64,000 nt of DNA from Pedobacter nutrimenti (GTDB lineage: Bacteria; Bacteroidota; Bacteroidia; Sphingobacteriales; Sphingobacteriaceae). The position numbers and the translations under genes are program-made. Positions 1 through 64,000 of the stretch are shown one piece after another (the first letter of the stretch is position 1; each line of letters opens with the position of its first letter). The notes beneath the pieces are model-generated. The model was not told where the DNA came from, made no database searches, and worked only from the letters and a program-made list of their open reading frames with translations. Location of the stretch: contig NZ_QKLU01000005.1 in assembly GCF_003208655.1 (NCBI RefSeq), positions 340,889 through 404,888 on the forward strand. The letters run 5' to 3'.

Positions 1-375
1 TTTGTTGCACTGGGTACACTGGTTTCGAAAGCACAGAATAAATTTTCTTCCTGGCCTGCACTTGGTGAATTTCACAAAGTGATGTCTGAAACCTTTCACC
101 CTTCTGAAAAAGGCGATTTAAAGCCTGTTAAAGAAAGAAGTGCTGAGCTTGCTGAAAAAGCAGCGAAACTGAACAGTTCGATGATCCCATCAGAATTTAA
201 CAAGCCTGCCGTAAAAAAAGCAGTAAAATTACTGGCTGCTGAAAGTCTAGACCTGGACAAACTGATCCGTAAAAAAGGAACAGATGAGCAAATCAAAAAG
301 AGCCTTGTGGCTTTACATGACCGCTTCCATGAAATAGTCGGTTTGTGTAAAGATGAAGGGCACGAAAAACATTAA
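1..375 (+). CDS. C-terminal part of a secreted protein (5'-truncated by window edge)
   Basis: The reading frame is open from the first base, so the gene begins before the window. The visible N-terminus reads FVALGTLVSKAQNKF, like the end of a signal peptide with cleavage after KAQ, so the mature protein probably starts near position 34 and is exported. The remainder, about 110 residues, is charged and helical with many Lys, Glu and Ala. It has a segment EFHKVMSETFHPSEKG and a His at the C-terminus. I do not recognise a family. The GTG at position 79 could serve as a start, but the coherent signal-like upstream frame argues against it. A strong hairpin follows the stop. Confidence 0.6.
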   Translation, partial: FVALGTLVSKAQNKFSSWPALGEFHKVMSETFHPSEKGDLKPVKERSAELAEKAAKLNSSMIPSEFNKPAVKKAVKLLAAESLDLDKLIRKKGTDEQIKKSLVALHDRFHEIVGLCKDEGHEKH

Positions 376-379
376 GTGC

Positions 380-413
380 AATTCCCATGTTTAGTTACAT
401 GGGAATTTTTTTT
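380..413 (+). terminator. Rho-independent terminator, directly abutting the next start codon
   Basis: A perfect 10-bp stem (aattcccatg / catgggaatt) with an 8-base loop is followed by a run of T. It lies just after the stop of the upstream partial gene. Only five bases separate the T-run from the next ATG at 419, which leaves no room for a separate promoter. Confidence 0.8.
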
Positions 414-418
414 GCGAT

Positions 419-1396
419 ATGAAGAAAGTATTTATCACCAGGGTTATCCCCGAAAAAGGCTTGGAGCTGCTGAAAGAAGCAGGAATTGAAGTGAATATGT
501 GGACGCAGAAGCGGCCCCTGACTCCTCAGGAGCTGATTGATTACTGTAGTCAAAACGACGCCTTACTGAGTGTAAGCACAAAAATAGATGCGGCTTTTTT
601 AAATGCCAGTAAACACCTCAAAGTGATTGCGCTGCATTCTGCGGGTTACGATAATGTAGATGTGGAAGAGGCCAGCCGGTTGAAAATCCCGGTGGGCAAT
701 ACCCCGGGGGTATTGAGTGCGGCCACTGCTGATACGGCTTTCCTGTTGATGCTTGCCTGTTCGAGAAAAGCATTTTACATGCACAAACAAATCCAGAAAG
801 GGGCCTGGGACTTTTTTGAACCTACTGCAAATTTGGGAATAGAACTCTATGGCAAGACTTTGGGTATTTTTGGCTTGGGTAGAATAGGTATGGAGATGGC
901 CAAACGTTGTAAAGGGGCATACAACATGCAAATCATTTACCATAACCGGGCACATAATGAGCAGGCAGAAAAAGAATTGGGGGCCGTGAAAGTTCCTTTC
1001 GAAGCTTTACTGAAAAAAAGTGACGTACTTTCTGTGCATGCAGCCTTAAGCCTTTCGACCAGGGAGATATTCAATCTGGAAGCTTTTTCAAGAATGAAAA
1101 CAGAAGCCATATTTATCAATACAGCCAGGGGAGGCATGCACAATGAGCGGGATTTAAAAACAGCCCTGGACCAGGGAATGATCTGGGGGGCCGGACTCGA
1201 TGTCACTAATCCCGAGCCAATGGCGGCAGATGATCCCTTACTGGACAGGCCAAATGTTTGTATTTTGCCTCATATTGGCTCAGCTACCCGTGAAACAAGG
1301 GATGCCATGTCTGTACTGGCCGCACAGAACATTATCGCCGGTTTAAAAGGCGAACGATTGCCTCATGCAGTGAACCCGGAAATTTATGACCTCTGA
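419..1396 (+). CDS. D-isomer-specific 2-hydroxyacid dehydrogenase
   Basis: A cytosolic NAD(P)-dependent oxidoreductase of the family that interconverts 2-oxo acids and D-2-hydroxy acids (D-lactate dehydrogenase, glyoxylate/hydroxypyruvate reductase). The Rossmann dinucleotide motif GLGRIG is at residues 152-157. The catalytic Arg lies in NTARGG (about R237), the Glu in NPEP (about E266), and the His in LPHIGSAT (about H285). The length of 325 residues is normal for the family. Substrate cannot be told from sequence; the order of motifs is closest to glyoxylate or D-lactate enzymes. There is no ribosome-binding site, and a terminator-like hairpin ends five bases upstream. The 3' end overlaps the convergent cbpM-like gene by 13 bp. 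Confidence 0.85.
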   Translation: MKKVFITRVIPEKGLELLKEAGIEVNMWTQKRPLTPQELIDYCSQNDALLSVSTKIDAAFLNASKHLKVIALHSAGYDNVDVEEASRLKIPVGNTPGVLSAATADTAFLLMLACSRKAFYMHKQIQKGAWDFFEPTANLGIELYGKTLGIFGLGRIGMEMAKRCKGAYNMQIIYHNRAHNEQAEKELGAVKVPFEALLKKSDVLSVHAALSLSTREIFNLEAFSRMKTEAIFINTARGGMHNERDLKTALDQGMIWGAGLDVTNPEPMAADDPLLDRPNVCILPHIGSATRETRDAMSVLAAQNIIAGLKGERLPHAVNPEIYDL

Positions 1397-1686
1397 AGGG
1401 TTTCGTGCAGCTGAAGACGGTTTTTGAGTACGGTAATCTCCTGCTGCATATCTGTTAGTTTTCCAAGAAGGTGTCTGATTGCGTCGATGCCTTCTATATT
1501 GATTTGCAGATCGTAGTGTAAATGAATATATCTTTCTACTTCTGAAAACTGGTCTTCCTGGATAAACTTATCTGGTCCCACCAGGGTAAGGCTAATGATG
1601 CCCGATTCTTCAAGAGAAATGAGGAAAGAAGGTTCTATATTATAGTGAACACAATATTCTGTGATTTTTATAAGTTGCATGCTCAT
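1384..1686 (-). CDS. cbpM: CbpM-like chaperone modulator (MerR-type fold)
   Basis: A small helical protein of about 100 residues that begins MSMQLIKITEYC and contains IEPSFLISLEESGII, the N-terminal pattern of the CbpM family. It ends in a coiled coil (LTDMQQEITVLKNRLQ). Family members bind the J-domain of CbpA and modulate its co-chaperone activity. I chose the start at 1686 because the family begins with this motif and it places the gene four bases after the stop of the dnaJ-like gene. An upstream ATG at 1734 would add 16 residues overlapping that gene. It is evidently cotranscribed with the dnaJ-like gene. The convergent neighbour overlaps its 3' end. Confidence 0.8.
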   Translation of the reverse strand: MSMQLIKITEYCVHYNIEPSFLISLEESGIISLTLVGPDKFIQEDQFSEVERYIHLHYDLQINIEGIDAIRHLLGKLTDMQQEITVLKNRLQLHETLQRS

Positions 1687-1690
1687 AGAT

Positions 1691-2605
1691 TTAAGATTTT
1701 GCCAGTTCTTTAAATAATTCACGTTGTTTTTCACTCAGCTGATCTGGTATTTTTACCGTATAGGTGACAAACAAATTGCCAAATTCACCTTCCTTTTTAT
1801 AGACAGGAAAGCCTTTTCCCTTTAGCCGGACCTTTGTGCCGTTCTGTGTAGCGGCAGCAACTTTAAGTTTTACTTTGCCGTTAAAGGTCTCTACTGTGGT
1901 CTCTCCGCCCAGTACTGCGGTATATAAATCCAGTTCGGCCGTGGTGTAAAGATCATCATTGAGCCGCTTAAAGGAAGGATCATCTGAAATATTAAACGTA
2001 ATGTACAGGTCTCCGTTTGGTCCTCCGTTAACCCCAGGGGCACCATGGCCTTTTAAGCTGATCACTTGCCCATTGGCAATACCGGCGGGAATCGTAATCC
2101 TGATGTTTTTACCATTGACGGTCAGGGTTTGTTTATGGGTGTTGTAGGCATCCCGAAGCGATAAATGAAGCTCAGCCTGGTAATCCTGCCCCTTAAATTT
2201 TGTGTTGCCCCGCTGGGACCTGCCACCGGCAGCACCAAACATAGATTCAAAGAAATCAGAGAAATCCCCTTCCCCAAAATTTGCACTTTCTGAATAAGCG
2301 GAGTTTCCAAACGGATTGCCCGCTCCCTGTGCATGCTGCTGGTTGGCCCGGGATTGTTTGGCCTGCTCATATTCTTCCGCATGTTTCCAGTTTTCACCGT
2401 ATTCGTCATACTTTTTCCTCTTCTGCGGATCACTAAGGGCCTCATTGGCTTCATTGATTTGCTGAAATTGTTTATTGGCTTCTTTATCATTTGGATTCAG
2501 GTCAGGATGATATTTTCTGGCCAGTTTTCTGTAGGCCTTTTTGATGTCGTCCTGACTTGCAGTTTTGTCAATGCCGAGTATTTTGTAATAGTCAATAAAT
2601 GCCAT
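1691..2605 (-). CDS. cbpA: CbpA-type DnaJ co-chaperone
   Basis: A J-domain protein of 304 residues. The J domain spans about residues 4-69 with the Hsp70-stimulating HPD motif at residues 33-35. A Gly/Phe-rich linker (residues 70-135) follows, then the two C-terminal substrate-binding beta domains. There is no CxxCxGxG zinc domain, so this is a type II, CbpA-like protein rather than canonical DnaJ. It is followed by cbpM in the same orientation, the classic cbpA-cbpM arrangement. It probably works with Hsp70 in protein folding and in stress or stationary phase; the nucleoid-binding role known from E. coli CbpA is only inferred here. Confidence 0.88.
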
Positions 2606-2753
2606 ATCAATACAGATGTTTTTATGAAATGCTGTTCAGACAAGTTCGGGATATGCCCACCAAAATTCAAACCAATTCCCGTTTTTTTTTAATTTTTTGT
2701 ATTTTTATAAACATCTCTCTCTTTTTTTCGGGAATTTAAATTAACCATCTGGT

Positions 2754-5342
2754 ATGACTCTTAAACAGCGTGTTTTATCATTTTACCTCCTGTCGCTCTT
2801 TTTTCTTTCGTGGACTGCCCAGGCAGGTATACTGCAAGTCCCTAAAGCTTCAGGTCTTGGGCTGGAAAATGGGGTGTCAAAAAAACTGGCCGCGTACCGG
2901 AAATCTGTATTGAGTAAAGTGCGGTATGAGCTGGAATTTGATTTACCGGAAGAGCGCCAGGCCGCTATCCAGGCAAAGGAGGTGCTCCGTTTTGAGTTAA
3001 AAGAGGTGAAATTCCCATTGCAGATCGACTTTAAAGAAAATGCAGCCAAGCTGAAATCTGTACTGGTGAACCAAAAAAAAGTGCCAGCTCAGCATCAGAA
3101 GGAACATCTGATTATTCCTGCTGCGTATCTTAAAAGTGGCAGCAACGAAGTGAAAATTGATTTTCAGGCAGGTGAAGGTGCTTTAAACAGAAATACAGAT
3201 TACCTGTATACATTATTTGTTCCGGACCGTGCCAGAACAGTATTCCCTTGTTTTGATCAGCCCAACCTGAAAGCCACATATACCCTCAGTTTAAAGTTGC
3301 CACTTCACTGGAAGGCCATTTCAAATGGCATTTTAAAAGATTCCCTTCTGGAAAATAACCGTAAAGTCTATAAATTTAATACTTCCCAGGCCATCAGTAC
3401 CTATTTGTTTGCTTTTGCAGCAGGCCGCTTTACACAAAGCCAGGGAATGGTGTCTTCCATGAAAACAGAGTTTTTGTTTCGGGAAACAGATACAGCTAAA
3501 ATCAGGCTTAGCGTTCCGGAAATTTTTAAAACACACAGCAATGCCTTAAAATACCTGGAACAGTGGACGGGCATTGCTTACCCTTTTCAAAAGTTTGGCT
3601 ATGTGGCCATACCCGATTTTCAGTTTGGGGGCATGGAGCATCCGGGAGCCATTCAGTACAAAGCAGCTTCCTTGTTTTTGGACAATGGTGCAACAAAAGA
3701 CCAGATCAATGCCAGAAACAACCTGATTGCCCATGAAACCTCGCACATGTGGTTTGGGGACCTGGTGACCATGGACTGGTTTAATGATGTATGGATGAAG
3801 GAAGTTTTTGCCAATTTTATGGCCGATAAAAGTATGGCTGATGCAAACGGAAGCGATGAATTTGATTTAAAATTTCTGGTGGACCACTTTCCTGCGGCCT
3901 ATGCAACAGACCGGACCCAGGGTTCCAATCCGATCCGTCAGGAGCTCGACAACCTGAATGAGGCAGGGACCATGTACGGAAATATCATTTATCATAAGGC
4001 ACCCATAATGATGCGTCAGCTCGAGCGATTGATCGGACCAGAGGCTTTTCAAAAAGGGATCCGGGAATACCTTCGGAAGTTTGCAGGGGGGAATGCTTCC
4101 TGGCCGGACCTCATTGCCATTTTGTCCAAATACAGTTCTGCAGACCTGAAGCGCTGGAACAAAGTCTGGGTAAATGAAACGGGTATGCCAAAAATCGATT
4201 ACCAGATGGAACTCAAAGAGGGTAAAATTAATCGTTTAACCATTGAACAGGCCCCTGAACAAGGTTTACCGCGTGTCTGGCCCCAGTCATTTGAACTGAC
4301 TTTCTTTTATCCGAATTACAGCCGGGAAATGACCGTCCGATTAGATGGCGCTAAAACCGAACTTAAAGAGGCTTTTGGTTTGGAAAAACCATCGTTTATA
4401 TTATTTAATTCCTCGGGCCAGGGTTATGGCCGCTGGCCGGTGGACACAGCGATGTTTGCACAGCTTTATAAAATTGAAAAACCCCTTAGAAGGGCCTCGG
4501 CTTATATTTCCCTGTATGAGAATATGCTGAGGGCTAAAAGCATTGAGCCAGGGCAGTTACTCAATTTATTTATACAAGGATTGGACAAAGAAACAGACGA
4601 ACTCAGTTTGAAGCTGATCAATGGGTATATCAGCGCCATTTTCTGGAATTTTAGTACGATGCCTGAACGCCTCAAAATTGCAGCAACACTGGAAGATTCC
4701 TTATGGTCTGCCTTGCAGGCGCAAAATTCCCCGAACCAAAAAAAGATCCTTTTTAAAACTTACCAGGACATTTATCTGAGTACAGCAGCAGCGGACAGGT
4801 TGTACCAGATCTGGAAAAGCCAGACTGCTCCAGCAGGAATCCGTTTATCGGAAGATGACTATACTTCCCTGGCTTTTTCGCTGGCCTTAAAAGGAAATGC
4901 CGATACCAGTATTCTTCGTACCCAGCTGGGCAGGATTATCAATGCAGACCGTAAAAAACGCTTTGAATTTATCATGCCGGCCCTTTCTGCAGACCAGGGC
5001 ACCAGAGACCAGTTTTTTAAAAGCCTGAAAGAAAAACAAAACCGGGCTAAAGAGTCAAATGTGCTGGCCGCCTTGTATTACCTGCACCATCCATTGCGAC
5101 AGAATTCCTCTGTAAGGTATTTGCCGGAAAGTTTAAACCTACTGGAAGAATTGCAGGTTACCGGTGACATCTTTTTTCCGCAGTCCTGGCTGCAGGCTAC
5201 TTTTGGGAATTACCAAAGCACAGCAGCAGCGAACACGGTCCGTGATTTTTTAAAGACACACCCATCTTATAATCCAAAGCTCAGGGCTAAAATCCTGCAG
5301 GCCGCAGATAATTTGTTCAGGGCTGAAAAGTTGTTGAAATAA
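2754..5342 (+). CDS. Secreted M1-family zinc aminopeptidase
   Basis: A large gluzincin of 862 residues with an N-terminal signal peptide (hydrophobic stretch ending WTAQAG). The zinc site is HETSH (H327, E328, H331) with the third ligand Glu about 19 residues later in MKEVFANF (E350). The exopeptidase motif, GAMEN in most M1 enzymes, reads GGMEHPGA here (E295-H296), so Asn is replaced by His. After the catalytic part comes a long helical C-terminal domain (about residues 560-860), as in the ERAP/PepN group. It should release N-terminal amino acids from peptides in the periplasm or outside the cell. It stands alone, divergent from the cbpA operon. Confidence 0.9.
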   Translation: MTLKQRVLSFYLLSLFFLSWTAQAGILQVPKASGLGLENGVSKKLAAYRKSVLSKVRYELEFDLPEERQAAIQAKEVLRFELKEVKFPLQIDFKENAAKLKSVLVNQKKVPAQHQKEHLIIPAAYLKSGSNEVKIDFQAGEGALNRNTDYLYTLFVPDRARTVFPCFDQPNLKATYTLSLKLPLHWKAISNGILKDSLLENNRKVYKFNTSQAISTYLFAFAAGRFTQSQGMVSSMKTEFLFRETDTAKIRLSVPEIFKTHSNALKYLEQWTGIAYPFQKFGYVAIPDFQFGGMEHPGAIQYKAASLFLDNGATKDQINARNNLIAHETSHMWFGDLVTMDWFNDVWMKEVFANFMADKSMADANGSDEFDLKFLVDHFPAAYATDRTQGSNPIRQELDNLNEAGTMYGNIIYHKAPIMMRQLERLIGPEAFQKGIREYLRKFAGGNASWPDLIAILSKYSSADLKRWNKVWVNETGMPKIDYQMELKEGKINRLTIEQAPEQGLPRVWPQSFELTFFYPNYSREMTVRLDGAKTELKEAFGLEKPSFILFNSSGQGYGRWPVDTAMFAQLYKIEKPLRRASAYISLYENMLRAKSIEPGQLLNLFIQGLDKETDELSLKLINGYISAIFWNFSTMPERLKIAATLEDSLWSALQAQNSPNQKKILFKTYQDIYLSTAAADRLYQIWKSQTAPAGIRLSEDDYTSLAFSLALKGNADTSILRTQLGRIINADRKKRFEFIMPALSADQGTRDQFFKSLKEKQNRAKESNVLAALYYLHHPLRQNSSVRYLPESLNLLEELQVTGDIFFPQSWLQATFGNYQSTAAANTVRDFLKTHPSYNPKLRAKILQAADNLFRAEKLLK

Positions 5343-5347
5343 ATGGA

Positions 5348-5560
5348 TTAACCCGATCTTATCTTACGCACCTGAACGGCATGGTGACTGTATTTTCCAT
5401 CACTTTTTTCAAAGGTAACCTGATCATGAAGAAAAAGTGTATTGAAATCCAGGTCCGGATTGTCAGAGGCTAAAAGTATAAAGCTGACTGAAGTGTCCAG
5501 CTCGGTGATAAAACCTATTTTCCTTTGATAATTTATAAAATTAATATGGCCTGTTAACAC
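5348..5560 (-). CDS. Small cold-shock-domain-like protein
   Basis: A 70-residue protein whose N-terminus GHINFINYQRKIGFI follows the cold-shock-domain pattern G-x-I-x-F-x(4)-K-G-F-G-F-I, with a later VTFEKSDG resembling the VxF strand. The match is partial: the second RNA-binding motif is degenerate. A nucleic-acid-binding role is therefore an inference from fold resemblance. It converges with the aminopeptidase gene, with stops only five bases apart. Confidence 0.6.
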   Translation of the reverse strand: MLTGHINFINYQRKIGFITELDTSVSFILLASDNPDLDFNTLFLHDQVTFEKSDGKYSHHAVQVRKIRSG

Positions 5561-5650
5561 TGCAATCGTTCTAATGTTTCTTAGAACAAAGTTAACGATT
5601 GTTTAATGTTTATTTAAATTTCTTAAACAAATTTATGAAATAATCAGAAA

Positions 5651-6151
5651 TCATTTTTTGGGCGCTGCGGTGTGGTTTTGATAAAAACTGGGGCTGATCA
5701 CCACAATGGTAAAGGATTGGTCTGCCGTAATTCCCTGATAAACATAATTTTTTCCTTTAAATACGGTGACCGTTTGGTTTTCAATAAGCTGCGTGTCCAA
5801 TTTAACTGCTTGAAGGGCCTCTATTTCCTTAAGTAAAGCTTCGTAGGCCTCTTTGTCCGGCGCCTGATAATAGATGCGGTTAACGGCAGTTCTTTCGGTA
5901 TGAATTCTAATCCAGGCCAAAGCTTTGGAAGCATCACTTTCCAGGTTTCCGTAAGAAAAGGTCCTGTAATAGTCGGTCTCAAAAGATCCGGTTAATCCGG
6001 CGTTGAGTTTCCAGCCTTTGTTAATCAAGGAATCGCTCACATAGGTCATGGATTTTCCTATGGGTGCCTCAAGGTCCTTTAGGCTTAGGCCTTGCGCATG
6101 AACGTGCACAGAAATACCCGTCAACAGGGCTAGCAAAAAATACTTTAACAT
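5651..6151 (-). CDS. Secreted protein of unknown function, third gene of a LytS-LytTR operon
   Basis: 166 residues with a clear signal peptide ending HVHAQ, so it is exported. The mature part is a mixed alpha/beta protein with several aromatic-rich strands (TDYYRTFSYGNLES, YYQAPDKEAYEALL). I recognise no family. It starts 17 bases after the stop of the response-regulator gene and so probably belongs to the same transcript as the sensor kinase and regulator. It may be an accessory or output of that system, but nothing in the sequence proves this. Confidence 0.65.
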   Translation of the reverse strand: MLKYFLLALLTGISVHVHAQGLSLKDLEAPIGKSMTYVSDSLINKGWKLNAGLTGSFETDYYRTFSYGNLESDASKALAWIRIHTERTAVNRIYYQAPDKEAYEALLKEIEALQAVKLDTQLIENQTVTVFKGKNYVYQGITADQSFTIVVISPSFYQNHTAAPKK

Positions 6152-6168
6152 CAGGCCAAATTTAGCGT

Positions 6169-6924
6169 TTAAATCTCAAACATTTCCTTTAATGCAGTGC
6201 TATAGCCTCTGCTGGAACTTAATTTGGAACTGTTGTTGTCTTTCATGATAAAAATAAGGCTTCCATTAAAGCTCTTGCGGATTTCCTGAATTAAATCGGT
6301 ATTCATAATAGACCCACGGCTTATTCTGAGGAAATTTTCCGGAAGTTTTTCCTGTAAGGCAGAGATCGTAAAATCGGTCAGGTGCCTTTTCCCGTCCAGG
6401 GTATTTAAAAAAACATATTTATCTTCTGCCTCTATACTGACAATGTCATTCAGTTTGATCAGTAAAATGCGGTCCCCGATTTTGACCGTCAGGGTTTTAA
6501 TTTCCTTTTTGACTTTAAGCTTGCTCATCAGCAGTTCCAAAGGAAGGTTATAATCCTGTTGCTGCTGAAAGCGGGAAAGCTTTGCGAGGGATTTTTCAAG
6601 GCGTTCTGCTTCAATGGGTTTAAGGAGGTAATCTATAGACTCCTCTTCAAAGGCTTTTACAGCATATTGATCGTAGGCTGTTGTAAAAATCACTTTGGGT
6701 TGTTCTTTAATCCGCGAAAGCATTTCAAAGCCATTGAGCACAGGCATTTCTATATCCAGAAAAATCAGGTCAGGCCGGTGGCTTTCAATAAGTTCAAGCC
6801 CCTGGATCCCGTTTGCAGCTTCTGCTATAATATTTAATTGCTCATAAGGAAGCAAGAGCCTTTTCAAGCGCTGCCGTGCCAGTTCTTCATCATCGATAAT
6901 CAGTGTACGCCAAATTTTAGTCAT
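6169..6924 (-). CDS. LytTR-family response regulator
   Basis: 251 residues: receiver domain at about 1-120 with the acidic pair DD at 11-12, phospho-acceptor Asp57 (FLDIEMP) and Lys in the LLKPIE motif near residue 102. A LytTR DNA-binding domain follows at about 145-250 (IVSIEAEDKYVFL, ISRGSIMN). It is a transcription factor controlled by the kinase upstream. Its start codon overlaps the end of the kinase gene by 8 bp, so the two are translationally coupled. Confidence 0.9.
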   Translation of the reverse strand: MTKIWRTLIIDDEELARQRLKRLLLPYEQLNIIAEAANGIQGLELIESHRPDLIFLDIEMPVLNGFEMLSRIKEQPKVIFTTAYDQYAVKAFEEESIDYLLKPIEAERLEKSLAKLSRFQQQQDYNLPLELLMSKLKVKKEIKTLTVKIGDRILLIKLNDIVSIEAEDKYVFLNTLDGKRHLTDFTISALQEKLPENFLRISRGSIMNTDLIQEIRKSFNGSLIFIMKDNNSSKLSSSRGYSTALKEMFEI

Positions 6925-7999
6925 AAGTTACAGGGAATTGAATCCGGAGTTGTTTATTGGGATAATTTAAAATTTGCACTTCATAATTGTTGCTGCCATA
7001 CAGTAGGTTAAGTTTATCATAAGTGCTTTGCAGTCCATAACCGATTTCCAGTTCCTCAGGAAAAGGGCTGCCATTGTCCTCAATGATAATCTCCATGAGC
7101 TCGGTTTTTTTGATGCTGATGCGGAGCATTCCATGGGACAGGACATTTTTAAGGCCGTGCTTCAAGGCATTTTCGACCAGGGGCTGGATCAGGAACCTTG
7201 GGATTTTTTCTCTGTTTAAAGCAGGATCAAGGTCTGTTTTGAAGCTGATCCTGTCTCCAAACCGCACTTTTTCAATTTCCAGGTAAGTGTTCACAATTTC
7301 TATTTCTTCAGTAACACTCACCAGGTTTTCCTGGGTCTGATTGATGCTGTAGCGGAACAGTTTCGATAATTTGAGGGTCATACCCTCGGCTTTGTCCGGA
7401 TCTACATGGATCAGACTGGCAATGGCATTCAGGGAATTGTATAAAAAATGCGGATTAATTTTAGAATGCAGTGTGGCCAGTTCTGCTTCGGTTTTCATTT
7501 GATTCAGCCGGAGCAAAGCCAGTTCTTTTTCCTTTATGCGGTTGTTCAAATTGACCTTTTGGGCATTATGAACATACATCACTGTATTCACAATGATCGT
7601 CAAAACACAGCTGAAGAGAAAATCGTCTTTATGAAAAAAAGTATAGGGTGTTTTAAGGACCGCAGCTAAGAGCAGGTAAATGACCTCAATGGCTATAAAT
7701 ACAGCCCCCAGGCTGAAAGCGTAGTAAATCAGGATCTGGACAACACCATTTCCTTTTTTAGCCCAGAATTTTTTGGACAACAACAATCCGTTACAAACAA
7801 AAATAGAAATAATGATTCCAAAAATATAATGAAAAATGGCTTGCCTGGTGCCAATCCACTGTCCTTTAATCAGGGACATCAGAATGACCAATGAGGTCGA
7901 TATGGTCAGGCCAATGGCGAGTCCAACCAGGTTCACCTTTTTCCATTGCTTTAAGCTGATGGGTTTTTCAATGTTCTCAGAGTTCCAGGTATTGAACAT
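6917..7999 (-). CDS. LytS-like membrane histidine kinase
   Basis: 360 residues. Four hydrophobic segments in the first 145 residues (about 22-44, 54-74, 88-114, 126-143) anchor it in the inner membrane. A short coiled coil leads to the His_kinase domain with the phospho-acceptor in KINPHFLYNSLN (H184). The ATPase domain carries the N-box LVENALKHGL and a GYGLQ motif near the end. No periplasmic sensor domain is evident, so the signal is probably sensed in or near the membrane. It is the first gene of a three-gene operon with the regulator and a secreted protein. Confidence 0.9.
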   Translation of the reverse strand: MFNTWNSENIEKPISLKQWKKVNLVGLAIGLTISTSLVILMSLIKGQWIGTRQAIFHYIFGIIISIFVCNGLLLSKKFWAKKGNGVVQILIYYAFSLGAVFIAIEVIYLLLAAVLKTPYTFFHKDDFLFSCVLTIIVNTVMYVHNAQKVNLNNRIKEKELALLRLNQMKTEAELATLHSKINPHFLYNSLNAIASLIHVDPDKAEGMTLKLSKLFRYSINQTQENLVSVTEEIEIVNTYLEIEKVRFGDRISFKTDLDPALNREKIPRFLIQPLVENALKHGLKNVLSHGMLRISIKKTELMEIIIEDNGSPFPEELEIGYGLQSTYDKLNLLYGSNNYEVQILNYPNKQLRIQFPVTYD

Positions 8000-8132
8000 A
8001 GTTAAAGATACTGATTAGTGCTTTTAAAAGGCAAATATGTTACTATACCGTTAACATTACATGTTAATTCTGATGAATTGCAGATACCGGGGTTTGAACG
8101 GTGTAAAATGGAGTGGGGACGGCGGGTACAAA

Positions 8133-8176
8133 AAAGACATCTCCAGGGTTCAGGTTCAAACCAGAGAGATGTCTTT
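8133..8176 (-). terminator. Terminator hairpin downstream of the phosphosugar mutase
   Basis: An 11-bp stem (aaagacatctc at 8133-8143 with gagatgtcttt at 8166-8176) encloses a 22-base loop that holds a small inner GGTT/AACC pairing. Read on the minus strand it ends in a T-run, which fits termination of the mutase transcript ending at 8194. Confidence 0.6.
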
Positions 8177-8193
8177 AAAATGATAATTGTTCT

Positions 8194-9927
8194 TTATTTC
8201 TGGAGATCTTCCATCAGCGCATTGATTTTTAGGCCTAGCTTTTCATCTGTCTTATCAAACTCACTTGCCTGGGGCAAAGTTGCATTCACACTGCAGTAGA
8301 ATTTGATTTTTGGTTCTGTTCCAGATGGACGCGCAGAAACAATGCTGCCGTCTTCAGTGACAAACTGCAAAACATCTGATTTTGGAAGACTCAGTTTTGA
8401 TATTTTTCCTGTATTCAAATCCGTTTCCGTACCCAGTTCATAATCTTTTAAGGTACTGACTTTTGAGCCACCAAGGCTGGCAGGAGGGTTGTTCCTGAAT
8501 TTTTCCATCATGGCTTTGATTTCTTCGGCACCTGTTTTACCTTTTTTGGTTAGGGATACCAGTTCTTCTTTATAAAGACCGTGGGTCACATACATGTCAA
8601 TTAAAGCATTGTACAGGCTGCTTCCTTTATCTTTGTAATAAGCGGTCATTTCGGCAATAAAGGCACAGGATATCACTGCATCTTTGTCCCTGACCAGTTC
8701 TCCGACAGAATAGCCATAACTCTCTTCACCACCAACCACAAAAGTTTTCTTGCCCTGAAGGCTGGTGATCAGCTGACCGATCCATTTGAAGCCGGTCAGG
8801 GTATTGTAGCAATCTACTTTTTTAGCTTTTGCTATGGCTTCAATCAGGTTGGAGGTCACGACAGTTTTTACGATATACTGGTTTCCGTCAATTTTTCCTT
8901 TTTCTTCCCAGGCGGTCAGCACATAGTGCACCAGCAAACTGCCGGTTTGATTGCCATTGAGTAAAATCCATTCATTGTTGTTGTTTTTTACGGCAATACC
9001 TACGCGGTCTGCATCAGGATCTGTTGCCAGTACCAGGTCTGCATCAATTTCCTGTGCTTTTTTCAGGGCGAGCGTCATGGCTTCTTTTTCTTCGGGATTT
9101 GGATACACCACCGTAGGGAAATTGCCGTCCGGTTTGCTTTGTTCTTCAACAATGGTCACATTGTCAAAACCAAATTGCGCAAGGGCTTTAGGCACCAGAG
9201 TAATGCCTGTTCCATGAATTGGAGAATACACAATTTTCAGGTCTTTCTGACGGCTGATGGCCTCAGGAGATACAGATAATGCCGTAATCTTGTCCAGGTA
9301 CAGCTGGTCTATTTCTTCCCCGATTAATTCTATGTTGGCATCAATACGGGTAAATTTTACCTCATCAATGGAGGTGATTTTGGCCACTTCATCCATAACA
9401 AGCCGATCATCAGGGGCAGTAAACTGTCCGCCATCGGCGCCATAGGCTTTATAACCATTGTATTCTTTGGGATTGTGGGAAGCCGTTAGCATGACCCCGC
9501 TGCGGCAGCCCAGTTCGCGGATGGCAAAAGAAAGCTCCGGAGTCGGGCGCAGTTCCTTAAAGAAATAAACGTAAATGCCGTTTGCAGAGAATACATCTGC
9601 TGTAATTTTCGCAAACTGGTCGGAGTTGTTCCGGCTGTCGTGGGCAATGGCTACTTTAATTTTTTCGCCCGGATACTTCTTTAACAGGTAATTACTTAAG
9701 CCCTGGGTCGCCGTGCCGATCGTATATTTATTAATACGGTTAGAACCAGCGCCCATAATGCCGCGTAAACCACCGGTACCAAATTCTAAATTTCTGTAAA
9801 AAGCATCGGTTAGTTCTGTATAGGATTCCTGATCAAGCAGGTTTTGAATGTTCTTTTTGGTTTGTTCATCGTAATTGCCATTCAACCATTGGTTTATGGT
9901 TGTCAGGGTACTTTGTTCTAACTGCAT
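8194..9927 (-). CDS. Phospho-sugar mutase (phosphoglucomutase/phosphomannomutase)
   Basis: A 577-residue cytosolic enzyme of the alpha-D-phosphohexomutase superfamily, which moves phosphate between C1 and C6 of a hexose. All four signature sites are present: the phosphoserine loop TASHNPKEYNG (S150), the Mg-binding DPDADR (303-308), the sugar-recognition loop GGEESYG (399-405) and the phosphate-binding RPSGTEPKIKF near the C-terminus. The length fits the large phospho-sugar mutase group, which uses glucose or mannose phosphate. It is a single gene with its own terminator. Confidence 0.9.
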   Translation of the reverse strand: MQLEQSTLTTINQWLNGNYDEQTKKNIQNLLDQESYTELTDAFYRNLEFGTGGLRGIMGAGSNRINKYTIGTATQGLSNYLLKKYPGEKIKVAIAHDSRNNSDQFAKITADVFSANGIYVYFFKELRPTPELSFAIRELGCRSGVMLTASHNPKEYNGYKAYGADGGQFTAPDDRLVMDEVAKITSIDEVKFTRIDANIELIGEEIDQLYLDKITALSVSPEAISRQKDLKIVYSPIHGTGITLVPKALAQFGFDNVTIVEEQSKPDGNFPTVVYPNPEEKEAMTLALKKAQEIDADLVLATDPDADRVGIAVKNNNNEWILLNGNQTGSLLVHYVLTAWEEKGKIDGNQYIVKTVVTSNLIEAIAKAKKVDCYNTLTGFKWIGQLITSLQGKKTFVVGGEESYGYSVGELVRDKDAVISCAFIAEMTAYYKDKGSSLYNALIDMYVTHGLYKEELVSLTKKGKTGAEEIKAMMEKFRNNPPASLGGSKVSTLKDYELGTETDLNTGKISKLSLPKSDVLQFVTEDGSIVSARPSGTEPKIKFYCSVNATLPQASEFDKTDEKLGLKINALMEDLQK

Positions 9928-10171
9928 ATATATTGTTTATGTTTTGTTGAGTTTTTAATATTTAATATCATGTTTTGTTCAGTAGGGGCAAACTTCCTGC
10001 CATTCCAAATTTTATTTTGCTTATATCCTAATTATTACCTTCGTTTTATTTATTTTCACGCCCTGATAGGAAATTCCGGGACTATAACAAAAATATAAAT
10101 AATACGGATAGAATGGATTTATTACCATCAAATAGTAAAGTTTAAATAAACGAAAAAATAACAAAAGAAAA

Positions 10172-11485
10172 ATGAAAGTATTAAAGTTTGGAGGAACTTC
10201 CGTTGGAAGCCCTGAGCGGATGATGAAATTGCTGGATATAATCAATCCGGCTGAAGAACAGATCGTGGTTCTGTCGGCAGTGTCCGGCACCACCAACAGT
10301 TTAGTAGAAATCTCTGGCAAACTTTTAAAGGAAGACAAGCAAAAGGCGTTAACACTGATTAACGCCCTGCATCAGAAATATAATGACTTTGTTGTTGAAC
10401 TGCTGGCAGAAGGGGACTTCAGGGAGCAGGGACAGGAAGTTGTCGATTACCATTTTAATTTTCTTGCTGCCCTGAGTAATGACATGTTTACTCCCATTGA
10501 GGAAAAAGTTGTTTTGGCACAAGGAGAATTACTGTCCACTACTTTATATCACATTTACCTGAAATCCATTGGTGTGCCTTCTGTACTGCTGCCGGCTTTG
10601 GATTTTATGAAAATTGATGAGGACAATGAACCGGATATTCCTTTTACTACAAAAAATCTTCAGCCCTTGCTGGAAAAGCATAAAGGAAATAAATTGTTTA
10701 TTACCCAGGGCTTTATTTGCAGGAACAGTTTTGGCGAAGTAGATAACCTGAGAAGGGGCGGAAGCGATTATACCGCTTCTTTGCTGGGGGCTGCAATTCT
10801 GGCCGAAGAAGTACAAATCTGGACAGATATCGACGGGATGCACAACAATGACCCACGTATTGTAAAGGGCACCAAACCCATTTCGCATTTGTCTTTTGAC
10901 GAAGCGGCCGAGCTGGCTTATTTTGGGGCGAAGATCCTGCACCCGCAATCTGTATTCCCTGCACAAAAATATAAAATACCTGTCCGCTTGCTCAATACCA
11001 TGGAGCCCCAGGCACAGGGTACCCTTATTGCTGCCGACAGTGAAAAAGGAAAAATTAAATCAATTGCAGCAAAAGATGGCATTACGGCAATAAAAATCCA
11101 GTCCAGCAGAATGCTGCTGGCCTATGGCTTTTTAAGAAAGGTGTTTGAAATTTTTGAGCGTTACAAAACGCCTATAGACATGATCACAACTTCAGAGGTT
11201 GCCGTTTCCCTGACCATTGATTTTACAGATAACCTGGATGCGATTGTGAAGGAGCTTCATGCTTTTGGATCGGTAGAAATTGACCGGGATCAAACCATTG
11301 TCTGTGTGGTAGGGGACTTTGGTGCAGAAAAACATGGTTATGCGTCCAGGGTACTGGATGCTTTAAAACATATTCCAATCCGTATGATTTCTTACGGAGG
11401 CAGTAATTATAACATTTCACTGCTGATCAATACCGGGGATAAAACCGAAGCACTCAGAAGCCTGCATAACCGTTTATTCGAATAA
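10172..11485 (+). CDS. lysC: Aspartate kinase
   Basis: 437 residues. The ATP-binding N-terminus is KFGGTSVG (residues 4-11), the amino-acid kinase domain continues to about residue 290 (RRGGSDYTASLLG, WTDIDGM), and two ACT-type regulatory domains follow. It phosphorylates aspartate, the first step towards lysine, threonine and methionine. It lacks a homoserine dehydrogenase domain, so it is the monofunctional form. lysA lies just downstream in the same orientation, separated only by a small opposing ORF, which suggests that this copy serves lysine and diaminopimelate supply. The ACT domains imply allosteric feedback, most likely by lysine (inference). Confidence 0.92.
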   Translation: MKVLKFGGTSVGSPERMMKLLDIINPAEEQIVVLSAVSGTTNSLVEISGKLLKEDKQKALTLINALHQKYNDFVVELLAEGDFREQGQEVVDYHFNFLAALSNDMFTPIEEKVVLAQGELLSTTLYHIYLKSIGVPSVLLPALDFMKIDEDNEPDIPFTTKNLQPLLEKHKGNKLFITQGFICRNSFGEVDNLRRGGSDYTASLLGAAILAEEVQIWTDIDGMHNNDPRIVKGTKPISHLSFDEAAELAYFGAKILHPQSVFPAQKYKIPVRLLNTMEPQAQGTLIAADSEKGKIKSIAAKDGITAIKIQSSRMLLAYGFLRKVFEIFERYKTPIDMITTSEVAVSLTIDFTDNLDAIVKELHAFGSVEIDRDQTIVCVVGDFGAEKHGYASRVLDALKHIPIRMISYGGSNYNISLLINTGDKTEALRSLHNRLFE

Positions 11486-11489
11486 GGTT

Positions 11490-11666
11490 TTACTTTTTCT
11501 TAAGATAAACGACTATAGCGATACATAAAAAGACCAGCAGGATAAAAAAACGGGTTCTCCTGTCATATTCCTTCCTGCTGATCTTTTCTCTCTGGTAATC
11601 AAAATAATTGCCTGCATAGACTAACATCAAACCAACTAAACAAAATATAATCAGATATTTAAACAT
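11490..11666 (-). CDS. Small two-helix membrane protein between lysC and lysA
   Basis: 58 residues from ATG at 11666: a hydrophobic helix (MFKYLIIFCLVGLMLVYAG), a very basic hydrophilic loop (YQREKISRKEYDRRTR), and a second hydrophobic helix ending LKKK. The arrangement looks like a real hairpin membrane protein rather than noise. It fills the whole lysC-lysA interval on the opposite strand. Its start codon is one base from that of lysA, so the promoters of the two genes would have to lie inside each other. No family is recognised. A longer start at 11687 would overlap lysA. Confidence 0.5.
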   Translation of the reverse strand: MFKYLIIFCLVGLMLVYAGNYFDYQREKISRKEYDRRTRFFILLVFLCIAIVVYLKKK

Positions 11667-11667
11667 T

Positions 11668-12825
11668 ATGTTTTCTAATAAAGACATCAGCCATTTTGCA
11701 AATTTAGAAACACCGTTCTATTATTACGATCTTACTTTATTGCAAAATACACTTCAGGCCTGCTCTAATGCTGCAAAGGTGTACAATTTTCATGTTCATT
11801 ATGCAATGAAAGCAAACTTTAATCCGGCAGTGCTTGAAAAGATCAGGTCTACCGGCTTTGGTGCAGATTGTGTGAGTGGAGGTGAAGTAAAAAAAGCAGT
11901 TGAAATTGGTTTTGAGCCTGGAAAAGTAGTGTTTGCTGGTGTGGGTAAATCCGATCAGGAAATCAATGAGGCACTGGACCTTGATATTTTTTGCTTTAAC
12001 GTGGAGTCCATTCAGGAACTGGAAGTAATCAATGAACTGGCCGGAAAAAAAGGTAAAAAAGCGAAAGTTGCCATCCGGATTAATCCGAATGTAGATGCAC
12101 ATACCCATCACAACATTACCACCGGTTTGGACGAGAACAAGTTTGGAATCAATTCCTGGGATTTACCGGCCTGCGCAGAAACCTTAAAAAGCTGCAGTCA
12201 GCTGGAGTTTATCGGCGTTCATTTTCATATTGGTTCACAAATCACCAATCTGGATGTGTACAAAAATTTATGTGTAAGGGTCAATGAATTCGCTTCCTGG
12301 TTTGAGGAACGTGGATTTTTAGTCAAAGTATTGAATGTTGGTGGTGGCCTTGGAATAGATTATCATCAACCTGATGAGCAAATACCTGATTTTGCATCTT
12401 ATTTTAAAATTTTTCAGGATTTTCTGGAAGTCAGACCGAATCAGGAGGTTCATTTTGAGCTTGGAAGGGCATTGGTCGGACAATCGGCTTCTCTGATCAG
12501 CAGGGTGCTGTATGTGAAAAACGGAAAGAAGAAAAATTTCCTGATCCTGGATGCCGGCATGACAGAACTGATGCGGCCTGCTTTATACCAGGCTTATCAT
12601 AAAATTGAAAACATCAGCAGACCAGAAACGGAAGCAGCCATGAAGTACGATGTGGTTGGTCCGATCTGCGAAAGTACAGACTGCTTTGGAAAGGAAGTTG
12701 AACTTCCGGAAACTTTTAGGGGTGATTTAATTGCCTTAAGGAGTACAGGGGCTTATGGAGAAGTGATGGCTTCACACTATAACCTTCGTGAAAATGTAAA
12801 AGTGGAGTTCAGCACTGCAAAATAA
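11668..12825 (+). CDS. lysA: Diaminopimelate decarboxylase
   Basis: 385 residues, fold-type III PLP enzyme that turns meso-diaminopimelate into lysine. The PLP lysine is K48 in HYAMKAN. Other conserved sites are HFHIGSQ, the phosphate-binding VGGGLGIDY, and the active-site CESTD in GPICESTD near the C-terminus. It lies downstream of lysC in the same orientation. A perfect bidirectional terminator follows. Confidence 0.93.
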   Translation: MFSNKDISHFANLETPFYYYDLTLLQNTLQACSNAAKVYNFHVHYAMKANFNPAVLEKIRSTGFGADCVSGGEVKKAVEIGFEPGKVVFAGVGKSDQEINEALDLDIFCFNVESIQELEVINELAGKKGKKAKVAIRINPNVDAHTHHNITTGLDENKFGINSWDLPACAETLKSCSQLEFIGVHFHIGSQITNLDVYKNLCVRVNEFASWFEERGFLVKVLNVGGGLGIDYHQPDEQIPDFASYFKIFQDFLEVRPNQEVHFELGRALVGQSASLISRVLYVKNGKKKNFLILDAGMTELMRPALYQAYHKIENISRPETEAAMKYDVVGPICESTDCFGKEVELPETFRGDLIALRSTGAYGEVMASHYNLRENVKVEFSTAK

Positions 12826-12831
12826 TCTAAA

Positions 12832-12865
12832 AAAAAGCGCCGTATAACATTGTACGGCGCTTTTT
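12832..12865. terminator. Bidirectional terminator between lysA and a convergent gene
   Basis: A 13-bp perfect stem (aaaaagcgccgta at 12832-12844 with its complement at 12853-12865) and 8-base loop. A-tract and T-tract flank the GC core, so it can stop both lysA and the converging SRPBCC operon. Confidence 0.85.
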
Positions 12866-12869
12866 AACT

Positions 12870-13253
12870 TTATTCTTCTTCGAAGAAATCCAGGAGCCCT
12901 CCAAAATAATGCTCCTGTAAACCCTCCGTAAAATCCACAAAATCTTCATCCGGAATATTGGTTTGCACAAATTCCAAAGAAGTCCCTTTTTTATCCGGGT
13001 GCAATTTGATGGTGACCACAGAAGGCTCGGTGTCCTCTCCGAAGTACCATTGCTGTATAATTTTCTTTCCGGGTTCGAAAGCAATGTTTTTGCCTACAAT
13101 ATCCCCATCCCAGAATGAAAATTCCGTTCCGGCTTCCTCCGTGAAATTTACCTCTGCACCTGTCCACAGTTGTATGCTTTGCGCTTTGGTTAAGGCCAGG
13201 TAAACCTCCTGGGGTGGAACAGGAAAGCTGTAATATTTTTTAAATGTTTTCAT
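12870..13253 (-). CDS. START-like (SRPBCC/AHSA1) domain protein
   Basis: 127 residues with the AHSA1-type layout: FPVPPQEVYLALTKAQSIQLWTG at the N-terminus, SFWDGDIVGKNIAFEPGKKI in the middle, and a C-terminal helix GLQEHYFGGLLDFF. Proteins of this fold bind hydrophobic ligands or assist folding; the ligand is unknown. It starts five bases after the stop of the acyl-CoA dehydrogenase gene and is probably cotranscribed with it. Confidence 0.8.
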   Translation of the reverse strand: MKTFKKYYSFPVPPQEVYLALTKAQSIQLWTGAEVNFTEEAGTEFSFWDGDIVGKNIAFEPGKKIIQQWYFGEDTEPSVVTIKLHPDKKGTSLEFVQTNIPDEDFVDFTEGLQEHYFGGLLDFFEEE

Positions 13254-13258
13254 TGTTC

Positions 13259-14449
13259 CTATTTAAATGCGTTTAAGCCGGTGACATCCATTCCGGTAAT
13301 GAGCAGATGGATGTCATGGGTACCTTCATAAGTAACCACAGATTCCAGGTTCATCATATGGCGCATAATAGAGTACTCTCCGGTAATGCCCATTCCGCCA
13401 AGCATTTGTCTGGCATTTCTGGCTATATCCAGGGCAATTTCCACACTGTTTCTTTTGGCCATGGAAATCTGTTCTGCAGAAGCCCTGTTTTCACTTTTCA
13501 GTACACCCAGACGCCAGACCAGCAGTTGGGCTTTGGTAATTTCTGTAACCATTTCCGCCAGCTTTTTTTGTTGCAGCTGGAAGCCCCCAATGGGTTTTCC
13601 AAACTGGATTCTTTCTTTGGAATACCTTAATGCCGTATCGTAACAGTCCATGGCGGCACCCAAAGCACCCCAGGCAATGCCATAGCGGGCCTGGTTCAGG
13701 CAGCCCAATGGTCCTTTAAGGCCCTGGATGTCTGGAAACAAATTGGCTTTAGGGACTTTCACATTGTCAAAGACCAACTCGCCGGTTGCAGAGGCTCTTA
13801 AACTCCATTTGTTGTGGGTTTCAGGTGTACTGAAACCTTCCATTCCGCGTTCTACAACCATTCCCCTGATCTTTCCCGATTCGTCCTTTGCCCAAACAAC
13901 TGCGATATCTGCAAATGGGGCATTGGAAATCCACATTTTGGCTCCATTTAAAATATAATGGTCGCCTTGTTCTTTAATATTGGTGACCATGCCACCAGGG
14001 TTCGAGCCATGGTCAGGTTCGGTTAAACCAAAACAGCCCATCAGTTCTCCGGTGGCCAGTTTGGGAAGGTATTTCTTTTTTTGTTCTTCGGTACCATAAG
14101 CATATATAGGGTACATGACCAGTGAGCCCTGAACCGAGGCCGTAGAACGTATTCCCGAATCGCCCCGTTCAATTTCCTGCATTAAAATGCCATAGGCAAT
14201 GTAATCCAAACCGGCTCCTCCATATTCCAGGGGAATGGTCGGGCCGAAGGCACCGATTTCTCCCAAACCTTTAATCAGGTGCGATGGAAACTCTGCCCGC
14301 TGCGCAAAATCTTCAATGACCGGGCTGACTTCTTTTTTGACCCAGTCACGGGCAGTAGAACGGATCAGTTTATGTTCTTCAGACAACAGCTCATCAATTA
14401 AATAGTAATCAGGTGCTTCGTAGAGATCTTTCTTTCCAGATTTGTTCAT
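13259..14449 (-). CDS. Acyl-CoA dehydrogenase, glutaryl-CoA dehydrogenase-like
   Basis: 396 residues, FAD flavoenzyme. CFGLTEPDHGSNPGGM matches the glutaryl-CoA dehydrogenase version of the ACAD signature. The catalytic base sits in TYEGTHDIH (E375), as in that subgroup. QARYGIAWGALGAA and ARQMLGGMGITGEY are also typical. Glutaryl-CoA dehydrogenase oxidises and decarboxylates glutaryl-CoA to crotonyl-CoA in lysine and tryptophan breakdown; the assignment to this substrate is by resemblance only. First gene of a two-gene unit with the SRPBCC protein; folB is divergent. Confidence 0.85.
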   Translation of the reverse strand: MNKSGKKDLYEAPDYYLIDELLSEEHKLIRSTARDWVKKEVSPVIEDFAQRAEFPSHLIKGLGEIGAFGPTIPLEYGGAGLDYIAYGILMQEIERGDSGIRSTASVQGSLVMYPIYAYGTEEQKKKYLPKLATGELMGCFGLTEPDHGSNPGGMVTNIKEQGDHYILNGAKMWISNAPFADIAVVWAKDESGKIRGMVVERGMEGFSTPETHNKWSLRASATGELVFDNVKVPKANLFPDIQGLKGPLGCLNQARYGIAWGALGAAMDCYDTALRYSKERIQFGKPIGGFQLQQKKLAEMVTEITKAQLLVWRLGVLKSENRASAEQISMAKRNSVEIALDIARNARQMLGGMGITGEYSIMRHMMNLESVVTYEGTHDIHLLITGMDVTGLNAFK

Positions 14450-14616
14450 TTCGATAATATTTGGTTCAGGCTTAAATTCTCGTCTAATTCGGTTAAAGGC
14501 AGGGAAGGTTTTGGAATTTATAAATTTAACCGCTCCTTATGCCATTAGTTACGATCAAAGTTAATAATTTAGCGGAATGGCCGGCTAAAACCCGCTAAAA
14601 AATTAAAGTTATACCA

Positions 14617-14976
14617 ATGCTGATACAAACCGTTGCACTTAAAGAGGTGAAATTCTTTTCCTTACATGGCTATTATCCTGAAGAACAACGAACAGGGAAT
14701 CATTTTCTGGTCAGTGCAGAAGTTACCTTTGTTCCTACCGGTGATTCCGAAAATTTGCAGCACACCGTTAACTACGAAGTACTCAACAGCATCATGAGGG
14801 AAGAGATGGCCCGGACCCAAAAAATGCTGGAAACTGTTGTGCGCAATATGCTCGACCGAATTCTGTCTTTCTATCCTTTTTTGCTGACGGCCGAAGTGGG
14901 TATAAAAAAACTCCATCCGCCCATGCCCGGTGAAATTGGGCATTCCTTTGTACAGCTGCGTTACAACGCTGAGTAA
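14617..14976 (+). CDS. folB: Dihydroneopterin aldolase
   Basis: 119 residues of the tunnelling-fold aldolase family in folate synthesis; it converts 7,8-dihydroneopterin to 6-hydroxymethyl-dihydropterin and glycolaldehyde. Supporting motifs are LKEVKFFSLHGYYPEEQRTG at the N-terminus and the C-terminal KKLHPPMPG with the conserved Lys. Length is normal. It sits upstream of a FAD-linked oxidase gene, 45 bases away, with which it may share a transcript although the functions are unrelated. Confidence 0.85.
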   Translation: MLIQTVALKEVKFFSLHGYYPEEQRTGNHFLVSAEVTFVPTGDSENLQHTVNYEVLNSIMREEMARTQKMLETVVRNMLDRILSFYPFLLTAEVGIKKLHPPMPGEIGHSFVQLRYNAE

Positions 14977-15021
14977 AATTCTGAAAACCTAACCCATACC
15001 ATATATTAAACCTGTTACTTC

Positions 15022-16419
15022 ATGCAATACACTAAAATTACTTCAACGTTCCTGGATCAAATTAAAGAAGCTGTTGGGGCCGCCAATGTTTTTACAGACG
15101 AGGAATCCCTGGCCAATTATGCTCATGATGAAACTGAAGATCTAAAATACTTTCCGGAAGTTGTCGTGAAACCGGTGGATACCGTTTCTGTTTCTGCCCT
15201 GTTAAAATTATGCAACGAAAATCATGTGCCGGTAACCCCTCGTGGTGGTGGTACAGGCCTGAGCGGTGCGGCATTGCCTGTTTTTGGTGGTGTGTTGCTT
15301 TCCATGGAGAAATTTAAAAAAATCATCAATATAGATACCCAGAACCTGCAGGCTACCGTGGAGCCTGGTGTCATTACCGAAGAATTTATGGATGCAGTGG
15401 CCGAACAAGGCCTGTTGTATCCTGTAGATCCCTCCAGTAAAGGGTCTTGTTTTATCGGTGGAAACGTAGCCCACGGTTCTGGTGGCCCCCGGGTAGTTAA
15501 ATATGGTACCATCAGGGAGTATATCCTTAACCTTGAAGTGGTATTGCCTACCGGTGAGGTGATCTGGACAGGGGCCAATACTTTAAAGTATGCTTCAGGC
15601 TATAACCTCACCCAGTTGATGATTGGTTCTGAGGGTACGCTGGGTGTAGTGACCAAAATTGTCACCAAACTGATTCCAAAGCCTACTCAAAGTGTATTGA
15701 TGATGGCTTCTTTTGCTGAAAATGAAGAGGCCTGCGGTGCCGTATCTGCTATTTTCAGGGCTGGGATTATTCCTTCTGCTTTGGAATTTATGGAAAGAAA
15801 AGGAGTGGAGTGGGTTATAAAATACGATGACATTAAGTTTGATCTGAAAGACAATGTGAATGCCTTTCTGATGCTGGAATTTGATGGAGACGATTTGGAT
15901 CACATTTTCAAGGACTGCGAAAAAGCCAATCAGGTACTGGAACAATTTAACTGTACCGATGTGCTTTTTGCCGATACCGCCCAGCAAAAAGAAGAGATCT
16001 GGAGAATCAGAAGGACCATGCCAGAATCGGTAAAATCCAATTCAATTTATAAAGAGGAAGATACCGTAGTGCCAAGGGCGACCTTGCCGCAATTAATTAA
16101 AGGCATTAAGGAAATTGGTGCACGGTATGGTTTTGAAAGTGTTTGTTATGGTCATGCTGGTGATGGAAACCTGCATGTAAACATCATTAAGGCTGGAATG
16201 AGCGATGAAGACTGGAAAAATAAACTCAAAGATGGTATCGTCGAGATTTTTGAACTGACCAGCCAGCTGGGGGGTACCATTTCCGGGGAGCATGGAATAG
16301 GCCTGGTTCAGCGGGAGTTTATGTCCATTAAATACAGCGAGGTACACCTTAATTTAATGAGAAGCATCAAAAAAGTCTTTGATCCAAACAGTATTTTAAA
16401 TCCGGGCAAGATTTTTTAA
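15022..16419 (+). CDS. FAD-linked oxidase, GlcD/D-lactate dehydrogenase type
   Basis: 465 residues. The N-terminal PCMH-type FAD domain has TPRGGGTGLSGAA and the later GGNVAHGSGGPR. The C-terminal cap carries CYGHAGDGNLHVN and TISGEHGIGLVQ, the hallmarks of glycolate oxidase subunit GlcD and D-lactate dehydrogenases. It oxidises a D-2-hydroxy acid to a 2-oxo acid and passes electrons on, probably to the quinone pool. Single-subunit length and absence of GlcE/GlcF neighbours favour a D-lactate-type enzyme, but the substrate is not fixed by sequence. A strong terminator follows. Confidence 0.87.
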   Translation: MQYTKITSTFLDQIKEAVGAANVFTDEESLANYAHDETEDLKYFPEVVVKPVDTVSVSALLKLCNENHVPVTPRGGGTGLSGAALPVFGGVLLSMEKFKKIINIDTQNLQATVEPGVITEEFMDAVAEQGLLYPVDPSSKGSCFIGGNVAHGSGGPRVVKYGTIREYILNLEVVLPTGEVIWTGANTLKYASGYNLTQLMIGSEGTLGVVTKIVTKLIPKPTQSVLMMASFAENEEACGAVSAIFRAGIIPSALEFMERKGVEWVIKYDDIKFDLKDNVNAFLMLEFDGDDLDHIFKDCEKANQVLEQFNCTDVLFADTAQQKEEIWRIRRTMPESVKSNSIYKEEDTVVPRATLPQLIKGIKEIGARYGFESVCYGHAGDGNLHVNIIKAGMSDEDWKNKLKDGIVEIFELTSQLGGTISGEHGIGLVQREFMSIKYSEVHLNLMRSIKKVFDPNSILNPGKIF

Positions 16420-16435
16420 AGTTTAATAAATATAT

Positions 16436-16473
16436 AACCGGCTGAGCAAGATGATTTGTTCAGCCGGTTTTTT
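16436..16473 (+). terminator. Rho-independent terminator after the FAD-linked oxidase
   Basis: A 14-bp stem (aaccggctgagcaa with ttgttcagccggtt, one G-T pair), a 6-base loop and a T-run at 16468-16473. Confidence 0.85.
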
Positions 16474-16490
16474 ATTGCCCTGCCGGGAAT

Positions 16491-16922
16491 TTAGCTGCTG
16501 GCCAACTGTTCAAATTGCAGCATTTTGTTTTTCTCGTCTTCCGGTATCGGGGTGGCCTTCTGCGTTTGATAATCAAAAGCTACACAAACGGTTTTGCCTT
16601 TACTGCAAACGGTTTCTTTGTTGCTTTCTGTTTTTACGATTAAGTAATCCAGGTCAAAACTGCTTTTGCCAATTCTGGAGGTTCGGACATAAATGTGGAC
16701 CTTGTCTTCCAGAAATATAGGCGTAATGTATTCTAGTTCTGCTTTTGCAATCACCACACCTGTTTTTTTCCAATCCCATTTTACGGCCTGTTTCCAGTAT
16801 TTGGTCCTGGCAATTTCCAGGTAAGTGAAATACACGGCATTGTTTGCATGCCCCAGCATATCGAAGTCCGCAAAACGCATTTCCAAATTGGTTTTATACT
16901 TAAAACTGCCTAATTGATCCAT
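16491..16922 (-). CDS. Hot-dog fold acyl-CoA thioesterase (4HBT/YbgC type)
   Basis: 143 residues. RFADFDMLGHANNAVYFTYLE is the 4HBT thioesterase signature, with the catalytic Asp in the ADFDMLGHANN stretch. The following ARTKYW and VRTSRIGKSSFDLDY strands fit the family. It cleaves acyl-CoA or acyl-ACP thioesters in the cytosol; chain-length preference is unknown. Single gene, convergent with the FAD oxidase. Confidence 0.85.
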   Translation of the reverse strand: MDQLGSFKYKTNLEMRFADFDMLGHANNAVYFTYLEIARTKYWKQAVKWDWKKTGVVIAKAELEYITPIFLEDKVHIYVRTSRIGKSSFDLDYLIVKTESNKETVCSKGKTVCVAFDYQTQKATPIPEDEKNKMLQFEQLASS

Positions 16923-17051
16923 GTTTACTGTCTTTTTGTCTTGTTGTTTTTGTTTTTTGTGTCAAAATGTCTTTAAAATCATAAAAATAGGCTTTGGTAT
17001 GAGTGTTGAACAATGGGAATTATAAATATTTAAAAAAATAAAAATTAACAA

Positions 17052-17057
17052 TAGGAG
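17052..17057 (+). promoter_or_regulatory. Shine-Dalgarno-like ribosome-binding site of the small heat-shock gene
   Basis: The sequence taggag lies about nine bases before the ATG at 17067. A purine-rich site at this spacing stands out because nearly all other genes in the window lack one. It fits a gene that must be translated strongly on induction (inference). Confidence 0.5.
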
Positions 17058-17066
17058 AACACAACC

Positions 17067-17498
17067 ATGACTTTAGTAAATTTTAACAACAGAACCAGAA
17101 ACACAGCGCCTTATTTTAACAATTTTTTTGACTCATTGTTTAATGAAGCTTTAAATAAAAATTTAACCGTTAACAAGGTCCCTGGGGTAAACATCCTGGA
17201 ATCCGATACGGACTACAAAATTGAGCTGGCTGCTCCTGGTTTGAACAAAGAAGATTTTCAAATCAATTTGAAAAAAGATACCCTGTCAGTATGGGCAGAG
17301 AAAAAAGTAAACGAAGAAGATAAAAAAGCGTACAGCCGTAAAGAGTTTGATTATTTTTCTTTCGCAAGATCTTTCGTTTTACCTGAAAGTGTTGATGGCG
17401 ATAAAATCAGCGCAGAATATATCAATGGTATTTTAAACATTACTATTGGTAAAAAAGATGAAAGTAAAACTGAAAACAAAGAAATAAAAGTTTCATAA
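17067..17498 (+). CDS. Small heat-shock protein (Hsp20/alpha-crystallin)
   Basis: 143 residues. The alpha-crystallin domain spans about residues 38-137: VNILESDTDYKIELAAPGL, the Hsp20 strand pattern DFQINLKKDTLSVWAEK, and the closing signature SAEYINGILNITIGKK. The N-terminal arm is short (SLFNEALNKN). It is an ATP-independent holdase that binds unfolding proteins. Single gene with its own ribosome-binding site and a strong terminator downstream, followed by an unusual repeat array. Confidence 0.9.
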   Translation: MTLVNFNNRTRNTAPYFNNFFDSLFNEALNKNLTVNKVPGVNILESDTDYKIELAAPGLNKEDFQINLKKDTLSVWAEKKVNEEDKKAYSRKEFDYFSFARSFVLPESVDGDKISAEYINGILNITIGKKDESKTENKEIKVS

Positions 17499-17522
17499 TA
17501 AGTAAGGTTTGGTTTAAGGTTG

Positions 17523-17557
17523 GTAAGGGTGTGCTGGGAGGCACGCCCTTACTTGTT
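17523..17557 (+). terminator. Terminator of the small heat-shock gene
   Basis: A 12-bp stem (gtaagggtgtgc at 17523-17534 with gcacgcccttac at 17541-17552, one G-T pair), 6-base loop, then ttgttt. Its 3' half is carried again in the downstream duplicated unit, but there the 5' half is changed. Confidence 0.75.
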
Positions 17558-17577
17558 TATAAAAACGACTGTTTTGT

Positions 17578-17670
17578 AAAAAAAAAGGCTGTCATTGTTC
17601 GAAGATGCGCCTGATTAGGCTCCTTCGGAGCAAACCAGCCAATATCTTCTCACAACGCAGCCATTTTTTT
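17578..17670 (+). repeat. Structured palindromic repeat, copy A
   Basis: Folds as nested stems: an A-run plus ggctg (17587-17591) with cagcc plus T-run (17658-17670); ttgt (17595-17598) with acaa; gaagat (17601-17606) with atcttc (17644-17649). Inside are two small hairpins, gcctgattaggc and gctccttcggagc. It could act as a bidirectional terminator, a structured RNA or a DNA-level palindromic element. Confidence 0.75.
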
Positions 17671-17787
17671 ATAAATCATAACAAGAAATTATGGAACATG
17701 GTAAGGGCTTAGCTGGAGGGGGGATGGTCCGGGCAGGGCGCAGAGAAGGTTATTGTTGGTGTTGGGAGGCACACCCTTACTTGTTTT

Positions 17788-17878
17788 AAAAAAAAGGCTG
17801 TCATTGTTCGAAGATGCGCCTGATTAGGCTCCTTCGGAGCAAACCAGCCAATATCTTCTCACAACGCAGCCTTTTTTT
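17788..17878 (+). repeat. Structured palindromic repeat, copy B
   Basis: Same element as copy A, identical through the whole stem-loop core, offset by about 209 bases as part of the tandem duplication. The outer ggctg (17796-17800) pairs with cagcc (17867-17871). Confidence 0.75.
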
Positions 17879-18130
17879 ATAAATTATTACAAGAAATTAT
17901 CGAACATGGTAAGGGCTTAGCTGGAGGGGGGATGGTCCGGGCAGGGTGCAGAGAAGGTTATTGTTGGTGGGGTATTTGGGAGGTTGGTTAAGGTGAGTTT
18001 TGGTAGGATGCAGAGAGAGTTATGGTTGCTGGGTTGTTTGTGCTTGTGAGCCGAGTTGGTTAAGCATTTGACAAGGGCGATAGGCATGGGGTTAGAATTA
18101 TATGGAAATTTTTTAAGGAATAGAAGGGGT

Positions 18131-18196
18131 GTCTGGAGAGAAATATTGGCTGGGCTGCTCCCCTTCAGGAGCCTGATCAGGCGCATTTCGAAACAG
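18131..18196 (-). repeat. Structured palindromic repeat, copy C (inverted, diverged)
   Basis: On the minus strand this segment carries the same core, atgcgcctgatcaggctcc, but the outer stem has changed on both sides: gaaat (18140-18144) now pairs with atttc (18185-18189), where copy A has gaagat/atcttc. The inner hairpin also keeps its pairing with a different loop. Paired changes show that the fold is kept, not only the sequence. Confidence 0.6.
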
Positions 18197-18313
18197 ATAT
18201 CTCCTTCTATTCCTTTACTTTTAGCTCCTTTTATCCTTCTTGTTCCTTTGCTTTTATACACTTTTTAGCTCCTTGAGTCTGACTTGCATTTCTTTATTTT
18301 GAGCATTCAACAT

Positions 18314-18345
18314 AAAAAAAGGAACCCCTAAAGGTTCCCTTTTTA
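18314..18345 (-). terminator. Terminator of the TonB receptor transcript
   Basis: Stem ggaacc / ggttcc extended by A/T pairs on both sides, 6-base loop, with a T-run on the minus strand. It lies about 20 bases after the stop of the receptor gene. Confidence 0.8.
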
Positions 18346-18363
18346 TTGTATAGGTAGTTGTGT

Positions 18364-21012
18364 TTAAAAGTTAAAGGCAGCAGATAACCTGGCGAACCTG
18401 CCCAGAATTGGACGGGCATAATAAATGGCGCCAGGTGCTGATGTGATCCGCGGGTTGCCTTCGGTTAAACCAATGGTGTTGGTCAGGTTGGAGGCATCGA
18501 TGGCAAAACGCATTTGTTTTACCTTCAGGGAAATGCCTGCGTTTAGGACATCAAAGCTTGGTAAAGCAAAAACGTTGGCGTTGTCGGAATATTTTTTACC
18601 AAAATGATTGACCTCAGCATAAATGCTCAGCGCTTTGGTAATGTTATAGGCCGGGCGGATGGTTCCGTAAAAGCTTGGGATCCGGCGCACTTTATTGCCG
18701 TTGTAATCAAAACCATTTCCAGAGAAATCCCTGAATTTAGGGTCTTGAATGGTGGCATTTACCGTCAGGCTAAAATCGCCGGCATTAAACTGTCCTTCTA
18801 GTTCCAAACCGATGTTTTTGGCTTTGGCAAACTTGTTCTCGGAAGTACCGTCGAGCAGGATGTCTGTAAAGGCGATATTGTCCAGGTTCATGTAAAAAGC
18901 ATTGGCAAAAAAAGCATATTGCTGGCCCTGTAACTTATAACCGAGTTCAAACTGGTTGATGACCGTAGGTTTTAACTTGCTCAGGTCACTGGCATTGTCA
19001 AAATAAGACTCTTCGATCGGAGAACGGAAACCATTGCTGTAACGGAAATAAGTGGCCATATTCTCGTTGAACTTATAATTGGCAGCCGCACTTCCCGATA
19101 AACGGTTAATGTCATATTTCCAGTAATAATAAGGTCCTGAAACGTTGGTGATGGAGTTGTCGGCCGTTGTGCTTCTGAAATCATAACCAAAGCTGCTGTT
19201 GTTGTCCAGATTCTGGGCCGCAGATTGGGTGGCTTTATAGCCGCTGTAGCGGTCCATGTCAAAACGTAAACCAAGGTCAAAGGTCAGGTTATCGGTCGCC
19301 TTAATCTCTGCATTTCCAAACACAGCATTTACATCCCCCTTGGTCTGTGCTTTTCTGGTTAAAAATGAAATATCCGCTACACCATTATAAGTCCTGGAAT
19401 AATTGGCTGCTCCGGGAGCCACAGATTTATCCACCAGGTTCAGCAATTGTGGGTTGTCAGATACGCTGACCAGTAAATTGCTCCAGTTCCATTGCTGGTC
19501 AGAACTCCAGTTGGAGTAGTAATAACCAAGGGAAAGGGTAGTTTTATCATTTTTATAATCGAACCTGAGGTTGTTGGCAAAGTTTTTCATTTGTTTGTCA
19601 ATGGCCCAGTAGCCCACTTTAGCCACCAGTGCCGGGTTTACCACTGCGCCGGTATTTACATCCGTATACTGAGGGTTTAGCACCGGAAAGGATGCGCCCG
19701 CAGAGGTGGTATATCCTTTTGCAAAATCAGCTGCCGTTTGAGGCTCAGCGCCTGGAAATATAGCGGTGTACTGCATATTGATATTGGTGTATCTTATGTT
19801 GTTGCTCACCGAAAAACCACCGCCCAAGTCCGTTTTAAATTCTCCTCCAAATACATCCACAACAGGGTGTACCCCATCTTCCAGGTTTCTGTTGTAGGTG
19901 CCCCCACCCAGTTGCGGAACGCTCAGCTGGCTAAAATTCCGGGAAGTTAAAGTCCCTGTATTTGGATTAAAACCATCGATGCCTTTAGGGTGATCCTTGT
20001 CCGTTAAAGGAATAGGTAAAAGGAATAAGTTTCTGTCATCCAATTTTTTATAAGACAATTTGATGTAACCATTATCCAGGTTGTATTTCAGGTTCATTTT
20101 TATCTGGCCACCATTGTTGCCTTTAAAACCAGGGTTACGTACCCCGTTTTCCGTCCGGTAAAAACCACCAATGTTGTAAAATAATTTATCCGGTACAATG
20201 GCCCCGCCAATGTTCAGGTCTGTTCTGAACAGTCCTGAAGTCCCGGTGCTTAATTTTACCGTTCCGCCAAAATCATTGGTACCCGTTTTGGTAATGAAAT
20301 TGATGATCCCGCCGGGTGCATTGGTGGCGAAAATAGAACCAGAACCGCCTCTTAGGGCTTCCATACGTGAAATGGTTTCATCTACCCGAAGCCAGTTGTC
20401 GGCATTGGCAAACTGTAAGGCCCCATCTTCAAAAACCGGCATGCCATCTTCCTGAATCTGTACATATTCATAAGCACCTGCCGAAGGAATACCCCTTGCA
20501 AATAAGTTGTTGCCCACCTCACCACCAGAAGTTTCTACCACAAAACCTGGTACATGTTTGAGCAGGTCAGCGGCGCTACTTGGTGCAAGCTGTTGTATGG
20601 TTTTACTGCTGAAGCTGGAAATGGCCACACTGGATTCGATTTTTTTCAGTGCATTGGTGGTACCCGTAACCACTACCGCGTTCAGCTCCATTAAATCTTC
20701 CAGCAGGACAATTTTTAAAGCAGAACCACCGATGGGTTGTTCCACAGACTTATAGCCAACGGCACTGATGATCAGTATTTTTCCATCAGGAGTGTTGTTC
20801 AACGCAAATTTACCGGCCTGGTCGGTCGAAGTACCGGTCTTGGTGCCTTTAATGACCACGGTTGCACCCGGAATGGGCTGGTCATTTTTATCGACAACAG
20901 TTCCGGATATGGTTTCCGCTTTTTTCGCATGTACAGGAATAGGATTGCTGTATGCCAGCCCTGCATGGCCGATGATGCAGAGGGATAAAATAAAGAATAA
21001 ATGTCTGTTCAT
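18364..21012 (-). CDS. TonB-dependent outer-membrane receptor, trehalose locus
   Basis: 882 residues. Signal peptide ending GLAYS, then a carboxypeptidase-regulatory-like beta-sandwich (about 33-115, ISGTVVDKNDQPIPGATV), a plug domain (about 125-235, LLKHVPGFVV, RGIPSAGAYEYVQI), and a 22-strand type barrel ending in a terminal Phe (SAAFNF). It imports a ligand across the outer membrane using TonB energy. No SusD-like lipoprotein is next to it, so it is not a SusCD pair. Its neighbours are a trehalase, a sugar permease and an AraC regulator in the same region, so trehalose or a related glucoside is the likely ligand (inference from context). Confidence 0.88.
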   Translation of the reverse strand: MNRHLFFILSLCIIGHAGLAYSNPIPVHAKKAETISGTVVDKNDQPIPGATVVIKGTKTGTSTDQAGKFALNNTPDGKILIISAVGYKSVEQPIGGSALKIVLLEDLMELNAVVVTGTTNALKKIESSVAISSFSSKTIQQLAPSSAADLLKHVPGFVVETSGGEVGNNLFARGIPSAGAYEYVQIQEDGMPVFEDGALQFANADNWLRVDETISRMEALRGGSGSIFATNAPGGIINFITKTGTNDFGGTVKLSTGTSGLFRTDLNIGGAIVPDKLFYNIGGFYRTENGVRNPGFKGNNGGQIKMNLKYNLDNGYIKLSYKKLDDRNLFLLPIPLTDKDHPKGIDGFNPNTGTLTSRNFSQLSVPQLGGGTYNRNLEDGVHPVVDVFGGEFKTDLGGGFSVSNNIRYTNINMQYTAIFPGAEPQTAADFAKGYTTSAGASFPVLNPQYTDVNTGAVVNPALVAKVGYWAIDKQMKNFANNLRFDYKNDKTTLSLGYYYSNWSSDQQWNWSNLLVSVSDNPQLLNLVDKSVAPGAANYSRTYNGVADISFLTRKAQTKGDVNAVFGNAEIKATDNLTFDLGLRFDMDRYSGYKATQSAAQNLDNNSSFGYDFRSTTADNSITNVSGPYYYWKYDINRLSGSAAANYKFNENMATYFRYSNGFRSPIEESYFDNASDLSKLKPTVINQFELGYKLQGQQYAFFANAFYMNLDNIAFTDILLDGTSENKFAKAKNIGLELEGQFNAGDFSLTVNATIQDPKFRDFSGNGFDYNGNKVRRIPSFYGTIRPAYNITKALSIYAEVNHFGKKYSDNANVFALPSFDVLNAGISLKVKQMRFAIDASNLTNTIGLTEGNPRITSAPGAIYYARPILGRFARLSAAFNF

Positions 21013-21084
21013 AATCTGGTTTTTTGTTTATACTGGTTAGTTGTGGTTGATGATGTTTATGTTTTCATGAATTCATTAAAAGAC

Positions 21085-22578
21085 TTATAAGGTTTCACTT
21101 TTCATTTTTAAATACACGCCATTGGTCCAGCCAAAGCCATCCTGGTTCGGATATTCACCCCCTGTTGCAAGCATAGCCGTGTCTTGGACATTGTATTTCT
21201 CGGAAATTTTGCCAGTTTCCTTAAAATGCTGTTCCACCATGGTGGTCCAATTGGTTCTGGTTTTTTCAGCAAGCTCCAGGAAGCCGTAATTTTTAAGACC
21301 CTTAAAAGCAATCCATTGTAAAGGTGCCCAGCCATTTGGTGCGTCCCATTGCTGCCCGGAATGGTTTAAAGTCGTCAGTAAGCCCCCGGCTTTTAAAAAA
21401 TCCTTTTCTATGACCGATGCAAGGGCTTTGGCCTGCGCTGCGCTGGCCATACCGAAGTACAAGGGGTAAGCCATGGCAATGGAAGGAAAATTGGTCTGTT
21501 TTTCTGCCGAATGCTGATAATCGTAATACATTCCCTCTGCTGCAGACCATAAATATTTTTGAATGGCCTGTTCCCGGCTTTCGGCTTGCTCCTCAAATAA
21601 TGCGGCGGTTTTAAAATTTCCGTTTAGCCCTTCTGCTTTTCCGATGGTTTTTTCCAGGTGCCAGAGCAGGCAGTTTAGGTCTATAGGAACGATATCAGTA
21701 GTATGGGCCGTGTTCAGGTTTTTCTGGTCCTTGAACCAGCGGCTGGAAAAGTCCCAACCAGACTCGCAGGCGGCACGGATGTTCAGACAAATGGAAGGGC
21801 CTGAATGGGCCATGGTTTGGGTATCTTCCAAAAAACTCTCCGGTCTTGGGCTGTTGAGCTTGTCGAAATAACGGTTTAACAATTCACCGTCGGGCATAAG
21901 GACCAGGTGCTGGTAATCCCTTTGTTGCCCATGAAGCAATTCCTTGCCATTCATCCAGAAAAGGTATTCCTGGTGTAACTGTGGTAAGTATTTGCTGTAA
22001 GCTGCCCCGCCTGTTTCTATAGCCAGCAGTTCCACCATTAGCGAAAAGAAAGGAGGCTGGGAACGGCTTAGAAAATAGGTTCTGTTGCCGTTAGGAATAA
22101 AGCCAAACTGATCAATCAGATGGGCAAAATTAGCGATCATACTTTTTATAAGATCGCTGCGTCCGGAAACCTGCAGGCCCAGCATGGTGAAATAACTGTC
22201 CCAGTAAAAAAATTCCCTGAACCTTCCTCCCGGAACCACAAAAGGATAGGGAAGGGCAAGCAGCGAACTGTGGTTATCGGTTGCAGTTCTGGTCAAAACA
22301 GACCATAAGGAGCTGATGTGTTCTTCTATGTTTTTGGAAAGATCTGTTTTAAACTGGTTTTGTTCCTGCACGGGAACCTCAAAATGCCGGTTCACAAAAT
22401 CAGCCAGGTTAAAACCGGTCTTTTTATTTTCGATCCTGTATTGTTTCAGAATGTCCGGTACAGGAAATTTCGGGATGCAATCTGCAAAGGTTTTCTGGTC
22501 GGGATACAGCCCGCTGAGCTGTACGTCGGCGAACAGTTCTTCCAGGTTTTCGACAAAAAGGGAAGGGCTATGGTGCAT
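21085..22578 (-). CDS. Trehalase, glycoside hydrolase family 37
   Basis: 497 residues from ATG at 22578. Trehalase signature 1 is PGGRFREFFYWDSY (about 116-129), signature 2 is QWDAPNGWAP, and SGWDFSSRW holds the catalytic acid. The C-terminal SEKYN and GGEYPNQDGFGWTNG are also typical. It hydrolyses trehalose to two glucose molecules. There is no signal peptide from this start, so it acts in the cytosol like E. coli TreF. I chose this start because it overlaps the permease stop by 11 bp; an open frame extends 74 codons further into the permease gene but reads as antisense-like sequence with no family match. Confidence 0.9.
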   Translation of the reverse strand: MHHSPSLFVENLEELFADVQLSGLYPDQKTFADCIPKFPVPDILKQYRIENKKTGFNLADFVNRHFEVPVQEQNQFKTDLSKNIEEHISSLWSVLTRTATDNHSSLLALPYPFVVPGGRFREFFYWDSYFTMLGLQVSGRSDLIKSMIANFAHLIDQFGFIPNGNRTYFLSRSQPPFFSLMVELLAIETGGAAYSKYLPQLHQEYLFWMNGKELLHGQQRDYQHLVLMPDGELLNRYFDKLNSPRPESFLEDTQTMAHSGPSICLNIRAACESGWDFSSRWFKDQKNLNTAHTTDIVPIDLNCLLWHLEKTIGKAEGLNGNFKTAALFEEQAESREQAIQKYLWSAAEGMYYDYQHSAEKQTNFPSIAMAYPLYFGMASAAQAKALASVIEKDFLKAGGLLTTLNHSGQQWDAPNGWAPLQWIAFKGLKNYGFLELAEKTRTNWTTMVEQHFKETGKISEKYNVQDTAMLATGGEYPNQDGFGWTNGVYLKMKSETL

Positions 22579-23818
22579 GGTATATAGATGAGGTCTGATT
22601 GATTTTTTTCGATTTTTTAAACAACAACAAGGCGATGCTGAGCAGAAACAGAGGAACCAGGGAAAAGTAAAACGCACTTTGTCCGCCGTAATGCTGAAAT
22701 ATATAGCCGGTAATAATAGAGCCCAGTGAGCCGCCCAAAGCAGAAAAGACCACAATAAGCCCCGACATGGTACCATGTTGTTTTTTAGGGAGGGCAGCAA
22801 GGATAACAGAGTTAATGGCCGGATAAATCGGTGCCAGGAAAAACCCGATTAAGGGGAATATATAGGCCGAAAATGGAACATCTGCCCAAACTTTAATGAC
22901 ATGCCCTTCTTCGGCTTTGGCCAGGGGCAGGGCAATCAGCACCAATGCTGCTGCGGCCACCAGGCAAACCGTCAGGGTAACATACCAGGAAACTTTTTTA
23001 AGGACCATGCCGGCAAGAAACCGCCCTATAGCCGTGGAGGCTGCCATAATACCCGCCATCAGTACACTAAAGGAAGAAGGTAAATGCAATACCTTATTGT
23101 TAAAGGTGGGCAGCCAGCTCATAATGCTTTGCTCAATCAGCACATATAAAAAAGCGCAGACAACAAAAGAAACCACCAGCGGCAGGACCAGTAAGCGGAA
23201 CATTTCCATAAAGGAGGCCCCTGTATTTTCTTCGGTAGGTTTGGCTGCCGATTCATTGAGCGGGGCAAGGGTTAACAGAAGCAGAGCCAATAGGTATAAA
23301 GCCCCGATAAAATAGTAAATGTGAAACCATCTTCCCGAACTGGCATCGGCATCATCAATAAAATAACTGAAAATGAAATAGCCCAGTAAAATACCCACCA
23401 TGAAGCAGCTTTCAATAAAGTTCATCAGGCTGATGTGTTCCTTTTCGTTTTTGGTGATCAGGCCAATGCTGCCAAATACCGATATTTTGATCAGGGCAAA
23501 ACTGGCCCCTGTGACCGCAAACAAAAGTTTTACAGCGATAAATGTTTTCACCGAAGGGACAATAAAACAGGCCAGGGCTACTGCGGCAAGTCCAATTTGC
23601 ATGGATTTTTTATAGCCGATTCTGGTGATAAAGGAAGCCACCAAAAAGGAAACGACTGCAATGGTGATGTCTTTAAAAGCTTCCAGCACAGATGCGGAAG
23701 ATTCATTGACATGATAATAGCGTTGCACCTGCATGATCACGGTTCCCACGCTATTGAGCATAATCCCAAACAGAAGGTAATTGATAAAGACAGAGATTTT
23801 AATTTTTAAGTTTCCCAT
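22568..23818 (-). CDS. MFS sugar permease
   Basis: 416 residues with about 12 hydrophobic helices in two halves. RIGYKKSMQIG in the first half resembles the MFS loop-2 motif. The layout resembles the fucose/glucose-type MFS group found in Bacteroidota. It probably carries trehalose through the inner membrane by proton symport (inference). Its 3' end overlaps the trehalase start, so import and hydrolysis are translationally coupled. Confidence 0.82.
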   Translation of the reverse strand: MGNLKIKISVFINYLLFGIMLNSVGTVIMQVQRYYHVNESSASVLEAFKDITIAVVSFLVASFITRIGYKKSMQIGLAAVALACFIVPSVKTFIAVKLLFAVTGASFALIKISVFGSIGLITKNEKEHISLMNFIESCFMVGILLGYFIFSYFIDDADASSGRWFHIYYFIGALYLLALLLLTLAPLNESAAKPTEENTGASFMEMFRLLVLPLVVSFVVCAFLYVLIEQSIMSWLPTFNNKVLHLPSSFSVLMAGIMAASTAIGRFLAGMVLKKVSWYVTLTVCLVAAAALVLIALPLAKAEEGHVIKVWADVPFSAYIFPLIGFFLAPIYPAINSVILAALPKKQHGTMSGLIVVFSALGGSLGSIITGYIFQHYGGQSAFYFSLVPLFLLSIALLLFKKSKKINQTSSIYHAP

Positions 23819-23987
23819 TTGTTATACATGATGTTGCTGCTGGTCAAAGCTTATGCTATTAGAGCGGCTTATATTTGGTTTAATAAAATTCAGACTTTCA
23901 AAGCGATAAAAATTATCCTGTATTCATTTTTGATTGAACTATATTAATATAATTATTCATATATTTAATTATTAAGTATTAATAAGG

Positions 23988-24833
23988 ATGAAAGTAGAGT
24001 TTGAAATTGTAAAGCCAGATGAACATTCTTCTTTCCGGTTTCTGTATCAGAACAAAAACACCTGTGAGTTTGTGTGGCAGTATCATTACCATCCGGAATA
24101 CGAGCTGGTCTGTGTGCTTTACGGTGACGGGACCCGTCATGTGGGCAATCACCTGAGTATGTACCAGAACGGCGACCTGGTGCTCATCGGCTCCAATATG
24201 CCGCATTCTGGCTTTGGATTGAACGCTACAGATCCTCACGAGGAAATCGTTGTCCAAATCAGGCCCGAGGTCATGAAACAATGGATTTCTGATTTTCCGG
24301 AAATGAAGGAGGTCGCCTTGTTGATGGAGCGTTCCAGGCATGGGATTAAGTTTGAAGGGAAAACCAAAAAGGAAGTTACAAAAATGCTCATTGGACTAAA
24401 AAACGTTTCGGCTTTTGAAAAACACCTGGGTATGCTGAAGGTGCTCCATAAACTCGGTGGAAGCGAAGAATATGTGATGCTCAATGAACAACCTATTCTG
24501 GGTGAGCTGATCCGTAAACACCGCTCCAGGCTCCAGAAAATTTTTACTTATGTAGAGAATTACTATCAGGAAGATATAGACATTCAGAAAGTAGCAGATA
24601 TCGCAAACATCTCTGTGCCTTCCTTTTGTAATTACTTTAAAAAAATGACGCACATTACCTATACCGAATTTGTAAACCGTTACCGGATCCAGAAAGCCTG
24701 TATGCTTTTGCAGCAAGACAAAACCATTTCGGAGGTTTGTTTCGAATGCGGTTTTAATAATGTGACCTACTTCAATAAGATATTTAAACGGATTGTTCAT
24801 AAAACCCCTTCCGATTTCAGGGTTGATAAATAG
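23988..24833 (+). CDS. AraC-family transcriptional regulator
   Basis: 281 residues. N-terminal cupin sensor (WQYHYHPEYELVCVL, GDLVLIGSNMPHSG), C-terminal double helix-turn-helix at about 185-280 (IQKVADIANISVPSFCNYFKK and ISEVCFECGFNNVTYFNKIFK). It lies divergent from the permease-trehalase-receptor group with 169 bases between start codons, so it is the likely activator of that group, with trehalose or a derivative as inducer (inference). A TAnnTTTG sequence (tatatttg, 23880-23887) in the spacer could be its own -7 box. Confidence 0.87.
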   Translation: MKVEFEIVKPDEHSSFRFLYQNKNTCEFVWQYHYHPEYELVCVLYGDGTRHVGNHLSMYQNGDLVLIGSNMPHSGFGLNATDPHEEIVVQIRPEVMKQWISDFPEMKEVALLMERSRHGIKFEGKTKKEVTKMLIGLKNVSAFEKHLGMLKVLHKLGGSEEYVMLNEQPILGELIRKHRSRLQKIFTYVENYYQEDIDIQKVADIANISVPSFCNYFKKMTHITYTEFVNRYRIQKACMLLQQDKTISEVCFECGFNNVTYFNKIFKRIVHKTPSDFRVDK

Positions 24834-24846
24834 AATAAACCAGGTT

Positions 24847-24900
24847 TAAGATGCGCCCGCTCAGGCTCCCGCAGAGCGGTCCAGACAATATCACTTTCTG
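24847..24900 (+). repeat. Structured palindromic repeat, copy D (diverged)
   Basis: Shares the core aagatgcgcc...caggctcc...gagc...ccag.caatatc with copies A-C. The inner hairpin is kept as gctc ccgca gagc with a different loop. The outer stem is mostly lost. It lies just after the AraC gene, so repeat copies stand on both sides of the trehalose locus. Confidence 0.55.
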
Positions 24901-24962
24901 AACCCCTAAAACGGGATTGAAAAATTATACTCCGGTAAGACATATTGCCAAATTGCTCGGCA

Positions 24963-24990
24963 CAAAAAAAAGGTGCCTTCCTGGCACCTT
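24963..24990 (-). terminator. Terminator of the arginine decarboxylase-like gene
   Basis: Stem aaggtgcc / ggcacctt (24970-24977 with 24983-24990), 5-base loop; the A-run at 24963-24971 gives a T-run on the minus strand. Confidence 0.85.
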
Positions 24991-25013
24991 CAATTATTTT
25001 AGTGGGTTTAATC

Positions 25014-26405
25014 CTAGGTATAACCCAGAATTTTTAAAACCTGTTTGCTGTTTTGTTCCTCGCCGAAAACCTCAAAGTTAAAAGTTTCGTCACGGTTTCT
25101 GCGGATAATCACATGTTTAGGGCTAGGGAGCAGGCAGTGGTGAATACCACCATAACCGCTCAATACTTCCTGGTAAGCTCCGGTATGGAAAAAACCAAGG
25201 TATTGTACTTTACGCGTTTTAGGCATAAATACACTGTTCATGTGTGCTTCCTGGTTGTAGTAATCCTGGCCATCGCAAGTGATCCCGCCAAGGTTCACTT
25301 TTTCATATTCTGCATCCCAGTTGTTGATCGGTAACAGCACATATTTCTGGTTTAAAGCCCATACATCCGGAAGGTTGGTAATGAAAGAACCGTCCAGCAT
25401 CAGCCATCTTTCCCGGTCGTTTTGCTGTTTGCGGCCCAATACCTTGTATAAAATACCAGAAGCTTCCGCTACCGTGTATTTACCAAATTCAGTAATAATG
25501 TCTGGTTCGATTACATCGTGCTCAGCGCAAATTTCCTTGATCCTTTTTACAATTTCGTTCACCATGTATTCATAGTCGAAATCGAAAACCAGGGAATCTT
25601 TAAAAGGCATACCACCACCAATATCCAGGGTATCCAGTTCAGGATTGATCTTTTTGAATTTGCAGTAAAGGGTTACATATTTTTCCAGCTCGTTCCAGTA
25701 ATAAGGCGTATCCGAAATACCCGAGTTGATGAAAAAGTGGAGCAGCTTTACACGAAAATTCGGATTGGCCGCAATTTTACTGTTGTAAAAATCGATGACA
25801 TCTTCCAGTCTTACGCCCAAACGGGAGGTATAGAACTGAGAGTCCGGCTGCTCTTCAGCCGCAATACGGATACCTAAATTACAAGGGGTATCCATTTCGA
25901 TCTCATCATCGTAAAGATTAAATTCTTCTTTATTGTCCAGTACAGGAATGATGTTTTTATAACCATCATGTAGCATATCAATAATATACTGTTTGTACTG
26001 GTAGGTTTTAAAACCGTTACAGATCAGCGTAATGTCTTTGGTTAAGGCGCCTTTTTTTTCCAGGGCGTCTACCATAGGCATGTCAAATGCAGAAGAGGTT
26101 TCCAGGTGAATGCCATTTTTCAAAGCCTCTTCCACAATATGACGGAAGTGGGAGCTTTTGGTGCAATAGCAATACTTGTAATCACCCCTGTAATTGTTCT
26201 TCAGAATGGCCGTCTGGAACAAGATCTTGGCCTGCTGAATTTTTTTGCTGATCATTGGAAGATACGTGAAACGTAATGGCGTACCATAAGTCTCGATCAT
26301 TTCCATTAAGTTTAGGTCCTGGAAGTACAATTCATCATCTATTATGTCATAACCTTCCTGAGGAAAACCAACACTTAGATCAAGAAATTCGGAGTAACTC
26401 TGCAT
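25014..26405 (-). CDS. SpeA-like arginine decarboxylase (short Bacteroidota form)
   Basis: 463 residues, fold-type III PLP decarboxylase. The PLP Lys is in YKYCYCTKSSHF (K83); the alanine-racemase-like barrel is followed by the glycine-rich LDIGGGMPF and a C-terminal beta domain ending in GGIHHCLLPSPKHVI. Classical SpeA proteins are about 630-660 residues; this one lacks the extra helical and insert segments. The family makes agmatine from arginine for polyamine synthesis. An arginase-family gene is divergent from it, which fits arginine or agmatine metabolism. Substrate remains unproven. Confidence 0.8.
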   Translation of the reverse strand: MQSYSEFLDLSVGFPQEGYDIIDDELYFQDLNLMEMIETYGTPLRFTYLPMISKKIQQAKILFQTAILKNNYRGDYKYCYCTKSSHFRHIVEEALKNGIHLETSSAFDMPMVDALEKKGALTKDITLICNGFKTYQYKQYIIDMLHDGYKNIIPVLDNKEEFNLYDDEIEMDTPCNLGIRIAAEEQPDSQFYTSRLGVRLEDVIDFYNSKIAANPNFRVKLLHFFINSGISDTPYYWNELEKYVTLYCKFKKINPELDTLDIGGGMPFKDSLVFDFDYEYMVNEIVKRIKEICAEHDVIEPDIITEFGKYTVAEASGILYKVLGRKQQNDRERWLMLDGSFITNLPDVWALNQKYVLLPINNWDAEYEKVNLGGITCDGQDYYNQEAHMNSVFMPKTRKVQYLGFFHTGAYQEVLSGYGGIHHCLLPSPKHVIIRRNRDETFNFEVFGEEQNSKQVLKILGYT

Positions 26406-26506
26406 TTTTTATATTTTTGAACAATTATTAAAGGTATAGCAACTTAAAATAAGTTAATTTTGGCTCAAAGATAAACCTTTTATAAAATACACTCGTAATT
26501 TTTTTT

Positions 26507-27457
26507 ATGACTAAATCTTTAAAGATAATTGAAGTAAAATCTGAGATTGGTGCGGGTACACGCGGTGCCAGTCTTGGTGTAGATGCGATAAAAATTGCGG
26601 CCCTGGATTTTGGAAGCAGGTTTTTTAAAAAACACAAATCGGTAGAAGTCCCAAATGAAAACCATTTGCTGCTGGAAAGCACAGGGAGCCCTTTTGCCAA
26701 AAGGATTTCCGGTATACTGACCATGGTAGAGCGGGTGAGTGATGAAGTTAAAAATACGCTGGGCAATAACGAATTTCCAATTGTACTGGCCGGAGACCAC
26801 AGTACAGCAGCCGGAACCATTTCAGGAATCAAAGCCGCTTACCCTAAGTCACGGCTTGGGGTCATTTGGATTGATGCCCATTCGGACATGCATTCTCCTT
26901 ATACTACGCCCTCGGGCAATATGCACGGTATGCCCCTGGCCATGGTACTGGACGAAGACAATACTGACTCTAAAGTCAATAAACTGGATCAGGAGACCAT
27001 TAATTACTGGTACCAGCTGAAAAATGTAGGCAATATTGCCCCGAAAATCGCTTACCGGGACCTGGTGCTCATTTCGGCCAGGGATATGGAAAAGCCCGAG
27101 GAGCACCTGATCAAAAAACATAAAGTCAAAAACATTACCACAGCCGAATTCCGGAAAAGGGGCGTGGAAAGAACGGTGATTGAAACGATGATGTACCTGG
27201 ACCACTGCGACCTGATCTATGTTTCTTTTGATGTCGATTCCCTGGACCCAACCGCTTCCAGAGGAACAGGCACACCAGTTGTCCAGGGATTGACAGAACG
27301 GGAAGCAGGTGCCCTGATGACCCGGCTGATCACCAACCAGAAGGTCTGCTGTTTTGAAATTGTAGAAGTGAATCCAACGCTGGATAAAGAAAATCAAATG
27401 GCAGAACATGCTTTTGAAATCCTGATTAAAGCAACCAATGCTTTCAGAAACGAATAG
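26507..27457 (+). CDS. Arginase/agmatinase-family ureohydrolase (arginase-like)
   Basis: 316 residues. Metal ligands for the dimanganese site are visible: LAGDHST (H98), WIDAHSDMH (D123, H125, D127) and SFDVDSLDP (D242, D244). The SGNMHGMPLA stretch after the second motif resembles arginase (SGNLHGQP) more than agmatinase. It removes urea from a guanidino compound, arginine or possibly agmatine. It stands divergent from the SpeA-like gene and four bases before argS, so it is probably cotranscribed with argS. Confidence 0.82.
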   Translation: MTKSLKIIEVKSEIGAGTRGASLGVDAIKIAALDFGSRFFKKHKSVEVPNENHLLLESTGSPFAKRISGILTMVERVSDEVKNTLGNNEFPIVLAGDHSTAAGTISGIKAAYPKSRLGVIWIDAHSDMHSPYTTPSGNMHGMPLAMVLDEDNTDSKVNKLDQETINYWYQLKNVGNIAPKIAYRDLVLISARDMEKPEEHLIKKHKVKNITTAEFRKRGVERTVIETMMYLDHCDLIYVSFDVDSLDPTASRGTGTPVVQGLTEREAGALMTRLITNQKVCCFEIVEVNPTLDKENQMAEHAFEILIKATNAFRNE

Positions 27458-27460
27458 AAT

Positions 27461-29239
27461 ATGAATATCGAACAAAATATAAGCGCAGCCTTGATACAGG
27501 CTGTTAAACAATTATATGATCAGGACCTTCCTGAAAACCAGGTGAGCCTTCAAGACACCCGCGCGGAGTTTGAAGGACAGATCACCATAGTGGTTTTTCC
27601 GGTGGTCCGTTTTTCTAAAAAATCTCCGGAAGCCACTGCGGCCGATTTGGGTACCTACCTGCAGGAGCATGTGGCCCAGGTGACCGGCTTTAACGTGGTC
27701 AAAGGCTTTTTAAACCTAAGCATTGCCGACAGTTATTGGCTAAATTTACTGAACAGCACTTTACTGGACGCTTCTTTCGGAACTTTTAAACCAAACGGTC
27801 AAAAAGTGATGGTGGAGTATTCTTCTCCAAATACCAATAAACCCCTGCATTTAGGGCATGTCCGTAACAATTTACTGGGTTATTCCATTGCAGAATTGCT
27901 TAAAGCAAATGGTTATGAGGTATTTAAGGTCAACCTGGTCAACGACAGAGGGATACACATCTGTAAATCGATGCTGGCCTGGCAAAAATGGGGCAATGGC
28001 GAAACACCCGAAAGCTCTGGCTTAAAAGGAGACCACCTGGTTGGCAAGTACTACGTCATTTTTGATAAAGAATACAAAAAAGAAATTGATGCGCTGAAAC
28101 AGGCCGGTCAGACAGAAGAAGAAGCCAAGAAAAATGCTCCTTTAATTAAAGAGGCACAGCAAATGTTATTGGCCTGGGAAAGCGGGGACAACACCGTGGT
28201 CGAACTTTGGAAAAAGATGAATGGCTGGGTGTACGATGGTTTTGCCGTTTCTTATAAAAACCTGGGCGTTGACTTTGATAAATACTATTACGAAAGCGAT
28301 ACCTATTTATTGGGTAAAGACAATATTGAAGAAGGACTGAGCAAAGGCGTATTTTTCAAAAAGCCCGATGGATCGGTTTGGATTGACCTGACTGCAGACG
28401 GCCTGGACCAGAAACTGGTTTTACGTGCCGACGGAACTTCGGTATACATTACGCAGGACATCGGTACCGCACAACTGAAATACGACGATTTTAAAATGGA
28501 CCAGTCCATTTATGTCGTAGGAAACGAGCAGGATTACCACTTTAAAGTCTTGTTCCTGATCCTTCAAAAACTGGGTAAAACCTGGGCCAAAGGATTGTAC
28601 CATTTGTCCTACGGAATGGTAGACCTGCCAAGCGGTAAAATGAAATCGAGGGAAGGTACAGTGGTAGATGCCGATGACCTGGTTGCAGAGATGGTCGAAA
28701 CGGCCAAGCAAAAAACAGAAGCCCTGGGTAAGGTAGACGGTTTCTCGGAAGAGGAAAAAGAAGCCTTGTTCTATAACATTGGAATGGGGGCACTGAAATA
28801 CTTTTTATTGAAGGTAGAACCCAAAAAACGCCTGCTTTTTGACCCGGCAGAATCCATTGATTTTCAGGGAAACACGGGCCCTTTTATCCAGTATACCCAT
28901 GCCCGTATCCGTTCTTTACTGAATAAGGCTGCTTATGCAAGTGCCCCGGTGAAGGAAAACACGGCCCTTTCGGCAACAGAGCTGGAAATGATTATCCTGT
29001 TGTCAAAATACCCTTCGGAGCTGGCTTCGGCTGCAAAAGGCTATACCCCGGCAACACTGGCCAATTACCTTTACGAGGTGGCCAAAATGTTCAATAAATT
29101 TTATCACGAAGTGCCGCCAATTATAAAAGAAGAAGACGCCGGACTGAAACAGCAGCGTCTGAACCTGAGTTCTGTTACCGCAGGCATCCTGAAATCGGGG
29201 ATGCGCATTTTAGGGATTACGGTTCCAGAAAGAATGTAA
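27461..29239 (+). CDS. argS: Arginyl-tRNA synthetase
   Basis: 592 residues, class Ia synthetase. The HIGH-type motif is HLGH (residues 130-133) within SSPNTNKPLHLGHVRNN. The KMSKS-like loop is KMKSR (393-397). The N-terminal add-1 domain and the C-terminal DALR anticodon domain (YTHARIRSLL ... NYLYEVAKMFNKFYHEVP) are present. Start ATG follows the arginase-like stop by three bases. It charges tRNA-Arg. Confidence 0.95.
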   Translation: MNIEQNISAALIQAVKQLYDQDLPENQVSLQDTRAEFEGQITIVVFPVVRFSKKSPEATAADLGTYLQEHVAQVTGFNVVKGFLNLSIADSYWLNLLNSTLLDASFGTFKPNGQKVMVEYSSPNTNKPLHLGHVRNNLLGYSIAELLKANGYEVFKVNLVNDRGIHICKSMLAWQKWGNGETPESSGLKGDHLVGKYYVIFDKEYKKEIDALKQAGQTEEEAKKNAPLIKEAQQMLLAWESGDNTVVELWKKMNGWVYDGFAVSYKNLGVDFDKYYYESDTYLLGKDNIEEGLSKGVFFKKPDGSVWIDLTADGLDQKLVLRADGTSVYITQDIGTAQLKYDDFKMDQSIYVVGNEQDYHFKVLFLILQKLGKTWAKGLYHLSYGMVDLPSGKMKSREGTVVDADDLVAEMVETAKQKTEALGKVDGFSEEEKEALFYNIGMGALKYFLLKVEPKKRLLFDPAESIDFQGNTGPFIQYTHARIRSLLNKAAYASAPVKENTALSATELEMIILLSKYPSELASAAKGYTPATLANYLYEVAKMFNKFYHEVPPIIKEEDAGLKQQRLNLSSVTAGILKSGMRILGITVPERM

Positions 29240-29262
29240 ATAAACGGATGAATTTGAAGGTA

Positions 29263-29306
29263 AAAGCGAAACAGAAGGATTATTCCTTCTGTTTCGCTTT
29301 TGTTTT
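29263..29306. terminator. Long bidirectional terminator between argS and the AI-2E family gene
   Basis: A 17-bp perfect stem (29263-29279 with 29284-29300) and 4-base loop, with T-run to 29306. It overlaps the last codons of the convergent transporter gene, so it serves both genes. Confidence 0.85.
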
Positions 29307-30419
29307 TTCAAGACCTGCTTTAACCGGAACGGGCGACTTTTTACGGAAAGCGGCAAAGGTCATGGGGCTTTTGGCCGGACGTTCATCACCCAGTAAAACG
29401 CCCCATTGTTTAAACTGGTCGGTACGGTCAAAGATCACTTTCAGGACTGCAATAAGCGGCATAGACAGGAACATGCCCGAAACCCCGGCGATGCTGCCCC
29501 CAACCACTACCCCCAGAATGGCCACCAGTGCATTGATTTTAATTTTAGAACCTACAATTCTGGGCATTAGAATGTTGTTGTCCAGAAACTGAACCACGGC
29601 AATGACAATCAGTACCGTTAATACCGGCCACAGCTCTGTAGAGGTGGTTAAGGTGAGCATGACCCCGATGATGTTGCCAATTAAGGCTCCTACATAAGGA
29701 ATAAGGTTCAAAATGGCAAAAATAACCCCGATAAGCAGGGCGTGTTTAATGCCAAAAATCATTAAGCCCCCTCCCAGTAAAATGGTCATGTACGTAATTT
29801 GAATGAGCAGGCCCACCAGATAATTTTTAATAATGGACTCGGTTTCATAAATGGCATCCTTTACCCTTGGATGGTGGTCTGTTTTGAACCACATAAAAAT
29901 AAACCGAAGCAGAATGTCTTTATAAAACAGCATCAGGTAAATATAAATGGGCAGCAGGCCCACAAAAATAAACAGAGAGCTTAAAGTCACGGCAGCACCA
30001 CTGGCCGCTGTACCCGCATAAGACAATAAATCGTCGCTCTTTTTATTTAAAAAATCGGTTTGTTCCTTGGTCGAATAGTCACTGATGCTGCTGATCCAGT
30101 TGCTTAGGGCATGTAAATGCTGGCTGACATTTTTTTTGATCTGCGGAAAATCATTCACCAGTGTACTGATCTGAGAAGAAAAGAACCAACCAATGAGGCC
30201 AACAAAAATAACCAGCAGCAGAATAGGAACCACAATAGCCAATACTTCAGGAACTTTCCATTTTCTCAGGAAACGGTACACCGGTACCAGCAGGATGCTG
30301 ATAAAAAATGCCATCAGTACGGGCATAATGATGCTGCTTCCAACCACCAGTATGGTGCCCAGGAGAACAATTCCCAATAATTCAATAGATCTTTTAACAG
30401 TAAGGGGCATTTCGGGCAT
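29280..30419 (-). CDS. AI-2E family transporter (PerM-like)
   Basis: 379 residues. About eight membrane helices with the family pattern: paired helices at the N-terminus (SIELLGIVLLGTILV), a large soluble loop (about 65-130), and a conserved C-terminal bundle (GLLIQITYMTILLGGG, IPYVGALIGNIIGV, ILMPRIVGSKIKINAL). Members include TqsA-type exporters and Na/H antiporters, so the substrate is unknown. Divergent from mnmE with overlapping promoter signals. Confidence 0.85.
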   Translation of the reverse strand: MPEMPLTVKRSIELLGIVLLGTILVVGSSIIMPVLMAFFISILLVPVYRFLRKWKVPEVLAIVVPILLLVIFVGLIGWFFSSQISTLVNDFPQIKKNVSQHLHALSNWISSISDYSTKEQTDFLNKKSDDLLSYAGTAASGAAVTLSSLFIFVGLLPIYIYLMLFYKDILLRFIFMWFKTDHHPRVKDAIYETESIIKNYLVGLLIQITYMTILLGGGLMIFGIKHALLIGVIFAILNLIPYVGALIGNIIGVMLTLTTSTELWPVLTVLIVIAVVQFLDNNILMPRIVGSKIKINALVAILGVVVGGSIAGVSGMFLSMPLIAVLKVIFDRTDQFKQWGVLLGDERPAKSPMTFAAFRKKSPVPVKAGLEKTKAKQKE

Positions 30420-30437
30420 AGAATGTCTGGTTTTTTA

Positions 30438-30445
30438 CAAAACTA
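30438..30445 (-). promoter_or_regulatory. Putative -7 box of the AI-2E family gene
   Basis: On the minus strand the sequence is tagttttg, an exact match to the Bacteroidota -7 consensus TAnnTTTG, about 19 bases before the start codon. No clear -33 TTG is seen. It forms an inverted repeat with the box for mnmE. Confidence 0.45.
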
Positions 30446-30471
30446 ACACTAGGAGCGTCGAAATGTTTGCC

Positions 30472-30479
30472 TAGTTTTG
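30472..30479 (+). promoter_or_regulatory. Putative -7 box of mnmE
   Basis: tagttttg, exact match to TAnnTTTG, about 26 bases before the ATG at 30506. Mirror image of the box for the divergent gene, so the two promoters face away from each other across about 26 bases. Confidence 0.5.
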
Positions 30480-30505
30480 TGTTTTACATCTAATGATGCT
30501 TAGTG

Positions 30506-31876
30506 ATGATTACAAATGAAACCATAGTTGCTTTGTCTACACCTACCGGCACCGGTGCCATCGGGGTGATCCGTCTTTCAGGAAAAGAGGCCATTTCCAT
30601 TACCAATTCGGTATTTAGCGGAAAGGATTTGCTGAAGCAGGAATCCCATACCATTCATTTTGGTTTAATAAAGGATGGGGAAAAGGTCATTGACGAAGTC
30701 CTGGTGAGTTTGTTCATTGCCCCGAAATCCTATACCAAGGAAAATGTGGTCGAAATTTCCTGCCATGGTTCCAATTACATCATTCAGCAAATCATTAACC
30801 TATTGATCAAAAAAGGAGCTTCGGCAGCAAAACCAGGTGAATTCACCTTAAGGGCTTTTTTAAATGGCGGATTGGACCTGTCGCAGGCCGAAGCGGTGGC
30901 CGATCTGATTTCGTCGGACTCTGCTGCGGCGCACAATGTGGCCATGAACCAGCTGCGGGGCGGTTTCAGTACCGAGCTGAACCAGCTTCGGGAACAGCTG
31001 ATCCATTTTGCTTCTATGATTGAACTGGAATTGGATTTTGCAGAAGAAGATGTAGAGTTTGCCAACCGTGACCAGTTACAGGAGCTGATCAATAAAATCA
31101 ATCTGGTGCTCAATAAGCTGATCCGCTCTTTTGAACTGGGCAATGTGATCAAACAAGGCATCAATACGGTTATTGCAGGCCGGCCAAATGCGGGCAAATC
31201 GACCTTGCTCAATGCGCTTTTAAATGAAGAAAGGGCTATTGTAAGCGAAATTGCAGGTACCACACGCGATACCATTGAAGAATTGTTAAACATCAACGGA
31301 ATCAATTTCAGGTTAATCGATACTGCGGGCATTCGTGAGGCTACTGATACCATTGAAGCCATTGGGGTCGAAAAAACCATGCAAAAAATTAACCAGAGCG
31401 CTGTGCTGGTGTATATGTTCGATGTGGTGAACCTGACGGTGAAAGAAATCCGTGAAGATATTGCCAAATTATACCGCCCGGGAATGGCTTTTATTGCCGT
31501 GGCCAATAAAATAGACCTTTCTTATAATAATAAGCTTAAAGAACTGCAATTGCCCTCAGAAATCCGTTTTATTGCCATTTCTGCAAAGGCAAACCAGCAG
31601 GTAGAAGAACTTAAAGAATTGCTGTACGATACCGCAGTAGGGGACCAGCTTTCAGACAACCATACCATGGTGACCAATATCCGCCATGTGGAGGCTTTGG
31701 AAAGGACCAGGGCTGCTTTGGACAGTGTGGCCAACGGACTGGTTAACCCGGTTACTTCCGATTTTTTATCCATGGACATTAAACAGGCGCTTTATTATTT
31801 AGGGGAGATTACCGGGCAAGTGACTACAGATGATTTGCTGGAGAATATTTTTAGTAAGTTTTGTATCGGAAAGTAG
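30506..31876 (+). CDS. mnmE: tRNA modification GTPase MnmE
   Basis: 456 residues. N-terminal tetrahydrofolate-binding domain (ALSTPTGTGAIGVIRLSG), central helical domain, and the inserted G domain with GRPNAGKS (225-232), TTRDT, DTAG and NKID. The C-terminus is the invariant FCIGK with the catalytic Cys453. With MnmG it modifies U34 of certain tRNAs. I start at ATG 30506 rather than the GTG just before. A decayed copy of the last part of this gene lies at 56152-56294. Confidence 0.95.
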   Translation: MITNETIVALSTPTGTGAIGVIRLSGKEAISITNSVFSGKDLLKQESHTIHFGLIKDGEKVIDEVLVSLFIAPKSYTKENVVEISCHGSNYIIQQIINLLIKKGASAAKPGEFTLRAFLNGGLDLSQAEAVADLISSDSAAAHNVAMNQLRGGFSTELNQLREQLIHFASMIELELDFAEEDVEFANRDQLQELINKINLVLNKLIRSFELGNVIKQGINTVIAGRPNAGKSTLLNALLNEERAIVSEIAGTTRDTIEELLNINGINFRLIDTAGIREATDTIEAIGVEKTMQKINQSAVLVYMFDVVNLTVKEIREDIAKLYRPGMAFIAVANKIDLSYNNKLKELQLPSEIRFIAISAKANQQVEELKELLYDTAVGDQLSDNHTMVTNIRHVEALERTRAALDSVANGLVNPVTSDFLSMDIKQALYYLGEITGQVTTDDLLENIFSKFCIGK

Positions 31877-31910
31877 ACTCGCAAACTAACGCATAGCATA
31901 ACAATATAAC

Positions 31911-31952
31911 AAGCTGAAAGCCTTATTTTTACTAAGGTTTTCGGCTTTTTTG
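31911..31952 (+). terminator. Terminator of mnmE
   Basis: A 15-bp stem with two G-T pairs (aagctgaaagcctta with taaggttttcggctt), 7-base loop and a T-run. Confidence 0.8.
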
Positions 31953-32133
31953 TTTGTCGATACTTTGCCCTGTTTTGTTGCTTTTTTTCCCCTGGAAGAA
32001 CGTATGGAAATTCAAATAGTGAACATATGCGTAATGTGGCGAGAATAATCAGCTTATCGGATCTTATCGAGCCTTATTTGAGGCGAAAACACATAGCATT
32101 AAGCAAAGCGTTATTAGCCAGAATGGGGCTAAA

Positions 32134-34581
32134 TCAATTAGCCCTTTTCTGTTCATCTGCCGAACTTGATTCTTTCTTTGATTTGGCTGCTTTTCCGTTA
32201 CCAAACCGGTAAGAAAAATTGACTCTGATGGCCCTGGTGTAAAAATTGAAATACGAATATTGGTACAAGTTCTTGTAGAGGTCGATCACGTTATGGCTTT
32301 CACTTTGAAGAAGGTTGGTGGCTTTAATTGTGAGGGCGCCCTTACTGCCAAATAATAGCCTCCTGATCCCAATATCGACCGTAGAATAAGCACCAAAGGA
32401 GGAGGTGACCAATTGCCTTTTAGAATTGTATTCGAGGTCAGCTTCGGCGCTCAGTTTGGGGGTAATTGAAAAGCTGTTGTTGGAGCTGATATAAATGGTT
32501 GGGATTCCAGGATTATTTAGCTTGAAATTGGCCACTTGTCCGCTGAATTGGTTTTGATATAGGGAAAAAGTGGTGTTGGTTGTCCACAAGTTAGCGAATT
32601 TCCTGGAATAACTAAGGTCGATATTCCACGAACTGGATCTCTGTATATTAGTAGGCATGCGGGTAACAGTAACCTGATTACTGTCCAGATAAGGCAAAGT
32701 CCGGACATAGTTTCGGTCAATGGTATATCCGACAGTCAGAAATAACTCCCCATACCATGACCAGGCCACCTCACCATGCCAGGTAAGTTGCGGTTTTAAA
32801 TCAGGGTTTCCTTGAAAATACAAAACCGGGGTAAGCGGTCTACGGAATGGAATTAACTCATGGTAACTGGCGCGTTCTATTCTCCTGCCCAGCCTGATGG
32901 TTAAGCCATGCTGCTCGTTGAACTTATAATCAAAAAAAACAGCCGGAAATAACGATAGGAAATCTTGTTTCACAGATTCACCAGTTAGCAACTGTAGCCC
33001 TTTAGTAATGGTTTGTTCAGCGCGCAATCCTGCCTGAATGCTTAGCTTTTTATAGACTTTGCTGACGTTAATATAGGCTGCATTAATGTTTTCCGAATTG
33101 ACCGAATAATTGGTTTGCATGGAATCCAGGATATTGAGGCCATTCAAATCTTGATAGTAAAGGTTGTTGTTATTAGCCCTTATATAGCTTGATTTAAAGC
33201 CAACCTCCAGACGTCCTTGACTTTTTAGGGGATGTGTATAATCCACTTTGAAGGCATAGATCTTTAGCCGTCTGCTTTGATCCAGGAAAACTAAAGAACG
33301 GTCCAGAAAATTTCCGGAGGCATCCTTTAATAAGGTTTGATTGTCTTGTCCGGCATGGTTTCGGTAACCAGAATAATCCAGGCTAAAGGTTAGCACCCTG
33401 CCAGAAGAATCCAGTTCATGGGCCAATGCAATCCCGGTGGTATAATTGAAGGGCTTATTTTTATTCAATGCGCTAAAGTATTCAGTTCCGGACAGTGAAC
33501 GGTTGCCATCAAAGATATTCATATCAGACAAGGTTTGGTCGCTACTTGATTGTATATTCATGTTACCTGTTAAAGAAAGTGTTGTGTTGCGGGAGAGATA
33601 GAGGTCGATCCCCAGGGCAGGTGAGTAAGTTTTGTTGCTAGTGATGTTGTCATTGCTGGAAGTCCGTTCTGATTGGAGAATATGGTTTCCATCTAGTACA
33701 TCCACATTTACTGTCCGGTTAAAAAAGTCTTTTTTATAGGTATAGCTGTTATCCAGGTAAAGATTATAAAAATCTGTTTTATAACTTAAGCTTACCCCGC
33801 CACCATAATTGCCATAATAACCTTGCCTGTAGTTTCCATTAAAACTACCATTAAAGCCTTCCTTTCGGTTTTTCTTTTTCACGATGTTAATGATCCCCCC
33901 ATTCCCAGAAGCATCATATTTGGCAGATGGGCTGGTCATGATCTCTATTTTTTGAACGTTGGCCGAAGGCATACCGTTTAGTAGGGCAGCCAGATCGGAC
34001 GCAGATAAATAAGTTGGTTTCCCATCGATCATCACATTGATACCAGACTTGCCATTAAGGCTGAGCTGACCATCTTCTGAAATCTGTACCCCGGGAAGTT
34101 TCTTCATCGCTTCTAACACGGTTGAACCGGCATTTGTGATGTCCTGATCAACATTAACTATCGTTTTATCGATCTGTCTTTCAATCTTTGGGACGGTTCC
34201 TTTAATGATGACATCATGAAGTACCCGGGTTGATACTTGTAAACGAATGACCCCCAATGTAGCGGGTTTGGAGTTAGAGTCGATCAATACACCTGATCTT
34301 ATAAAAGGTTCAAACCCGATCATGGTAATCTTAATTTGGTAATTCCCTGGCTTCACATTTTTAAAAGTAAAGTAGCCCAGATCATTGCTTTTTGTTGATT
34401 GCGTGATGCTGGTATCCTGTTCGTTTTTCAGTATAACGGTAGCATAAGGTTGGGGACTGTTTTTGTGATCAACAATGTTCCCTGTAAATGACCGGTTAAC
34501 GGTTGTTTGTGCTTTTGCCGGATCGGTTAAAAACAATAGCCAACCGCAGAGCGTTCCTATCCAGATAGAATTGAATTTCAT
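32134..34581 (-). CDS. TonB-dependent receptor-like outer-membrane beta-barrel protein
   Basis: 815 residues from ATG at 34581 (MKFNSIWIG; six more codons are possible upstream). Signal peptide ends PAKAQ. A carboxypeptidase-regulatory-like domain (about 30-110), a plug-like domain (LKKLPGVQI, NGKSGINVMIDGKPTYL, GNGGIINIV) and a barrel of the OMP_b-brl_3 type follow. The C-terminus is a charged tail, not the usual terminal Phe. Substrate is unknown. It stands divergent from a LytS/LytTR pair that may control it (inference). Confidence 0.85.
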   Translation of the reverse strand: MKFNSIWIGTLCGWLLFLTDPAKAQTTVNRSFTGNIVDHKNSPQPYATVILKNEQDTSITQSTKSNDLGYFTFKNVKPGNYQIKITMIGFEPFIRSGVLIDSNSKPATLGVIRLQVSTRVLHDVIIKGTVPKIERQIDKTIVNVDQDITNAGSTVLEAMKKLPGVQISEDGQLSLNGKSGINVMIDGKPTYLSASDLAALLNGMPSANVQKIEIMTSPSAKYDASGNGGIINIVKKKNRKEGFNGSFNGNYRQGYYGNYGGGVSLSYKTDFYNLYLDNSYTYKKDFFNRTVNVDVLDGNHILQSERTSSNDNITSNKTYSPALGIDLYLSRNTTLSLTGNMNIQSSSDQTLSDMNIFDGNRSLSGTEYFSALNKNKPFNYTTGIALAHELDSSGRVLTFSLDYSGYRNHAGQDNQTLLKDASGNFLDRSLVFLDQSRRLKIYAFKVDYTHPLKSQGRLEVGFKSSYIRANNNNLYYQDLNGLNILDSMQTNYSVNSENINAAYINVSKVYKKLSIQAGLRAEQTITKGLQLLTGESVKQDFLSLFPAVFFDYKFNEQHGLTIRLGRRIERASYHELIPFRRPLTPVLYFQGNPDLKPQLTWHGEVAWSWYGELFLTVGYTIDRNYVRTLPYLDSNQVTVTRMPTNIQRSSSWNIDLSYSRKFANLWTTNTTFSLYQNQFSGQVANFKLNNPGIPTIYISSNNSFSITPKLSAEADLEYNSKRQLVTSSFGAYSTVDIGIRRLLFGSKGALTIKATNLLQSESHNVIDLYKNLYQYSYFNFYTRAIRVNFSYRFGNGKAAKSKKESSSADEQKRAN

Positions 34582-34779
34582 TTGTTTGATTTTCACCAAT
34601 AGTAGCGCGATTTGATATACAATGTACCTGCAGTTGATCGATAGGTATTAGATGCTGACGGACAGGCGAAAATTCCTGATTGATCTGGTTGGGGAGATGT
34701 TTTGAGCAGTTCAGGGGGATGAAACTGCCTGTTTGTCGACCAGTGATTAATTTATACCTTAAATTATCTATACTTGTTG

Positions 34780-35904
34780 ATGATGAGCTTTGTTGAAAAA
34801 ATCCTTGATGCAGAAAAAAAGTACCGACTGTTAAGTCACGTACTATTCTGGCTGACGATGATGCTGATCGCTATCAGCAATAGCAAATATCGGGATGGCA
34901 ATACATTTACCTATCGTTTTGCACTGATAGGTAATGGCCTTTTCCTTGGCCCGCAGATCCTTGCCACTTATTTTCTGACTTACTGGGTGGTACCGAGATT
35001 TCTTTTCAAGAAGAAATATATGGTAACTCTAACCGGTTTTATCCTGGTCAGCTACTTGATCTGTGTTTTGTGCCGTTTTCTAATCATCCGCGTTGCTGAG
35101 CCTCTGGCTGGAACAAGTCCCAAAGCATTTGAAACCAACCGGGAGATATTTACGGATCTTCCCAAGCTTCTTTATGTTTATTTCTTTAGCATCTTTTCAC
35201 TTGCTTTTGTTTTTATGTTCATCAAACTGCTCAAAGACCAACTGAATATTCAGAAACACACACTTACGCTTGAAAAACAAAAGGTGGTTGCGGAGCTCAG
35301 GTTGTTAAAAACACAACTAAATCCGCATTTTCTATTCAATACTTTAAATAACATTTATTCTCTTTCTTTGATGTCATCACCGGCCACTGCACCATCGATT
35401 GCCAGGCTTTCTGAAATACTCGACCATATTTTATACCGTTGTGATCAGCAGGTTGTTCCTTTATCTACCGAGATTGCCTTGTTAGACAATTATATTGGGC
35501 TTGAAAAGTTGCGGTATGATAAGCGTTTGCAAGTGCATTTTAATAAACGTATTGATCAGGAAATCAGTATTGCACCTTTGCTTATGCTTTCTATTGTAGA
35601 AAATGCATTTAAACATGGAGTAGGTAAAGATGCTGGCACCCCATTTATTGCAATAGACATGGAAGTATCCGAAAGCTTATTTATTTTTAAAGTAGTTAAC
35701 TCTGTAAGCTATAACAGGGGAAACCAGGAGGGAATCAATGAAAAAATTGGATTGAACAACCTCAAACAGCAACTGCAACTGATCTATGGAGCAGCTCATC
35801 AATTGATAATTGAGCAAACCGATGAGCTGTTTAAAGTAATCCTGCAAATCGATTTAACGATGAAGAAAACATATGAAGAAGATACGCTGTTTATTGGTGG
35901 ATGA
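34780..35904 (+). CDS. LytS-like membrane histidine kinase
   Basis: About 374 residues from ATG 34780; tandem TTG codons just upstream are less likely starts. Four membrane segments lie in the first 150 residues, then a coiled coil, the phospho-acceptor in LNPHFLFNTLNN (about H183) and the ATPase N-box IVENAFKHGVG. No large extracytoplasmic domain. It overlaps the response-regulator gene by 32 bp, so the pair is coupled. Its upstream region is shared with the divergent outer-membrane receptor gene. Confidence 0.9.
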   Translation: MMSFVEKILDAEKKYRLLSHVLFWLTMMLIAISNSKYRDGNTFTYRFALIGNGLFLGPQILATYFLTYWVVPRFLFKKKYMVTLTGFILVSYLICVLCRFLIIRVAEPLAGTSPKAFETNREIFTDLPKLLYVYFFSIFSLAFVFMFIKLLKDQLNIQKHTLTLEKQKVVAELRLLKTQLNPHFLFNTLNNIYSLSLMSSPATAPSIARLSEILDHILYRCDQQVVPLSTEIALLDNYIGLEKLRYDKRLQVHFNKRIDQEISIAPLLMLSIVENAFKHGVGKDAGTPFIAIDMEVSESLFIFKVVNSVSYNRGNQEGINEKIGLNNLKQQLQLIYGAAHQLIIEQTDELFKVILQIDLTMKKTYEEDTLFIGG

Positions 35905-36577
35905 TGAGCCTTTAGCGATCAATCTCCTCGAAAATCACATTGCGCAGCTTGATTTTATGGAGGTTGTTGCTACCTGCGGAAATGCGGCCAAAGCGTTCGA
36001 TATTCTAAGAAGGAAGGATATTGACCTCCTGTTTCTGGATATTCAATTGCCAGGTATTAGTGGCATCGACTTTTTAAAAACGCTCCGTAATACTCCAAAA
36101 ACAATTATGACTACCGCATACCGGGAATTTGCTTTGGATGGCTATGATCTGGACTTGGTCGATTATTTGTTAAAACCTATTACTTTTGATCGGTTCATCA
36201 AAGCGGTTGACCGGTATCTGCGTAATGTTGACCAGGATGTGCTCCCCATGCCGGTAAATACAGGCTCAGGCTTTATTTTTATTAAATCGGGACATAAACA
36301 GATTAAAGTCGATTTAAACGAAGTGCTTTATATAGAGAGCATTAAGGATTATATCAAACTGTACACGATTAACAATGAGGTTGTCGCTAAGTATAAGATA
36401 TCCGATATGGAAATAGAACTAACAGGAAAAGGCTTTTTGCGAATCCACCGCTCATTTATTGTTAATCTGAAGAATATCACGGCGTTCAATGCCCATGATA
36501 TCGAGATCGGAAAATCAGAAATCCCGATTGGCGAAAGCTACAAATCTGCGGTACTTAAGCTGTTGCGTAACGACTGA
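35873..36577 (+). CDS. LytTR-family response regulator
   Basis: 234 residues: receiver domain with DDEP at 10-13, phospho-acceptor D56 (FLDIQLP), and Lys in LLKPIT; LytTR DNA-binding domain at about 130-232 (VLYIESIKDYIKL, FLRIHRSFIVNL). Partner of the kinase whose 3' end it overlaps. Likely target is the divergent receptor gene, by position only. Confidence 0.9.
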   Translation: MKKIRCLLVDDEPLAINLLENHIAQLDFMEVVATCGNAAKAFDILRRKDIDLLFLDIQLPGISGIDFLKTLRNTPKTIMTTAYREFALDGYDLDLVDYLLKPITFDRFIKAVDRYLRNVDQDVLPMPVNTGSGFIFIKSGHKQIKVDLNEVLYIESIKDYIKLYTINNEVVAKYKISDMEIELTGKGFLRIHRSFIVNLKNITAFNAHDIEIGKSEIPIGESYKSAVLKLLRND

Positions 36578-36792
36578 ACTCATGAATTACTCGCGATCAT
36601 TGGGAGAATAGGGTGGTGGTTTCTGGATATTCAAAAAAGAACCTGTAACCTGTGTCCATTCCTGGTATTAGTTTACATCTGTAATATCAATGGTATAATC
36701 ATAAGCTATAATAAATACCGAATAAGTACTAATAAAAGACTGAACATGCGTACCCTTGCCGTACAGCATAAGATTTACGCTGTAGACCGATT

Positions 36793-37245
36793 CTAATGGA
36801 CTTTTTTATAAGTGAGGTGAAAGTCGTGCTCCCAGTTTTTACCATCTACCGACCTCTCCCAATATCCTGAGATGATGTTTTTATCTTTGTTGATCTCGGC
36901 TGTAAAGCGTTGCATAAATTGTGGCACATTGCGCCACATCTTCCATATGCTGTTTTCAAAACTCATTTCATATACCCGGGAAGATTGTTGATCATCAATA
37001 TAAAGTACGGTGTAATTCTTGGCATCTTTATCATGACCCATAAACCATATCGCCCATGGCGTTTCCTGATTTTTTGTGCCTTGCCTCAAAATTAAAAATT
37101 CACCTTCTTCAAACCATTCAAAGGAGGCACTTGCCTTAATGGTTGCATTGGCATCCGGTAAGAAAGATGCATTTGATATTTCCATTTCCCATGTGCCAAT
37201 AAATTGCTTTAACTCTTGTAATGCTGGATTGATATTGTTTTTCAT
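36793..37245 (-). CDS. DUF1579-like lipocalin-fold protein
   Basis: 150 residues, no signal peptide. LKQFIGTWEMEI at the N-terminus, RQGTKNQETPWAIWFMGHD in the middle and ISGYWERSVDGKNWEHDFHLTYKK at the end follow the pattern of DUF1579-type proteins, small beta-barrels often found beside stress or metabolic genes. Ligand and function are unknown. Single gene. Confidence 0.75.
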   Translation of the reverse strand: MKNNINPALQELKQFIGTWEMEISNASFLPDANATIKASASFEWFEEGEFLILRQGTKNQETPWAIWFMGHDKDAKNYTVLYIDDQQSSRVYEMSFENSIWKMWRNVPQFMQRFTAEINKDKNIISGYWERSVDGKNWEHDFHLTYKKVH

Positions 37246-37535
37246 TGGAAGATAAGTTGATAATTAGATTTATGTTTATTCTTTTTTATTCTAAGATTCG
37301 CAGAACTAAGTTGATCTATATACAAACATAGGAACTAATATAGCATCAAGTGATGTGCAAAAACGACAATCTTAGGGGGTATTACGTCAAAAATTATCCA
37401 TTAGGTAACTTTTTAATTGGGTTAACAGGTCTATTCTTTTATAGCTACCTGCAGCCCTTGTTGAAATCTTCTTTGTACTTACATATCAAGCTGTTGAATT
37501 TTTCGCCCGATCCCTCATTCAACTAATAAAATCAC

Positions 37536-38055
37536 CTACACCCGCTTATAATAATACTCCAATTCCCGGATCAAATTATGCAGCAAAAACACATTCTGAT
37601 CGCGCAGGTCGAATTTTAACAATTGTATTTGCATAATCCCCCCGAAAATCAGAGTATGCCGGTCTTTGTTTTAAAACCACCCGGCCGGTCATCAGAATGC
37701 ATGCCGTGACAAACAAAACGTGGCTGCATTTTATAATCAATTCCTGTACAGTCGCTTTAATCCCGCAGGCCACACCAAAATTTGTACCCTTTACAAACTT
37801 GCGGAATACCTTCTTGTAAAGGTTTTCCGCAAGTTCATTTTCCAGCACCTGGTCCGCGCAAAACGCATTGGATTCTATAAGCATCTCCTGAATACTGTAA
37901 ATGGATTCCCACATTTGCACCAGCAGCCACAACACCCGCTGCTCTGACTGTGCCAATACCATTGTGAAAATCAAAATGTTTGCATTACGTCGTAAAATAA
38001 GCCCAAAAAAGACCACTTTGTTTTGAGTTCCTTTTGGATTTGAGTCCTTTTTCAA
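37536..38055 (-). pseudogene. Unrecognised helical protein, reading frame broken near its 3' end
   Basis: An open frame from 38055 ends at 37576. Near 37669-37672 (aaaa on the minus strand) the sense switches frame: from there the next frame reads NKDRHTLIFGGIMQ, then QLLKFDLRDQNVFLL, then HNLIRELEYYYKRV and stops at 37536. One base less in the A-run joins both parts into one protein of about 170 residues. The first part is helical (QSEQRVLWLLVQMWESIY). I recognise no family. The break is either decay or a sequencing error. An ATG at 37962 is an alternative start. Confidence 0.45.
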
Positions 38056-38235
38056 AAGAAGCTCAAAAGAAAGGGTGTTTTTGTCTAATCCTGAAATTGC
38101 TTAACATCCAGTCTTATCCGGGTTTTACTTTACAATGTGGAAAACTTTTTTTCAGAAAAATTCCCAGTGCAGTGTGGTCGCACTGAAGGGCGATAGATTA
38201 GCAGCCATAATCAAGAAGCTAAAAATTATTCTATT

Positions 38236-41200
38236 ATGGTTAAACTTTCACGATCAGCTTTCTGTGGGGCTATGGCCCTTTTTTCGCTGTTTGGTGCCCA
38301 AAAAATCCATGCCCAGGCAGGAGCTCCCGGTACCTCTACCGCTTATCAAAAACCTTTGTTGCCCCACTCTCCCGAGGCGAGTGCCTTCGGGAAATTTGGC
38401 GACATTCCGGTGGGTTTACACACCGGGATCCCAAACATCTCAGTACCGGTCTATAAATTTAGTCTGAAAGGGCTGGATCTTCCTATTTCCATAGATTACC
38501 ATTCTTCGGGGGTCAAAGTAGACGAACTGGCCAGTAATGTGGGGCTGGACTGGTCCTTAAATTATGGAGGGATGATCAATTTGATTCCCCATGGATTGAA
38601 TGATTTTGGTCCCGATGGCTGGTTGTCCTCTGCTGCAAATTTAAAGACCCCACAGTCTGGTCAACTGATGGAAAACTGGGATGGTTTTCAGAATTTTCCC
38701 ACAGACAATACCTATCAGTATTTAAAACTTGCGGCTGAAGGTACAATTGATACCGAACCCGATTTCTTTGCCTTCAGCTTTGCAGGGAAAAGCGGTAAGT
38801 TCTTTTTTGACCAGAACAAGGGCATCCATTTTATGCCCCATCAGAACCTGAAGGTGGAGTATGTTCTGGATGGGCAGTTTATTTTGTCTTTTACCATTAC
38901 AGATGAAAGAGGTAATAAATTTCTTTTTGCAGATATAGAAAATACGACCACCAAATCTGTTGGTTGCAGCGGTACTGTAGGCAGCATTAATAACAGTTCG
39001 AGTAACAGTTATTACCTGTCTAAAATCACTACGGCAAATCAGGAACAGATTACTTTTAACTATACCAATAAAATTTACAACATTAAAAACCCATCATCGA
39101 TAGTTCGTTACCGCAGAACAGACCTGAGCTCTCCCGGAATAGGCGCCTGCTCGGAAATGGAAACCTGTTTAACCACCAGTACCTCTAAAGTTTCCGGGAT
39201 CCGGATTTCCAGTATTGTGAACGAAACGACCAAGGAGAAGGTGAGTTTTACGTATGATGCAGCAGGCCGGCTGGATGTTCCGGGTAATGAAAGGCTGCAG
39301 AAAATAGAAGTACTGAACAAAGACAATGTGCTGATCACTCAGTTTGATCTGACGCATGATTATTTTTATTCAGCAGCTCCCAATAGTCCAAATCCTGAAG
39401 ATTTCCGCCTGAAATTGTTAAATGTTAAAGAAAGAGGGAAACCAGCCTACGTATTTGAATATAACACCACTGCTCTTCCATCCAGATTTTCCAGCAACCA
39501 GGACCATTGGGGTTATTACAATGGGATAAAAGGAAATGTGAATTTATTACCCATTGATGTAATGAAGGGTTTTCCCACCGGAGCAAACCGGGAACCGGAT
39601 GCTGTTTTTATGAAAGCAGGTGTACTGAATAAAGTAACCTATCCAACTGGCGGATCGACTGTCTTTAATTACGAAGCGAACGACTCCTATACCGTTAAAC
39701 GGATAAGCAAAGTATTACAGGAAGGTGCTGGTCTTGGTGCAGAACTGAATTCGATTGTTTCTGTGAAGTTTACAATTCCGTTTGACGGCACTAATTTTAG
39801 TGGACAGTGGCAAACCGTTGATGGTGATGGGTCTACGGGTGGAGTAGGCCAGAACGGGGTAACCAGGATTACCATAACCGGACCAAATGGTTTTAGGGAA
39901 GGCTTCACAGGGAATAGTAATGGTGTGGTCTCTTTTCATTTGAGCAGTGTGAAATTTGTTGCTGGTCAGGAATATACGATTACGATTTCCAACAGGACCA
40001 CTGACGAAGTGCCTATTGGTGTAATTAGTATCTTCTGGGAAAGAACAGTTTATGAAGACATTGCCCAAAACATGCTTGCAGGTGGGTTGAGGGTAAATTC
40101 TATCACAGATTATCCGGTTGAAGGCCCATCTAAAACCAAATATTTTGAATATACAGACGTTTTGGATGGCGCAAAATCTAGTGGGGTGCTCATGTTTGAT
40201 CCCTTTTACACTTTTGAATATTTTAAACGCCAAATGAACATAGATGATCATGTTGCGCAATGTACATATGTTGCGCAGCAGGCCAACAGCCTGACGCCTT
40301 TGGGTACAGTGCAGGGCGGTAATGTGATCTATAAAAATGTGAATGTTTATGATAACAACAAACAAAACGGTTATACCTCAAATGAGTTTGAAACCAATGG
40401 TAACCGCTTTGGTCAGGGACCTACGGCTGCTTTTCCATTTCCACCATTGATCAATAACGACTGGCTCAACGGCTTGCCTTTAAAAACCACCACTTATAAA
40501 TACAATTCAGCTACAGAAAAATATTTTCCCCTGCAGGTGAATGAAAAGGAATATAAAATGGCCATCGGAGAGGGGGCCAATGAATCTGTTGTTCGTGGAA
40601 TTAAGGTGGGCTATACTTTTTCAGAATTTAGCCCCAGCCCCCTTGTGCTCAATCCAGCGACCTTTAGGATCTCTTATTACAACCTGTATGCTTCCTGGTT
40701 TCATTTGGATAAAGAAAAAACAACCATCTACGACCAGCAAGGGAACAACCCTTTAACCAGCGTTACCAATTACTATTACGATAACCCGCAGCACATTCAG
40801 ACCACGCGTACCGCGAGTCAGAAAAGTGACGGACTGGTAAAAACCAGTACCAGCCTTTACCCCGACGATTATGCCTCTGGAACGCCATTTATAGACCAGA
40901 TGAAAGCGAATCACCAGGTGGGCTATCCAATAGAACAGGTCAGTTATCAGACCAGCAGTGCAGGCGTTTCGATTCTGGATGGAAAGCTCACCGAATACAA
41001 AGCTTCAGGGAAAGCGCTGGCCGATAAGGTGTACAGTTTAGATGTTCCTTCAGCACTAAACCTGAGCCAGTTTAAATTTTCCAATAAAAATACAGATCAG
41101 CTCAATACCGGAGGAAGTCCTTCAAATTATAGCCCCGACAGCCGTTACCGGCAGTTGGTACAGTTTAATGAATACGATGGGGCCGGTAACCCTTTGTCCC

Positions 41201-41697
41201 TGGAGGAAAAGTCGGGTATTTCCTCGGCCTATCAGTGGGGCTATAACCAAAAGTACCTGGTTGCAGAATGTAAAAATGCCACGCAGAATGAATTCTTTTT
41301 TGAAGATTTTGAAAACACAACCAATAGCGGGCCTTCTTTTACAGGAAAACGTTCCAGTGGGGGCGCTTATACAGTCAACTGGACAAGACCCAACAACCGG
41401 AATTACCAGATCAGCTACTGGTATTATGATGGGACCAAATGGCAATACAAAAAAGAACCTTATGTGTCGGGCAGTTTGGCCCTGAGCGGAGGAACAGCTT
41501 ATGATCAGGTGCGGATTTATCCGGCAGATGCCCAGATGACCACCTATACTTACGATCAGCTGATCGGCTTGACCAGTATGAGCGATGCCAAGGGAATGAC
41601 CTCCTTTTACCTTTATGATGAGTTTAACCGCTTAAAATTGGTGAAAGACCAGGACGGGAACATTGTTAAAGCAAACGAATACCATTACAAACCTTAA
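38236..41697 (+). CDS. Secreted RHS/YD-repeat-like protein, first of an RHS pair
   Basis: 1153 residues with a signal peptide ending KIHAQ. The start SPEASAFGKFGDIPVGLHTG and NVGLDWSLNYGGMI matches the large Bacteroidota proteins found directly before DUF6443/RHS-core genes. The middle is beta-rich with many Asn and Tyr. The C-terminus has YD-type repeats (YTYDQLIGL, FYLYDEFNRLK) but no RHS core and no toxin tip, ending DGNIVKANEYHYKP. It probably forms part of the secreted shell or carrier for the second protein (inference). The next gene starts 11 bases later and is surely cotranscribed. Confidence 0.8.
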   Translation: MVKLSRSAFCGAMALFSLFGAQKIHAQAGAPGTSTAYQKPLLPHSPEASAFGKFGDIPVGLHTGIPNISVPVYKFSLKGLDLPISIDYHSSGVKVDELASNVGLDWSLNYGGMINLIPHGLNDFGPDGWLSSAANLKTPQSGQLMENWDGFQNFPTDNTYQYLKLAAEGTIDTEPDFFAFSFAGKSGKFFFDQNKGIHFMPHQNLKVEYVLDGQFILSFTITDERGNKFLFADIENTTTKSVGCSGTVGSINNSSSNSYYLSKITTANQEQITFNYTNKIYNIKNPSSIVRYRRTDLSSPGIGACSEMETCLTTSTSKVSGIRISSIVNETTKEKVSFTYDAAGRLDVPGNERLQKIEVLNKDNVLITQFDLTHDYFYSAAPNSPNPEDFRLKLLNVKERGKPAYVFEYNTTALPSRFSSNQDHWGYYNGIKGNVNLLPIDVMKGFPTGANREPDAVFMKAGVLNKVTYPTGGSTVFNYEANDSYTVKRISKVLQEGAGLGAELNSIVSVKFTIPFDGTNFSGQWQTVDGDGSTGGVGQNGVTRITITGPNGFREGFTGNSNGVVSFHLSSVKFVAGQEYTITISNRTTDEVPIGVISIFWERTVYEDIAQNMLAGGLRVNSITDYPVEGPSKTKYFEYTDVLDGAKSSGVLMFDPFYTFEYFKRQMNIDDHVAQCTYVAQQANSLTPLGTVQGGNVIYKNVNVYDNNKQNGYTSNEFETNGNRFGQGPTAAFPFPPLINNDWLNGLPLKTTTYKYNSATEKYFPLQVNEKEYKMAIGEGANESVVRGIKVGYTFSEFSPSPLVLNPATFRISYYNLYASWFHLDKEKTTIYDQQGNNPLTSVTNYYYDNPQHIQTTRTASQKSDGLVKTSTSLYPDDYASGTPFIDQMKANHQVGYPIEQVSYQTSSAGVSILDGKLTEYKASGKALADKVYSLDVPSALNLSQFKFSNKNTDQLNTGGSPSNYSPDSRYRQLVQFNEYDGAGNPLSLEEKSGISSAYQWGYNQKYLVAECKNATQNEFFFEDFENTTNSGPSFTGKRSSGGAYTVNWTRPNNRNYQISYWYYDGTKWQYKKEPYVSGSLALSGGTAYDQVRIYPADAQMTTYTYDQLIGLTSMSDAKGMTSFYLYDEFNRLKLVKDQDGNIVKANEYHYKP

Positions 41698-41708
41698 ACA
41701 GCGCATCG

Positions 41709-44700
41709 ATGAACCATAAAAAGACAATCAAAAGCCTGTTTGTAGGCTTCGTACTGGCCGGTTTCTGTTTTGAAGCCAGTGCCCAGCATATTACCAGAAA
41801 CTTATATAGCGATGAAGCCGAAATTCAGGCTTCGGGCAGTGTGACCCTGGCCGATGGATTTTATGTACCCCAGGGTAAAAACCTGCGGGTATTTACAGGA
41901 TACAGTTTTCGGGAATGTGCTGCTTTTTTAAGCACACCCAGCGCTGAACAAAATTACGTGAGCACCAAGGTATTTAAAGTAGCCGGTGTAACAGAAGCGA
42001 ACCTGAATGCAGCGCGCAGCAGTTGCGAGGTGAACCAGACCATTCAGTACATCGATGGCCTGGGCCGTCCGCTGCAAACGGTAACTGTACAGGGCAGCCC
42101 GAGTTTTAAAGATGTGGTGCAGCCTTTTGCCTATGATGCCTTTGGGCGGGAAAACAAAAAATACCTGCCTTATACCGCAGCAGGAAACACCGGTACTTAC
42201 CGCACGGATGCCCTTGCAGCACAGGCTGGTTTTTACAACAACCCGGTAGCGGGCATCCCCGCCATCCCGGGCGCAGCCTTTGCAGAAACTAAATTTGAAG
42301 CCTCGCCCCTAAACCGGGTACTGGAACAAGGTGCCCCGGGTGCGGTCTGGCAACCTGCGGGGAGCCGCAGCGCTGGCAGTGGCAGGACAATGGTGAGTGA
42401 TTACGGGGCCAATACGGCGGCCGATGGGGTTAAACTCTGGACGGTAAATGCCGGCAGTGCCAGTGCAGGGGTTTACCAGGTGGGTACCCTGCAAAAAACA
42501 ATCAGTAAAGATGAGAACTGGGTTTCGGGTAAAAGTGGAACGGTAGAAGAGTTTAAAGATCTGGAAGGACAGGTGGTGCTGAAACGCTTATGGGAAACGG
42601 AAAGCAAAAGTTTATCGACCTATTATGTGTACGATGAGTTGGGGAACCTGCGATACGTATTGCCCCCTGCAGTGAACGAAGGAACAGACAAAAGCACCGG
42701 GGTGATTGGTAGTTTTACAGAAAACGATGCGGTTTTTGACCAGTTTATCTATGGCTATCATTACGACGAGCGTAAACGGTTAGTTGAAAAGAAAATCCCA
42801 GGCAAGGGCTGGGAGTTTATGGTGTACAACAACCGGGACCAGTTGGTGCTGAGCCAGGATGCCAGACAAAGAAACACAAACCAATGGATATACAGCAAAT
42901 ACGATGCTTTGGGCAGGGTGACCAGTGCAGGTCTGTACACAGATGCTTCCAGCAGGACAGTTTTACAGACCAGCCTAAACGGACAAACTACGCTATGGGA
43001 AAACCGCCCTGAAGGCTTGGATTACAGCAATGTGGCTTTTCCTCAAAGTGCTACAGAACAATTGACGGTCAACTATTATGACAACTATGGTATTCCCGGC
43101 ATTCCGAACAACCAAAGTTCGGGTTATACCAGTCAGCTGACAGGGCTATTGACCGCCTCCAGGGTCAAAGTACTGGGCAGCAGCGATGAACTCTGGACGG
43201 TGAACTATTACGATAAAGAAGCCCGGGTACTGAAAGTGTACAAACAGCATTACAAAGGGGGCAGCCTAAATGCCAGCAACTATGATGAGGTAGAGAACAC
43301 CTACAACTTTGCCGGAGAGCTTACCGCAAGTACCCGCAACCATTATAGATTAGGAGGCGCCTTAACCACCATTGCCACCCGTCATGAATATGACCATATG
43401 GGCCGCAAAAAAGCAAGTTTTGAATCGATCAACGGAGCAGCAGAGCTGGTGCTAAACAAACTGGATTACAATGAAGTGGGGCAATTGATGAAAAAGTCGC
43501 TGCACAGCACCGATGGCACCAATTTCCTTCAATACAGTACCTATGCCTATACCCCAAGGGGCTGGTTAAAAAGCAGTACCTCCGATCAGTTTAACTTAAG
43601 CCTGCAGTACAACGAAGGCGCTGACCCTCAGTACAATGGGAACATTTCCGCCCAGCAGTGGGGGCCTGGCCTTGGCAACGCCTTTAACTACAGCTACGAT
43701 GCACTCAACAGATTGTTGTCGGGTATAGGTTCCGGCCCGGCAGCAGCAGGCAAAAGCGAAGCCTTGAGTTATGATGTAATGGGTAACATCACCAGCTTAA
43801 ACCGCAATGGGGCTTTAGGAACCTACAGCTATACCGGTAACCGCTTAAACCAGGTGAGCGGTGGGCTGGCCACAGGCGTGTATGGCTACGATGAAAACGG
43901 CAATGCGACTACCGATGGCCGTAATGGGGTAAACATTGTTTACAACAAACTGAACCTGCCGGCGACGGTAAATAAAGGTGGTTTAAGTATGGCGTATATC
44001 TACGATGCGGCAGGCACCAAACTAAGGAAAGTGAGCAATGGCACTTCCAGAGACTACATTGACGGAATCGAATACAATGGAGCAGATATAGACATTATCC
44101 ATACCGAAGAAGGAGTAGCCAGAAGGATAGGCACAGACTACAGTTACGAGTACAATTTAACCGACCATTTGGGCAATGTGCGTTATACTTTCCATAAACA
44201 TCCCGTTACCGGAGCCCTGGAAGGCATCCAGTCGGATGATTATTATCCCTTTGGAAAAAGATTTGCGGATGGCGGGGTAAACAAATATCTTTATAACGGC
44301 AAGGAGTTGCAGGATGAGCTGGGACAGCTTGATTATGGGGCCAGATTTTATGATCCGGAGATAGGGAGGTGGAATGTGGTGGATCCTAAAGCGGAATTGA
44401 TGAGAAGGCATTCACCATATAATTATGTGTTTAATAATCCGATGAGGTTTATTGATCCGGATGGGATGAAGCCTAATGACTGGATAAAATGGGCTAATGA
44501 AGATGGTCGTAAATTTATAACGTACGATTCCGGTATAAAAAGTGTTGACGAAGCAAAGACAAAAGGATATACCAATGTCGAAAAAGTTTTTGAAAGCGGA
44601 ATCGGAAATTCAACGACTACTCAAGAAGAATTTGCATTTGAAAAAGGAGGTTTGTTTAGTGTTAACGGAGGAGATTTACAAAGTGTTAAAAGTGGCAGCT

Positions 44701-45101
44701 TTAGAGCAGAAAACGGGTTTACAATAGATGGAAACCTGAGTTATACGCAACAGGCTGCCGCAGTTTTTTCTGGTATAGGAGATTTTACTGGAGTAGGAGC
44801 TTCCGGCTTTGCAGCAACGGGGGTTGGAGCACCAGTTGGAGCGGTATTAGGAACTGTGAGTAGTATCACTGGTGGAGTTGGAACACTTCTAGATCTGGCT
44901 GACGATTTTTTTAATTCCAATACATTAACAGTGGAAAAATTTGTAACAAAAAGTATCACAACATTTGTTGCACCAGAAGCCTTAAAAAAGACTGGTCTAA
45001 GTGATACTCAAACATCAATTATTAATATGCAGATAATGGGCATCGATAAAACATTAGATCGTGGTAGAGATAATTTAATCGGGCCATATAAACCAAAATG
45101 A
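41709..45101 (+). CDS. DUF6443/RHS-core polymorphic toxin-type protein with variable tip
   Basis: 1130 residues. Signal peptide ends ASAQ. DUF6443 follows (about 30-190, QYIDGLGRPLQTV, FGRENKKYLPY), then YD repeats (YSYDALNRLL, YGYDENGN), then the RHS core (about 816-920: DHLGNVRYTF, YYPFGKRF, YDPEIGRWNVVDP, NPMRFIDPDGM). The last 210 residues, from about 921, are the exchangeable tip. Base composition drops sharply to AT-rich at this point (near 44480). The tip has a Gly/Ala-rich hydrophobic stretch (about 1015-1085) and ends NLIGPYKPK; no toxin family is recognised. RHS cores form a cocoon around such tips and release them by cleavage after the core (family knowledge). Confidence 0.85.
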   Translation: MNHKKTIKSLFVGFVLAGFCFEASAQHITRNLYSDEAEIQASGSVTLADGFYVPQGKNLRVFTGYSFRECAAFLSTPSAEQNYVSTKVFKVAGVTEANLNAARSSCEVNQTIQYIDGLGRPLQTVTVQGSPSFKDVVQPFAYDAFGRENKKYLPYTAAGNTGTYRTDALAAQAGFYNNPVAGIPAIPGAAFAETKFEASPLNRVLEQGAPGAVWQPAGSRSAGSGRTMVSDYGANTAADGVKLWTVNAGSASAGVYQVGTLQKTISKDENWVSGKSGTVEEFKDLEGQVVLKRLWETESKSLSTYYVYDELGNLRYVLPPAVNEGTDKSTGVIGSFTENDAVFDQFIYGYHYDERKRLVEKKIPGKGWEFMVYNNRDQLVLSQDARQRNTNQWIYSKYDALGRVTSAGLYTDASSRTVLQTSLNGQTTLWENRPEGLDYSNVAFPQSATEQLTVNYYDNYGIPGIPNNQSSGYTSQLTGLLTASRVKVLGSSDELWTVNYYDKEARVLKVYKQHYKGGSLNASNYDEVENTYNFAGELTASTRNHYRLGGALTTIATRHEYDHMGRKKASFESINGAAELVLNKLDYNEVGQLMKKSLHSTDGTNFLQYSTYAYTPRGWLKSSTSDQFNLSLQYNEGADPQYNGNISAQQWGPGLGNAFNYSYDALNRLLSGIGSGPAAAGKSEALSYDVMGNITSLNRNGALGTYSYTGNRLNQVSGGLATGVYGYDENGNATTDGRNGVNIVYNKLNLPATVNKGGLSMAYIYDAAGTKLRKVSNGTSRDYIDGIEYNGADIDIIHTEEGVARRIGTDYSYEYNLTDHLGNVRYTFHKHPVTGALEGIQSDDYYPFGKRFADGGVNKYLYNGKELQDELGQLDYGARFYDPEIGRWNVVDPKAELMRRHSPYNYVFNNPMRFIDPDGMKPNDWIKWANEDGRKFITYDSGIKSVDEAKTKGYTNVEKVFESGIGNSTTTQEEFAFEKGGLFSVNGGDLQSVKSGSFRAENGFTIDGNLSYTQQAAAVFSGIGDFTGVGASGFAATGVGAPVGAVLGTVSSITGGVGTLLDLADDFFNSNTLTVEKFVTKSITTFVAPEALKKTGLSDTQTSIINMQIMGIDKTLDRGRDNLIGPYKPK

Positions 45102-45289
45102 TGAATAATGTATATGTGATACTGACCTTTTTAATCTTTTTTATTTCTTGTTTAATATTTATGGTTAAAAAAAAGATGATTTGGGAAGATACAGAATCTG
45201 ATTATAGTAATTCTTTTTCTTTGAAGGCTTTTATTTTTTTAGTAGGAATAATTATAATTTTGGTAATAAGACTTATACAAAAAATATGA
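45098..45289 (+). CDS. Small two-helix membrane protein coupled to the RHS tip
   Basis: 63 residues: helix at about 5-24 (VYVILTFLIFFISCLIFMV), a charged loop (KKKMIWEDTESDYSN), second helix at about 43-60. ATG overlaps the RHS stop by four bases, so it is translated directly after the tip. By position it is the first candidate immunity protein for the present tip; a membrane immunity protein would suit a pore-forming or membrane-acting toxin (inference). No family recognised. Confidence 0.65.
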   Translation: MMNNVYVILTFLIFFISCLIFMVKKKMIWEDTESDYSNSFSLKAFIFLVGIIIILVIRLIQKI

Positions 45290-45645
45290 AATTTTTAAGC
45301 ATTCTAATATTGTCTATTTTAGTTAGTCTATCTGCACCGCAAGAGGCTGTACTTCAGGGACGTTATAAAATGATTTTTGAAAAGGAATTTTCTTCACAAA
45401 ATGGAACTATTTCCTTTGATAAAACAACTTATAGACGAGTTCGCGTTAATAGTGAATCAATTTCAGGTAAAATTGATTATCAGAAATTTAGGGTTGTATT
45501 AAAAGATGATAACCATACTTTCCAAATAATTCTATCAAAAAGGACTATTGGAAAAGATACTATACCATTTAGTACGATTGACTTAAGTAAAAAAGTTGAA
45601 GCTGATATATTAATTAATGAAGGAATGCTCATTAAGTTGAATTAG
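45286..45645 (+). CDS. Secreted small protein coupled to the RHS tip (candidate immunity)
   Basis: 119 residues with a signal peptide (MKFLSILILSILVSLSAP). The mature part is beta-rich (GRYKMIFEKEF, GKIDYQKFRVVLKDD). It overlaps the preceding gene by four bases, so tip, membrane protein and this exported protein form one coupled unit. A periplasmic immunity or chaperone role is inferred from position only. Confidence 0.65.
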   Translation: MKFLSILILSILVSLSAPQEAVLQGRYKMIFEKEFSSQNGTISFDKTTYRRVRVNSESISGKIDYQKFRVVLKDDNHTFQIILSKRTIGKDTIPFSTIDLSKKVEADILINEGMLIKLN

Positions 45646-46041
45646 AATCCATGTTTCATGGGTTTTTCAAGCTGGCGGATATATAGGATTAAGGAAGTAT
45701 AATGTTAAAAGAAGTCATCTTATAATTTTACTCATGAGATTGGTTCCTGAGGTAGATATTATTAACTTAACTCGAGATAATATAGACTTGTATTAACAAT
45801 CAGGTTTTCTATCGAAGACTTTATTGATGAGTTAAAGAGGTTGTCCAACCTTTTGGACAGCCTCTTTTCTATTCTTTAGGCTTCAAAAAAAATATTTTCA
45901 CCTCCTTCAAATAGCTAAGCTCTTCTCATATCTCTAACATATTATTAAGGCTGAAAAAATCCCATCTCAAGGCAAAGAACATGATGAACTCTAACTTGTC
46001 GGAAAAGATTTGCAAAAGGTCTTGGAGTGTAGGTAAGTAAG
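45646..46041 (+). other. Gene-free AT-rich stretch with short coding relics
   Basis: No intact gene. A short frame ending at 45796 reads like the tail of a protein (PEVDIINLTRDNIDLY). A terminator lies at 45834-45870. The segment after it is broken in all frames. It looks like the remains of one RHS tip or immunity module. Confidence 0.4.
45834..45870 (+). terminator. Terminator closing the RHS operon
   Basis: A 15-bp stem (aaagaggttgtccaa with ttggacagcctcttt, one G-T pair), 4-base loop, short T-run. First strong terminator after the start of the RHS genes at 38236. Confidence 0.75.
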
Positions 46042-46227
46042 ATGATATCAAATGTACTTTGTAAAGTAGAGCATTCAGACTATACTAATGCTTGGAGAAG
46101 CGAAATCGTTATTGAGGGAGCAAGGGTAGTTCCAACTATATTAACCGCGTCTAAGATCAATGTTGAAAACGCATCTAAAGTGATTTATAAAAATTATCCT
46201 GAAATTTTAAGTAAACTTGGTTTATAA
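46042..46227 (+). CDS. Short protein, possible end of a displaced RHS tip
   Basis: 61 residues, MISNVLCKVEHSDYTNAW at the start and NYPEILSKLGL at the end. It begins without signal peptide and sits nine bases before a larger cytosolic gene, the position a toxin tip has relative to its immunity gene elsewhere in this region. No family recognised; it could also be a small independent gene. Confidence 0.4.
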   Translation: MISNVLCKVEHSDYTNAWRSEIVIEGARVVPTILTASKINVENASKVIYKNYPEILSKLGL

Positions 46228-46235
46228 GTGAATAC

Positions 46236-47036
46236 ATGATAATCTATAGAAGAATATTTGGCAATATTGATAATAAGTCAAAACAAAGAAAATTGGAGGA
46301 ATTTTTTGGAATTCCACTTGAACCCGGGTATTTCTCGAAGGATCTTGATGAAGAATCAATAGAATATAAAGCGATTAGAAATTATATCATTCCTTTTAAC
46401 TTAGATGATAGTATAATAGGAACAGAGTTTACTGACGAGGAAATTTTTGAGGCAGAAGTATTATGTTTCACTGGCGGGCGACCTTTTGCATATCCACAAC
46501 CTGAAGAACCGAAGTTTTTAGAAAACACCTATTTAGACAGTTGCTATAATTGTGGCTGTTTTGGTGATCAAAAGTCTGATTTTATAGTTAAGAAAGAACC
46601 GAATTTAAAACCAAATTCAGTAGCAACATTGCACTGGGTTTTTGGTGAGTTATTTTCAGAAACAGACTTATACCAAGAGTTTTTTAAAAAAATGGGATTG
46701 AGCAGGAGAACTCTTAAATTGAAGAATGGTCATGAGACCGCAAAATCGGTTGTTCAAGTTCTTCTTCCCAAACTAAAACGTGAATTAAATATGAATGGGC
46801 TGGAATTTTCTACCTGTCCAGTTTGTGGAAGAGTCAAGTACACACCAAGCACAATTGGTTTTTTCCCTAAACCAGAAACGGAGGATTTTCATATCATAAG
46901 AACTCGCGAATTTTTTGGATCTGGACATTCTGCGGATCATAGAATTCTATTAACAAATAATGTGATGAAAGAAATGATACAACTGAAAATAGCTAAAATT
47001 CACCAGTTTGTTCCTTGTAAATTTATAGCAACATGA
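46236..47036 (+). CDS. Cysteine-rich cytosolic protein, candidate immunity protein
   Basis: 266 residues, no signal peptide. Two cysteine clusters, SCYNCGCFG (about residue 105) and CPVCGRVKY (about 190), look like a zinc site. C-terminal TREFFGSGHSADHRILLTNN is distinctive. No named family comes to mind. AT-rich coding sequence like the whole module row. It overlaps the next gene by four bases. Immunity function is inferred from the location among RHS modules. Confidence 0.6.
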   Translation: MIIYRRIFGNIDNKSKQRKLEEFFGIPLEPGYFSKDLDEESIEYKAIRNYIIPFNLDDSIIGTEFTDEEIFEAEVLCFTGGRPFAYPQPEEPKFLENTYLDSCYNCGCFGDQKSDFIVKKEPNLKPNSVATLHWVFGELFSETDLYQEFFKKMGLSRRTLKLKNGHETAKSVVQVLLPKLKRELNMNGLEFSTCPVCGRVKYTPSTIGFFPKPETEDFHIIRTREFFGSGHSADHRILLTNNVMKEMIQLKIAKIHQFVPCKFIAT

Positions 47037-47377
47037 ATACGATTTTAGATAGAACATTTTTAAACTCAATAGTCGTAATAAATAACTTCAAGTTAGATTT
47101 TGGCGCGTTACATTTAGATATTTTATGTATAGAAGGCTCAGATACTGAAGTTAATTACAATATAGTATTATCTAATATTGCATATTTTGTCTTTAGACAG
47201 GAAAATTTTGATGACCAATTTGATGTTATAGATACATTTCTTGAAAAATTCAATGAAAGTTCCTATGTTGAATTTATGAAGTCTGACCGTATGCAAGATT
47301 TTTGGGTTTTAAGATTTCATAGTGGAATTCACCATCTTATTGTAGGATTTAAAGATTTGAAATTATATAAAATATAG
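47033..47377 (+). CDS. Small cytosolic protein coupled to the cysteine-rich gene
   Basis: 114 residues, beta-rich with aromatic residues (FKLDFGALHLDILCIEG, VEFMKSDRMQDFWVLRFHSGIHH). ATG overlaps the upstream stop by four bases, and a terminator follows 20 bases after its end, so the pair forms one unit. The size and architecture are those of small RHS immunity proteins; family unknown. Confidence 0.6.
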   Translation: MNTILDRTFLNSIVVINNFKLDFGALHLDILCIEGSDTEVNYNIVLSNIAYFVFRQENFDDQFDVIDTFLEKFNESSYVEFMKSDRMQDFWVLRFHSGIHHLIVGFKDLKLYKI

Positions 47378-47396
47378 TTGGAAATGCATTTTATAT

Positions 47397-47428
47397 AAAA
47401 GGGATATAATTACACATCCCTTTTATTT
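47397..47428 (+). terminator. Terminator after the cysteine-rich/immunity pair
   Basis: 9-bp stem aaaagggat / atccctttt with 10-base loop and a short T-rich end. Confidence 0.65.
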
Positions 47429-47591
47429 ATTGAATATCATTACAACAATAAATCTATTGAAAGATGTTTCAAACTTTATTAGGGAAGTATTTATATCATC
47501 CTTATTCTAAAACTATTATTACAAAGTAAAAGAGGAGGAAAAATTCTTATATGAAAATATAATCCGCTCGGTAACTATGAGGTGAATTTTT

Positions 47592-47717
47592 GTGATTTCG
47601 AGTAAGGCAAAGGCATATTTGATTGGAGTTGGGTTAGGCGAGGCAGCGCTACCAAAAACGTTATATAGGATGAATAGTCCTTTTTTAGGGATTACATCAA
47701 TATTAATGTGGTTTTAG
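47592..47717 (+). pseudogene. Relic of an RHS tip (hydrophobic Gly-rich segment)
   Basis: A 41-codon frame without its own start signal reads AYLIGVGLGEAALPKTLYRM, then NSPFLGITSILMWF, coherent protein sequence inside otherwise non-coding DNA. The glycine-rich hydrophobic character recalls the hydrophobic part of the tip in the complete RHS protein. An intact secreted or anchored small protein follows 47 bases later. Confidence 0.35.
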
Positions 47718-47764
47718 ATAAGTGATAAGGGAGTATAGCTAATAACCCTTCAAAATAGTTTATT

Positions 47765-48238
47765 ATGAGTGTTTTAAAAAAAATTACATTAGGAATTTTG
47801 GCTGTTCTTGTAGGCGTTGGTCTTTATAAATTGGCAGAACTTTATTCGCCGGGAAGTTATCCAAATGCTGAAACCTATGGATTTGATGTTAGTGAAAGTG
47901 AGCTAATAAAAGGAGTTCATCAATTTAAAATGGAAAACCCTCAGTTTACTCCTCCTGTTAAATTCGGTTTGAAAGAGGGGAGAGAAAATGCCAATGATCA
48001 TTGGTACAGTCTTTATTTTTATTATCCAGAGAGCAAAGAAATTATTTATGCTTGGACTAGGCCGAAAGGCTTTGGAGGATCTACAACGCTTGGTTTTGTG
48101 GGAATAAATCAGGGTGATGAGCTAGGGAATTGGAAAGATATTAACAGAGATTTCAATTCCTCTGAGAACTCAATTCAAAAGAAAAAATTTGAAACTTTAA
48201 TTTTGAATCCTATTAGAAAGATTATTGATAACAAATGA
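47765..48238 (+). CDS. Membrane-anchored small protein, candidate immunity protein
   Basis: 157 residues with one N-terminal hydrophobic helix (LKKITLGILAVLVGVGLYKLA) that could be an uncleaved anchor. The outer part has HWYSLYFYYPESKEIIYAW and GFGGSTTLGFVGI. No family recognised. Its stop overlaps by four bases the start of the broken toxin-like frame at 48235, so both were once one transcript. Confidence 0.6.
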   Translation: MSVLKKITLGILAVLVGVGLYKLAELYSPGSYPNAETYGFDVSESELIKGVHQFKMENPQFTPPVKFGLKEGRENANDHWYSLYFYYPESKEIIYAWTRPKGFGGSTTLGFVGINQGDELGNWKDINRDFNSSENSIQKKKFETLILNPIRKIIDNK

Positions 48239-48467
48239 TAGAAGTAAAGTCTTTGTATGCTTGGTTAAATAAGGGGGATGTATGGAAATATGGAGAAACC
48301 ACCTCAAAAGATAGATATTCACAAGATTACTTAAGGAAAGAAGGAGTGATTTTTCTCCTCAGTTTCCGGGCAATCAAGTAGAAATAAAAGTTGCAGAAAA
48401 AGTGCAAATCTATAAGTATGTAATTGCACACGGTTCTTTGCCACCTGGAAATAAAATATTTAGATAA
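48235..48467 (+). pseudogene. GIY-YIG-like RHS toxin tip, split by a one-base deletion
   Basis: The first frame (48235-48381) gives VWKYGETTSKDRYSQDYL, reminiscent of the second GIY-YIG nuclease motif (K-x-G-x-T, then R-Y). From about 48349 sense continues in the -1 frame: FSPQFPGNQVEIKVAEK, then VQIYKYVIAHGSLPPGNK, ending at 48467. Adding one base near 48346-48355 restores one frame of about 77 codons. There is no RHS core in front, so it is an orphan tip. An intact gene starts in the stop codon (TAATG). Confidence 0.55.
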
Positions 48468-48910
48468 TGGAATTTGCGTTAACAATGGAAGTCTCTGAAC
48501 CTATTATAAAAAATGGAGTTTCGGACTATATTAAACAGTTATCCGATCAGGTTGCGGAGTTTTTTAAAAAAAAGGATTATGGAGATGATTTACAGACACT
48601 TTATATCGGAATTATTTGTGTCACTTCGGAATTTGACTTTTTTTTCAAAGTAAGAAAGCCAAAATATAAAAAGGGTAAGAAAGTTACAATTGAGGATGGA
48701 AGACCCTACGAACGAACGGATTCTTTAGTTTATGATATAAAGCTAGACTATGATTCATTTGTGAATGCAAATGAAAATGAAGTGAAAATGATGTTGTCTA
48801 CAGAACTTTTAAAATCGTTTATAGTTTTCGATTCTGTGAAAATAAAACGGTTTGATAGAGAAAGTTTTGAAAAGGATGTGACCTTTTTTCTCGAATCATA
48901 TATTAAGTAG
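48467..48910 (+). CDS. Probable immunity protein of the split GIY-YIG-like tip
   Basis: 147 residues, no signal peptide, rich in Lys, Asp and Phe (VAEFFKKKDYGDDLQTLYIGII, EFDFFFKVRKPKY). Start overlaps the toxin relic stop by one base, the usual toxin-immunity coupling. A cytosolic location suits protection from a nuclease. It resembles Imm44-type proteins in size and layout, but I cannot claim membership. Confidence 0.6.
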   Translation: MEFALTMEVSEPIIKNGVSDYIKQLSDQVAEFFKKKDYGDDLQTLYIGIICVTSEFDFFFKVRKPKYKKGKKVTIEDGRPYERTDSLVYDIKLDYDSFVNANENEVKMMLSTELLKSFIVFDSVKIKRFDRESFEKDVTFFLESYIK

Positions 48911-48932
48911 AACATTATATTGAAATCTTCTT

Positions 48933-48964
48933 AGTACAAGCGCAAATGTATTTGTGCTTGTACT
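48933..48964 (+). terminator. Hairpin after the immunity gene
   Basis: 14-bp stem agtacaagcgcaaa / tttgtgcttgtact with one G-T pair and a 4-base loop. The tail is only moderately T-rich, so termination is probable but not certain. Confidence 0.5.
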
Positions 48965-49005
48965 TCATTTGTGTTTTCGGTAAGGTAATTCTTGTCGAAA
49001 AGTAA

Positions 49006-49080
49006 TTACGTTTGGAAGTAATGAATTCGGAAGGAGAAACAGGTTCTCCAACTTATATAGGACCAAAAAAGACAACCTAA
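49006..49080 (+). pseudogene. Tail of a lost RHS tip
   Basis: A 24-codon frame ends SEGETGSPTYIGPKKTT. The complete RHS protein ends NLIGPYKPK, so both tails share an IGP-x-K ending. It has no coherent upstream part and is followed four bases later by another broken module. Confidence 0.3.
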
Positions 49081-49208
49081 TCGATGAAGCTAAATAAATT
49101 AAGACTAATAAAGCTAACTAAAGACGAATTGAATAAACTAGGATATATTCTATTGAAGGATATCGATAGTGGAGCAAATGGATTATATGGGAAGTTAATT
49201 TCGCCTGA

Positions 49209-49514
49209 TCTGTTTTTAACGCCTATCGAGTATATGGTGGTGATGCCAAGGGAGATGGGTTTTCCTGGACGCCAACTAATCCTAACACTGTGTCCAATTT
49301 TAGAGATGCTGCCGGTTTGCCTTCTGGTGGGGAAAGTGGCATGGTAAATACGGGACAGTTTGTAATAGAGGGGACCGTTGATCATAGAAATATATTAAAA
49401 GTTAAAGCAGCTGAACCTTTAGATGGAAATAGAGGAGGTGGAATACCTGAATATATAATTAATCCGAAAAATGTAAATAAAACAAGGGCGTCTGGTGCAA
49501 ATCCGACATTTTAA
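49209..49514 (+). pseudogene. 5'-truncated RHS toxin tip of the VYGGDAKGDGFSWTP type
   Basis: After a stop at 49206 the frame reads FNAYRVYGGDAKGDGFSWTP, continues FRDAAGLPSGGESGMVNTG, and ends PEYIINPKNVNKTRASG...NPTF. The YRV ... SWTP ... PLDGNRGG layout occurs at the C-terminus of Bacteroidota RHS proteins (recalled, not searched). A tyrosine-arginine then Ser-Trp-Thr arrangement could fit an ADP-ribosyltransferase fold, but this is speculative. No core precedes it. A frame at 49084-49347 (KLTKDELNKLGYILLKDID) may be part of yet another tip. The intact small gene at 49518 follows by three bases. Confidence 0.55.
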
Positions 49515-49517
49515 ATT

Positions 49518-49700
49518 ATGGAAAACAAATATTTAGGAATGACAGTAAATGAACGCTTATATGTAAGTGGTTTGATGGATAAATTTGAAAAGGCAATAGA
49601 AAAAAGAGATATAGAAAAAGTAATAGCAATTCTTAAGACGGTAGAACTTAATGATGCTTCTATTAAACCTATTTTAGCCAATCATGGGCTTACAATATAA
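49518..49700 (+). CDS. Small probable immunity protein
   Basis: 60 residues, helical: MENKYLGMTVNERLYVSGLM then FEKAIEKRDIEKVIAILKTVEL. No signal peptide. Starts three bases after the stop of the SWTP-type toxin relic, as expected for the cognate immunity protein. Family not named. Confidence 0.65.
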   Translation: MENKYLGMTVNERLYVSGLMDKFEKAIEKRDIEKVIAILKTVELNDASIKPILANHGLTI

Positions 49701-49831
49701 AAGCCTATAATTTTTTATTGAGTCTTATAGAGGCGAACTCTTCTTTAAGTATATAATTGTATTTAATTTTAATGTCTGGTGGTTGTATTTTTTAGCCCAA
49801 TGCTTATCAATTTCATCAAAAAAGTAATACC

Positions 49832-50110
49832 ATGATGATAAATTCAAACGAAATAAAGATTACGGGTAATTGGACTTTTAATGGTCGAAAAATAATCGAG
49901 GATGAGCAATGTGAGAGAATATATTGGTTACGCGCTAATTACTTAATACGGATAGCTTCCGATGAAAGTGGGTGGGATGTTCTATATCAAGATCCAGAAA
50001 GTATGCAGTACTGGGAACTGATTTATGAACATAGTGAGTTGCAAGGAGGTGGACCTCCATCATTAGTACAATTATTAAAAGAAAATGCTTTGTCAAAATA
50101 TATTATATAA
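49832..50110 (+). CDS. Imm27-family immunity protein
   Basis: 92 residues. IKITGNWTFNGRKIIEDEQC, ERIYWLRANYLIRIASDESGW, YQDPESMQYWELIYEHSELQGGGPPSL fit the Imm27 pattern as I recall it (ITG.W, DESGWD.LY.DP, YWEL.Y..S.L.GGGPP). It neutralises a partner toxin, probably in the cytosol. No cognate toxin remains beside it; the 130 bases before it hold no intact frame. It overlaps the next gene by 26 bp. Confidence 0.75.
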   Translation: MMINSNEIKITGNWTFNGRKIIEDEQCERIYWLRANYLIRIASDESGWDVLYQDPESMQYWELIYEHSELQGGGPPSLVQLLKENALSKYII

Positions 50111-50585
50111 GCAATTTTTGAATACTGAAGCATTTTTAATAGGTATGTTTCTAATGGCCATAACGGGCTGTTCTTCCAGCGGAAATGGTACATTTAATAC
50201 GGAGGAGCTTGTATCTAGTAAAGAAGAGAAAATTTATATCAACACTTTAAACTGGGGTGTAACAGATGATAATCAAATTTCTTCTGTCTCGAGCGATCGA
50301 AATAAACTGTTAAAAAAGGGAGATACATTGAATGCTGTAAAAGGTCTGGAGCCTTTTATCTATACTTTTAAAAAGGATACATTGAATTTGTATTTTGACG
50401 GGCAGGTAAATTATAGTATCACAGAAAAATTTAAAACAATACAAGTTAATTTTATAGCTCTAGATAAAAAAGAGTTTGCAAAGGATCGAGAAAAGGCATA
50501 CAAAAATGAAGATGGATATTGTACAGTCCCAAAGAGTAAGAAAAAGGATTATCCTTCAGATATGCCAAAACCCCCATCTAATTAA
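50085..50585 (+). CDS. Putative lipoprotein
   Basis: 166 residues. A hydrophobic segment ends FLMAITGCSSSGNG, which fits a lipobox with the acylated Cys near residue 29. The start is uncertain: ATG at 50145 (MFLMAITGC) gives a too short signal, the start at 50085 a long one with a Glu in it. The mature part (TLNWGVTDDNQISSV, FIYTFKKDTLNLYFDG) is unrecognised. Last gene of the module row; possibly a periplasmic immunity factor. Confidence 0.55.
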   Translation: MLCQNILYKQFLNTEAFLIGMFLMAITGCSSSGNGTFNTEELVSSKEEKIYINTLNWGVTDDNQISSVSSDRNKLLKKGDTLNAVKGLEPFIYTFKKDTLNLYFDGQVNYSITEKFKTIQVNFIALDKKEFAKDREKAYKNEDGYCTVPKSKKKDYPSDMPKPPSN

Positions 50586-50651
50586 ACAAAAGCCTAAATC
50601 AGGTAATTTGGTTTTTTGTTTTTAGACATCAGCATTTATTTGACGGAGCAA

Positions 50652-50687
50652 ACAAAGCCCGGGAATTAATTAGTTCCTGGGCTTTGT
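50652..50687. terminator. Hairpin between convergent genes at the end of the RHS region
   Basis: 14-bp stem acaaagcccgggaa / ttcctgggctttgt with one G-T pair and 8-base loop. No long T-run; probably stops transcription from both sides. Confidence 0.5.
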
Positions 50688-50735
50688 AGGTTTCAATATC
50701 CAACATCTATCAAAAAAGAGAGAACAAAAACTCCC

Positions 50736-50951
50736 TCATTCCGCCCTATCAAACTGTACAAAAACAGCACCTTCGCTGCCCATGGTCCGGTATTCCAGTC
50801 TGATTTCACCGGCTTCAATTAATCGCTTTACCCGGAAATGAACTTCCTCTATGCTCAGGCCAAGCTGTTTGGATAATTTTTCAATAAGCGCTTGCTCCTG
50901 GGCTGGGGTGATTTCATGCACCACAATGTCTGTGTCTTCTGATTCTTTCAT
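50736..50951 (-). CDS. Small protein with a possible helix-turn-helix, unknown function
   Basis: 71 residues. LIEKLSKQLGLSIEEVHFRVKRLIEAGEI could be a winged-helix core, followed by a short beta hairpin (IRLEYRTMGSEGAVFVQF). GC content and codon use are like the core genome, unlike the AT-rich RHS modules beside it. It follows the 88-residue gene by 31 bases on the same strand. Confidence 0.55.
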   Translation of the reverse strand: MKESEDTDIVVHEITPAQEQALIEKLSKQLGLSIEEVHFRVKRLIEAGEIRLEYRTMGSEGAVFVQFDRAE

Positions 50952-50982
50952 GGTTGTATTTAATTAAGTTTAAGGGATTTTG

Positions 50983-51249
50983 TCATTCCTGCTTGCCCTG
51001 GTTTTCATAGGCGTCTTTACAATAAACAGCCACCAAAAGGGCATCCAATTGTTCGTAAAAGGTGGTCAGGTTTTCCTTTTCGATTACAGAAAGGCTCGCC
51101 CAGTTTTCGGAAAAGGCCAGTTTAAAAAGTTGCCAAAGCAGGTTTTGGCTTTCTTCCAGATGGTAGTCTGAAAAGAAAGAACTGATCAGCTGGGCCGATA
51201 AAGGAATTGAATTGGGCTGGTTTGGGTTTTGGTGGCTTTCCTGCTTCAT
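50983..51249 (-). CDS. Small helical protein of unknown function
   Basis: 88 residues, starting with a polar stretch (MKQESHQNPNQPNS) and then amphipathic helices (ISSFFSDYHLEESQNLLWQLFKLAF). No family recognised. Probably one operon with the 71-residue gene downstream. The inverted repeat at 51315-51398 lies in front of it. Confidence 0.55.
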   Translation of the reverse strand: MKQESHQNPNQPNSIPLSAQLISSFFSDYHLEESQNLLWQLFKLAFSENWASLSVIEKENLTTFYEQLDALLVAVYCKDAYENQGKQE

Positions 51250-51314
51250 TTAAAATATATGTTTTAAATGAGCCCCGGGAGGGATTCAGGAAATAGCTAT
51301 AGCTTAAAAAAGAA

Positions 51315-51398
51315 ATAGCGTTATGGACCCCAAATACCGCATCGACTGGCTTCTCACGGCCTTCCCAAACGGATTTACAATAGAGCCCATAACGCTAT
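51315..51398. repeat. 84-bp element bounded by a 12-bp perfect inverted repeat
   Basis: atagcgttatgg at 51315-51326 and ccataacgctat at 51387-51398. The core is GC-richer than its surroundings and open on both strands: plus MDPKYRIDWLLTAFPNGF and on to a stop inside the right arm; minus MGSIVNPFGKAVRSQS and on. It may be a small palindromic mobile element, a regulatory hairpin or a leader. No terminal gene is attached. Confidence 0.5.
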
Positions 51399-51399
51399 A

Positions 51400-52062
51400 G
51401 TGCATTCAAATGTATGCAAAATATTGTCATGGGCATTAATCTATTGTCTCGTGGGATGTTATTGTGAGAATTTGTCGATCGAGACTCTTATTAATACCTC
51501 AGTTAAGAAGTTGATATATTATTTTCGTTTTACTTCATTGTTTGCTGATCATTTAATTCCCTCGAGGATCAAAACCATCCGGTTTAGACAGACGGTTTTG
51601 ACCTGTTGGGAAAATAGTTGCTTAATACAAATCAAATATATACAAATAACTTAAAAGACCAATAATTTCTATAAAATTAAATTTTGATTTATAAAGAATA
51701 TTTTTGACTATAAAACCAATATTTTGAGAGGGCAGTTGAATTTTGAAAAAAGGGCTTTCAGAAGGGTAGGAGATAGGTATTTTAAAACAGCAGGTCGAAA
51801 AAAACTGGTCAGTCTGAAACTTAATCATTTTTCAGTTTAATTCCCAACCAGATGACCCATTCGTCCAATTGCCCACGCATAATTACAAGGGACTATGAAA
51901 AAAAATATACTCTAAATTTAAGCCCTTCCACAAAAAAACAGCAGAAGAAATTTCGGTCAAAAACTTAAAAGGGTCCATTGCTTTCAGTTACAGGGCCCTA
52001 ATGCAAAATATCTTTATTTCCTTTTATTTTATATTTGAAGAAGTAACTAAAGGATAACATGA
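51400..52062. other. Gene-free AT-rich stretch
   Basis: I see no supported gene here. Short frames (84 codons plus, 68 codons minus) look like composition artefacts. A small inverted repeat, aaaacc...ggttttg, lies near 51569-51600. Probably worn-out island DNA in front of the acetyltransferase gene. Confidence 0.5.
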
Positions 52063-52629
52063 ATGATCAGCGAACAAAAATACATTTTTACATCAGAGCG
52101 ATTGGGTTTTAGAAACTGGTTAATGACAGATGTCGAAATCATGGCCGAAATCAACTCAGATGAAGAGGTTATGGAGTTTTTTCCTGGCACCAAATCCAGG
52201 CAGGAAACCACCGAATTTATAGAGAGAATGCAGCATCAGTTTCAAGAAAAAGGCTTTTGTTATTATGCTGTAGACAAATTGGAAACCAGTGAATTTATTG
52301 GCTTTATTGGTTTGTCAGAACAGGTTTTTGCTGCTGACTTCACGCCATGCATTGACATCGGCTGGAGACTAAAGAGAGCGCAATGGAATAAAGGTTACGC
52401 AACGGAGGGTGCTAAAAGATGTCTGGACTATGCGTTTAACCAGCTGAAATTAGAAAAAGTGATGGCCATAGCGCCCACAGTTAATTTGAAGTCCGAGCAG
52501 GTCATGAAAAAAATTGGAATGAAAAAAACTAAAAACTTTAACCATCCGGGTTTAGCAGACCATAAAAGACTGCAGGAGTGTACCCTGTATGAAATAAATG
52601 CAGGCGAGTTTAAAACCATATTTAACTGA
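52063..52629 (+). CDS. GNAT N-acetyltransferase (RimJ/RimL type)
   Basis: 188 residues. The family opens with SERLGFRNWLMTD and DEEVMEFFPG; the CoA-binding loop is QWNKGYATEGAKRCLDYA, followed by NLKSEQVMKKIGMKK. It moves an acetyl group from acetyl-CoA to an amine; the substrate is unknown. Single gene inside the island. Confidence 0.85.
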   Translation: MISEQKYIFTSERLGFRNWLMTDVEIMAEINSDEEVMEFFPGTKSRQETTEFIERMQHQFQEKGFCYYAVDKLETSEFIGFIGLSEQVFAADFTPCIDIGWRLKRAQWNKGYATEGAKRCLDYAFNQLKLEKVMAIAPTVNLKSEQVMKKIGMKKTKNFNHPGLADHKRLQECTLYEINAGEFKTIFN

Positions 52630-52655
52630 ACTTTACGAATCGAACACACGATACC

Positions 52656-52769
52656 ATGATCGAAAAATCTATAGAGAGACTTCATTTTTTATGCAATACC
52701 ATCCCAAGCTTATTGCTGGAAATTGAGGAGAGCATGTTTTCCATAAAAACTAGCCTCTTGCAAATATAA
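52656..52769 (+). pseudogene. N-terminal relic of a DinB-like protein
   Basis: A 37-codon frame reads MIEKSIERLHFLCNTIPSLL, then LEIEESMFS, like the first helix of DinB_2 proteins (LLNTIP..L..I....FS.KP). It then stops; the expected rest is absent. The following 110 bases contain only scraps. Confidence 0.3.
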
Positions 52770-52885
52770 CCTAAAGCCTTATGTATAAGTCCTTAACGGA
52801 TTAAACACAAGCTGAAACTGGATGGAGAAGAAGACCTTAACATTTTTTACAGAACCTGGGATAAAACAAATAAACGCTGCCTAAT

Positions 52886-53356
52886 ATGAAATATATTTTG
52901 TTGTTCGCCTGCTTAATACCATGCATGGGTTTTAATAAAACTCACTTTATTGACATCACCAACGATTTCACCATTGATCGATTCGAGGCTGTGAAGCATT
53001 TTATTTTAAAGCATGGTAATACCCAAACCTATCGTAATTTTGATAGTAATAATCCCCATTACAAGATAGATAACACTGATATTTATCTTAATGCCGAAAC
53101 CGGGCAGCGGAATATCAATAATAATCCTGATTTATCAGATTTCAATGAGATTACAATTCACCCTTCCTCTGGTCCATATTATACGATCAGGATAGTGAGA
53201 GCAGGTGATCATCGCAAAAAGAATATTCGTATTCCGGACAAAATGCAGGAAAAAAGAGTCTACCTGATCAATGACTATGGAACTGTTTCTGCCGCTATGA
53301 AGAAAGATGTGCTGAACCATCTCCTGAAAATTGAAGCAAAACTATCCGTTTTTTAA
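52886..53356 (+). CDS. Secreted protein of unknown function, possibly cut short by a frameshift
   Basis: 156 residues with a signal peptide (MKYILLFACLIPCMGF). The mature part has TIDRFEAVKHFILKHGNTQTY and INDYGTVSAAMKKDVLNHLL. No family recognised. The frame stops inside a T6 run (53349-53354). With one more T it continues as FLNSYKEHVEAVLAHQYAKG, then DHTNTSIWLIK, to a stop at 53445, next to the ATG of the following gene. That tail looks like real protein, so the intact gene probably has about 186 codons. Confidence 0.6.
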   Translation: MKYILLFACLIPCMGFNKTHFIDITNDFTIDRFEAVKHFILKHGNTQTYRNFDSNNPHYKIDNTDIYLNAETGQRNINNNPDLSDFNEITIHPSSGPYYTIRIVRAGDHRKKNIRIPDKMQEKRVYLINDYGTVSAAMKKDVLNHLLKIEAKLSVF

Positions 53357-53457
53357 ATTCATACAAAGAGCATGTTGAAGCTGTATTGGCCCATCAATAT
53401 GCTAAAGGAGACCATACCAATACAAGTATATGGCTAATTAAATAAATGACTGTAAAT

Positions 53458-54966
53458 ATGAAGAAACTGATACTGGCCCTGGGCTGTATATTTAGTCTTT
53501 CCGCTGCCAGCGCTCAAAACCAACTGCTGTTTCAGGAAAAATTTGAACATCCTGCAGCTTATGAAAGCGCAGCGGGGGTTAAGGGCATGGCACTGAACCT
53601 GACGGCGACTGCAAAGAAAAGAAAGCCGATAAAAACGGAACTGTTGAGCATGCCGGCCTCAGGTTCCTTTACCACGGTGGTCTGGACTAAAGCAGCTCAG
53701 ATAGATGATGAAGCTTATATTTTGTTATCAAATAAGAAAGAAAAAACAGACAGTACACAGACCGTTTGGGAATTGGGGAAACAGGCAACGGGGGCCTGGT
53801 ATTGGAGTGCCATGCATGGTAAAAGCAAATATGAGTATCGGCCTACTTTACGCAGACAGCCTATTAATGATGGAAACTGGCACCAGCTTGCTTTTACTTT
53901 CAACAAAGAGAAAAAAGAGGTCCGGTTATATTACGATGGAAAGAACGTGGCCGTTTATTTTACGCCTGAATTGAGCGATATGCTAACAAAACAGACGCAG
54001 CTGACCATTGGCGGTACTTCAAGTGGTGACCTGAGTGAGTGGGAAACCTATAATGGGATGGTTGATGAACTTGTGGTGTACAATAATAGCTGGGATGCCT
54101 CCCAAGTGATGAGTTCGTATTTTTCCGTTAGTGGCCGCCCATTAAAAAAAGAAAGGGCGAGGGTACCTGCACAGTTAAAAGTAATGAACTATAACATTTG
54201 GCACGGGGGGCGTGAGACCGGAAAGTATGTTGGTCCGGGCCGCATTACCGAAGTAATTAAAGAATCAGGTGCAGATGTCATTTCTATGCAGGAGACCTAT
54301 GGTTCAGGCGCCCGCATTGCGGATGAACTGGGTTATTATTTTTACCTCCGAAGTACCAATCTTTCCATTATGAGCCGTTATCCAATTGGAGAAACAATTA
54401 TCGGTATCCAGTCTTTTTACAATGGAGGGGCCCATATTAACCTGGGTGCAGGAAAAAAGGTACTGTTTATAACCAATTGGCTTAATTATCCCTTTGACTA
54501 TTGGGACGATCTGGAAAAAAATGTGGCCATAGACAGTGCTTCCTGGATGGAACAGCAAAAAAAGGAAAATGCAGGAAGGCTGAAGCAGATCCTGGAAGGT
54601 GTAAAAGGAGATATTGCCAATGATATCCCAGTGATTTTTTGCGGGGATTTTAACACAGGTTCCCATCTGGATTGGACCAAGGCGACTAAACATCTAAACA
54701 AGGGACATATTATGCCTTTTCCGACAGGTATTTTAATGGAAAATGCCGGATTTAAAGATTCGTTTCGCGTGCTGTACCCAGATCCCTTAAAAAATAGGGG
54801 AATTACCTGGAGTCCTCAGTTCAAGCAATATTTTAAGGACCGGATTGATTATATCTATTACAAGGGAAATGGGCTTGTACCCCTGGCATCAAAAGTATTT
54901 GATACCCATAAGATATGGTATCCCTCAGATCATGGAGCGGTTATGACGACTTTTAGGTTAAAATGA
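53458..54966 (+). CDS. Secreted LamG-like plus endonuclease/exonuclease/phosphatase protein
   Basis: About 502 residues from MKKL at 53458 (four more codons are possible). Signal peptide ends SAASAQ. A LamG/concanavalin-like domain spans about 45-215 (GNWHQLAFTFNKEKKEVRLYY, YNGMVDELVVYN). The EEP domain spans about 230-500: MNYNIWHGG, QETYG, the catalytic GDFN, RIDYIYY, and SDHGAVMT with the final His. EEP enzymes cleave phosphoesters in nucleic acids, phospholipids or inositol phosphates. Export plus a carbohydrate-binding-like domain point to an extracellular or surface target (inference). Confidence 0.85.
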   Translation: MKKLILALGCIFSLSAASAQNQLLFQEKFEHPAAYESAAGVKGMALNLTATAKKRKPIKTELLSMPASGSFTTVVWTKAAQIDDEAYILLSNKKEKTDSTQTVWELGKQATGAWYWSAMHGKSKYEYRPTLRRQPINDGNWHQLAFTFNKEKKEVRLYYDGKNVAVYFTPELSDMLTKQTQLTIGGTSSGDLSEWETYNGMVDELVVYNNSWDASQVMSSYFSVSGRPLKKERARVPAQLKVMNYNIWHGGRETGKYVGPGRITEVIKESGADVISMQETYGSGARIADELGYYFYLRSTNLSIMSRYPIGETIIGIQSFYNGGAHINLGAGKKVLFITNWLNYPFDYWDDLEKNVAIDSASWMEQQKKENAGRLKQILEGVKGDIANDIPVIFCGDFNTGSHLDWTKATKHLNKGHIMPFPTGILMENAGFKDSFRVLYPDPLKNRGITWSPQFKQYFKDRIDYIYYKGNGLVPLASKVFDTHKIWYPSDHGAVMTTFRLK

Positions 54967-54996
54967 TTAAATTAACAGTAATAAAATACTGAAGGG

Positions 54997-56109
54997 ATGA
55001 AAAAAATACTTTATTTAATGGTGGTTTTTCCTCTAATGGTTTTTGCGCAGAAAAACCAAAGCCAATTGTCAAAAACCAATGGCATTTTATATACCATGCC
55101 CGAAGAATCTGAGCCCCATGAAGGTACCTGGCTTCAATGGCCTCATGAATATCAATATGGTGAAACCTATTCAAACAGGCTTGATGAGACATGGATAGCC
55201 ATGACTGAAGCATTGGTAAGGAGTGAAAAGGTACACATCATTGCCTATGATGAGGATGAAAAAGAGAAAATTGAAGAAATGCTGCATGAAGCGAATGTTT
55301 CTTTAGCAAATGTAGATTTTTACATTTTTCCCACCGATGATTTTTGGGTTAGGGATAACGGGCCAATTTATGTGAGGGATAGAGCAGGTAAATTGCTTAT
55401 TGAAGACTGGGGCTTTAATGGTTGGGGGAAAAAAGCCGCTTTTACCAATTGTAACGCGATACCATCAAAGATTTCTAGCGCTCAGGGGAAAACACGGGTC
55501 GACTTAAATTCAGTAATGATCAACGAAGGAGGGGCAGTTGAAATTGATGGGAACGGAACTTTACTGACCACCAAAAGTGCTGTTTTAAATTCCAACAGAA
55601 ACCCGGGAATGTCTCAAGCACAAGCCGAGGCTATTTTTAGAAAATACCTTGGTGTAACTCATTTTATCTGGTTAAATGGCAAGGCGGGACTGGAAATAAC
55701 CGATATGCATATAGATGGTTTTGCGCGCTTTGGAAATTCAAGCACTCTGGTCACCATGTCGGAAGATGATCTGGCGGACTGGCAGGTACCTGATGATGAT
55801 ATTGATAAACTTTATCAGGCTAAAAACAAATCAGGGAAACCTTATCGGATCGTGAAGCTGCCCCTGACAAAAAATGCAGTGACAACAGCCTATGGAAAAG
55901 AACTTGGCTACAAAGGTTCTTATGTGAATTATTATATTGCCAATAAGGTCGTTTTGGTTCCAAACTACCACGATGTTAATGATGCGGTAGCTAATGCCAT
56001 CATTCAAAAATTATATCCCACAAAAGAGGTAGTGGGTATTGACGTAAGAAATTTATATGCAAATGGTGGCATGATCCATTGTGTAACACAACAGCAACCT
56101 AAACAATAG
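54997..56109 (+). CDS. Secreted agmatine deiminase/peptidylarginine deiminase-family protein
   Basis: 370 residues. Signal peptide ends MVFAQ. Guanidino-group-modifying fold: MPEESEPHEGTWLQWP, WVRDNGPIYV, TDMHIDGFARF and the nucleophile in GGMIHCVTQQQP (C362). The overall order matches agmatine deiminase, which makes N-carbamoylputrescine, but agmatine deiminases are normally cytosolic while this one is exported, as are porphyromonad peptidylarginine deiminases. Substrate is therefore open. It starts 30 bases after the EEP gene and may be cotranscribed. The mnmE relic follows. Confidence 0.85.
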   Translation: MKKILYLMVVFPLMVFAQKNQSQLSKTNGILYTMPEESEPHEGTWLQWPHEYQYGETYSNRLDETWIAMTEALVRSEKVHIIAYDEDEKEKIEEMLHEANVSLANVDFYIFPTDDFWVRDNGPIYVRDRAGKLLIEDWGFNGWGKKAAFTNCNAIPSKISSAQGKTRVDLNSVMINEGGAVEIDGNGTLLTTKSAVLNSNRNPGMSQAQAEAIFRKYLGVTHFIWLNGKAGLEITDMHIDGFARFGNSSTLVTMSEDDLADWQVPDDDIDKLYQAKNKSGKPYRIVKLPLTKNAVTTAYGKELGYKGSYVNYYIANKVVLVPNYHDVNDAVANAIIQKLYPTKEVVGIDVRNLYANGGMIHCVTQQQPKQ

Positions 56110-56151
56110 ACCATAGGCTGTTTAGAAATTAATCACTTGTTTGTTTTTGAT

Positions 56152-56294
56152 AAATCCGATTTTTTATCGATGGATATTAAACTGGCGCTTTATGATTTAG
56201 GGGAGGGGATCATGGATGACTTGCTGGAGAATATTTTTAGATCCTTTTGTATTGGGAGATGGACGGGCAAACTGACGCAAATCACTTCAAAGTA
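56152..56294 (+). pseudogene. Decayed second copy of the mnmE 3' end
   Basis: Reads SDFLSMDIKLALYDLGEG, then DDLLENIFRSFCIG. The true mnmE has SDFLSMDIKQALYYLGEI, TDDLLENIFSKFCIGK. About 12 bases are missing between the two blocks, and the stop codon has become TGG. Similarity continues past the stop (gcaaact.acgca, ataacaatata at 56284-56294). Same orientation as mnmE, 24 kb away. No start, so not a gene. Confidence 0.85.
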
Positions 56295-56313
56295 TAACAA
56301 TATAGCGAACTAA

Positions 56314-56805
56314 CTAAGGCTTAACATTCATTGTATAGCTGATTGGATAATTATCTTTTTCCACACTAAGAAGGACCCCTCTTTGTTTCGTATTGAATTG
56401 CGAATAATGAATAGAAATCGTATCACCAACTTCAAGGGGGTAAGTGATATTTGCATAGGTTAGGTCAAACCTTTCCGGACCAAAAAACAAAATCATTTCT
56501 TCTGCAGGTGGTTCCTTTTGAGTGATTCTACCCCTTAGTACCATTTTTTGATGATGTAACGAGCGCCTAATTTTGCGGATACTGTAAAAAGCAGATAGGT
56601 TATAAGAAAGGACAAGGATAAGGAAAATGTAAAAATAGACTAATCCCCAAAAAAATATTAAAACCAACAGCGGTAACAGCAAAACATTTATCTGGTAATG
56701 ATTCCTTATCGTCTTTTCAATGACCAATTTGTCTTTTTCCGTTAAAGGTGAAAAAATTGTGGTATAGTACTTATTTAAGTTTTCGTTAGACTGATCAGGC
56801 ATCAT
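56314..56805 (-). CDS. Membrane protein of unknown function
   Basis: 163 residues. N-terminal cytosolic segment (LTEKDKLVIEKTIRNHYQ), two adjacent hydrophobic helices at about 40-72 (INVLLLPLLVLIFFWGLVYF), then a soluble beta domain (GRITQKEPPAEEMILFFG, YPLEVGDTISIHYSQF). No family recognised. First gene to the right of the mnmE relic. Confidence 0.6.
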   Translation of the reverse strand: MMPDQSNENLNKYYTTIFSPLTEKDKLVIEKTIRNHYQINVLLLPLLVLIFFWGLVYFYIFLILVLSYNLSAFYSIRKIRRSLHHQKMVLRGRITQKEPPAEEMILFFGPERFDLTYANITYPLEVGDTISIHYSQFNTKQRGVLLSVEKDNYPISYTMNVKP

Positions 56806-56994
56806 GTAATCTCCTGTTTTTCATTACTAAAATTAAGTATTTTTCGATCACTCATCTTTTTTATGCTGACTTTAAACAAAAACCCATAACAGACATGCTA
56901 AGCAAAAGATCTGTGGCTTAATGTTTTTGTCGTAAAGTAGGGGTAAGAGCGGACTTAGATGTCATATGGAGGATATAAAAAACTGAAATTCAAA

Positions 56995-58128
56995 ATGAAA
57001 ACCTCCCCCTTTTATTACGTTATTCTTGTTTTATTCCTGATTGTTTGTGGTTGCAAAAAGTCAGAACAACCAAAACCAGAAAGTAAAAAATTCTATGAAA
57101 TCGAAGCCTATCTTCAGACTGTCAGTGAAACCGTACCGGGTCTTTCGATAGCGATAACCAATGGTCCAGACATAGTCTACACCAAATCATTTGGCTTTAG
57201 CAACGTTCAAAGTAAAGAGAAACTTACCCCGCTGAGTACTTATCATGTTGCATCTGTATCCAAAACATTCACCGCTACGGCAGTGATGCAGCTCGCTGAA
57301 AAAGGTAAAATTGATATTGATAAACCCTTAATTACTTATCTCCCTTATTTTAAATTGAAGGATATACGGTATAAAGCAATAACAATTAAACAAATGCTCA
57401 ACCATACTTCCGGAATGCTGGACATCTCTAATGCTGATGATGAAAAATATTACGACTGGGATAAGGCTATTGCCGATGAAGGTGCATTGGAACGTTATAC
57501 GCGAAGCTTAGCTGATTCAGCAATGCAGAGTGGCCCGGGCCTTGAGTATCACTACAGCAATATCGCATATGACGTATTGGGGGATCTGATTGCCAAGGTT
57601 TCTGGAATGCCCTTTGAAAAATATGTAAAGGACAATATCCTTAGCCCACTGGAAATGAACGAAAGCAGCTTTTATTATCCCGAAATTAAAAAAGATTTGC
57701 GCACTTCTCCACATACGGGCAACCCGCCTGTTTTGAGAGCGGTATATCCATACAATAGAATGCACGCACCAAGTTCGACGTTAAACTCAAACGTTTTGGA
57801 ACTCTCTCATTGGGCAATCGCCAATTTGTATGAAGGTAAATATAAAAACAGGCAGATCATTTCTTCTGCTACTTTTTCAAAAATGGTCAGCCCTACAATT
57901 CATGTTCCTGATTTTAATGCAGATATGGGCTTGAGCTGGTTTATCCTCCCTTATAAAGGTTATAAAACGTATTTACATGATGGTGGCGACATTGGCTATA
58001 GAAGTATGTTGGCACTGGTTCCTGAAAAGAAAATAGGAGTTGTACTGCTCAGCAATACAGATCAGGTTGATATTGAAATGGTATACTTCAAAGTATTGGA
58101 TATTTTATTGGCTGCAACAAATCCATAA
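56995..58128 (+). CDS. Beta-lactamase-family serine hydrolase, lipoprotein
   Basis: 377 residues from ATG at 56995; 12 upstream codons would place charged residues before the signal and are unlikely. Lipobox LIVC (C18) marks a lipoprotein. The class C/penicillin-binding fold has SVSK (S87, K90), YSN (Y187) and a C-terminal HDGGDIG in place of KTG. It should hydrolyse or transfer esters or peptides at the cell surface; true beta-lactamase activity is not implied. Single gene. Confidence 0.85.
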   Translation: MKTSPFYYVILVLFLIVCGCKKSEQPKPESKKFYEIEAYLQTVSETVPGLSIAITNGPDIVYTKSFGFSNVQSKEKLTPLSTYHVASVSKTFTATAVMQLAEKGKIDIDKPLITYLPYFKLKDIRYKAITIKQMLNHTSGMLDISNADDEKYYDWDKAIADEGALERYTRSLADSAMQSGPGLEYHYSNIAYDVLGDLIAKVSGMPFEKYVKDNILSPLEMNESSFYYPEIKKDLRTSPHTGNPPVLRAVYPYNRMHAPSSTLNSNVLELSHWAIANLYEGKYKNRQIISSATFSKMVSPTIHVPDFNADMGLSWFILPYKGYKTYLHDGGDIGYRSMLALVPEKKIGVVLLSNTDQVDIEMVYFKVLDILLAATNP

Positions 58129-58210
58129 ATCCTAATGCTTTAACATCCATTGGTGCTCGCCAGGCCTTCGTTTTCAGTTGCAGTGTTTATTCATAAGCCC
58201 ATTAATCTGT

Positions 58211-59113
58211 TTAATCGATCTTATATTTCTTTTTGACAGTTGTTACTGTTTGATCGTCTGTAACAGGTACGTTGACCTGGCTTCCAAAAATCTGGTAATG
58301 GTATTTAATAGAATAAATCCGGTCTATCAACATTTTTAATGGTACAACCTGCAATTCTTTTTCTTGAACAGCTTTACTGACATCGGGCAAATATTTTTCC
58401 ATCATTTGTATATTGGAATGTTGAATGACCACCCACATGACGCTTTCATATTCTTTTCCCACATAAGATTTTCCTATATATGTTTTATAAACAGCATAAA
58501 GTGAATCAACAAGATGTTGATTTTTAAGATCAAACGGATTTTGTTTGACCGCATCAAAAGGTGTTGTAGATCTGAATTTCTGGTCGTTTACCTGCATCAA
58601 GGAAAATAACGATACAAGCTTTTCATCCAATTGATTGTCCTTCGCATATTGCTTGGGATCCAACTGTTTGGTGCTGCTGTTGTGGGGTAGGGAGCACTTG
58701 GCATAAAAAGCCAAAAATGTTTCGGGGATTGTTTTTTCGAGGTTTGGAGAACCGCCGAAGGCCTTTACATAAGAACAGACCGCATCCGCATCTAAAGTAA
58801 TGGCCTTTTTAAATGCGATTTCGATATTTACAGCGGGCTCCTTTAGCCTAACAAAAGCTCCCGTAATGTTCCAGTAGTCGGCAACATTTAATTTTTCGGA
58901 ACCTGCCTTTGTACTGGACTTGGTTTCCCCTAATATGCGTAAAGCTAAATTATATTGGTCGTCGGTTACGCCGGCCCTTTTTATGGGAACAAAAGTTAAA
59001 ATGGCTTGATCGAAGGTTTGATCGTTGAAAACATAGTCAGGTTTTTCTGTCTGGCAATAGCACAGAGTGTTCGCCAACAGTGTCATAAAAAATAATTGAA
59101 TTACTTTTTTCAT
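58211..59113 (-). CDS. Secreted DUF6624-like protein
   Basis: 300 residues with a signal peptide ending LCYCQ. The C-terminal part ESVMWVVIQHSNIQMMEKYL, LKMLIDRIYSIKYHYQIFGSQV follows the DUF6624 pattern (QH near the middle, DR..., GTQ-like ending). The N-terminal part (LALRILGETKSSTKAG, IEIAFKKAITLDADAVC) looks like a helical repeat. Function unknown. It stands between two serine hydrolases, the second on the same strand. Confidence 0.7.
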   Translation of the reverse strand: MKKVIQLFFMTLLANTLCYCQTEKPDYVFNDQTFDQAILTFVPIKRAGVTDDQYNLALRILGETKSSTKAGSEKLNVADYWNITGAFVRLKEPAVNIEIAFKKAITLDADAVCSYVKAFGGSPNLEKTIPETFLAFYAKCSLPHNSSTKQLDPKQYAKDNQLDEKLVSLFSLMQVNDQKFRSTTPFDAVKQNPFDLKNQHLVDSLYAVYKTYIGKSYVGKEYESVMWVVIQHSNIQMMEKYLPDVSKAVQEKELQVVPLKMLIDRIYSIKYHYQIFGSQVNVPVTDDQTVTTVKKKYKID

Positions 59114-59248
59114 ACGATGTAAAAATTACACTAAAATACTCAATACCTGTTTAATAAAACTGTATTTCTCAGCCAGTAGGATGTTTTACAAATTGAAATC
59201 CTGACGGGTTGTCCAAAAGAAGGTTTCCAGTATTTCTGAAAGCACTCT

Positions 59249-60829
59249 TTACAGGGCATTCATTTCTTTAATCACCTCAAGAATGCTATTGTCACGGGCG
59301 TATTGCAGCTTCATATCATTAATGGCTTTCCAATAGTATGTACGTCCTTCTTGCGTTTTGCCTTGACCCAAGAGTATCTGTCCGGCTTTACGGGCTGCTT
59401 GCGCGGATAGCTGCCAAAATTCGAAGCCTTTAGCATCTGCGAGCTTAAGGTAATATTCCAGCGCTTTGGTACTTTTACCCAAAGACTGGTAATAATTGCC
59501 CAAGTCGGTCAGGACATATGGCTGCACATGTCCATAAACCCGGTAAGCCTCGGCCAGCTGATCGGTCAGCTGATAAAAGGACGGTTCGCGCAGATCAGTA
59601 AGCAAATAGGTCAGGCCCGGATCATAACGCCGAAAGCGTTCCGGGTATGCTTTGGCCAATTGCGCAATGATTTTTGTTGCCTCATCCTTGTACAATCCTG
59701 TTCTTTTCTCTGTATAGCGTAAACACAGCGCCTTACCAATAAGTTTTTCCGGCTCAAGCTGCTGTTTTGCCTGAGCATCTTTGTTGAATATAAAATGCTC
59801 CAGAAAGGCCGCTGCAAAAGGCGATTCCCAAATCTGTCCGGCACCCAACCTCAACGCTTCTGAAGGGGCGTTGGAATTGGCCAGGAAAATAAAAGTATAG
59901 CCTGTTTCCGGTACCCTGATAAAAAGCGCTGCATAATCATCTGCCTGTCCATAATGCCAGTGGAGCTTTTTGCCGGCGAATGTCTCGCTGAACCAGCCAA
60001 GCCCATATGGGCTTAACGAGCCATCGTTCAGTACTGTCGCTGAGGTCATCTTTTGATAACTGTCCTGGCTCAGGAGTGTATGTTTGTCATAGCTGTTGGT
60101 ATATTTGACCAGGTCACCGATGGTTGAAAGCAAACCCCCAGAAGGGAATGCCCTTGTCCAACGCTTATAATTGACGGTGTTCTCCATAAAACGTTTACTT
60201 ACCTGGTCATAAACATAGGGTTTGGCGATATGCCTGAACAGTGTATCTGTACGGTCTTTTGGAAAACCAAAAATGGTATGGTCCAAGCCCAGTGGGCTTA
60301 GCACCCGTTTTTGCAGCTCCAGTTGGTAGGCATCAACTTCGGGTGTATGATTGCCTGCGGTTTCAAAAAGCCCGTACATATAGTTAAAGCGCGAGCCGTT
60401 GTAAACGAAGGAGTTTCCAGGGCCGTCTTCAGAAGTCTGGGACAGAAAGTGTCTGAGACGGGTATTCACGTCTACATTATAAGGCCAGCCGAAACCGATA
60501 TCGATATAACGGTAATGCAGCATGTAATCGTCAAGAGAGGCTTTATGTTCCTGTTCATATTGCATAACCAGGTTGGCGGTCATGGTCTTGGTCACCGAAG
60601 CAATCATAAACAGGTCATCCTCTTTCACCGGGATTTTCTTTTCAAGGTCCGAATAGCCTCCCATTTGACGGTAAACTATTTTGCCATTTTTGACTACGGC
60701 TATGCTAAAGCCCGGCAACTGCAGTATCGCTGCGGTTTGGTCCACTTGTTTTTGAAAACGGATGGTGTCCTGTGCAAATATGCAGGTAAAGGAAAACAGC
60801 AGAAGCAAGGTGAGCAGGTTCGATCGCAT
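59249..60829 (-). CDS. Secreted beta-lactamase-family serine hydrolase with helical C-terminal part
   Basis: 526 residues. Signal peptide ends CIFAQ. SVTK (S78, K81) is the nucleophile motif; YNGSRFNY supplies the Tyr; HYGQ (about 293) replaces KTG. After about residue 370 comes a helical region resembling tetratricopeptide repeats (VLTDLGNYYQSLGKSTKALEYY, AGQILLGQGKTQEGRTYY). Such fusions are seen in Bacteroidota; the repeats may bind a partner. Substrate unknown. Confidence 0.82.
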   Translation of the reverse strand: MRSNLLTLLLLFSFTCIFAQDTIRFQKQVDQTAAILQLPGFSIAVVKNGKIVYRQMGGYSDLEKKIPVKEDDLFMIASVTKTMTANLVMQYEQEHKASLDDYMLHYRYIDIGFGWPYNVDVNTRLRHFLSQTSEDGPGNSFVYNGSRFNYMYGLFETAGNHTPEVDAYQLELQKRVLSPLGLDHTIFGFPKDRTDTLFRHIAKPYVYDQVSKRFMENTVNYKRWTRAFPSGGLLSTIGDLVKYTNSYDKHTLLSQDSYQKMTSATVLNDGSLSPYGLGWFSETFAGKKLHWHYGQADDYAALFIRVPETGYTFIFLANSNAPSEALRLGAGQIWESPFAAAFLEHFIFNKDAQAKQQLEPEKLIGKALCLRYTEKRTGLYKDEATKIIAQLAKAYPERFRRYDPGLTYLLTDLREPSFYQLTDQLAEAYRVYGHVQPYVLTDLGNYYQSLGKSTKALEYYLKLADAKGFEFWQLSAQAARKAGQILLGQGKTQEGRTYYWKAINDMKLQYARDNSILEVIKEMNAL

Positions 60830-61267
60830 GTGAAATTTAATAAGCGTAAAATTATAAGACGCTTCCCATTTTCAATTGTTGCACTTTTGACCCTTGGCGA
60901 AGTTCATTTTGAACGGACGTTTTATTAGCTATGGTCTTTGAGCCAATTTATCATTGCATGTTTAAGTTAAATTAAATAGAAGTCAGGTTTCGTTGGCTGC
61001 AGATTTATAAATATATATTTTATCCACTACAGCCAGAATAGCTTCCAGTACTCGCTTTTGTGTATACCACAAATGTGCACACTATTTGCAGCCTTAAGGG
61101 GCGAAAACATGATAAACTCTAGGATCGTCCGGGTATAAGAAAAAATAATTACATTAAACATTAAATAATTGGAAAAACTAATCTTAGTTTTATGATTACT
61201 ACCTTTTGTAGAAGCTGCTCAAAAGCTATTTTCAATAAATAATCTTTTAATGTAAATAAAAAAGCAA
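60830..61267. other. Intergenic stretch with divergent promoters
   Basis: 438 bases with no supported gene; an antisense frame of the hydrolase runs into it but ends at 60928. A perfect 8-bp inverted repeat (aaaactaa / ttagtttt, 61174-61191) about 80 bases before the thioredoxin-like gene may be an operator or promoter part. Confidence 0.45.
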
Positions 61268-62503
61268 ATGAAAAAACTACTATTCTTCTTCTTACTGATT
61301 CCCCTGCTGGGTGCAGCACAGGATAAAGGAACACATTTCGAACATGGCTTAACCTGGCAGCAGGTAAAGGAAAAAGCGATGAAAGAAAATAAATATCTTC
61401 TGGTAGATTGTTTTACCACCTGGTGTGGTCCCTGCAAATACATGAGCAGTACCATTTTCCCTCAGGAAAAAGTAGGTGCTTTTTTTAATAAGAATTTTGT
61501 GAATGTGAAGGTTCAGTTCGACAAAACCCCCGGAGATAATGAAGAAGTGAAAAGCTGGTATGCCGATGCGGAGGCCATCGATAAAGAATTCAAGGTCCGG
61601 GCTTATCCTACTTTTCTGATCTTTTCACCTAAAGGGGAGCTTGTACACCGTATTGTTGGGGGAGGGGAAGCAGACCAGTTCATCGCCAGGGCAGAAAAAG
61701 CATTGCATCCGGAAACACAATATTATACCCTGCTGAAAAAATATGAAGCGGGTAAACAGTCGCCGGAAGCTTTAAAACAATTGGCGCTTATTGCAGGGGA
61801 CATGTATGATAAGGAGAATGCAGGAAAGCTGGCTGCGGCTTACCTGGATACGCAGAAAGATCTTTATACTAAAGAAAACCTGGAATTTTTGGCCAGATTT
61901 ACGCAAAGCAGTAAGAGTAAAGGGTTTCAGCTGATGTTGAAAGACCGTCAAAAGGTAGATGCAGTACTTGGAAAACAAAAAGTGAATGATGTCCTTGGAG
62001 GGATCATTCTTCAGGAGGAAGTTTACCCGTATTTAAAAAAGCCTAACGTAAATTTAGACTCGTTGGTTGCCATAGCAAAATCAAAATATCCCACTGTCGA
62101 CATCAGCCAGCAAGCGGACCTTCTGCAGGTCCAGTTTTATCAGGGGGCTGGTAACTGGCCTAAATTTCAATCGGCGGTATTATCTTACATGCGTAAGTAT
62201 GGTAAAGAAGCAAACGGAGGAATGCTGAATAGTTTTGCCTGGTCGGTTTTTGAGAACTGCAAAGATGCAGAATGTGTAGCTGAAGCCCTGAGCTGGAGTA
62301 AACGCAGTATTGAAGAGACACAGAGCAAAGAACCAGCATTTTTAGATACCTATGCCAACCTGCTTTACAAAATTGGAAAAAAGGAAGAAGCGATTTTAGC
62401 AGAGCAAAAAGCCATTGCACTGGTTTCTGAAAAGGAAAAAGGGCCTTATCAGGTTACGCTTGACAAAATGCAAAAAGGAGAGAAAACCTGGGTAGAGAAA
62501 TAA
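61268..62503 (+). CDS. Secreted thioredoxin-fold protein
   Basis: 411 residues. Signal peptide ends LLGAAQ. Thioredoxin domain at about 25-155: DCFTTWCGPCKYM holds the redox pair C53 and C56, and the cis-Pro is in VRAYPTFLIF. The remaining 250 residues are helical, ending in repeat-like AEALSWSKRSIEETQ and LYKIGKKEEAILAEQ. It probably reduces or exchanges disulfides in the periplasm. Single gene; terminator shared with the convergent DUF2200 gene. Confidence 0.87.
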   Translation: MKKLLFFFLLIPLLGAAQDKGTHFEHGLTWQQVKEKAMKENKYLLVDCFTTWCGPCKYMSSTIFPQEKVGAFFNKNFVNVKVQFDKTPGDNEEVKSWYADAEAIDKEFKVRAYPTFLIFSPKGELVHRIVGGGEADQFIARAEKALHPETQYYTLLKKYEAGKQSPEALKQLALIAGDMYDKENAGKLAAAYLDTQKDLYTKENLEFLARFTQSSKSKGFQLMLKDRQKVDAVLGKQKVNDVLGGIILQEEVYPYLKKPNVNLDSLVAIAKSKYPTVDISQQADLLQVQFYQGAGNWPKFQSAVLSYMRKYGKEANGGMLNSFAWSVFENCKDAECVAEALSWSKRSIEETQSKEPAFLDTYANLLYKIGKKEEAILAEQKAIALVSEKEKGPYQVTLDKMQKGEKTWVEK

Positions 62504-62539
62504 GATAAATTCTTTTGCATCCATTGAATTCGTCAGCGG

Positions 62540-62573
62540 AATAAAGCGCCGAAACACATTTCGGCGCTTTATT
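62540..62573. terminator. Bidirectional terminator
   Basis: 15-bp perfect stem aataaagcgccgaaa / tttcggcgctttatt with a 4-base loop, between convergent genes. Confidence 0.85.
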
Positions 62574-62604
62574 AGCTAGTCACCGATGTTCATTTAATAT
62601 CTCC

Positions 62605-62967
62605 TCAGGTCCGCAGGATCTTCTCCATCTTTTTCCCTTTTGCCAGCTCATCAACCAACTTATCCAGGTAACGTACCTGCCGCGTCAGTGGATTTTCAAT
62701 TTCCTCAATACGATAGCCGCAAATAACGCCGGTAATCAATACCGCCTTTGGATTTAGTGTAGCTGTATTAAAGAATGTTGCGAAAGTGGCTTTTTCTTCC
62801 ATCAGTGTTTGAAGTTTTTCCATACTAAATCCGGTTAGCCATTGGATGACCTGGTCTAGCTCTTCTTTTGTTCTTCCTTTCTTTTCCACTTTTGAAAGGT
62901 AGGCAGGATAGACCGAGGCAAAGGTCATTTTTGCGATGCGGTCGTTATGTGCGGGACTTTCATTCAT
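62605..62967 (-). CDS. DUF2200 family protein
   Basis: 120 residues. [21 protein letters not shown], then [18 protein letters not shown], then the C-terminal [15 protein letters not shown], the pattern of DUF2200 (PF09966). Cytosolic, function unknown. Length is normal. Confidence 0.85.
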
Positions 62968-63332
62968 ATCTTCAAAATATGAAATAGACCCTGATTTTCC
63001 AAATCATGAATACCGGGCATCGTTTTTTTGAAATTTGTTCCTTATTTGAACTTCTTGACCGGAATGCTTTCAACCATTTGATTTTCTGTGGTTTGATGCT
63101 TTGTAGGTTAAGTCAAAAACTATTTGCAGACAAGTCCCTCTAAAACGAAAATAGTCTATGTGAAGCCATGAATTAGCCATTTGGGTTGGTTTTGCTACAA
63201 AACTAAGATTACTGCATAACAGGCTTTATTTTCAGGCAAGCTAAAGGTTTAACATAAGTTTCTTAATGATAAGTTAACCTGGACATGATCTGCTGATCCT
63301 AATTTTGTTGGTACAAACCACGGTTAGAAACA
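62968..63332. other. Intergenic stretch before the ECF sigma gene
   Basis: 365 bases with no supported gene. Contains caaaacta at 63198-63205, which on the minus strand is tagttttg (TAnnTTTG) and could start the DUF2200 transcript with a long leader, and the sigma-gene box listed next. Confidence 0.45.
63300..63307 (+). promoter_or_regulatory. Putative -7 box of the ECF sigma gene
   Basis: taattttg matches TAnnTTTG, 25 bases before the ATG at 63333. No convincing -33 element. Confidence 0.4.
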
Positions 63333-63932
63333 ATGTCTTTCCAACACAAGGAGCTTCCTGATCAGATACTGTTAGAAGAATGCCGGCGGGACAGTCGCCT
63401 GGCTTATGAAGCGCTTTTTGACAGGTACACACCAAGATTGTACAAATTTGGATTAAAATACCTCCATGATTCCCAAACCACAGAAGAATTGGTAATGGAC
63501 CTGATGTTGTGGGTATGGAACAAAAGACATTCGATAGATCTGAAGACCGAATTTTCGGCTTATATATTCAGGGCCATGCGTAATTCGGTGATAAGCCATT
63601 TGCGAAAAAAAGTATTGGAGACCACTCCAATCGACCTGCTTTTAAACGAATTGGCCTTTAGCGGAAAGCCTGCTGACCAGGACCTGGAGTATAAGGAAAC
63701 TGAAAGCCTGTACCTGGAAAAGCTGGCATTACTGAGCCCACAGCGGCAAAAGGTTTTTAGAATGAGCAGGGAAGAAAACATGAGCTATCGGGAAATTGCC
63801 CAAAGCATGAACCTATCGGTGAATACTGTAGAAAATTATATGGCGGCCTCCCTGGCTTTTTTCCGTACCAATCTGAAAGAGTATACCGATATCCCGACCC
63901 TGATCCTTCTAGCCTTTTTACTCGGTACCTGA
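63333..63932 (+). CDS. ECF-type RNA polymerase sigma factor
   Basis: 199 residues. Sigma region 2 (YEALFDRYTPRLYKFGLKYL, TTEELVMDLMLWVWNKR) and region 4 (LSPQRQKVFRMSREENMSYREIA, NLSVNTVENYMAASLAFFR). The linker and the hydrophobic tail ILLAFLLGT are typical of Bacteroidota ECF factors that pair with FecR-type anti-sigma factors and control SusCD-like loci. The partner would lie beyond the right edge. Confidence 0.9.
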   Translation: MSFQHKELPDQILLEECRRDSRLAYEALFDRYTPRLYKFGLKYLHDSQTTEELVMDLMLWVWNKRHSIDLKTEFSAYIFRAMRNSVISHLRKKVLETTPIDLLLNELAFSGKPADQDLEYKETESLYLEKLALLSPQRQKVFRMSREENMSYREIAQSMNLSVNTVENYMAASLAFFRTNLKEYTDIPTLILLAFLLGT

Positions 63933-64000
63933 TTTCTGCAATATTTATTTTTTAAATTTTATTCAGCTGATAATCAAAATGTTGGTTGTCTTGTTCGTTT

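Follow-up and report, generated by a model that had tools for sequence, protein, structure and literature searches.

The window, a 64,000-nucleotide stretch of the Pedobacter nutrimenti genome, contains members of a hairpin family which is real, recurs in multiple genomes and covaries strongly. It is new as a family, and in kind it is a variant of the REP-like palindrome. The explanation that we prefer, with confidence just short of even, is that these are lineage-specific modular hairpins located at the ends of transcription units, in which the arms would terminate transcription and the core would spread as a passenger. Whole hairpins occupy positions 17578..17672 (copy 1) and 17787..17879 (copy 2), both on the + strand. 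Copy 3 (18115..18216), likewise a whole hairpin, lies on the − strand and faces the first two, and a diverged copy 4 is located at 24843..24904 on the + strand. They were the only matches in the window in a search with R1, a covariance model built from nine copies, partly those of the window and five from elsewhere in the genome. The matches extend over 17590-17662 (E 2e-20), 17799-17871, 18127-18201 and 24836-24907, with E values from 2e-20 to 5.5e-14; copies 1-3 were additionally assigned by their fold. The initial annotation, which proposed at least four copies, was thus correct about the presence and place of all four. Copies 1 and 2 form a tandem repeat (17579-17969, period 208 bp, 97% match), which is a recent tandem duplication and leaves the window with three independent copies.

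Copies 1-3 are placed between two convergent genes, an HSP20 gene (PF00011; 17067..17498, + strand) on the left and a TonB-dependent receptor gene (PF00593; 18364..21012, − strand) on the right. The HSP20 gene has a simple terminator-like hairpin at 17523..17552 on the + strand, upstream of copy 1, and the receptor gene has its own between the gene and copy 3. A 33-bp tandem repeat in two copies (18202-18265) adjoins copy 3. Copy 4 adjoins the stop codon of an AraC-type regulator gene (PF12833; 23988..24833, + strand), and its R1 match starts 3 nt past the stop of this upstream gene of the same direction. Its convergent neighbour, a decarboxylase gene (PF02784; 25014..26405, − strand), has its own terminator-like hairpin, and no simple terminator was found on the + strand from 24833 to 25014, where the AraC-type gene ends. 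Within the window, the position of a terminator is occupied by copy 4 only.

A scan for further copies, proposed in the initial annotation, was positive. In the P. nutrimenti genome, model R2 gave 20 matches at E ≤ 0.05, two of which break off just past the apical hairpin on its 3′ side (G000:C10:71823, L023; G000:C8:309662, L058). The matches lie at about 14 places, some less than 15 kb apart, and this clustering had a simulated p of 0.00065. Model R1 detected the family in 4 of 145 genomes and R2 in 4 of 41 relatives. With the refined model R3, it was found, patchily, in 27 of 144 Pedobacter genomes and, across the family Sphingobacteriaceae, in 19 of 399 genomes and 3 of 25 genera (Pedobacter and two further ones). 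Wherever more than 40 genomes were searched, the filters were strict and few candidates were scored per genome, so these genome counts are lower bounds. The number of detected copies per genome was at most about 20. One of the two further genera (G413) rests on a doubtful match, L210, since its fold is unlike that of the family. In the genome G206, from another genus, copies with the same core motif alternate in regular arrays, at intervals of about 300 bp. A GTDB-wide pattern scan returned 16 stretches, of which only L037 (Pedobacter sp. HMWF019) has the fold of the family. In the same strain, at L066 (3075-3270), the 5′ half of the hairpin is tandemly repeated and fused to other sequence. 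The single stretch found in a viral pattern scan is not a family member, a class-level match in G151 (E 0.0096) was dropped for its poor fold, and the plasmid and phage collections searched contained no match to the family. Rfam gave 0 matches in nine loci and none at the gathering score in the window stretch. Our literature searches on palindromic repeats of Pedobacter and Sphingobacteriaceae gave no description of them, a related search gave general papers only, and the portion of the RepRanger article considered here (PMC12306157) mentions Bacteroidota only through other genera. The suggestion that such elements had not been described therefore agrees with Rfam and with the literature searched.

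The hairpin measures about 100 bp in total. From the outside in, it consists of stem P1, with an A-rich 5′ side and a T-rich 3′ side, a one-base mismatch or bulge, stem P2, a 3x3 internal loop (TTC/TCT on the reference strand), a variable stem P3 of 5-6 bp, and a core composed of conserved internal loops and motifs with an apical hairpin. The changes on both sides of the outer stem that the initial annotation pointed out (gaagat/atcttc against gaaat/atttc) are present in the sequence, and its statement that pairing is maintained while sequence changes was borne out far beyond chance. In 32 copies (31 distinct), 90.5% of the cells were paired and double changes occurred in 18 of 19 pairs; for four of the five measures, none of 500 shuffles reached the observed covariation. 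When, as a control, the partners were slid by 1-3 columns, pairing was 37-45%. The 115 matches (111 distinct) gave 431 double-change cells vs 108.6 in shuffles, a value reached in 0 of 500 shuffles. Further counts were made on a set of 133 copies, which comprises the 115 matches minus 13 of G206 and one of G413, plus 32 copies from the own genome, G086 and G128. It includes both tandem copies of the window and omits the broken L023 and L058. A 3′ tail motif of the GCAGGRTG type is present in 33 of the 133 copies (expected 1.0) and was never mirrored on the 5′ side. Degenerate short tandem repeats were seen beside some hairpins, in L202 at about 7910-8070, 5′ of the copy that spans 7838-7909, and in L172 at about 2605-2900. 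Their units, like AGCAGGATTG or TTTTTTTTGCAGGATAG, resemble the tail motif.

Almost all copies (131 of 133) are extragenic and two lie inside an ORF call, with genes called by a simple longest-ORF script and not by a trained caller. The 131 classified copies comprise 77 in convergent, 44 in tandem and 10 in divergent regions. For intergenic gaps without a copy in these loci, the numbers were 8, 26 and 30, respectively (chi-square p 1.9e-12). Where an upstream gene runs in the same direction (106 copies), 52 copies begin within 30 nt past its stop, the median being 31 nt; hairpins that start directly at a stop codon were seen in many species, and at L163 the stop codon is inside P1. The median distance from the hairpin to the opposite gene 3′ of it is 181 nt. 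Of 26 adjacent pairs, 22 are arranged with the 3′ ends towards each other, including 4 in tandem regions, and none is back-to-back. An apparent sense bias (20 of 23 copies along the upstream gene) was discarded, as it follows from convergent placement. Every convergent copy counts as sense, so only tandem regions inform on orientation, and these gave 27 sense vs 17 antisense copies (p 0.17), which is no significant bias. Checking the positions relative to genes thus showed that the copies sit where transcription units end, in most cases in the gap between convergent genes. The P. nutrimenti genome is looser in this respect, with stop-to-copy distances from 3 to 301 nt. In 8 of its 10 copies located more than 60 nt past a stop in the same direction, a simple terminator lies in between, and there the hairpin is consequently not the terminator of the gene.

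In several cases the same gene, named by Pfam, ends with the hairpin in different species. These are valyl-tRNA synthetase (4 genomes), pirin (4 genomes) and an ispF-type (YgbB) gene (3 genomes), and there are further shared sites. For pirin, 30 loci were compared, one per species, and the hairpin directly follows the stop codon in 10 of them. Seven of the ten were called by R3, and those of G038, G052 and G128 by reading the arms and the fold. The ten hairpins have nearly the same arms and several different cores. A simple terminator was found in 15 of the 20 species without the hairpin, G069 and G012 being counted among them, and in 1 of the 10 with it, where it is located inside the hairpin's own 3′ arm (Fisher p 0.0014). 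In G012, the site has the same arms and no core, which makes it a plain terminator. At the pirin gene, the single gene compared in this way, the hairpin thus occupies the place of a plain intrinsic terminator. A run of TTTTT near the 3′ foot occurs in only 71 of 133 copies. A second terminator within 150 nt 3′ of near-stop copies was present in 13 of 74 cases vs 9 of 93 control gene ends. The earlier proposal of a transcription-stop element is therefore upheld at the pirin site and does not hold for most P. nutrimenti copies. At another locus (L202, L203 and L205 in G008, G126 and G088), a tandemly duplicated gene pair, which we take to be TldD/TldE-like, encodes products of 438-546 aa, and each gene copy keeps the same hairpin past its stop codon. 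Across the three species, the hairpins of this locus are nearly unchanged, whereas their flanks can no longer be aligned; compensatory changes were observed at site C.

The arms and the core differ in their patterns of sequence identity. In 36 orthologous pairs from species that are not closely related, identity was 0.72 in the arms, where the final stretch of the coding sequence contributes to the likeness, and 0.56 in the core; in 8027 unrelated pairs, the values were 0.52 and 0.51. The order was reversed within the P. nutrimenti genome, with 0.65 in the core and 0.49 in the arms, a core likeness that may be inflated because the models derive mainly from cores of the own genome, G086 and G128. 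All same-genome pairs together (n = 694) showed a small contrast, 0.60 in the core vs 0.56 in the arms. These data support the conclusion that the outer arms follow the locus and that cores are exchanged between loci. A related reading, which we regard as possible and somewhat doubtful, is that the core is a selfish palindrome inside terminators. The outer stem would stay with its host gene, and within a genome the core would be copied from terminator to terminator without a transposase, either through gene conversion set off by the hairpin or through template switching. Conserved sites would then carry cores that change in concert and are specific to each genome.

A REP/BIME-like selfish palindrome, mobilized by a transposase, unknown or since lost, that acts on the folded strand, and tolerated at gene ends as harmless insertion places, is an unlikely explanation, even if much of the behaviour of the family agrees with it. 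The hairpins are extragenic, biased towards convergent regions, tandemly duplicated and arranged in facing pairs; their presence among genomes is patchy, and their loci in P. nutrimenti are clustered. At the trxB site, a copy is present only in the P. nutrimenti genome, where a plain terminator precedes it, and absent in 29 of 30 loci. Moreover, the portion of PMC6006769 considered here describes Bacteroidetes RAYTs of subclass 2.6, flanked by atypical hairpins that have copies elsewhere in the genome. However, no REP-associated transposase, of the kind the initial annotation had in mind, was found in the Pedobacter carriers searched. Profile PF01797 (Y1_Tnp) gave 0 matches in the P. nutrimenti genome and 0 in four other carriers, and NF047646 (RAYT), applied to 11 Pedobacter carriers, gave none at E ≤ 0.01 (the lowest E being 0.034), in searches that could miss a very divergent member. 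In the case of G206, three loci (L241, L248 and L250) are RAYT copies by NF047646, degenerate and interrupted by in-frame stops, but their 1.5-kb flanks contain no family hairpin (R3 ≤ 7.9 bits). Over eight loci, R3 reached at best 9.8 bits, at L244, a locus at which the RAYT match itself lacks significance (E 0.147), and no repeats common to RAYT loci and hairpin arrays were detected. In the 133 copies, foot tags were rarer than in shuffles, GT[AG]G being counted 14 (expected 25.4) and 7 (13.9) times and CGTC 1 (2.8) and 3 (11.6) times. The retention of orthologous sites across species, beside the same stop codon, is a further argument against such an element. The designation as REP type is thus apt for the behaviour of the hairpins and not for their membership.

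It is improbable that the family represents a one-strand structured RNA, a 3′-UTR element or small RNA whose conserved internal loops would bind a protein. These loops and the core motifs, the strong covariation and the position right past stop codons would suit it, and so would the unequal folding of the strands. Of the 133 copies, 92 fold better on the strand opposite to the adjacent gene and 40 on the reference strand; the advantage of the opposite strand is on average absent in G025, G038, G069 and G128. The types of mismatch indicate otherwise. Among 1962 paired cells, non-Watson-Crick cells were few, with 33 G-U vs 40 A-C, and in the arms alone, aligned with both types treated alike, there were 13 G-U vs 42 A-C. 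The control SRP RNA of the same genus (17 distinct sequences) gave 50 G-U vs 0 A-C in pairs chosen with RNAalifold, a program biased towards G-U; simple terminators gave 11 vs 4. Since G-U is not in excess over A-C, the pairing of the hairpin is not kept as in a one-strand RNA. The distant P. nutrimenti copies located beyond a terminator are also contrary to this explanation. Consequently, the non-coding RNA offered in the initial annotation was not sustained in the one-strand sense. A need for pairing in both strands, or renewal by template switching, fits the data better.

Such renewal on its own, that is, unselected palindromes kept by template switching during replication, in which one arm is copied onto the other and mimics a compensatory change, is very improbable. 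The mechanism is described in PMC8794818, in the portion considered here. The changes found lead from one Watson-Crick pair to another with few G-U or A-C intermediates, which speaks for it. Three copies (L132 and L134 of G032, and L056 of G086) have arms perfectly paired through the usual internal loop, which is also in its favour. However, the 3x3 loop, the core loops and the one-base mismatch between P1 and P2 persist genus-wide, although erasure would be expected, and the hairpins of the duplicated gene pair remained nearly unchanged while their flanks diverged. Some BIMEs have been proposed as binding places for gyrase or a nucleoid protein, and a comparable DNA-structure site between convergent genes, such as a cruciform, would agree with the convergent placement and with mismatches tolerated symmetrically between strands, yet abutment to stop codons is not expected of it, and we give it hardly any probability.

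In the preferred reading of modular hairpins at transcription-unit ends, the arms would act as a transcription terminator, probably in both directions. Two-way termination would account for the equal tolerance of G-U and A-C and for the preference for convergent genes. A one-direction terminator is disfavoured by the better folding of the opposite strand, which is the reverse of what that role needs. The lack of a significant orientation bias in tandem regions, the terminators that precede distant P. nutrimenti copies and the T-run in only 71 of 133 copies also weigh against the reading. The core would be a palindromic passenger that spreads between hairpins through gene conversion or through template switching during replication. 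New intergenic sites may now and then receive a whole hairpin, for example in the P. nutrimenti genome, where a normal terminator precedes most of the distant copies. If true, this would mean that bacterial repeats ride in transcription terminators and swap their inner part without a known transposase, and it would explain the joint change of both strands in long hairpins. The family would then be a natural test case for template switching vs selection, and it would represent a class of Bacteroidota gene-end elements missed by Rfam and by REP searches based on the GTAG tag.

Among known systems, integron attC sites are similar in combining variable sequence with a conserved hairpin shape. Their box consensus is RYYYAAC...GTTRRRY, and the difference is that this box pair was found at the stem base in 0 of 133 copies. 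The likeness to REPs and BIMEs is broader, as both are extragenic palindromes that occur as singles, inverted dimers or clusters and are enriched at 3′ ends as well as in the gaps that separate convergent genes. According to the portion of PMC3733652 considered here, REPs are 20-40 bp long. Unlike them, the Pedobacter hairpins reach about 100 bp, have internal loops and an exchangeable core, carry no GTAG/CGTC tag, gave no RAYT match in the 11 carriers searched and do not exceed about 20 detected copies per genome. The hairpins of RAYT subclass 2.6 (RAYT group 5), compared here by their description in part of PMC6006769, share the phylum with them and are likewise multi-copy hairpins without GT[AG]G; they flank the transposase gene, whereas the Pedobacter ones do not at the loci checked. 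Finally, the family resembles intrinsic terminators in its location just past the stop codon, its A-tract/T-tract foot and its exclusion of the plain terminator at pirin. It differs from them in that a T-run is present in only about half of the copies, and in that the hairpins are much longer, have conserved internal loops and contain a core common to unrelated genes.
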